Shown here: piece by piece, positions 1 through 26,899 of the stretch | Layout of the letters: every line of letters starts with the position of its first letter | Numbering within the stretch: the stretch's first letter is position 1 | From: a virus | DNA length: 26,899 nt | Virus record (IMG/VR): IMGVR_UViG_3300042521_000466 | Span: 1 to 26,899 of that record | Strand: one strand, 5' to 3' | The notes under the pieces: model-generated | Told to the model about the DNA's origin: nothing | What the model saw: the letters and a program-made list of their open reading frames with translations, nothing else | Databases searched by the model: none | Translations under genes and position numbers: made by a program

Positions 1-404
1 CCATATGTGTTGATCCCTAACTTCTTGAATGCATCTAGTTGTGAGCCATCATTGCAACCAATATCAAGAACAGAATTGAACCCGAAAATTTCATCCAGCT
101 TCATGTTTGTTCTAGAATATTCACTTACAAATCTGGCAAACCAATCAAAGTATTCTAGTTGAGTCTTTGTGGTGCCAGACACATACAGATAATTCTTGAA
201 CAGAAGATCAGGATCTACCTTGTGTGTCAACTGTACATGATGACAATGCTTACAGTAATTTGTTGCCAGCATAAAACTCTCTTCAGGATCATCAGGATCC
301 TTCAAGAAAGAATTGGCCAAAGGTTGAATGCCAAGATTGATTACTGTTTCAAGATCAGTTTTGCCGCAAGCAATGCACTCTTTTATTTCTACACACTTTT
401 CCAT
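1..404 (-). CDS. SAM-dependent sugar C-methyltransferase, Methyltransf_13 type (partial, C-terminus outside window)
   Basis: The first 134 residues are visible. Cysteines C10/C13 and C51/C54 form a putative zinc site, followed by a conserved patch (QPLANSF near 27-33, VSGTT near 75-79) typical of the Methyltransf_13 zinc-binding domain found before a class I methyltransferase in NDP-hexose C-methyltransferases. The SAM motif VLDIGCNDGS starts at residue 112. Family knowledge suggests C-methylation of a 4-keto-6-deoxy NDP-sugar, which fits the RmlB-like dehydratase two genes upstream. The ATG at 402-404 follows an AAGGA ribosome-binding site lying in the end of the previous gene. It is the last visible gene of the glycan operon. 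The exact sugar substrate cannot be read from this fragment. Confidence 0.8.
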   Translation of the reverse strand, partial: MEKCVEIKECIACGKTDLETVINLGIQPLANSFLKDPDDPEESFMLATNYCKHCHHVQLTHKVDPDLLFKNYLYVSGTTKTQLEYFDWFARFVSEYSRTNMKLDEIFGFNSVLDIGCNDGSQLDAFKKLGINTY

Positions 405-405
405 G

Positions 406-963
406 TTAATCCTTAATCCATGTCCAATTGTCTTGACGCATAAACTGAATTTCTTTGTTTACTTCTTTAGCAAACTCATCAACCGCTCTGCGAACTTCTT
501 CAATTGTTCCATAATCATGTCCGCAAAATAGACCGTTCTTCTTCAATTTTGGATAGTAGTTTCTACAGTCCAAAAGAACCTGATCATATGTATGTAGACC
601 GTCAACGAAGATAAAGTCTAGAGATTCGTCTTCAAACTTGCTAACAGCATCGTCCGAAGTCATGCGATAATGAACATGCCTGTTTCCATAACGAGAGAGA
701 CTATGCATAAAGATTTTATACGCTTCTTCCCTCTCGTTAAGATTCATGTTGTTCCAATCAATGTAGTTGGTATATGGATCAATGCCATAGAGTTTTAGTC
801 CTGGTATCATATCAAGAAGATACCGAGTGCTAATTCCTGTGTCAGTGCCTATCTCTAAACCGACAATCGGTTCTGTTCTTCCTTTAAAGATTCTGCCCAA
901 GTCTTCAGCAGGAAGCCACTCTTGAACTGGATTATCAGAAGCTTCTACTATGTTATATCTCAT
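406..963 (-). CDS. Class I SAM methyltransferase, Methyltransf_24 type
   Basis: A protein of about 185 residues with the nucleotide-binding motif GLEIGTDTGIS near 35-45, an acidic strand end at GIDPYTN, and the FVDGLHTYDQV motif near 123-133. These are typical of Methyltransf_24 enzymes encoded in polysaccharide and glycan loci. The ATG at 961-963 overlaps the upstream stop as ATGA and has GGA eight bases before it. An in-frame ATG at 973-975 would add four residues but has only a weak ribosome-binding site. The likely role is O- or C-methylation of a sugar in the same pathway; the acceptor is unknown. Confidence 0.75.
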   Translation of the reverse strand: MRYNIVEASDNPVQEWLPAEDLGRIFKGRTEPIVGLEIGTDTGISTRYLLDMIPGLKLYGIDPYTNYIDWNNMNLNEREEAYKIFMHSLSRYGNRHVHYRMTSDDAVSKFEDESLDFIFVDGLHTYDQVLLDCRNYYPKLKKNGLFCGHDYGTIEEVRRAVDEFAKEVNKEIQFMRQDNWTWIKD

Positions 964-2000
964 AGATTGATCCATTCTTGATTAGCGATTGACCAATCAA
1001 CCACTTCTTTAATTCTGTCTTGCAGTGTATACTGTGGTTCCCAGCCAAGATCACGCATGAAATCTCCAGAGAGCGCATAGCGAAGATCGTGTCCAGGTCT
1101 AGAAGTATGGAAGTCAATCATCTCATACTTAAGTTCTTTGTTCTGAACTTGTGCGATATACTTCGCAAGTTGAAGATTGTCGATCTCTTCTTTGCCAACA
1201 ACGTTGAACTTAGGACACTTTGCTCCACCATAATCAGGCTCATAAATCTTTTCCATCTGACTGGAATTTAGATTGAGCAAGAAGTGAATAGCATCAGCAA
1301 CATCAGCACCGTGAATGTAGAAGCGAGAGCCAGGAATAGTGCGAGTGTGATCTGAGTGAATAAACACAGTCTCGTCATCACGTACCTTTCGAATGCACAT
1401 AGGAATGTACTTCTCTGGATGCTGACGCTGACCAAATACGTTCATCGTATGAGTGATGAAGATTGGCAACTTGTATGTGTTTTCAAAAGCAACAGCCAGT
1501 TCTTCACCACCAGCCTTAGTTGCTGAATATGGATTAGAAGAGTTATAGCGTTCCTTCTCAGAGTAATTTACTCCCTTGGGCGCTGGACCAAATACTTCAT
1601 CAGTTGAGAAGTAAATGAATCGCTCAAGATTGTTCTGAGTTCTTGCAAAGTTTAGAATGTTGCAAGTGCCAACAACATTGTCTAGAACAAATTCCATAGG
1701 ATGTGAAATAGACCTGTCAACGTGACTTGATGCTGCCAAGTGAATGATGTGATCAACCTTGCCAATCAAGTTTGCAGTTAGAGAATTGATTTCAGCTTTA
1801 AGATCATGAAAAACAACCTTAACACGCTTCTGTTCTGACTTCGGATAAACAGAAACTACAGAATCAAGTCTGTTGAGATTGCCTGAATAGTCAAGACGAT
1901 CTAGCGATATGATTTCCCAATCAGTCTTGGAAAGAAACATATCAACTACATGATGTCCGATGAATCCTGCGCCGCCAGTTATTAGAACACGTTTAGTCAT
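960..2000 (-). CDS. NDP-sugar 4,6-dehydratase, RmlB-like (extended SDR)
   Basis: A 346-residue extended short-chain dehydrogenase/reductase. The NAD-binding motif TGGAGFIG is at residues 8-15. The STDEVFG segment carries the Thr-Asp-Glu triad of dTDP-glucose 4,6-dehydratases, and the catalytic Tyr and Lys are in YSATKAGGE. The C-terminus has the RPGHDLRYA and LGWEP patches seen in RmlB. The expected reaction is dTDP-glucose to dTDP-4-keto-6-deoxyglucose; a CDP- or UDP-linked substrate is possible. ATG is preceded by GAGGTAATA. With the two methyltransferases downstream it could supply a C-methylated deoxysugar branch distinct from the GDP-linked branch of the same operon. Confidence 0.83.
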   Translation of the reverse strand: MTKRVLITGGAGFIGHHVVDMFLSKTDWEIISLDRLDYSGNLNRLDSVVSVYPKSEQKRVKVVFHDLKAEINSLTANLIGKVDHIIHLAASSHVDRSISHPMEFVLDNVVGTCNILNFARTQNNLERFIYFSTDEVFGPAPKGVNYSEKERYNSSNPYSATKAGGEELAVAFENTYKLPIFITHTMNVFGQRQHPEKYIPMCIRKVRDDETVFIHSDHTRTIPGSRFYIHGADVADAIHFLLNLNSSQMEKIYEPDYGGAKCPKFNVVGKEEIDNLQLAKYIAQVQNKELKYEMIDFHTSRPGHDLRYALSGDFMRDLGWEPQYTLQDRIKEVVDWSIANQEWINL

Positions 2001-2015
2001 TATTACCTCATTATA

Positions 2016-2747
2016 TTAAGATTGTTTTTGCCAAGCCCGATATGTGACCTGAGAATCGTCATATTGATAATCAATATTGAACTTTTCTTTCATGTATTTA
2101 GGGAAGAAATCTCGCATCAAATATTCCATCTCTTTGAAGCCATCTTCCTTGCTATACCAACTTTCATCGCGCATATGCTTGATTGTTGTGTCATGGACAA
2201 CATGTGCTGTACATTGTAGCAGGTGACACAGCACTTTGTCAATACCCCATTCAGATACTTTGTAATCATAATCGCGCAGGAACTGAAGAAACTTCTTGAA
2301 TATGTCGTTTCTGAAAAATGGAACGCCAGATTCAATAAAGTTTGTCTCTGAGAATACCCACTCTGGATTATGTTTCAAACATGGAAATGTATTGAAAGAT
2401 GTTACCGCTTGCTGAAACAGTCTGAAATCGTGCCGTCTTGCAAGTTCAAGCGATCTGTTTACAGACTGAATATCGGTGCAATAATCATCATCCCATGTTC
2501 CTATATAGTCATAATTTTCCCACTTGATCATATCGCAAACTTGAGGAATGAGTTTATACTTCAGTCCCTTCTTTCGAATAATCATGTCATATGTGCCAGG
2601 TTCAGGTTCAAAGTCTTCCTTAAACACAACGACACATACATCATATGTTCTTTCTGGCTTTCTCATACGCCAGTGATTGTTGCGATCATACGCATCATCA
2701 AAGAACATGTTTGTTCCAGTTGGAGTTATAATCAACGCTCTATTCAC
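2016..2747 (-). CDS. Putative glycosyltransferase, DUF707-like
   Basis: A 243-residue protein starting with GTG, which overlaps the upstream stop as GTGA and follows AAAGGAG at good spacing. It has a GT-A style acidic motif (YDYIGTWDDDYCTD near 79-92), then LFQQAVTSF, ESGVPFFRNDIF and a WGIDKVL motif. This order matches the DUF707 family (WDDD, SQPA, VE.M.PVFSR, WGLD). The family is poorly characterised, and glycosyl transfer is inferred from the motif order and from the surrounding sugar genes. It may act after or together with the GT10 enzyme encoded just upstream. Confidence 0.6.
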   Translation of the reverse strand: MNRALIITPTGTNMFFDDAYDRNNHWRMRKPERTYDVCVVVFKEDFEPEPGTYDMIIRKKGLKYKLIPQVCDMIKWENYDYIGTWDDDYCTDIQSVNRSLELARRHDFRLFQQAVTSFNTFPCLKHNPEWVFSETNFIESGVPFFRNDIFKKFLQFLRDYDYKVSEWGIDKVLCHLLQCTAHVVHDTTIKHMRDESWYSKEDGFKEMEYLMRDFFPKYMKEKFNIDYQYDDSQVTYRAWQKQS

Positions 2748-3604
2748 TTAATCACTCCTTTATAAACATTCTTTCTGAACCAATAAACAAACTTGTCAAG
2801 ATCCATAAACTTGTTTGGCTTGTTGTCTGCATACATCGGTTGCATATACATTTCACGGTATGCGTCTTCATCTTGATCAATACGCTTGATTGCTTGTAAG
2901 AACAGATCATCATCTTGATAGTCGTGCCAGCTTAGAAAAGCTTTTGGATTGAAATCAAGAGCAATCGTCGGACTACCCCAATATATAGGCACTGTCCTGC
3001 AGCGCAAAGCCTCGTATAACTTTTCTGTGGCATATCCAGGATAGCTTGAATTTTCAAAACACATGTTGAATTTATACTGATTTAGAAAGTCGTGCTTTGC
3101 TTCAACGCCAGTATCTCCTCTTGGAAGAACATATCCAATATTGTTGAACAACGGACCACCAGCATCTACTCTCTTATACGATGACAACTTATGGAAAAAG
3201 TTGTTTCTCATTTCAGATGCGCCATTCTGCACTACGAAACTGCAAAACTTACGATTGAGTTTTGCGTCTGAGAGTTTTCTTTCTGATAACAGATGTTTTC
3301 TCTGATAATCATATATCACGTATAAGGGAAGTCTATAGTATCGATCAGTATCAAAATGATCAAACGATATGGCATAGTGCGCTTGATAGTCCCACGGTCT
3401 TTGATTTTCACCAGTGAAGAAAATCTTTATGCAGCGACCATTGAATTTCAAATTGTTCTCACCGAAGTTTCTATCACCAAAGATCAGATAATCTGGATCA
3501 ACATCATTTCTGTTTACTTGAAAATGTCTGGATAGCGCCTCAATAAAGAAATTGGCAATCGGCTCTACTGTATCGGTAAATCCTAGTCTAAGAACTTCTT
3601 TCAT
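2744..3604 (-). CDS. Glycosyltransferase family 10, fucosyltransferase-like
   Basis: A 286-residue protein with both hallmark blocks of GT10 alpha-1,3/1,4-fucosyltransferases. The first is FFTGENQRPWD at 62-72 with AISFDHF and YYRLPLY shortly after. The second is the donor-binding block starting CFENSSYPGYATEKL at 182 and ending VPIYWGSP. GT10 enzymes use GDP-fucose. Here the same operon encodes gmd, an fcl/colC-like enzyme and a ColD-like enzyme, so the donor could be GDP-fucose or GDP-colitose. No signal peptide or membrane segment is seen, so it should act in the cytoplasm. The start overlaps the upstream gene by 17 bases and has no in-frame alternative nearby. Confidence 0.87.
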   Translation of the reverse strand: MKEVLRLGFTDTVEPIANFFIEALSRHFQVNRNDVDPDYLIFGDRNFGENNLKFNGRCIKIFFTGENQRPWDYQAHYAISFDHFDTDRYYRLPLYVIYDYQRKHLLSERKLSDAKLNRKFCSFVVQNGASEMRNNFFHKLSSYKRVDAGGPLFNNIGYVLPRGDTGVEAKHDFLNQYKFNMCFENSSYPGYATEKLYEALRCRTVPIYWGSPTIALDFNPKAFLSWHDYQDDDLFLQAIKRIDQDEDAYREMYMQPMYADNKPNKFMDLDKFVYWFRKNVYKGVIK

Positions 3605-4502
3605 TTTCTTCTTTCACAAGATCATTAATAATTTGATATAGAACTTCTGGTTTTTCGTAATGATGAAAATGGAAGCGACATTTTACATCTTCTATTCCTA
3701 AAAAGAAAGAATCTTGCTCTCTCTTACCAAATGAGAAAAACTTCTTTCCTTCTGTCAAGATATTATCTTTTGTTGTCGTAAAACAGAATGGACCAGAATT
3801 TCTGCCTATGATCAAGTTACAGAATGTGGAGATATATGAAATCTCGTTCAAGTCTGGTCGTTCTGCTTTGATGATATCAGAGGTAAAGATAACATTCTTC
3901 TTGCTGCTATTATACTTATGTGTCGCATAAAAGTCAATAGCTGGATAAGAGTCAGCAACAAATTCTATGATCTCTGAAAGATTGCCAGTATAGTTGCATT
4001 GACCAGAGTGAACTGGACCGTTAGAAAACAGAACGTTCTTTTTGCTCTGGTCAATGTTTATGTTTTGACATGCAGGAAATTTGCTGTAGTCAATTACAGG
4101 AAACAACTTAACAACTTCTGACGGAGTAGGATAATCAATCTTTTTTCCTATCCACTGACTCAATACCTCATAAATCTTCTCGTACATATAATAGTTAAAA
4201 CGGAAGTTTGTCTCGCCCTTATATGGCAGTATTGCATCTCTATCATCAAACCATGCACCAACCCAAGTGTTGATGAAGATAGAATCTGTTGATTCTAACA
4301 ACTGAGTATGTTTGTGTAACTGATCACTTGTTGGAAGAACTTGTCTATATCCACATCTCATATCTTGAAGTAGTTTTGGTCCCCAAGGATGATGATACCA
4401 AAAATTAGTATCAGGAAAATAGTCCATCAAGAACTGAACAAATCCTCTACTATGAAACACATCGCCGTTATGAAAGTGATTAAAGAATATGATATCTTTC
4501 AT
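3588..4502 (-). CDS. Putative GT-B-type glycosyltransferase
   Basis: About 304 residues. The N-terminal block FFNHFHNGDVFHSRGF and the C-terminal block IIGRNSGPFCFTT resemble the acceptor loop and the donor-site patch of GT-B enzymes of the heptosyltransferase or O-fucosyltransferase sort, but I cannot assign a CAZy family. The glycosyltransferase call rests on these two blocks and on its place between the ColD-like module and the GT10 gene. The ATG at 4500-4502 forms TGATG with the upstream stop; a GTG directly before it is also possible. Confidence 0.5.
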   Translation of the reverse strand: MKDIIFFNHFHNGDVFHSRGFVQFLMDYFPDTNFWYHHPWGPKLLQDMRCGYRQVLPTSDQLHKHTQLLESTDSIFINTWVGAWFDDRDAILPYKGETNFRFNYYMYEKIYEVLSQWIGKKIDYPTPSEVVKLFPVIDYSKFPACQNINIDQSKKNVLFSNGPVHSGQCNYTGNLSEIIEFVADSYPAIDFYATHKYNSSKKNVIFTSDIIKAERPDLNEISYISTFCNLIIGRNSGPFCFTTTKDNILTEGKKFFSFGKREQDSFFLGIEDVKCRFHFHHYEKPEVLYQIINDLVKEENERSS

Positions 4503-4867
4503 CACTCTTTAACGCCCTTGTAAAGTTTTACAGATTCTTCACGCAAAGACTTGTTGTGTACAATAGCATCATCAATCATAGCATTCAATGCTGCAACCAA
4601 CTTAGGGCGCTTTACCTTGAAACAGATATCAACCTTACGCTTTAGATCGGCTAGTTCTTCGTCCGACTTGGCAGCCTGCATAGCATCTTCAAGATGCCAA
4701 GTGCGAATGTGAAGAATAGCCAGCTTCTCTAGAACTTCACCGAAACTGTCAGATGCGGCGTAATCAGGAGGTGCGTTGAAGTTCAAACTGGTACGACTGA
4801 GAATGTCATACACATGTTCCTTCAAAATCATATCCAACATTTCAGAGACAATCTTATTGTTATTCAT
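4502..4867 (-). CDS. Small helical protein of a sugar locus, DUF4254/DUF6165-like
   Basis: About 121 residues, predicted mostly helical, with a central LEKLAILHIRTWHLED block and a following charged helix. I recall similar short proteins (DUF4254 or DUF6165 type) in polysaccharide and phage glycan loci, where their function is unknown. The match is from memory of the pattern only. ATG at 4865-4867 is favoured because AGGAG lies six bases before it; the GTG one codon upstream is less well placed. It is translationally coupled on both sides. Confidence 0.6.
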   Translation of the reverse strand: MNNNKIVSEMLDMILKEHVYDILSRTSLNFNAPPDYAASDSFGEVLEKLAILHIRTWHLEDAMQAAKSDEELADLKRKVDICFKVKRPKLVAALNAMIDDAIVHNKSLREESVKLYKGVKE

Positions 4868-6045
4868 CACAAACTCCTAATGATCTGTTCAAGTGTGTTC
4901 AGTTCTTTATCACCAACAAACTGATTATTACCTATATAGACACCGTTCTCATGAAGTATATCAACATCGTATGGCGCATTCTTACATGAGATGTTGTATC
5001 CAGACATATATGGTTGACGAAGAAGATTGCCGCCAACTACTGGACGATATTCAATAAAGTTGATTTTCAAACGTCTTATCAATGCATCCTTGATCAGGGG
5101 CGTTTTTGCGATGAGAGGAAAACAGAATGAACTATTACCTTCTTCGACATATCCACCACCAGGCAGATAGAACTTGTCTCTACCATCTATTAACATAATT
5201 TCAATGAACTTCTTATAATTCTTTCTACGCTGCTCAATAAAACCATCCAGCTTCTTTAGCTGCGACAGACCTAGAACAGCACCAAGTTCTGTATTGCGGA
5301 AGTTATAGCCAGCAGTCACAAACAAAAACTGCGGATCAATATCAGGATGTTTTGCAGCAAATTCCTCAGGCTTCATTGATACACGCGACATGCCATGTGA
5401 ACGCTTCATACGCATAAGATTGTATAATTCAGTATTGTTGGTACAAACCATGCCGCCTTCAACTGTAGACATGTGATGGCCAAAGTAGAAGCTGAATGTA
5501 GAACCACTAGACTTTGAACCAACTCTATGTCCAAATATGTCTTTTGCACCATGACTCTCGCAAACATCTTCTAACATGATTGCTTTTGGAAATATGTTTC
5601 TGAGAGGAAATGTGAGAGCAGGAAGACCCAGAAGATGTGTCGTAAACACAATATCAATCTTGTGCTTCTTTGCGATAGCATCTGCATTTTCTAAGTCAAA
5701 GCTATAATCATCTAGATTAATATCACAGAAGATTGGTTCCATACCAAGCTGCATGATAGGATTGATATTCGTTACCCATGTACACGCGGGTACGAGAACC
5801 TTTATCTTCTTCTTATTCTTGAAGTATAGTTCTTTCACGGCATCAAGTAGCAAAAAGTTTGCTGTGCTACCAGATGTTACAAACAAAGAATGTTTTACAT
5901 CAAGCCATTCAGACCAAGCCTGCTCAAACTCCTCGACTTTCTTACCTTGAGTAAATTTGTCAGAAGTCATCACAAACTTGGCCAACTTCCAACGATCACA
6001 CCAAGTCAGTGTATCCTTCATTAACGGCCAATCATACTCGGTCAT
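4867..6045 (-). CDS. ColD-like PLP-dependent GDP-4-keto-6-deoxymannose 3-dehydratase (DegT/DnrJ fold, Lys replaced by His)
   Basis: A 392-residue member of the DegT/DnrJ/EryC1 fold-type I PLP family: TSGSTANFLLLDA binds the phosphate, LEDVCESHGA gives the PLP-ring Asp, and TFSFYFGHHMSTVEGGM covers the usual Schiff-base site. Where aminotransferases have Lys there is His (H190 with this start). That replacement defines 3-dehydratases such as ColD and the CDP-sugar enzyme E1. No Cys-x-Cys cluster as in iron-sulfur E1 is seen, so ColD is the closer match. The reaction would remove the C3 hydroxyl of GDP-4-keto-6-deoxymannose, using glutamate. The start at 6045 has AGAGG five bases upstream; a longer reading from 6075 has no such site. 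Confidence 0.83.
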   Translation of the reverse strand: MTEYDWPLMKDTLTWCDRWKLAKFVMTSDKFTQGKKVEEFEQAWSEWLDVKHSLFVTSGSTANFLLLDAVKELYFKNKKKIKVLVPACTWVTNINPIMQLGMEPIFCDINLDDYSFDLENADAIAKKHKIDIVFTTHLLGLPALTFPLRNIFPKAIMLEDVCESHGAKDIFGHRVGSKSSGSTFSFYFGHHMSTVEGGMVCTNNTELYNLMRMKRSHGMSRVSMKPEEFAAKHPDIDPQFLFVTAGYNFRNTELGAVLGLSQLKKLDGFIEQRRKNYKKFIEIMLIDGRDKFYLPGGGYVEEGNSSFCFPLIAKTPLIKDALIRRLKINFIEYRPVVGGNLLRQPYMSGYNISCKNAPYDVDILHENGVYIGNNQFVGDKELNTLEQIIRSL

Positions 6046-6973
6046 ATTTACCTCTATTTTCCATAAACCAATCAATAGTAATCTTCAATCCATCTTCAAG
6101 AGAAGTCTTAGCTTTCCAACCGAGAGCATCCATCTTGCTAGTATCTAGTGCGCGCCGCGGTGTACCATTTGGTTGTGCAGTGTCCCAGATGATTTCTCCA
6201 TTATATCCAACTAGATTGGCAATCAACTCTGACAAATAACGAATAGACACTTCACGATTTGGACCGATGTTGATTGGCTTTGAATCATTATAGTTATTCA
6301 TTAGGAATATTAGTCCGTCAGCCAAATCATCGGCAAAAAGAAACTCTCGCGTAGGCGTGCCATCACCAAAGCATACTACACGGGACAAACCCTTTTCTTT
6401 CGCGTCGATAAATCGATTGATGAATGCAGGGATTACATGGCACTCATTCAGTCTAAAGTTATCAAAAATGCCATAGAGATTATTTGGCATGACGGAAACA
6501 GTTTGCATACCATATTGCTCAGTATACTTCTGGCACATGGTAAGACCAGCAATCTTCGCTAGAGCATAACCAATGTTAGTCTCTTCTAGCGGGCCAGTCA
6601 TCAAGTATTCTTCTTTGATCGGCACAGGTGCATGTTTCGGATAGATACATGCTGTGCCTAAAAACATTAGCTTTGTTACACCATATTCGTAACAAGCGTT
6701 GATGACATTCGTTTGAATCATGAGATTATCATACATGAAGTCGGCAGGATAAGACTTGTTAAAGCCAATACCACCAACCTTTGCAGCAGCAAGAAACACG
6801 TATTCGGGTTCATTTAGTTCAAAGAAACGATGAACAGCTTCTTGATTACGAAGGTCAAGATGACGCTTCGGTGTAATAATATTATTGTAACCTTGCGCCT
6901 GCAACTGACGAATGAGTGCAGAACCTACAAGTCCGTTATGTCCTGCAATATAGATGCCACTATTACTGTCCAT
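6032..6973 (-). CDS. GDP-L-fucose synthase or GDP-L-colitose synthase (Fcl/ColC-like epimerase-reductase)
   Basis: A 313-residue extended SDR with NADP-binding GHNGLVGSA near 11-19, the Tyr/Lys pair in YALAKIAG, and the Cys of the ACIYP motif and the His of CHVIPAF that serve as epimerisation acid/base in E. coli GDP-fucose synthase. The Ser of the usual SSCIYP motif is Thr here. Fcl and ColC are homologues that perform the same 3,5- or 5-epimerisation and 4-reduction on 4-keto sugars. Directly downstream lies a ColD-like gene, so colitose synthesis is as plausible as fucose synthesis. It overlaps gmd by 11 bases. Confidence 0.88.
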
Positions 6974-7964
6974 TGATACACATATCCTCTACAAGCTTTT
7001 CAAATGTAAATTTTGGGCGCCAACCGAGCTTCTTCTTAGCTTTCTCAGAATTGCCAAGTAGCGTTTCAACCTCAGCAGGACGGAAGTAACGTTCATTCAC
7101 ACGAACACGAACTTCGCCTGTCTGATCAATACCAACTTCATTAAGTCCTTCGCCTTCCCACTTGATACGCATACCAAAGTAAGGAGCGGCAGCATCAACA
7201 AACTGACGAACTGAATATTGTTCACCAGTAGCAATCACATAGTCATCTGGTTCTGGCTCTTGTAGCATAAGCCACATAGCTTCAACGAAATCCTTAGCAT
7301 GACCCCAATCTCGCTTTGCGTTTAGATTGCCAAGTTCAAGCACCTTCTGACCACCCATACTGATGCGAGAAAGTCCTTGCACAATCTTTCTTGTCACGAA
7401 TGTTTCACCACGGCGAGGGCTTTCGTGATTGAAGAGAATGCCAGAAGAGCAATGCATGTTATATGCTTCACGATAGTTCTTTACTATCCAGAAACCATAC
7501 ATCTTTGCAACACCATATGGTGAGCGAGGATAGAATGGAGTTGTTTCAGACTGAGGAGTTTCTTGAACAAGACCATAAAGTTCAGACGTTGAAGCCTGAT
7601 AGATACGAACATCCTTTTCCATGCCAAGCAAACGCACGGCTTCAAGCACACGCAAAGTACCAAGTGCGTCGACCTGACCTGTGTATTCAGGAATCTCAAA
7701 TGATACCTTTACATGAGACTGAGCGCCAAGATTATAAATCTCAGTTGGCTTTATTTCTTGAATCAGACGAATAAGAGAAGAGCCGTCTGTCAAATCTCCG
7801 TAATGAAGGGTAATGCGAGGATAAATATGGTCAATACGGTCAGTATTAATAGAAGAAGAACGTCTAATGATACCATGTACTTCATATCCCTTTTCTAACA
7901 AAAGTTCGGCCAAATAAGAACCGTCTTGTCCTGTTATACCTGTAATTAATGCCACAAATCTCAT
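6963..7964 (-). CDS. gmd: GDP-mannose 4,6-dehydratase
   Basis: A 333-residue extended SDR that is clearly Gmd: [18 protein letters not shown] at 6-23, [11 protein letters not shown], the active-site run QASTSELYG, the Tyr/Lys pair in [26 protein letters not shown], and [12 protein letters not shown] near the C-terminus. It converts GDP-mannose to GDP-4-keto-6-deoxymannose, the common precursor of GDP-fucose, GDP-colitose, GDP-rhamnose and GDP-perosamine. It precedes fcl/colC-like and colD-like genes in order of transcription. Start is TAATG-coupled to the upstream gene with GAGGAAG upstream. Phage gmd genes are known, so the gene itself is not unusual. Confidence 0.95.
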
Positions 7965-8884
7965 TATCTATACTTCCTCTCAATCTTATCTTTTAGTCCA
8001 TTTATACGATCATATTGGTGAATGATACAATACGGTTCGTTGTTTTTGTTGCAAACAACATCTTCATCGTTTATGACAACATCATCATCATACAAAGCAA
8101 CACTTCTGAACTTGTCTAATGTTGATGGATCTCGCAGATAATGCTGACCGATTTCTCCTGCGCCAGACTTAATGGCAGACATTGTTGTTCCAAGATGACA
8201 GCACCAAGATGTTTCTGGAGTTTCATACTTGGTTATGGCATTCCACGCATAAGTTGATAGCAAGACATTCAGTGCCGCTTGATCTGGACCACCACCGCCT
8301 GGTGTCATCGCAGATGTTCCTCTGCACAGCATAAAGATGCTCAAGAAAAGATCAAGTACGACATCTTTACGGCCAGCGATGACACCCGCACAGTAGATTG
8401 GTCTGTCCATAACTTTCTGATAAACAGATGGACCAAATGCACAATTCATATTGTTGACATTCCACGGCTCATCTTTATACAAGAAGTTTTCAGATGCAAC
8501 AATAATTTCTGATTTACCAGATACAACAAGATCATCAATATAGTCTGACGGATTTGTTTGAAAGACAACATCACGAACATCTGTCGCAATGATGTGATCA
8601 ATCTCATTTTCCAACTGACTTATAAAATACCACATGTGAGCAAAACGTTCTACAACGATACTAAAATTTTCTCTGGTGTAGACGTAATCGCCATTATCGT
8701 CTTTCTCAAAAGCAAAGATGGTAAAGTTCTTCTCTTGCAACTTTTCAATCACATCAGCTTTGCAGTTATAAGCAATAATGGCTTTTATGCCAGAAAATCC
8801 TGACTTGTCAATAGAGTTGACCCAAGGTTCAATCTGATCATATGTATAGTTTGAAATTGAACCGATAATTAAATCTTGAGCCAT
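7964..8884 (-). CDS. Putative GT-A glycosyltransferase
   Basis: A 306-residue protein. After an N-terminal nucleotide-sugar-like fold there is [15 protein letters not shown], which looks like a GT-A acidic metal-binding motif in the form seen in nucleotide-diphospho-sugar transferases. A Gly-rich [16 protein letters not shown] block follows, where such enzymes contact the acceptor or donor. I cannot name the family. It overlaps the GT2 gene by 16 bases and leads into gmd, so it probably adds one sugar of the phage-specified glycan. AAAGGA lies ahead of the ATG. Confidence 0.55.
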
Positions 8885-9597
8885 GGTAACTGTCCTTTAT
8901 AATAGTTAAGTTGTTGTTTGTTGCCTTCAATAAAGAAATCGCCATTGACAGATTTTGGATTGCCATCTACGCGATAACAAAGAGTATGATTGCCACTTGT
9001 ATTCCATTTTGATTTATTTGTCACAGAATATAGATACCGACGATCTTCTCCCCATGCACCTGAATGCCAGAGATGACATGTAGCCTTTATGAACTCGCGC
9101 TTGAAAGCAAATGCAGAGGTATCTACGAGATACTGAGGATTATCATGCGTGAAGAATATCGGCCATTTGCCTAGACTTTCACAGTTATCATCTGCAAGAT
9201 ACTGCTTATCTGGAGAGAAAATCTTGCGAAGAGAAAATGCCCAGTCTAGATTCTGCTGCTCAATCGTTTCAACAAGTGTACGAACATGATTAGGTTCATA
9301 CCAATTGTCTTCATCAAGGAAAAAGATATAGTCGGCATTGACAAGATGTGGAATAGAAGCATAGATGCGCTGACCATTGAAACCATTTGCGCCTGTATTC
9401 CAGGGCAACGTAATCATCTTTAGATTATCTCTATCAACGTGTGGCGCTTTGTGTAAATATTGATAGCCATCCAATACAAGAAGATGTTGTACATTTCCGT
9501 AAGTTTGATTTTGAACAGAAGCGATGGCATCCGCGAGTTTATCGGAACCGATTGTAGGTGTGATAACGACTACAGATTTTTCAATGATGAGTTTCAT
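8869..9597 (-). CDS. Glycosyltransferase family 2
   Basis: A 242-residue inverting GT-A enzyme. VVVITPTIGSDKLADAIASV and QNQTY at the N-terminus are the classic GT2 nucleotide-binding start, and YIFFLDEDNWYEPNH near 91-105 contains the DxD metal motif. The segment GAWGEDRRYLYSV supplies the likely catalytic ED. No membrane segment is seen. It is the first gene of the long glycan operon, directly behind a consensus sigma-70 promoter. Acceptor and donor are unknown. Confidence 0.85.
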   Translation of the reverse strand: MKLIIEKSVVVITPTIGSDKLADAIASVQNQTYGNVQHLLVLDGYQYLHKAPHVDRDNLKMITLPWNTGANGFNGQRIYASIPHLVNADYIFFLDEDNWYEPNHVRTLVETIEQQNLDWAFSLRKIFSPDKQYLADDNCESLGKWPIFFTHDNPQYLVDTSAFAFKREFIKATCHLWHSGAWGEDRRYLYSVTNKSKWNTSGNHTLCYRVDGNPKSVNGDFFIEGNKQQLNYYKGQLPWLKI

Positions 9598-9612
9598 GTT
9601 ATATCCATAATG

Positions 9613-9643
9613 AAAAGAGAGACACTATTATATAGCATCTCTC
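9613..9643 (-). terminator. Hairpin terminator of pstS with a promoter -10 in its loop
   Basis: On the minus strand GAGAGATGCTA (9643-9633) pairs with TAGTGTCTCTC (9627-9617), with two wobble pairs and a five-base loop TATAA, followed by TTTTC. This would end pstS transcription. The loop and inner stem are also the -10 region of the next promoter. Confidence 0.6.
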
Positions 9644-9655
9644 CAGTGTTGTCAA
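9627..9655 (-). promoter_or_regulatory. Consensus sigma-70 promoter of the glycan operon
   Basis: On the minus strand TTGACA (9655-9650), a spacer of exactly 17 bases and TATAAT (9632-9627) match both consensus hexamers perfectly. It lies just behind the pstS stop codon and about 30 bases before the GT2 start codon. No other good promoter is seen down to the window edge, so it may drive all twelve genes from 9597 to 1. Confidence 0.85.
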
Positions 9656-9656
9656 A

Positions 9657-10628
9657 TCATTGTAGAGAAATAAGACCCTTCTCGGTCAAGTAACCTTCTT
9701 CACCGATTGCTCTTTCACTCTGATATTCTTCCATGAACTCACGAAGATTTGGAATTACATCAAAGTGTTCGTTCTTGAAATACACAAACAAAGGACGAGA
9801 AACAGGATATTTACCAGTCTTGATTGCATCATATTCAGGAGCAATACCATCAACTGTAGCACCCTTTACAATGTTCTGGCTTTCTTCAAGGAATGAAAAG
9901 CCGAAGATACCAAGAGCATTTGGATTGCCCTGTAGCTTCTGAATAATTAGTGTATCGTTTTCACCAGCTTCGATGAACGCACCATCTTCACGCATGGACT
10001 TACACATAGACTTTTCTTCATCTTCTGTGACAGTAAGATTGTTTGACTTGATAGCTTCCTTACATGCCTTTTCCATCACAAGTTCAACAAAAGAATCGCG
10101 TGTGCCTGAAGTTGGCGGTGGACCAAGAACTTCAATCTTGCCATCAGGAAGTGCGGCGTTTACATCTTTCCATGTCTTGTATGGATTTTCTACAAACTTG
10201 CCATCAACGATAACAAACTTGGCCAATGCGCGATAGATATCATCCTTCGTCAGGTTCATATCTTCATGATCCTTTGACATAGCGAGGACAATAGCATCAT
10301 AACCAATCTTGACTTCGGTTACTGTAACACCATTATCATTACATGTCTTAAGTTCTGTTTCCTTCATTGGTCGAGATGCGTTCACGGCGTCAGGAGTATC
10401 ATTGCCCGTGCCCGCGCAGAATAGCTTGATGCCGCCGCCAGTGCCAGTAGATTCGACAACAGGCGTCTTACCGCCTGAAGACTTGCCGAAAACTTCTGCC
10501 ACTGCTGTTGTGAAAGGATAAACTGTAGATGAACCAACGATACGAATAGTATCGCGGGCAGCATATGCTGTACCAACTCCAAAAGCAAAGAGTGTAACAG
10601 CAAGGGTAATCATAACCTTATTATTCAT
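9657..10628 (-). CDS. pstS: Phosphate-binding periplasmic protein PstS
   Basis: A 323-residue protein with a Sec signal peptide (Lys4, hydrophobic run 5-20, cleavage likely after AYA at 23). Phosphate-binding motifs follow in PstS order: GSSTVYPF at 32-39, STGTGGG at 60-66, NASRPM at 83-88 and PPPTSGTRDSF. It would be exported to the host periplasm and deliver phosphate to the host PstCAB transporter during infection, as proposed for cyanophage pstS. GGAG lies seven bases before the ATG. A strong terminator stands between it and hsp20, yet I find no consensus promoter or clear Pho box before it, so its expression signal is unclear. Confidence 0.94.
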   Translation of the reverse strand: MNNKVMITLAVTLFAFGVGTAYAARDTIRIVGSSTVYPFTTAVAEVFGKSSGGKTPVVESTGTGGGIKLFCAGTGNDTPDAVNASRPMKETELKTCNDNGVTVTEVKIGYDAIVLAMSKDHEDMNLTKDDIYRALAKFVIVDGKFVENPYKTWKDVNAALPDGKIEVLGPPPTSGTRDSFVELVMEKACKEAIKSNNLTVTEDEEKSMCKSMREDGAFIEAGENDTLIIQKLQGNPNALGIFGFSFLEESQNIVKGATVDGIAPEYDAIKTGKYPVSRPLFVYFKNEHFDVIPNLREFMEEYQSERAIGEEGYLTEKGLISLQ

Positions 10629-10640
10629 GCACTTTCTCCA

Positions 10641-10673
10641 TAATAAAACTGAGGGAGTTCATTCTCCCTCAGT
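10641..10673 (-). terminator. Rho-independent terminator upstream of pstS
   Basis: On the minus strand ACTGAGGGAG pairs perfectly with CTCCCTCAGT (10 bp) around a six-base loop AATGAA, followed directly by TTTTATTA. It closes the hsp20 transcription unit. The pstS ribosome-binding site follows immediately. Confidence 0.85.
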
Positions 10674-10681
10674 ATCTAGTG

Positions 10682-10729
10682 TTACTGGCCAGATAGCCAG
10701 TCTGCTTCTTCATCAGTATACGGTACCAT
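10682..10729 (-). CDS. Candidate 15-residue leader-like ORF
   Basis: The ORF encodes MVPYTDEEADWLSGQ. Its ATG overlaps the stop of the DUF3563-like gene as TAATG, and its stop lies nine bases before the terminator. The only support is the coupled start and the tight fit into the transcript; no homology is recognised. It could be a chance ORF. Confidence 0.3.
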   Translation of the reverse strand: MVPYTDEEADWLSGQ

Positions 10730-10878
10730 TACCAGTTGCTCCTCTTGCTGTGAGACATACGATCCCATTCGCGCTGAAGATGTTCAAGATGTACACGGTC
10801 CGTAGCCTGACTTAGATAGTTATACATTCGGTCTTGTTCACTGCGACGAGAGAACAGTTTCTTTAAGTATGCGACCAT
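10729..10878 (-). CDS. DUF3563-like 49-residue protein
   Basis: A short ORF coupled to the end of hsp20 through a TAATG overlap. It has a basic amphipathic N-terminus (AYLKKLFSRR) followed by SEQDRMYNYLSQATDRVHLE and a second helix HLQREWDR. The pattern (short aromatic-basic start, then YL..A.D...LE....E.D) matches the small DUF3563 proteins common in Proteobacteria, whose function is unknown. The ribosome-binding site is weak, which suggests translation depends on ribosomes finishing hsp20. Confidence 0.7.
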   Translation of the reverse strand: MVAYLKKLFSRRSEQDRMYNYLSQATDRVHLEHLQREWDRMSHSKRSNW

Positions 10879-11378
10879 TACTTGTCGCCGTACTTTTCGG
10901 ATAGAAACTGCTTCGTTGCTTCGCCATTATGAGTGTCTGGTGTTTCGCCGATGTTGATCTTCTTTGGCTTCTTTTCTTCTGGAATAAAACGCTCAAGCCA
11001 AATCTTTAGCATACCATTGATGAGGTCTGCATTCTTGATTTCGACAGTATCGGCCAAAGTGAACTGACGAGTAAAGGCACGTTCGGCAATACCCTTGTAA
11101 AGATATTCACTGTCATCTGCTGTGATGTTGCCCTTTACAGTAAGAGTGCCGTCTTGCAATTCAAGTTCAAGGTCTTGCTTGCCAAAACCAGCAACGGCCA
11201 TCTCAATCACATACTTGTTCTCATCAATCTTCTTGATGTTGTATGGAGGATAAGTTGGAATCTTAGACATAGATTCTGCAAGTTCATTGAACTTTTTTAG
11301 CATGGGTTCAAAGCCTACAGTGGTGTTGAATTGCTTGGGAAAAGTAGAAAAGGAAAATGGATCTAGGGACTTGTTCAT
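10878..11378 (-). CDS. Small heat-shock protein Hsp20
   Basis: A 166-residue alpha-crystallin domain protein. The domain runs from about 45 to 140: YPPYNIKKIDENKYVIEMAVAGFGKQDL, a beta strand TLTVKG, the sHSP sequence YLYKGIAERAFTRQFTLAD, and NGMLKIWLER, which carries the conserved G.L motif near the domain end. The IPEEKKPKKINIG tail provides an I-x-I-type contact. It would hold unfolding proteins, possibly during capsid or tail assembly; hsp20 is a known T4-like cyanophage gene. The ATG at 11378 has AGGAG upstream inside a predicted hairpin. Confidence 0.95.
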   Translation of the reverse strand: MNKSLDPFSFSTFPKQFNTTVGFEPMLKKFNELAESMSKIPTYPPYNIKKIDENKYVIEMAVAGFGKQDLELELQDGTLTVKGNITADDSEYLYKGIAERAFTRQFTLADTVEIKNADLINGMLKIWLERFIPEEKKPKKINIGETPDTHNGEATKQFLSEKYGDK

Positions 11379-11457
11379 GTTTAACTCCTATTAAGCAAGT
11401 TGTTTTTTAACATCTCTTTCCATTAGGCAAAGAGAATGTGGGACTCTCATCCCACAT
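11379..11457 (-). promoter_or_regulatory. hsp20 leader resembling a ROSE RNA thermometer
   Basis: The roughly 79-base leader can fold into three hairpins. SL1 pairs ATGTGGGA with TCCCACAT (11457-11450 and 11443-11436). SL2 pairs TCTCTTT with AAAGAGA. SL3 (11401-11383) pairs AACUUGCU with AGGAGUU around a UAAU loop and leaves one G of UUGCU unpaired. SL3 covers the ribosome-binding site. A U(U/C)GCU strand with an odd G facing AGGAG is the hallmark of ROSE elements, which control small heat-shock genes in Proteobacteria. Confidence 0.55.
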
Positions 11458-11462
11458 CAGTA

Positions 11463-11491
11463 TATATAATACTTCTCAGTTAAAATGTCAA
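11463..11491 (-). promoter_or_regulatory. Sigma-70-type promoter of hsp20
   Basis: On the minus strand TTGACA (11491-11486), 17 bases, TATATA (11468-11463). The dUTPase stop TGA lies inside the -35 hexamer. Transcription would start near 11457, at the foot of the first leader hairpin. Confidence 0.75.
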
Positions 11492-12186
11492 GAGGCTATG
11501 ACATTTATTTTTGGTTTATTTGGCGCACCCTTTGGTCTTCCGCGACCTCTCTTAATCTCTTCTTTTGTGTCTTCAGATAGAACTTCCAATTTCGGAGAAA
11601 ATGTAGAAATTGGCGCTGTAGGAATAGTCGCAGGAATAACTGTCGGTGTCGAACCATATGTTATGACACTATCTTGCGATACGCCAGTAGAACCCATTCC
11701 ACCAATTCGATCTGACTTTCTGAGAGGTCTTGCCAAAGATTCCCAAATAACATATTCTTCTAACTTAGTCAATTCGCCTTGAGCGATTCTATCGCCATCA
11801 TTGATCATGTACTTGTTGTCTGATGCATTGAACATTAGCAAATAGAGTTCATCGGTGTAATCTGAGTCAATAATGCCTTCGCCGTTGATGAGAATAAGAC
11901 CTTGCTTCAGCGATGTGCCTGATCGAGGATGAACACGAACAGAATAGCCAGCAGGAATATCTAGAATGTATCCAGTCGGTACCATAATGCGATCACCAGG
12001 ATTAATGCAAATCTGAGTGCCGTTGTTATGAAACTGTCTGGTAAATTCTTTGTTCTGTGCGTTATAGCCTTTGTACTGATACTTGCCAGCAAACTGTGCC
12101 GCAACATCAAAACAGGCAGACTGCTTTGTTGAGAACTTCGGCAGTAAAACTTTTGGATGCGTCTTAAAAAATCCTAATCTATTCAT
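11488..12186 (-). CDS. dut: dUTPase with C-terminal AT-hook-like tail
   Basis: A 232-residue protein. The five trimeric-dUTPase motifs appear in order: ACFDVAA (24-30), HPRSGTSL (86-93), GEGIIDSDYTDE (102-113), GDRIAQ (131-136) and RIGGMGSTG (160-168). It hydrolyses dUTP to dUMP and keeps uracil out of phage DNA. Typical enzymes end at motif 5; here about 64 residues follow, ending in KRGRGRPKGAPNKPK (212-226), a basic GRP motif like an AT-hook. The ATG at 12186 has GGAG six bases upstream, so it is preferred over the TAATG-coupled ATG at 12204. The first 15 bases of the start region are identical to those of gp45. Confidence 0.9.
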   Translation of the reverse strand: MNRLGFFKTHPKVLLPKFSTKQSACFDVAAQFAGKYQYKGYNAQNKEFTRQFHNNGTQICINPGDRIMVPTGYILDIPAGYSVRVHPRSGTSLKQGLILINGEGIIDSDYTDELYLLMFNASDNKYMINDGDRIAQGELTKLEEYVIWESLARPLRKSDRIGGMGSTGVSQDSVITYGSTPTVIPATIPTAPISTFSPKLEVLSEDTKEEIKRGRGRPKGAPNKPKINVIAS

Positions 12187-12203
12187 AATATACTCCATTG
12201 TCA

Positions 12204-13520
12204 TTATCTAGAAATTTCTTCCCAGTCCATTGATCCATGAACGTCTAAGTTATCAGTTCCTCCTGCGACTGCAAGAGTTAAAGGATAACCAGCTGTGCCG
12301 CTCAAAGAATCTCTTTCTAACTGGAACTTAAATAGTGCTTCTTTTAGAATATCGGTTGGTACGGAACTCTGGGTATCTGATGAAAAATATCCTTGAGCCA
12401 TTGTGATTCCGCCAGTTACAACATTGTTTGCTACCGTATTATATTCAACAGACGAATCTGTACCAGCCGAAGTGAATGTGGTGTTAGACAATGTTCCGTT
12501 ACGGATGACTTTCCATAAAAACTTGCCATTATTTCCGATACCCATTACCGATAGCGCAGTAAGAATAACTATAGCATCTTTTCTAGCATCTTTCAATCGC
12601 AATGTTGCAACAGCATAATCTACGCCAGAAGTAGGCAAGTTTCTAGGTGTTTTTATAGCTGTGCCAATAGATTGTTGGAATCCCCTAAGTTCATAACCGC
12701 CCTCTGAGATGACAGTAGAACATACCTGTTTTAGTGTGCTTGAATTGCCAGTCGGACCAACATTATTAATTTCATATCTCAAAGGTAGAGATGCAGTAGT
12801 CATGTATGTGGTAGAAATGCGATTAGCATGATGGAAAGAATGACAGTGAATTAATTGACCATCAATTACAAATCCGCAACGAACAGTGCCAAGACCTAAC
12901 CATTCAATGTCTGTAAAAAGAATTTGTGCTTTAGACAAGTCTAGAGTTTTCTGTGAAGGACTACTATCAACTGCGCCAAGCAATGTATCAATGTTCCAAT
13001 CAGCCTGTGCAACTCTATTTTCTGTCATTGATCCAGAAGATGATGTTCTTTCTACAAGATAGATGCTGCCATTAGCCTGTTCTAGATAGATGCCGTTATT
13101 TGCGCCATAGTATCCGACGCGCTGTATGAGATTTGTCTGAGCATTTGCCATTACAAATGTATTAAGAACCTGTAATGATTTGCCTGGCTGATATGAGAAT
13201 ACCTTAGTTGTCTCACGAATAATTTGGTCGTTAGCTGCTGTGCTGACGCTTAGATTTATTAGACCTTCACTAGGAGAGAACGTAACTGTCGTGTTTGTAT
13301 TATTAGCTTGAACCCAAAGACCATTATCTCTATATCTATGAGATGAGTCGAAGAGCGTCAAAGGAGTTGACATTCTGGCTCTACCGAAAGCATCAACTGC
13401 CATGCCAGAGGGATTAGCAGCGCCGACAAGATTGCCGTATTGATCCGCCAACATCACAGTTTCAAAAAGCGTAGTCTCTTGTGGTAAATACTTGTGCGTA
13501 TCTTTACGGAACTGTGCCAT
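12204..13520 (-). CDS. Putative virion structural protein (fibre/decoration-like)
   Basis: A 438-residue protein rich in Thr, Ser, Asn and Gly, with few charged residues in the central part and no transmembrane segment, which suggests a beta-rich extracellular structural protein. The N-terminal GMAVDAFGRARMSTPLTLFDS and central SLPLRYEI patches recall uncharacterised proteins of T4-like cyanophages and pelagiphages, as far as I remember. No enzyme motif is seen. Its site between regA and dut, in a replication-gene cluster, is odd for a virion gene. AAGGAAG lies before the ATG. A tail-fibre, baseplate or head-decoration role is possible but unproven. Confidence 0.5.
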   Translation of the reverse strand: MAQFRKDTHKYLPQETTLFETVMLADQYGNLVGAANPSGMAVDAFGRARMSTPLTLFDSSHRYRDNGLWVQANNTNTTVTFSPSEGLINLSVSTAANDQIIRETTKVFSYQPGKSLQVLNTFVMANAQTNLIQRVGYYGANNGIYLEQANGSIYLVERTSSSGSMTENRVAQADWNIDTLLGAVDSSPSQKTLDLSKAQILFTDIEWLGLGTVRCGFVIDGQLIHCHSFHHANRISTTYMTTASLPLRYEINNVGPTGNSSTLKQVCSTVISEGGYELRGFQQSIGTAIKTPRNLPTSGVDYAVATLRLKDARKDAIVILTALSVMGIGNNGKFLWKVIRNGTLSNTTFTSAGTDSSVEYNTVANNVVTGGITMAQGYFSSDTQSSVPTDILKEALFKFQLERDSLSGTAGYPLTLAVAGGTDNLDVHGSMDWEEISR

Positions 13521-13523
13521 TGA

Positions 13524-13928
13524 TCATTCTTCCTTGCGCTTCTTGCCTATAGTATATTTAGCTACAAGATTCCATTCATGCTTCTCTTTGTGAGAAATGA
13601 TCTTTATCTGAGACAATGGAGCAACAGGATCACTGGATTTCTGCTCATCGACTAAGTTTACTAGTTCCCATTCGCAAAGCAGATTAGCGATAGTATTAAG
13701 ACGGGCGCGGTCATCTTCAGTGAAGTCTGACTGCTTCCCGTCCAATAAGAATAATTGCTTAAAATGAATTATGTAATATTTGCCCTGTTTGTGTAAGATA
13801 TGACATGACTGATACAGTGTCTTATCTTTCTTTGAGGCCACACCGATACGAGAAAGTGTCTCGCGTACCTTTAAAAAGTTGTCAGGATTTGGTAGCGTTA
13901 CCTCCACTAATTCGTTTATGTCTAACAT
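13524..13928 (-). CDS. regA: RegA translational repressor
   Basis: A 134-residue protein that follows T4 RegA closely: VEVTLPNPDNFLKVRETLSRIGVASKKDK at 7-36 with DKTLYQSCHILHKQGKYYIIHFKQLF behind it, and KHEWNLVAKYTIG at the end. RegA binds around the start codons of early mRNAs, including those of clamp and clamp-loader genes, and blocks translation. About 12 residues longer than T4 RegA, mostly at the N-terminus and in a loop near 97-104. The ATG at 13928 follows AAAGGTGG and overlaps gp62 by 47 bases. Confidence 0.95.
   Translation of the reverse strand: MLDINELVEVTLPNPDNFLKVRETLSRIGVASKKDKTLYQSCHILHKQGKYYIIHFKQLFLLDGKQSDFTEDDRARLNTIANLLCEWELVNLVDEQKSSDPVAPLSQIKIISHKEKHEWNLVAKYTIGKKRKEE
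13555..13561 (-). promoter_or_regulatory. Candidate late promoter before the structural gene
   Basis: CTAAATA on the minus strand, a variant reported for late promoters of T4-like cyanophages, lies about 35 bases before the structural gene start. The same heptamer also occurs by chance inside genes, so support is weak. Confidence 0.25.
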
Positions 13929-14307
13929 TCAAACCACCTTTATTTAAATTCTTTTTGATCTGTTCGATCTGAGCATTAGACAAGATGGACAAGGCATCTT
14001 TAGCCTTTTCGTTGGAGTAGTTATAATACTCTTTCACAGCATCCAAATTCTCTACAGTCTCACGCTTCTGCCATTTCTGGAATGGGCGCTTATAGGCTCT
14101 TACAGTATTTAGCAAATACTGATATTGTAGAAGATTGTCTGCCATGGGCAACATGTTCATTTGATTGGCTGCCATTAACATATCCAGATGAAAAGATATG
14201 GAACGGTTAACAACGAACGGGACATAATCCCGTTCGTTCTCAGCGGCAATAACTACCTTCTTAGTCTGCTGGATAGAAGGTATAATGTCTTTGAATAGAT
14301 CGGTCAA
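13882..14307 (-). CDS. 62: Sliding-clamp loader small subunit gp62
   Basis: A 141-residue protein like the short gp62 of T4-like cyanophages: YVPFVVNRSISFHLD near 28-42, then QYQYLLNTVRAYKRPFQKWQKRE, and VKEYYNYSNEKAKDALSIL followed by IEQIKKNLNKGG. It is much shorter than T4 gp62 (187 residues). It partners gp44 in the pentameric ATPase that loads gp45 on DNA. The only fitting start is TTG at 14305-14307, which overlaps the upstream stop as TTGA, with AGGGAAG upstream. That weak start may limit gp62 relative to gp44, consistent with the 4:1 ratio of the T4 complex. Confidence 0.88.
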   Translation of the reverse strand: MTDLFKDIIPSIQQTKKVVIAAENERDYVPFVVNRSISFHLDMLMAANQMNMLPMADNLLQYQYLLNTVRAYKRPFQKWQKRETVENLDAVKEYYNYSNEKAKDALSILSNAQIEQIKKNLNKGGLNVRHKRISGGNATKS

Positions 14308-15782
14308 GCTGCTTCCCTATTGTTCATCCACATGATCTTGTAGTCATTGACATTCATTGTGCCCATATTGCGATTATGAATAGAACGAATCATTACCATG
14401 TTCTGAGGATCAGTCTTGCCGCCGTCTGCATAGGAAACAATATGCGCTGCTTCCGCATCGTCCATAGACAGAGGCTTGCTATCAATATAGCACTTGCCGC
14501 GCTGCTTTGCAAGCTGCATCTCACGATCTTTCCGTGAGAAGGAACGACGAGTATCACGAACAACGACAATTCCGTATTCAATCAACTCATCGGGCGTCAG
14601 ATAGTGCTTTTCGATCCAAGCAACACTATCTTCCCAGCGACGAAGATCGCCCTTACGAAGATTGTCCATGAACATCACGCAACGCATCTTCTTTTCGACC
14701 GAATTCTTGTCGTAGGTACGGATCATTTCAGCTCCATAGGCAGAAGGATTCTTCTTATGGAACTGAGAGAAAGCTGTATTGAAACGATCAAACCACTCAG
14801 AATAGTCCTTGATTTCAAACTTCTTCCAGCGAGACTTGTACGTGAAATACAGACGCATAAGGATGATGAACTCATCTTCGGTCAGCTTAGACTTGCGAAG
14901 AGACTTCTTTTCTTCAGCCATAGCCTTGATGAAGTCGAGGCACTCACGCGCCTTCTTCTCAAAGACCTTAGCCTTTTCCTGATCAATACCTTCATCATAG
15001 TACAGGTCTTCAATCGTATTGTCATCGCAAACGCCAGGCTGTTCACCCTGATGGATCATGGTAACAACACGGGCAACAAGACGATCATAGGTAAGACGAA
15101 CAGGATCAAACGTCAAGCATTCGCCGATGATCTTACCATCATTTGAGTACTTAATCTCAAACAAAGGATGACACGAAGTTCCAAGGCTGCGAATAGAACG
15201 AGCAAGTTGACGCACAAGATTCGCGGCAGGAGTATCACCCATACCGTTAAGCTTTTCCTGGTGATTTACAGGAGTGCTGTTATTGGTCGTTTCCCAAATC
15301 GTAGCCTTCTGAACAGGAGTAAGTTCCTTGTAAACAACAAGACGCATCCTGAAGTTAAAGAAAATTTCCTTCTCTTCGTCCGTAAGGTCACGGAAGAACT
15401 TCGTGCCAATTTCTTGATTATGATAACCGTTTACCGTAAACTTGTTACGGAAGAAGTCGCGGAGGGCACGCTTACGGTTGCCGCCGTCAATTGACTCATA
15501 CTTCTCAGAAAACTTCTGACGTTCCTTTGCCGTACGCTGATTGATCTTGATCTCACTGATATCAATGCCCTTGAAGACAGAACCGATGATAGCCTGGCGC
15601 TTTGAAGGAAACTTGCGCTTTGCATTTTCAGTTCCGTAATTGAAAACATCAATACGCTGGTGAATGGGAAGACAATCAATATCGGGAAGCCAGCTGTTCA
15701 AAAATTCCTTTACCGACATTTCGATAACGGAATAGTTCATTGCTTCACGAAGATAGTAGGCAGAAACATTACGGCTAAACAT
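14304..15782 (-). CDS. DUF262-HNH protein (GmrSD-like nuclease)
   Basis: About 492 residues. The N-terminus is a DUF262 (ParB/GmrS-like) domain with IDGGNRKRAL at 98-107 in the place of the usual DGQQR, and NNSTPVNHQEKLNG behind it. A helical middle follows. The C-terminal HNH domain has KCYIDSKPLSMDDAEAAHIV, SYADGGKTDPQNMVMI and HNRNMG. GmrSD-type proteins are NTP-dependent type IV restriction enzymes that cut modified DNA; DUF262-HNH proteins also occur in phages with unknown targets. A longer reading from 15857 would start within a few bases of the predicted transcript start. The ATG at 15782 has AAAGGA upstream in a leader identical to that of cobS for 14 bases. The gene sits between 44 and 62. 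Confidence 0.8.
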   Translation of the reverse strand: MFSRNVSAYYLREAMNYSVIEMSVKEFLNSWLPDIDCLPIHQRIDVFNYGTENAKRKFPSKRQAIIGSVFKGIDISEIKINQRTAKERQKFSEKYESIDGGNRKRALRDFFRNKFTVNGYHNQEIGTKFFRDLTDEEKEIFFNFRMRLVVYKELTPVQKATIWETTNNSTPVNHQEKLNGMGDTPAANLVRQLARSIRSLGTSCHPLFEIKYSNDGKIIGECLTFDPVRLTYDRLVARVVTMIHQGEQPGVCDDNTIEDLYYDEGIDQEKAKVFEKKARECLDFIKAMAEEKKSLRKSKLTEDEFIILMRLYFTYKSRWKKFEIKDYSEWFDRFNTAFSQFHKKNPSAYGAEMIRTYDKNSVEKKMRCVMFMDNLRKGDLRRWEDSVAWIEKHYLTPDELIEYGIVVVRDTRRSFSRKDREMQLAKQRGKCYIDSKPLSMDDAEAAHIVSYADGGKTDPQNMVMIRSIHNRNMGTMNVNDYKIMWMNNREAA

Positions 15783-15866
15783 ATCATATTTTCCTTTGTT
15801 TGACACTGGCACACGGCTCGGGTCATTGAATGATACTGGCATTATTGCTCGGATCATTATGTTAGT

Positions 15867-15895
15867 ATAGTACCACAGGTACTAATGATTGTCAA
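15867..15895 (-). promoter_or_regulatory. Promoter of the DUF262-HNH gene with palindromic operator-like site
   Basis: On the minus strand TTGACA (15895-15890), 17 bases, TACTAT (15872-15867). The gp44 stop TGA is inside the -35. The spacer and -10 carry a perfect inverted repeat TAGTACC-TGT-GGTACTA (15868-15884), a plausible repressor site. Confidence 0.7.
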
Positions 15896-16827
15896 TTAAA
15901 TTCGCAATCGACCATCAATTCAGTTAGACAAGCGACAAGGTTAATTTCCTGATCGGCCACAAATGCTGACTGATACTGATATCTGGAAATGATAACGACA
16001 GCTTGTGGAATAGATTCCGATTTGAAATATTCATACAAACTATCATAGACCTTACGATAGATTCGTGCAGGCTCAATATCAGAATTGGCTACACACCACT
16101 TCCGCATCTCACCAAAGTTCTTATCTTTCAGACACTTTACAAGGTCGCCAATCTTTCTCACATCGGATAGTTGAGCAACAATACTAGCGTCGAGATTGCC
16201 AGAACTAGAATAACGTTGAAGCTCATTAAGAGTACGCCGATAATCGGGAAAATACTTTTCAATGATCTTGGCAAGAACTGCCTTGTCATATGTTACCCCT
16301 TCTTGTGTGAGAATATTTTCCATGCGCTTCATCAACTGTGAAGCCATCTTGGCCTTCTCATCATTCTTCAATGCAAAGTCGATGACAGAACACCGAGAAT
16401 GAAGAGCGTCAATCAGCTTGGACTTGAAGTTACATGTAAAGATGAATGTGCAGTTTTCAGAGAACTCTTCAATGGCGCCACGAAGACCAGCCTGTGCTTC
16501 TGGAGTCAGATAGTCGGCTTCGTCTAGAATGATGACCTTACGACCACCTGTAAGTGATACAGTAGATGCATAACCCCTGATCTTGGTTCGCAGCATATCA
16601 ATACCGCGTTCTTCAGAAGAGTTGATGAAGAGATGGTTGATGCCAATCTCTTCACACATAGCAGCAGCTACAGTTGTCTTACCGACACCAGCACTACCAG
16701 TTAGCATGAGATTAGGAATAGAATTGGTATCTACATATTCCTGAAACGACTTTTTCAGTCGCTCAGGAAGAATGCAGTCTGCAACAGTATGTGGACGATA
16801 TTTCTCTACCCACAAAAATTCAGACAT
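15892..16827 (-). CDS. 44: Sliding-clamp loader large subunit gp44
   Basis: A 311-residue AAA+ ATPase. Clamp-loader start WVEKYRPHTVADCILP at 6-21, Walker A GSAGVGKT at 44-51, Walker B VIILDEAD at 98-105, sensor 1 TCN at 131-133, and the arginine-finger SRC at 144-146. A helical lid and collar follow. It uses ATP to open gp45 and place it on primer-template DNA. Start is TAATG-coupled to the DsbA-like gene. In T4 the next gene is 62; here an unrelated nuclease gene intervenes. Confidence 0.96.
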   Translation of the reverse strand: MSEFLWVEKYRPHTVADCILPERLKKSFQEYVDTNSIPNLMLTGSAGVGKTTVAAAMCEEIGINHLFINSSEERGIDMLRTKIRGYASTVSLTGGRKVIILDEADYLTPEAQAGLRGAIEEFSENCTFIFTCNFKSKLIDALHSRCSVIDFALKNDEKAKMASQLMKRMENILTQEGVTYDKAVLAKIIEKYFPDYRRTLNELQRYSSSGNLDASIVAQLSDVRKIGDLVKCLKDKNFGEMRKWCVANSDIEPARIYRKVYDSLYEYFKSESIPQAVVIISRYQYQSAFVADQEINLVACLTELMVDCEFN

Positions 16828-17111
16828 TACTTCATAACTCCATCATAGAACTCTTCAAACTGACGATTTTCTTCCTGCTCTTCCGAGTAGTTAGACTTAA
16901 AGTAGACCTTTGCCATACGGCGAACGATCTTCTTATCAACACCAGTCTTATCGCTAATGGTGTTCAATGTTTCCTTCTGAAAGTCTCGTTCAGAAGCAAC
17001 TCGGGTCATGCTATCATTCAATTCACGAATAGCATTCTTCAACTCTGCCTTTTGAGTTTCGGTAAGAGAATTGATACTCACGAAAGGCTTGTTGTGTCCG
17101 ATACCTGCCAT
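16827..17111 (-). CDS. DsbA-like double-stranded-DNA-binding protein
   Basis: A 94-residue helical protein. The C-terminal half (DKTGVDKKIVRRMAKVYFK, then EEFYDGVMK) resembles T4 DsbA, a dsDNA-binding protein linked to late transcription, and also has the coiled-coil plus basic-helix layout of GapR (DUF2312) from Alphaproteobacteria. The N-terminus MAGIGHNKP resembles a GIGHN tag frequent on proteins of Alphaproteobacteria and their phages. It is TAATG-coupled to both gp45 and gp44, so it is made together with the clamp that drives late transcription in T4. The family assignment is by eye. Confidence 0.6.
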   Translation of the reverse strand: MAGIGHNKPFVSINSLTETQKAELKNAIRELNDSMTRVASERDFQKETLNTISDKTGVDKKIVRRMAKVYFKSNYSEEQEENRQFEEFYDGVMK

Positions 17112-17764
17112 TACTTGCTCTCCAGTGCAATGAAATACTTGATCTTGTTGTTCTTAGAAATAAACTTAGCAAAAGCGCCAAGCTGAATTTCAACATCATA
17201 ATCGCCAGGGATCAACTTGATGTTGTCAACCTTGAATGATGCCGAGAAGTCTTCGCCATTGTAATCGTTCAGCTTGATAGATGCATGATTGGAAGTATCA
17301 TTAGCCTTTTCATGCGTCTGCAAACGAATTTCTCCGTTCTTACCAACAACAGATAGATGAGTGAGACTATTCATGGCAGCAAGCTTGAGCAACTTTGAAA
17401 GCACGACATTAGTAAGAGTAAAGCTTACATCAACCTGCTTCAACTTGAGTTCCTTGTCTGGCGGAGAGACAATTAGATTTGGCGAACATGAATAATAGTT
17501 AAAAGAAATATCGCCATCATTCATGATCACAGCAAGATCACTGAACGTCATATCTGGATTGCTCAGTGTGCTAATGTTGCCAAGAAACTGATTGAGATCG
17601 TAAATGCCAAACTGCTCTGGCATAACATCTTCAAGTTCAGCTTCCACAAGAATAGACTTTTCAGGAGAAATGGTCTTCTGAACATTTCCCTTCTGAATAA
17701 CAAGACCAGAATTGATTGTGGAAAAGTTTTTCAAGACACTCAGGGTGTTTTCACTCAGTTTCAT
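17111..17764 (-). CDS. 45: DNA polymerase sliding clamp gp45
   Basis: A 217-residue protein following T4 gp45: MKLSENTLSVLKNFSTINSG at the start, AELEDVMPEQFGIYDLNQFLG, a central domain linker, and PGDYDVEIQLGAF with YFIALES at the end. It forms a trimeric ring that tethers the polymerase and, in T4, also activates late promoters. GGAG lies six bases before the ATG. The start region GGAGTATATTATGAA is identical to that of dut and may be a RegA target. Confidence 0.95.
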   Translation of the reverse strand: MKLSENTLSVLKNFSTINSGLVIQKGNVQKTISPEKSILVEAELEDVMPEQFGIYDLNQFLGNISTLSNPDMTFSDLAVIMNDGDISFNYYSCSPNLIVSPPDKELKLKQVDVSFTLTNVVLSKLLKLAAMNSLTHLSVVGKNGEIRLQTHEKANDTSNHASIKLNDYNGEDFSASFKVDNIKLIPGDYDVEIQLGAFAKFISKNNKIKYFIALESK

Positions 17765-17790
17765 AATATACTCCGTTTTGGGAATTTAGT

Positions 17791-18432
17791 TTACGCTGCT
17801 AGTATAGCAGGGTTTTTCGGGCCTGTAAAGACTCGAATCATATGTTCAATGTCAGATTCTAACATGGAAATTGCACCAACATTGTCTAGCTGATAATCAG
17901 TACCATGTCCGATCCATGCCCATTCAGAATAGTGTACAGGATAATCACACATCAAATCTGTATTGCTTTCAAGATTTGCTCTTCTCGCGGTTTCATACCA
18001 CTCAGGATCATCACCACGCCTAACACGAACAACAAATCCACCCATCTTCTGAATGAAGTTCATTTCGTTTGGAAAACGAACATCAGGAATGACTACATTC
18101 TTATACATTCCAATCTTACGTTCTACAGACAGAACCCAAACGTCAGGATGAATTACATCACGACCAGCTTCTGTTCCAATAAGCTGGAGCATGTTGCGAG
18201 GAGTAATATACTTGCCAGTCTTTTCAGACCACCATTCATCTTTCGTTTCACGAAACTCTCTACTTTCATCAGTATCGCCCTCAAGAAGGGATCGCGGCCA
18301 TCCGAAGATGGCCGCTGTAGCATCCTTTACTGAATCTGCAAAAGAGATTTTCGTGAAGTCTTTTTTATTCACAAGGATATCAGCAACAGTGCCTTTACCC
18401 GAACCAATAAATCCGACAACACCAATTATCAT
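17791..18432 (-). CDS. 1: Deoxynucleoside monophosphate kinase, gp1-like
   Basis: A 213-residue P-loop kinase: IGVVGFIGSGKGTVADIL at 3-20 holds the phosphate-binding loop, FADSVKD follows, and TPRNMLQLIGTEAGRDVIHPDVW and VIPDVRFPNE are patches typical of T4 gp1. It phosphorylates dNMPs (in T4 including hydroxymethyl-dCMP) to feed replication. AGGAAAT precedes the ATG. The gene's last codons contain the gp45 promoter. Confidence 0.88.
   Translation of the reverse strand: MIIGVVGFIGSGKGTVADILVNKKDFTKISFADSVKDATAAIFGWPRSLLEGDTDESREFRETKDEWWSEKTGKYITPRNMLQLIGTEAGRDVIHPDVWVLSVERKIGMYKNVVIPDVRFPNEMNFIQKMGGFVVRVRRGDDPEWYETARRANLESNTDLMCDYPVHYSEWAWIGHGTDYQLDNVGAISMLESDIEHMIRVFTGPKNPAILAA
17801..17829 (-). 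promoter_or_regulatory. Promoter of the gp45 operon inside the kinase gene
   Basis: On the minus strand TTTACA (17829-17824), 17 bases, TATACT (17806-17801). The -10 is the centre of an inverted repeat CTGCTA-TAC-TAGCAG (17796-17810). It probably drives 45, the dsbA-like gene, 44 and beyond. Confidence 0.65.
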
Positions 18433-18433
18433 A

Positions 18434-19327
18434 TTAGAGATTTCCTGTTAAAGCCGCAATTCTATTCATGTCACCGCTAAAGGCATAAGTGCCAATATGC
18501 TGAGTCTTCATCCAAGGACATAGCCATACTGATCCGCCGATCTTGCGCCAGTATTGACAGAACATGTAGTCTTCTGAGAGATAGCGATGAGAAGCATTCT
18601 TTTCAATCTCAAGAAGTTCCTTTGCTCTCTTAGAGACATCTGTTCCCTTTGCAGCATCTTCCATTAGACGATGCATGTCATCAAAAGTATAGTTCAAATC
18701 AATCACTGTGTCAAAGTATGCGTGAATATACCGAGAACCGTCAAAGTTTGCCTGACCGACATGATCTGGTCTATAGTTAAGCTTAGGATAGGCTTCCTTA
18801 AACTTATCAAACACATGACGCTTGACCAGCATGAATCCTGTGCCGATTTCCATAACCTCTAGAGGTTCTGAAACATTGAACTGCTTTGTTCCAGGAACAG
18901 GATTGAAAACATAATCACCAACAAGTCCTTCAAGTTCCATTGGATTGATTGCAGGATTTTTGCCAGCGGCTCTTGCGATATTGCCCCAATTGATAGACTT
19001 CTTCGGATATGGTGCACCGATTACATCCTTGTCAAGGGCAATCAAAGCTAGAATGTCCTGAGGATCGTAGTGAATATCAGAGTCGATGAATAGAAGATGA
19101 GTAAAACCTGATCGTAAAAATTCATCAACAAGATAGTTGCGGGCGCGAGTAATTAGAGATTCGTTGAAAAGAAAAGAGAAGCGACATTCAATGCCATATT
19201 GCATACACATTGCCTGAAGATCAAGAGATGCCTTCATATAAAGACCGTGATTGTTGCCGCCATACATTGGCGTAGCAACAAATAGCTTACACTTTCTCAA
19301 CTCTTCAACTTTAATTGATAATTCCAT
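18434..19327 (-). CDS. Glycosyltransferase, GT-A fold (T4-like phage family)
   Basis: A 297-residue protein: KLFVATPMYGGNNHGLYM near 14-31, then RARNYLVDEFLRSGFTHLLFIDSDIHYDP with the DxD-type metal site in FIDSDI, and YLSEDYMFCQYWRKIGG carrying a likely catalytic ED. A relative of this protein is common in T4-like cyanophages. It lies outside the glycan operon, next to nucleotide metabolism genes, so it may modify DNA bases or another target rather than build the surface glycan; this is speculation. It follows its own promoter-terminator module. Confidence 0.7.
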   Translation of the reverse strand: MELSIKVEELRKCKLFVATPMYGGNNHGLYMKASLDLQAMCMQYGIECRFSFLFNESLITRARNYLVDEFLRSGFTHLLFIDSDIHYDPQDILALIALDKDVIGAPYPKKSINWGNIARAAGKNPAINPMELEGLVGDYVFNPVPGTKQFNVSEPLEVMEIGTGFMLVKRHVFDKFKEAYPKLNYRPDHVGQANFDGSRYIHAYFDTVIDLNYTFDDMHRLMEDAAKGTDVSKRAKELLEIEKNASHRYLSEDYMFCQYWRKIGGSVWLCPWMKTQHIGTYAFSGDMNRIAALTGNL

Positions 19328-19342
19328 CTTTGAACTCCATAA

Positions 19343-19381
19343 TAAAAAGGGATGCTACAGAACTATATAGCATCCCTTTTT
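19343..19381 (-). terminator. Perfect 14-bp hairpin terminator of the winged-helix gene
   Basis: On the minus strand AAAAAGGGATGCTA (19381-19368) pairs perfectly with TAGCATCCCTTTTT (19357-19344) around a ten-base loop. The A/T flanks give a poly-U tail. The loop side holds the -10 of the next promoter. Confidence 0.85.
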
Positions 19382-19392
19382 GAACATGTCAA
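19364..19392 (-). promoter_or_regulatory. Promoter embedded in the terminator, for the GT/kinase genes
   Basis: On the minus strand TTGACA (19392-19387), 17 bases, TATATA (19369-19364). The -10 overlaps the inner stem and loop of the terminator hairpin, the same design as at 9627-9655. Both share GATGCTATATA. Confidence 0.75.
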
Positions 19393-19398
19393 TAAAAA

Positions 19399-19611
19399 TT
19401 AGGCAGCAAAACGATAAAACATCTTGCGCTTACCGTTAACCTTACGGTAGTTGCTATAAATCTTATGACCTTCCATAGTGCGAAGATCATAGACGCGCTT
19501 GCTTACGCTAGCCTTCGGCACGCCAGTCAGACGGGCAATCTGAGCAACAGTGATGCCAGCACCCTTGGTATTCTGACGGAGAACCTTAGCAACCTTACGA
19601 ATCTGAGACAT
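19399..19611 (-). CDS. Small winged-helix DNA-binding protein
   Basis: A 70-residue basic protein. Helix-turn-helix at about 20-44 (ITVAQIARLTGVPKASVSKRVYDL), followed by a beta wing near 50-69 (KIYSNYRKVNGKRKMFYRF). No other domain is present. It is probably a transcriptional regulator of phage or host genes. Its own promoter carries a palindrome and a long inverted repeat, which fits autoregulation. It has a promoter before it and a terminator after it, so it is a single-gene unit. GGAG precedes the ATG. Confidence 0.8.
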   Translation of the reverse strand: MSQIRKVAKVLRQNTKGAGITVAQIARLTGVPKASVSKRVYDLRTMEGHKIYSNYRKVNGKRKMFYRFAA

Positions 19612-19647
19612 TCAATAACTCCATAATGAAATGACCGCTTTGTTAGA

Positions 19648-19685
19648 ACAGGCAATATGGCGCAGTCTTTTACCATATTGCCTGT
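19648..19685 (-). repeat. 13-bp perfect inverted repeat abutting the winged-helix gene -10
   Basis: On the minus strand ACAGGCAATATGG (19685-19673) and CCATATTGCCTGT (19660-19648) are perfect arms around a 12-base loop. The first arm begins at the base after TATAAT and covers the predicted transcription start. It could be an operator or, in read-through RNA from cobS, a hairpin; no poly-U tail follows. Confidence 0.7.
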
Positions 19686-19714
19686 ATTATACACTAGGTA
19701 CTACCTAATGTCAA
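19686..19714 (-). promoter_or_regulatory. Consensus sigma-70 promoter of the winged-helix gene
   Basis: On the minus strand TTGACA (19714-19709), 17 bases, TATAAT (19691-19686), a perfect match starting right after the cobS stop codon. The spacer contains TAGGTA-G-TACCTA (19695-19707), and the octamer TAGTACCT sits at the same spacer position as in the promoter at 15867-15895. Confidence 0.85.
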
Positions 19715-20938
19715 TTAGAAAGGCACCTCTTCATCAAGATTTACCGCAGTGGCAGTTTCAGCCGGCTTCGGATTGAGATTTTCGTCCAGCTTGAGATAGA
19801 GGTCGTAGAAGCCGCCCTTGGTGTCCACGTCGAAGCGGTTCAGACAAAGCTTGATTGCCTTCTCACGATCCTGACCGAAGATGGCGTAGGCTTCGCAGAT
19901 ATGAACCAGACGGCGAGTAGAGATGATATCGGAAACCGCACCGTCGTAGAACGCCTTGCGGATCATATCGGCCCAGTTGACCAGCTTGTCGGCAAAGTCC
20001 TTGTCTTCAATGCCAGAGGCACCGAGGACATTGTTGAGGATCTTGGCTTCGGTCTTGAGCGGCGGGTATTCCTGCTCAAACGTGATAGAGAAACGCTCAA
20101 GGAAAGCTTCATTCATCACGTTGGTACCGATGAAGCGGCCATCGTCCGAACCCTTACCCTTGGTGTTAGCAGTAGCAAGGATGTTGAAGCCAGGCGCGGG
20201 CGTGACCACGCGGTTGATCTTCTTGAGATAGATCGGCTTGCCCTCGAGGACAGGCTGGAGACACATAAGCTTGGCGTCACCAAGATCAACTTCGTCAAGC
20301 AGCAGAATTGCACCACGTTCCATGGCCACGATAACAGGGCCGTTCTGCCAGACCGTCTTGCCGTCGATAAGACGGAAGCCACCGATCAGATCGTCCTCGT
20401 CAGTTTCCTTGGTGATGTTGGCACGAACCAGTTCACGCTTTTCCTGGGCACAAATCTGCTCAATCATCATGGTCTTACCGTTGCCAGACAGACCAGTGAT
20501 ATAAGTCGGATAGAACTTACCAGACTTGATGATCATACGAACATCAGGGAAGTGACCGAACGGAACATAACCAGAAGCCTTCGACGGCACCAGAGAGATG
20601 GTATCGGTCGAGGCGTGAAGAGCCATAGCCATGTCAGCATGATTGGACACTTCGGTAACCTGAGCAACAGGAACAGCCGAAGCAATCTCAGCCGCAGGAA
20701 TGGACTTCACAGGCTTCACAGCTTTCGGTGCGGGCTTTGCATTGGTCATATCAACATCATCCAGAGAATAGACACCACGACCGATACGCTTGCTATCGTC
20801 CTTGACGAGCCAGGTCGGATAAGACACATTGCAATTCTCATAAAGATGAACCAGTTGCTGGCGAGTAATGGTCTTGATATCGCCATACTCGGACTTTACA
20901 GCGGCGAAGAAAGCACTCTTATCAACGGACTTAGCCAT
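19715..20938 (-). CDS. CobS-like AAA+ ATPase (MoxR type)
   Basis: A 407-residue protein. An N-terminal region with a Pro/Ala/Lys-rich linker (about 65-95) leads to the ATPase: Walker A GLSGNGKTM at 149-157, Walker B ILLLDEVD at 211-218, FNILATANTKGKG as sensor 1, and NEAFLERFSI with the arginine finger. It matches the CobS subunit of aerobic cobaltochelatase, a gene common in T4-like cyanophages. With the VWA protein encoded upstream it forms a MoxR/VWA pair, a class that remodels or loads partner proteins. Real cobalt insertion is unproven since no CobN is present. G+C content is clearly above that of most of the window. Confidence 0.9.
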   Translation of the reverse strand: MAKSVDKSAFFAAVKSEYGDIKTITRQQLVHLYENCNVSYPTWLVKDDSKRIGRGVYSLDDVDMTNAKPAPKAVKPVKSIPAAEIASAVPVAQVTEVSNHADMAMALHASTDTISLVPSKASGYVPFGHFPDVRMIIKSGKFYPTYITGLSGNGKTMMIEQICAQEKRELVRANITKETDEDDLIGGFRLIDGKTVWQNGPVIVAMERGAILLLDEVDLGDAKLMCLQPVLEGKPIYLKKINRVVTPAPGFNILATANTKGKGSDDGRFIGTNVMNEAFLERFSITFEQEYPPLKTEAKILNNVLGASGIEDKDFADKLVNWADMIRKAFYDGAVSDIISTRRLVHICEAYAIFGQDREKAIKLCLNRFDVDTKGGFYDLYLKLDENLNPKPAETATAVNLDEEVPF

Positions 20939-20976
20939 TAGATATTTTCCTTTGTGTGTGTTTCGATTATGTGTAT

Positions 20977-21005
20977 ATTATAGTCTAGGAAGAGGTGGTT
21001 GTCAA
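20977..21005 (-). promoter_or_regulatory. Consensus sigma-70 promoter of cobS
   Basis: On the minus strand TTGACA (21005-21000), 17 bases, TATAAT (20982-20977). The cobT-like stop TGA lies inside the -35. It lies 39 bases before the cobS start codon, giving cobS its own supply beyond read-through. Confidence 0.85.
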
Positions 21006-23224
21006 GCGGCAATTCGCTTGACAAACCGAGAGAGTAGAACGCGAGATACCGACTTCTTTTCCGAAAACTTGATAAATTCCGAAGCAATCTTGCGCTTGGA
21101 CATATCAGAGTTTACGTTAAGATTTCCAGAAGACACATTCATGGACTTCGGATTGAGGATATAATATTCATCATACCCAGCCGTTGTCACTCCGAAGAAC
21201 CCGTTTTCTTTCCAGTCGGTAGCACACTTCTTATAAGTATCGCCATATTCACCGTAGAACTGGCGATACATGCTTTCAAAGCCATAAGAAGAGATAAAGA
21301 AACCGATCAGATTGCAACCGGTACGTTCCTTGAGTATCCGCAGCAAAAGAGTTGTCATCGCCTTATCAGCGTAAGGAGAATAGCGGTTCCAGCCGTTATT
21401 GCTTGCTGCGCGGATGTCATAGTTCTTCTTAGTAACATCATCCTGAAGAATGAACTTGCGGTTCTTACGGGCACCGTAAGTAGAAACGCCATGGATTTCG
21501 CCGATTGGATCGGACTCGCCGTCAGTCAGGAAGATTGTGTTAACAATCTGAACCTTAGACCGAGCCTTGAACCGATTGACAATCAGATCAGCCGTGCCGA
21601 TACATTCATTCAGCGGAGTGGAAGACAACCCGTCACACTTGAGGTGACCACCACAAGCCATGATGTAGAGATGGAACATTGCGTCATTGAACTCGGCCAC
21701 ATTCATCCGTGAAGACAAAAGGTTTCGTGCAATGAAGTTGTCAAAGTCCAACTCATTAGTACCGTTCGTGAACAGACGACCGTTTTCAGGAAGACGACCA
21801 GCTTCGTAATCAAAGTTACTAGCAGAACGGAATGAATACACCTCAAACGGAATTTGCGCCCGCTTACAGAACATGGTCAGCGAAAGGAGCTGCTTGACCG
21901 TCTTCTTTAGGTGAAGATCCATAGAGCCAGACCAGTCAATGAACATGACAAAGCCGTGGTTCTTGCCAGTCGCAACGGAAGTGATACGACGGAACAGGTC
22001 GTCATTATACTTGTATGAATGCAACTTGTTAGTGTCAATCACACCAGTCTTAGACACCGAAGTCCGAGCATATTCATCAGCCGACTTCCGCATTTCAAAT
22101 TCCTTGACCATGAAGGAAAGTGAAGCGGCTTCATCCGACTTGAACTTTTGAAGTTCAGCACGGACAGTATGGAGCCATTCCTTGTTCCAGAAATGAGCGA
22201 CACATTCGCGCTGGTCGGCCAGAACAATCTTGTAATCATTCACGACCTTGTCATAGTTGACAGGGCGCGGGATCTTAGCATAGATATACTCTTCATCCGA
22301 GTTGATCACAAGATCATTCTGACGTTCCTGCCAAGCCTTTTCAGTCTCAGACTCAGGAATATCATTTTCAGCCTTAGAGCCAACGTCTAGTGGCTTGTCA
22401 TCGGTCTTTTCGTCGTTGGCATCGCCAGCGCCGTCATTGTCATCTTCGGCTTCGTCGGCCTCATCGCCCTCGTCATCATCAGACGGAGAACCAGAACCAG
22501 TTTCAGCCTCATCTTCGGCTTCGTCATCGCCGTATTCAAACTCAGAATCGTCCTCGTCATCGCCGCTAGTTGCAGCCGACTTTGCACGGAAGTCATCCAT
22601 TTCCTGCTGCTGCTCTTCCTGCTTTTCCTTAGACCAGCGGAAGATTTCTTCGGTCAGAGCCAGAACTTCGTCAAAAGTTTCAGCGGCTTCAACCTTAGCA
22701 AGAAGGGACTTTTCTTCGGCCGTGAACTTGATGCCGAGCATTGAACCGCCCTTGCAGTAAATGTTCAAGCGGTCGATAAACGACATGGCGTTGACATCCT
22801 TGGTAAGGGTACCAAAGAAGTCCTTTTCGATTAGTTCGGCATAGCCCTTGACATAGTTTCGACGGGCACCAGGAAAGCGGCGCTTCTGGCGCTTGTCAAT
22901 GCGGGCATCTTCAATCACGTTCAGGAAGCCCTTGACGGCCAGAACAGCACGATTGGAAGTAGAACCAGCAATGCGCTTGGCAATGTCAGTGATAGCATCC
23001 ATCCAGCCGTCAGCGGGAGTGTCAAGAGCATGACCGACTTCATGCACAACCAGAAGGTCATACAGGTCATTGGACATTTCACGCCAGACAGGAAGAGACA
23101 GAACGCGGTTCTTTACGTCAAACCACGCGGTCTTGGCATCGGGCTTGTGCTGTACCGTAATGTTTTCCGTAGCCAGCAACTTGGCTAGCTGGGACTTGGC
23201 GTTATGATTATGTGTTACTTCCAT
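21002..23224 (-). CDS. CobT-like protein with HExxH metal site and VWA domain
   Basis: A 740-residue protein. HEVGH at 61-65 with IEDARID at 104-110 looks like a zinc-metallopeptidase site with a third acidic ligand. A strongly acidic, low-complexity linker spans about 210-290. A von Willebrand A domain starts near 424 with the MIDAS motif DWSGSM at 430-435 and the later FLTDGESDP. The acidic linker plus VWA is the CobT pattern; partners of this kind work with CobS-type ATPases. The function in phages is unknown. The mixture of HExxH and VWA suggests a metal-dependent protease or chaperone. G+C-rich like cobS. Confidence 0.82.
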   Translation of the reverse strand: MEVTHNHNAKSQLAKLLATENITVQHKPDAKTAWFDVKNRVLSLPVWREMSNDLYDLLVVHEVGHALDTPADGWMDAITDIAKRIAGSTSNRAVLAVKGFLNVIEDARIDKRQKRRFPGARRNYVKGYAELIEKDFFGTLTKDVNAMSFIDRLNIYCKGGSMLGIKFTAEEKSLLAKVEAAETFDEVLALTEEIFRWSKEKQEEQQQEMDDFRAKSAATSGDDEDDSEFEYGDDEAEDEAETGSGSPSDDDEGDEADEAEDDNDGAGDANDEKTDDKPLDVGSKAENDIPESETEKAWQERQNDLVINSDEEYIYAKIPRPVNYDKVVNDYKIVLADQRECVAHFWNKEWLHTVRAELQKFKSDEAASLSFMVKEFEMRKSADEYARTSVSKTGVIDTNKLHSYKYNDDLFRRITSVATGKNHGFVMFIDWSGSMDLHLKKTVKQLLSLTMFCKRAQIPFEVYSFRSASNFDYEAGRLPENGRLFTNGTNELDFDNFIARNLLSSRMNVAEFNDAMFHLYIMACGGHLKCDGLSSTPLNECIGTADLIVNRFKARSKVQIVNTIFLTDGESDPIGEIHGVSTYGARKNRKFILQDDVTKKNYDIRAASNNGWNRYSPYADKAMTTLLLRILKERTGCNLIGFFISSYGFESMYRQFYGEYGDTYKKCATDWKENGFFGVTTAGYDEYYILNPKSMNVSSGNLNVNSDMSKRKIASEFIKFSEKKSVSRVLLSRFVKRIAA

Positions 23225-23247
23225 AGTGTCCTCGTGATTATGGACAT

Positions 23248-23276
23248 AGAATAGATGGATTTGAGGAGAATGTCAA
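23248..23276 (-). promoter_or_regulatory. Sigma-70-type promoter of the cobT-like gene
   Basis: On the minus strand TTGACA (23276-23271), 17 bases, TATTCT (23253-23248), two bases after the stop of the preceding gene. Confidence 0.65.
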
Positions 23277-23278
23277 GC

Positions 23279-23524
23279 TTATCCGATGTAGACAAGCAGG
23301 ACAGCTTTACTGTCGGGCTGCTTGTAGGTTGCGATATGCATGTTATCTGCTTTGGAATACATTTTCTTGTACAGCTTAAACGGCTGTTCATTTCCGTATG
23401 ATGTATCAATCATATCAGGAAACTCAAGATCATCTGATACTGACGTAAGGTCTACATGATAAACATCGGGTTTCGACTCGAAAACGATATGCGAAACAAT
23501 GTGGGAATCGTCAAGTCTAAGCAT
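23279..23524 (-). CDS. Unknown 81-residue protein
   Basis: I do not recognise this protein. It is mildly acidic in the first half, with SHIVFESKPDVYHVDL and a C-terminal strand-like run AVLLVYIG; no membrane segment, Cys pair or nucleotide motif. The ATG at 23522-23524 has GGAG six bases before it; the in-frame ATG at 23542 has no such site. It is preceded by an unusually structured non-coding stretch and followed by the cobT promoter. Confidence 0.65.
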   Translation of the reverse strand: MLRLDDSHIVSHIVFESKPDVYHVDLTSVSDDLEFPDMIDTSYGNEQPFKLYKKMYSKADNMHIATYKQPDSKAVLLVYIG

Positions 23525-23650
23525 TTGTGTCTCCGTTGTCATATACTATATATGGGTATGGCAAGTCGGTTTTTCAAGTGGTCCAAATGCATACCAGCCA
23601 TGTTTTGGACACATGACTGGTGGCTAAGTGCTTGATTTTATTGGGTTCGG
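23525..23650 (-). promoter_or_regulatory. Structured leader with potential pseudoknot
   Basis: This 126-base gap holds two interlocked inverted repeats on the transcribed strand: ACCAGTCATG/CATGGCTGGT (23621-23612 and 23602-23593, one G-U pair), and GTCCAAA (23610-23604, inside the first loop) with TTTGGAC (23587-23581). They could form an H-type pseudoknot or alternative hairpins. A weak promoter-like pair TTGAAA-17-CATATA lies at 23577-23549. No ORF is supported. Confidence 0.4.
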
Positions 23651-24625
23651 CTAAGTCTTTGATATCTTTTTGAGAACCATTCCGTAGTTATTGACCTTAG
23701 GGAAAGTTGATAGATCAATTCCAGGTTTAAGTCTCAGCCGATTGTCATCTGGACCCAGTCCGATGTTTCGTCTAATCTGTAACTGTTCTGGATTCAATTC
23801 TCGCTCGGGCTTCTGAAACGGCAGATAATCCACATAATGATGCCAACGACCATATCGCCAAACCATTCGCGCAACATCAGGGTGCATATCAACTAGCATC
23901 TGAGACTTATTCACTGTACCTGTCGCGTTTAAATGTCCATCACGCCATTTGCTTTTGTCTAGATTGCCCTCTGCATGATAGAACTCTGCTGTATTGCCAC
24001 CTTTCACAGTTTGAGTGGCAGCTTTACCTTGCAGGAATGCATTAAACTGAATCGTGCAATCACCATCTTTTAAAACGCGAAGGCAGATATCGGTATCTTC
24101 ATTGTATCTACCGCGCCAACGATGTTTACAGTTATTAGAAATGAGCAGAGTAGAATAGATGCGAGTGTTGATTGTAAACGGCGCATATGCTTGATTAGGA
24201 GCAATGAAGAAACGATACTGTAGACCTGAGATAGGAACATTCTCAAAGCGATCAACAAAATCTTCACAAATTTTAAAACAAACTCCAGATTCTACACGAA
24301 TGCGTTGGTTCTTATGTAGACGATAGAAATCGGAAATGTTATCATCTAAAACCCAATGCTTTTCAGCACCGATTGAAATTGAGTGATCCCAGCACCAGTT
24401 TCTGGCGCGACCAGGACCGTCACCATGATTGGAAAAAGGAGCAACCAAAAGAGTAACATAATCACGAATGCCAAAGTTATCCAACGCTTCATCATAGAGT
24501 TTTTCGTCCTGTGGTTCAATAGCGATATAATGCGGAATCTTCATACGCGCAAGAGAGCGCGAAGTAAACATACTGTCATGTCTACCTTTTGAAATGATAT
24601 AAACTGGATGTGTGGGGTTCGTCAT
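23651..24625 (-). CDS. TET-associated glycosyltransferase (TAGT-like), probable DNA-base modifier
   Basis: A 324-residue protein: VYIISKGRHDSMFTSRSL at 8-25, YIAIEP, PGRARNWCWDHSI, HWVLDDNISDFYR with a DDN metal motif, GRYNEDTDICLRVLKDG, then KGGNTAEFYH and RYGRWHHYVDYLPF. This series fits my memory of the TET-associated glycosyltransferase family, whose phage members are linked to glycosylation of hydroxymethylated pyrimidines in DNA. No TET/JBP or hydroxymethylase gene is in view. ATGA overlap with the FkbM gene. Confidence 0.78.
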   Translation of the reverse strand: MTNPTHPVYIISKGRHDSMFTSRSLARMKIPHYIAIEPQDEKLYDEALDNFGIRDYVTLLVAPFSNHGDGPGRARNWCWDHSISIGAEKHWVLDDNISDFYRLHKNQRIRVESGVCFKICEDFVDRFENVPISGLQYRFFIAPNQAYAPFTINTRIYSTLLISNNCKHRWRGRYNEDTDICLRVLKDGDCTIQFNAFLQGKAATQTVKGGNTAEFYHAEGNLDKSKWRDGHLNATGTVNKSQMLVDMHPDVARMVWRYGRWHHYVDYLPFQKPERELNPEQLQIRRNIGLGPDDNRLRLKPGIDLSTFPKVNNYGMVLKKISKT

Positions 24626-25305
24626 TCATCATTCCTGCAATATACGATATTTACCCAAGCACCTTTAGTGTCTTCGCGGGCACTTACAGTCTTGAAGTGC
24701 TGACGCAATAATGCGAGAGTGTCATTATACTTTTCATGTGTCTTAAGATCATTAAGATGAGCGTGATGAAATTCCATAATAAACTCACGAATACCAGACC
24801 AATCTTTAACAGCAGGCAAACACTCTAATTCACCGCCCTCAATGTCCATTTTAACTACTGTAGGCTTTACACTTTCAAAAACATAATTAATGTTAGTACA
24901 ATCAACTGTAACTGTATCACGACCTCGTTTTGATACCAGTGAGTGTGCGCCCTTATTCTTCTTTAGATTGATTGAAAAATTTCGCGTCTTATCATCATTT
25001 CCAACAACAGCTTCATTATGCAAAACATAACGAGAAGAATCTGAAATATTCATTGCAACATTCTTACAGGCCAATTCATAGTTATCTTTATCTGGTTCAT
25101 AAGAATGAACTAGCGAAACGCCTTTCTTCAAGGCAAAGGTGGTAAACATGCCAATGTTTAAGCCAAAATCTACAACAACATCGGTCGGCTTAAGCTGTAG
25201 CTTATTGTATTCTCCAGAAAAAACTTCATGAACGACAAACTCGTCTGAGGTACCTTCACGAACTTCTGCTTCAATATCTCTATATTGTATAATCTTAGTT
25301 GTCAT
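24622..25305 (-). CDS. FkbM-family SAM methyltransferase
   Basis: A 227-residue protein with motif I VDFGLNIGMFTTFAL near 45-59 (VDxGxNxGxFT form), YEPDKDNYELACKNV, and VVKMDIEGGELECL, the most typical FkbM signature. FkbM enzymes O-methylate sugars or small molecules. Position directly before the TAGT-like gene, with ATGA overlaps on both sides, suggests the two act in one pathway, possibly on modified bases or on a glycan. GAGGTGG precedes the ATG. Confidence 0.83.
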   Translation of the reverse strand: MTTKIIQYRDIEAEVREGTSDEFVVHEVFSGEYNKLQLKPTDVVVDFGLNIGMFTTFALKKGVSLVHSYEPDKDNYELACKNVAMNISDSSRYVLHNEAVVGNDDKTRNFSINLKKNKGAHSLVSKRGRDTVTVDCTNINYVFESVKPTVVKMDIEGGELECLPAVKDWSGIREFIMEFHHAHLNDLKTHEKYNDTLALLRQHFKTVSAREDTKGAWVNIVYCRNDE

Positions 25306-25637
25306 TCTTCAAACCACCTCTTCAATGAGTTCTCATCTTTGTCGAGATGTGGATACCACATGCTCTTTGTCTTATCTGTAATAGTCTGTTCGTCATCTAC
25401 TTGTGCATACTTTGTGCGAAATTCATCAAAGTCTTGCTTATTACGAAAATGAACATAGAGTGTCTTGAAAGGAGGATTATCTTTTTGTTCAAACTCAGGC
25501 ATTCCTACCCAAAGCTTTTCTCTCTCATTCTCATCAGTTTCTTCCATACCAAGAAATTCTGCGAGTGTTGGTTCACGTACAGCTTCTTCTTTCTTGCCTA
25601 GAAAATTATCATATTCTGCGGATTCTTTTACTGTCAT
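25302..25637 (-). CDS. Unknown 111-residue phage protein
   Basis: No function recognised. The C-terminal part WVGMPEFEQKD, TLYVHFRNKQDFDEF and KTKSMWYPH resembles a pattern I have seen in uncharacterised phage proteins, some near ParB-like or methylase genes. The N-terminal third is charged and probably flexible. It overlaps its neighbours on both sides by ATGA-type junctions, so it is cotranslated with the FkbM gene. Confidence 0.7.
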   Translation of the reverse strand: MTVKESAEYDNFLGKKEEAVREPTLAEFLGMEETDENEREKLWVGMPEFEQKDNPPFKTLYVHFRNKQDFDEFRTKYAQVDDEQTITDKTKSMWYPHLDKDENSLKRWFEE

Positions 25638-26092
25638 GTCATTAACCTGTTATGTTCAATAAGATATTTTTCAAATTTTTCTTTGTTGTTTTCATATACG
25701 CCTAAACCAAAATTACATGTTTTACAAAGAAGTCCACGATATTTTCCTGTTTGATGATCATGATCAACTTGAGGCATTTCCATGATACAGTCGCATATTT
25801 TACATCTATTGTCTTGTTGTGTCAACTCCGAAAGATATTTTTCATATGTGAAGTCAACTATACCATGTCTTTGCCAATTGTGTTCTCTCATTCGTTTACG
25901 ATTTTTTCTACGATATTCGGCGGCCGCCGCAGGATCATATCTTTCTCTTTGTTTTTCTAAGAAAGCTTCTCTGTTTGCTTGATATTTAATTTTACCTTTT
26001 TCTTTCAGTTCTTCCTTATTTCTTTCCCTATAAAGTCGGGCATAATCAGGATGAGAACGTTCTGGTAAATCAGGATATTTTCTTTTTCTCAT
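25634..26092 (-). CDS. HNH endonuclease, endonuclease VII family
   Basis: A 152-residue protein. A long, very basic N-terminal half (Arg/Lys-rich to about 76) leads to the domain: CKIC at 97-100, VDHDHQTGKYRGLLC at 109-123, CKTCNFGLG to 131, i.e. four zinc cysteines and the catalytic DHDH...N of the endonuclease VII fold. T4 gp49 of this family resolves branched DNA before packaging; short free-standing relatives also act as homing endonucleases. The ATG at 26092 has GGAG six bases upstream. It has a T4-type late promoter and a hairpin over its ribosome-binding site. Confidence 0.85.
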   Translation of the reverse strand: MRKRKYPDLPERSHPDYARLYRERNKEELKEKGKIKYQANREAFLEKQRERYDPAAAAEYRRKNRKRMREHNWQRHGIVDFTYEKYLSELTQQDNRCKICDCIMEMPQVDHDHQTGKYRGLLCKTCNFGLGVYENNKEKFEKYLIEHNRLMT

Positions 26093-26101
26093 AAAACACT
26101 C

Positions 26102-26148
26102 CAATAGTTTGTGAAAGTATTTATAATACCAACAATCTCAAACTATTG
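26102..26148 (-). repeat. Inverted repeat covering the HNH-gene ribosome-binding site
   Basis: Perfect 10-base arms on the minus strand: CAATAGTTTG (26148-26139, spanning the gp46 stop) and CAAACTATTG (26111-26102), with a 27-base loop. The second arm runs into the GGAG at 26102-26099. Read-through RNA would fold over the start region; RNA begun in the loop could not. Confidence 0.75.
26118..26125 (-). promoter_or_regulatory. T4-type late promoter of the HNH gene
   Basis: TATAAATA on the minus strand matches the T4 late consensus exactly. It lies in the only gap between gp46 and the HNH gene and predicts a start near 26112, about 20 bases before the ATG. Confidence 0.75.
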
Positions 26149-26899
26149 TAGAATTGAAAAATTTCTTACTTTAAGGAAACGATATGTCTTGTCAAACTTA
26201 TCGGCAATAGTGTCAGTCTTGTGCGATATAATAAACGTATTTGTATCGTCTGTCAAGGTCTGAATGATCTTGAGGAACTCATCAGTACCATTAGCATCTA
26301 GACTTCCATCTAGAATTTCGTCCAGAATAAGAAGATTGGTATTGACGCTGTTCTTCATCTTGGCAATCGAACGCCAGGTAAACATCAAGGCTAAGTCAAT
26401 ACGTGTCTTTTCACCTTCTGAGAAATTTGCATAGGAAAACTCATCGCGGTGTCTAGATTTGATTACCTCATTGAAGTTTTCATCAATGTTGAAGTTGACA
26501 AAGAAGCCCATTCTATCTAGATACTTGTTCACAAGCTTATTGATGATAGGAACATATTGCTTGATGATCTTAGTCTTGATACCGCCATCTTTCAGCAGTG
26601 ACATGGCCGTTTCAATCATAGTTCTTTCATTCAGCCTGAACTGCAAAGAACCTTCCAGTCTGTAGATTTCTTCTATGACGGACTTCAAGTCATGTTCACT
26701 ATCCATTACCATCTTGTCTGCGTTTCGTATCTTATCCATACTATCTTCAATATCATTCATCATGGATACGATATGCATCATGGTCTGCTTACTGGACTTG
26801 ATTTCTGTATTGATAGTTTGAATGCGCTTAGACTGTTCATCTTTTCTATTGATAACATCAATCAGTTCTTGAGAGTAAGATTCAACATTCGCAACTTCT
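26143..26899 (-). CDS. 46: Recombination endonuclease subunit gp46 (SbcC/Rad50-like), C-terminal part
   Basis: About 251 C-terminal residues; the frame stays open to the window edge. A coiled-coil stretch leads into the ATPase half: ANFSEGEKTRIDLAL is the ABC signature, LLILDEILDGSLD is Walker B with the D-loop, and FIISHK is the switch His. With gp47 it resects DNA ends for recombination-dependent replication and degrades host DNA. The gene ends with TAG inside the left arm of the inverted repeat that precedes the HNH gene. Confidence 0.93.
   Translation of the reverse strand, partial: EVANVESYSQELIDVINRKDEQSKRIQTINTEIKSSKQTMMHIVSMMNDIEDSMDKIRNADKMVMDSEHDLKSVIEEIYRLEGSLQFRLNERTMIETAMSLLKDGGIKTKIIKQYVPIINKLVNKYLDRMGFFVNFNIDENFNEVIKSRHRDEFSYANFSEGEKTRIDLALMFTWRSIAKMKNSVNTNLLILDEILDGSLDANGTDEFLKIIQTLTDDTNTFIISHKTDTIADKFDKTYRFLKVRNFSILQ

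What the first reader, a model, noticed from the sequence alone, without database searches (positions are those of the whole stretch)
11376..11457. ROSE-like RNA thermometer in front of a phage hsp20
The hsp20 leader has three hairpins, the last pairing AACUUGCU with AGGAGUU, with an unpaired G in UUGCU opposite the ribosome-binding site. This is the diagnostic arrangement of ROSE elements, used by Proteobacteria to control small heat-shock genes. I do not know of a described phage-encoded example. It would let the phage make its chaperone only at raised temperature.
Basis: partly seen in the sequence, partly recalled or inferred. Interest (0 to 1): 0.8.

Follow-up and report, generated by a model that had tools for sequence, protein, structure and literature searches.

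The report
ROSE-like RNA thermometer controlling phage hsp20
The messenger RNA for a small heat-shock chaperone in this virus of bacteria begins with a folded switch that hides its ribosome-binding site just as known bacterial RNA thermometers do, and the same switch is conserved in front of this gene in marine and freshwater phages and in SAR11 bacteria, where I found no earlier description of it.

Summary
On the minus strand, hsp20 (11378-10878) is preceded by three hairpins; the last pairs AACUU(G)CU with AG-GAGUU, hides the Shine-Dalgarno and leaves one G unpaired. Rfam gives only a sub-threshold ROSE_3 hit (15.8 bits, gathering score 43), but the comparative evidence is strong. The last two hairpins occur in front of hsp20 in all 79 readable IMG/VR relatives (56-100% protein identity) and in the nine annotated phages checked (S-PM2, S-CAM1, P-SSM4, S-CRM01, HTVC008M, Mosig, HTVC115P, Melnitz, C48C1). 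Pair covariation is about three times the shuffled control. A model built from the family finds one hit at the hsp20 start in each of 15 phage records and nothing else except one weak hit. It also finds SAR11 chromosomal hsp20 leaders and, less often, two other phage genes. The first hairpin is not conserved. This is an undescribed, widespread phage branch of ROSE-like elements; phage RNA thermometers as such are known (lambda cIII, SPbeta blyA). Temperature response is inferred, not shown, and the energy model alone does not discriminate. Hsp20 self-repression through the same leader, as in E. coli IbpA, may also act.

The parts
11486..11491 (-). -35 hexamer TTGACA of a sigma70-type promoter
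   Evidence: Read directly; TTGACA (up to 2 mismatches) 15-19 nt before TATAWATA in 53 of 62 non-identical relatives. The consensus scan did not list it because its TATATA hexamer fails that scan's rule (T at position 6).
11463..11468 (-). -10 hexamer TATATA (part of TATATATA, which also resembles the T4 late box TATAAATA); spacer 17; predicted transcription start about 11458-11456
   Evidence: start inferred, not mapped
11436..11457 (-). SL1, 9-bp hairpin at the predicted 5' end of the transcript; not conserved
11413..11435 (-). SL2, hairpin UCUCUUU-G-CC-UAAU-GG-AAAGAGA with invariant unpaired G11428
   Evidence: in A3 7 of 8 pairs show changes on both sides, 96.6% of cells paired
11383..11401 (-). 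SL3, thermosensing hairpin AACUU-G-CU-UAAU-AG-GAGUU; ROSE motif UUGCU 11398-11394; unpaired G 11396
   Evidence: model R1 hit 11437-11376, 70.2 bits, the only hit in the window
11385..11389 (-). Shine-Dalgarno AGGAG, paired inside SL3
10878..11378 (-). hsp20, 166 aa, small heat-shock protein
   Evidence: PF00011 and PHROG 432

Best explanation
The hsp20 leader is a short, two-hairpin, ROSE-like translational switch. From a promoter next to it, phage or host polymerase makes an mRNA of about 80 leader bases. SL2 is a stable spacer that isolates and helps fold SL3. In SL3 the arm CUUGCU pairs with the Shine-Dalgarno; the unpaired G and the U.G pair keep the helix weak. When cold it blocks the 30S subunit; when warm it opens in a graded way and Hsp20 is made, protecting host and phage proteins during infection. 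Shown here: the sequence, the conserved base pairing, its fixed place at hsp20, and its equivalence to the ROSE motif. Inferred: the melting range, the translational effect, and the benefit to the phage.
For: Structure and motif present. Rfam ROSE_3 is the best-E match in the leader, end-to-end with SD and AUG in register; Melnitz 34.1 bits E 6.5e-4 and C48C1 26.8 bits E 0.047 on the same model. All 79 readable relatives keep the (C/U)(U/C)GC..GGAG arm and SD at the start codon. Covariation 0.51 against 0.17 shuffled and at most 0.13 slid in 36 leaders; 0.53 against 0.16 and at most 0.11 in 61. Held-out phages: 28 of 29 model hits lie at the hsp20 AUG; 15 phage records give one hit each at hsp20 plus one weak extra. 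Leader-only searches return hsp20 in 61 of 65 and 68 of 80 cases, plus 4 truncated hsp20 starts. SL3 -3.7 kcal/mol at 25 C and -1.9 at 37 C; without the bulged G -7.7 at 25 C. Short two-hairpin ROSE elements of Pseudomonas ibpA with the same motif are proven thermometers (PMC3669281), and deleting the bulged G impairs a ROSE-like thermometer (PMC11342760).
Against: No temperature experiment exists for any member. The window's leader is far below the Rfam gathering score, and R1 does not recognise the E. coli or Y7 ROSE elements. With the nearest-neighbour model the full window leader opens its GGAG only from 6.4% (25 C) to 7.1% (42 C), because ACUUG can also pair with CAAGU in codons 2-4. Several unrelated window genes also have a predicted buried SD, so energy alone is not discriminating. 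Loci L175-L181 carry a GUCU variant of the arm that R1 misses.
Confidence: 0.8

Rival explanations
1. The leader is chiefly the binding site for the Hsp20 protein itself: free Hsp20 oligomers bind the leader and repress translation, and client aggregates titrate Hsp20 away. The signal would be protein aggregation during infection, with temperature one cause among others. This may act together with melting.
For: E. coli IbpA represses its own translation by binding the 5' UTR and needs Y34, R93, R97 and K98 (PMC10474464). Phage Hsp20s keep the equivalents: Y34 is Y in 85 and F in 5 of 90, R93 is R in 89 of 90, R97 is R in 83 of 90. SL2 is more strongly conserved than a mere spacer would need.
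Against: K98 is Q in 36 of 90. These residues also matter for the Hsp20 fold, so their conservation is not specific. The same leader fronts a small ORF and a rubredoxin, where self-repression cannot apply directly.
Confidence: 0.12
2. SL3 is only a constitutive damper of hsp20 translation, without useful temperature response in the range the phage lives in.
For: The flat predicted response of the window leader; several window genes have buried SDs.
Against: A damper needs neither an invariant bulged G nor the specific UYGCU arm across phages of cyanobacteria, SAR11 and Methylophilales, nor so fixed an association with a stress gene.
Confidence: 0.06
3. The hairpins are an operator for a phage or host RNA-binding protein such as T4-type RegA, independent of temperature.
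For: regA lies directly upstream of hsp20 in S-CAM1, S-PM2 and S-CRM01; SL2 has a strongly conserved GCC-NNNN-GG tip.
Against: The same leader occurs where no regA adjoins (P-SSM4, Melnitz) and on SAR11 chromosomes beside bacterial genes. The motif matches the ROSE anti-SD rather than a loop operator.
Confidence: 0.03
4. The conserved stretch is a DNA element, for example a Pho box read by host PhoB.
For: ATTCAAACTCGCTTAAATA upstream of S-PM2 hsp20 was listed as a putative Pho box (PMC10976474).
Against: The same paper found no PhoB binding and no differential expression for that gene. The stretch is exactly the anti-SD arm of SL3, and its conservation is in base pairs, not in DNA sequence.
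Confidence: 0.01

Closest known systems
Short two-hairpin ROSE-like thermometers of Pseudomonas ibpA (PMC3669281) and Rfam ROSE_3 (RF02523)
   Same: Two hairpins; a first hairpin with an unpaired G before CC..GG (seen in the ROSE_3 consensus); last hairpin with U(U/C)GCU against the SD and a bulged G; AUG unpaired; small heat-shock gene.
   Different: Phage-encoded (or SAR11); A+T-rich with a shorter, weaker SL3; variable UAAU, GAAA or UUCG tip on SL2; window scores 15.8 bits against a gathering score of 43; preceded by a phage-type promoter rather than a sigma32 one.
E. coli ibpA ROSE (RF01832 ROSE_2)
   Same: UCGCU against AGGAG with bulged G, in front of an IbpA-type gene.
   Different: More hairpins and a different upstream structure; R1 finds no full-length match to that leader even with filters off (best there is a 3.9-bit fragment).
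Known phage RNA thermometers: lambda cIII, SPbeta blyA fourU, Caudoviricetes sigma70 fourU (PMC4166951, PMC10586365, PMC11182007)
   Same: Phage-encoded RNA structures that gate ribosome binding by temperature.
   Different: None is ROSE-like or controls a chaperone; lambda cIII closes on warming; the others are single fourU cases, not a family conserved across phage genera.
Cyanobacterial hsp17 and Anabaena sHSP thermometers (PMC4477652, PMC4166951)
   Same: Control small heat-shock genes; one Anabaena element uses a ROSE-like sequence.
   Different: Synechocystis hsp17 is a single hairpin that contains the start codon; the cyanophage element is the two-hairpin type described here.
ROSE-G (PMC12857270)
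   Same: Anti-SD arm with a bulged G.
   Different: ROSE-G has CUGCU with opposed bulged Gs; here a single bulged G and U(U/C)GCU.

Membership tests
ROSE-like RNA thermometers (motif definition in PMC3669281, PMC11182007) | U(U/C)GCU arm imperfectly paired with the SD in the hairpin next to the start codon | tested here: met
   Window UUGCU against AGGAG; (U/C)GCU preceded by U or C and paired with AGGAG in all 61 rows of A3
ROSE-like RNA thermometers (motif definition in PMC3669281, PMC11182007) | Unpaired (bulged) G opposite the SD | tested here: met
   G11396; invariant in A1 and A3
ROSE-like RNA thermometers (motif definition in PMC3669281, PMC11182007) | Two to four hairpins, in front of a small heat-shock gene | tested here: met
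ROSE-like RNA thermometers (motif definition in PMC3669281, PMC11182007) | Translation rises with temperature by melting of the last hairpin | not testable with these tools
   Only energies: SL3 -3.7 kcal/mol at 25 C, -1.9 at 37 C; full leader ambiguous
Rfam ROSE_3 (RF02523) | Covariance score at or above gathering (43 bits) | tested here: not met
   Window 15.8; Melnitz 34.1; C48C1 26.8. True ibpA ROSE_2 scores 20.8 on the same model, so this excludes filing under RF02523, not ROSE-like function
Rfam ROSE (RF00435) and ROSE_2 (RF01832) | Covariance match | tested here: not met
   No match up to E 10 in 11340-11500
FourU thermometers | Four consecutive U paired with the SD | tested here: not met
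   Arm is CUUGCU; no fourU match up to E 10
lambda cIII type | Two alternative long folds, translation favoured when cold | not tested
   An alternative ACUUG-CAAGU helix is predicted for the window, but not conserved in relatives with other first codons

The most novel reading that the evidence does not exclude
The element is a mobile regulatory cassette: phages and SAR11 hosts have exchanged hsp20 together with its thermometer, and phages have placed the same cassette in front of other stress genes (a 68-76 aa ORF, a rubredoxin), giving a small temperature regulon within a lytic phage. With Hsp20 binding its own leader, it would sense both heat and protein aggregation during infection.
Probability: 0.3. 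Interest if true: 0.85.

Novelty: new variant of a known kind. Interest (0 to 1): 0.72.

Why it matters
If confirmed, many abundant phages of cyanobacteria, SAR11 and methylotrophs carry a translational temperature sensor on a chaperone gene that is common in marine T4-like phages but whose role is unknown. It would give a direct test of how phage infection responds to warming water, add lytic marine phages to the few phage RNA thermometers known, provide an unannotated RNA family for Rfam, and explain a conserved stretch earlier listed as a putative Pho box in S-PM2.

Tried and rejected
Whole-window Rfam scan found no ROSE; only the narrow scan did. Pho-box reading rejected (PMC10976474). FourU rejected. 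A three-hairpin element rejected because SL1 is not conserved. ViennaRNA opening curves were tried as evidence and found not to discriminate. Rfam and ARAGORN did not identify the extra structures upstream of SL2 in relatives. An alignment-based genome search failed for lack of conserved blocks, so a single protein was used. Phasin identity of the second target ORF is not supported by Pfam. Apparent bacterial hits in Nonlabens (L379), Rhodobacteraceae Water_Bin34 (L311, L312) and Neomarinimicrobiota (L324) were set aside as probable phage contigs.

Full report
What is there. The window is a fragment of a T4-like phage (clamp loader, sliding clamp, CobS-like ATPase, dUTPase, PstS). hsp20 runs from 11378 to 10878 on the minus strand. 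Its leader begins after a promoter TTGACA-17-TATATA (11491-11463) of a kind found in 53 of 62 relatives and folds into three hairpins at z = -3.35.

Is it real. Energy alone would not settle this: several unrelated genes of the window also have a predicted buried SD, and the full leader of this phage is predicted to open only slightly between 25 and 42 C because the anti-SD arm can also pair with codons 2-4. Comparison does settle that a structure is under selection. In 80 IMG/VR loci picked by Hsp20 protein similarity, all 79 whose upstream DNA is present keep the arm and the SD at the start codon, and those with enough upstream DNA have a second hairpin with an unpaired G before a CC..GG tip, a few with altered loops. 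The stems change sequence and keep pairing: AACUU/GAGUU, ACUC/GAGU and ACCUU/GAGGU in SL3, and almost any sequence in SL2. Covariation is 0.51 against 0.17 for shuffles and at most 0.13 for slid pairings; with cyanophages, pelagiphages and SAR11 added it is 0.53 against 0.16 and at most 0.11 (an alignment fitted to the model). In that wider set the evidence for SL3 rests mainly on its two outer pairs, which many rows do not form; its inner pairs are nearly invariant and so are silent. SL1 is absent, or replaced by other structures, in relatives.

Independent tests. A covariance model from 36 leaders was applied to loci chosen by protein only: 28 of 29 hits fall at the hsp20 AUG. In 15 phage records, nine of them the full deposited genome records, it finds one hit each at hsp20 and one weak extra where only SL2 is present. 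The nine annotated phages include S-PM2, S-CAM1, P-SSM4, S-CRM01, HTVC008M, Mosig, Melnitz, C48C1 and the non-T4 pelagiphage HTVC115P. Conversely, searching IMG/VR for the leader sequence alone returns hsp20 in 61 of 65 cases for one loop type and 68 of 80 for another, plus four truncated hsp20 starts. The other real cases are a 68-76 aa ORF of unknown function (seven contigs) and a rubredoxin directly upstream of an hsp20 (L203).

Relation to ROSE. By the published motif definition (U(U/C)GCU against the SD, bulged G, two to four hairpins, small heat-shock gene; PMC3669281, PMC11182007) all sequence features are met. By Rfam it is not a member of RF02523: 15.8 bits against 43, though Melnitz (34.1 bits, E 6.5e-4) and C48C1 (26.8) come nearer. 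As calibration, the proven E. coli ibpA ROSE scores 20.8 on ROSE_3 and 100 on its own model, and the phage model gives that leader only a 3.9-bit fragment. So it works like a ROSE element and is ROSE-like by motif, but forms its own branch.

Origin. Four SAR11 genomes with a single hsp20 each were examined. In two of them it sits between glutathione-synthesis and oligopeptidase genes (named from the translations by eye), clearly chromosomal, and carries the same leader. Their Hsp20 groups with those of pelagiphages HTVC008M and Mosig at 99/98 support; another Pelagibacteraceae genome has a different Hsp20. Gene and thermometer therefore seem to have moved between phage and host together; the direction is unresolved.

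Mechanism. The most likely account is graded melting: isolated SL3 is -5.9, -3.7 and -1.9 kcal/mol at 10, 25 and 37 C, and removing the bulged G would lock it at -7.7 at 25 C. In Pseudomonas the first hairpin stays folded while the second melts (PMC3669281), which fits the stable SL2 here. A complementary or rival control is Hsp20 binding to its own leader: IbpA needs Y34, R93 and R97 for this (PMC10474464), and phage proteins keep them in 85 (plus 5 F), 89 and 83 of 90 sequences. The leader in front of other genes argues that the RNA also works alone.

Literature. Phage thermometers described so far are lambda cIII and two fourU cases (PMC4166951, PMC10586365, PMC11182007). Nine searches found none that is ROSE-like or on phage hsp20, but the library holds only openly licensed papers. 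In S-PM2 the anti-SD arm had been listed as a putative Pho box, with no PhoB binding (PMC10976474).

Limits. No temperature datum exists. The host of this phage is unknown. Transcription start is inferred. Variants such as the GUCU arm in L175-L181 show that the motif drifts.

Noticed in passing
L110 4687-4744, L210 1214-1272, L211 9505-9563, L232 4091-4147, L246 9254-9310, L266 2067-2131; also L265: The same two-hairpin leader stands in front of a small ORF of 68-76 aa without a Pfam or PHROG assignment (it resembles phasins by eye only): a second gene under the same element.
   Followed up: partly
L203 90-145 and 252-314: Two copies of the element in tandem: one before a rubredoxin (PF00301, E 1.1e-5), the next before hsp20.
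   Followed up: partly
L003, L006, L015, L021, L024, L038-L047, upstream of SL2: In many relatives SL1 is replaced by a hairpin with a conserved GGAUAA.GUAUUGCGUACC motif; no Rfam match in those scanned.
   Followed up: partly
L007, L011-L013, L022, L023, L027 about 70-150 bases before hsp20: A tRNA-like GCGGGGUAGUUUAAUGAAAAUG...CCCCGCUCC structure between promoter and SL2, not called by ARAGORN or Rfam.
   Followed up: partly
L198, L202, L215, L222, L232, L242, L246, L265 upstream of SL2: A conserved stretch like TAAAGCTGGnACAACG...GTAACCAG precedes the element in one group of viral contigs; unidentified.
   Followed up: no
L419 1496-1545: SL2 alone (GCTTCGCCTAATGGGAAGC) stands before another phage gene with a possible signal peptide, without the anti-SD arm.
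   Followed up: no
L400 2945-3004, L401 1677-1734, L402 2877-2935: SAR11 chromosomal hsp20 genes carry the same unannotated leader.
   Followed up: yes
L174-L181: Pelagiphage relatives with AACUGUCU..AGGAGGUU: the unpaired G appears shifted by one or two positions in the arm.
   Followed up: no
L379 (Nonlabens), L311/L312 (Rhodobacteraceae Water_Bin34), L324 (Neomarinimicrobiota MAG): Bacterial assemblies that appear to hold phage contigs with hsp20; four model hits on different contigs of Water_Bin34.
   Followed up: partly
L152 431-497: Record OQ572409 'Pseudomonas phage Y7' (unverified) carries a canonical Rfam ROSE_3 (69.2 bits) before an hsp20; it may be host sequence.
   Followed up: no
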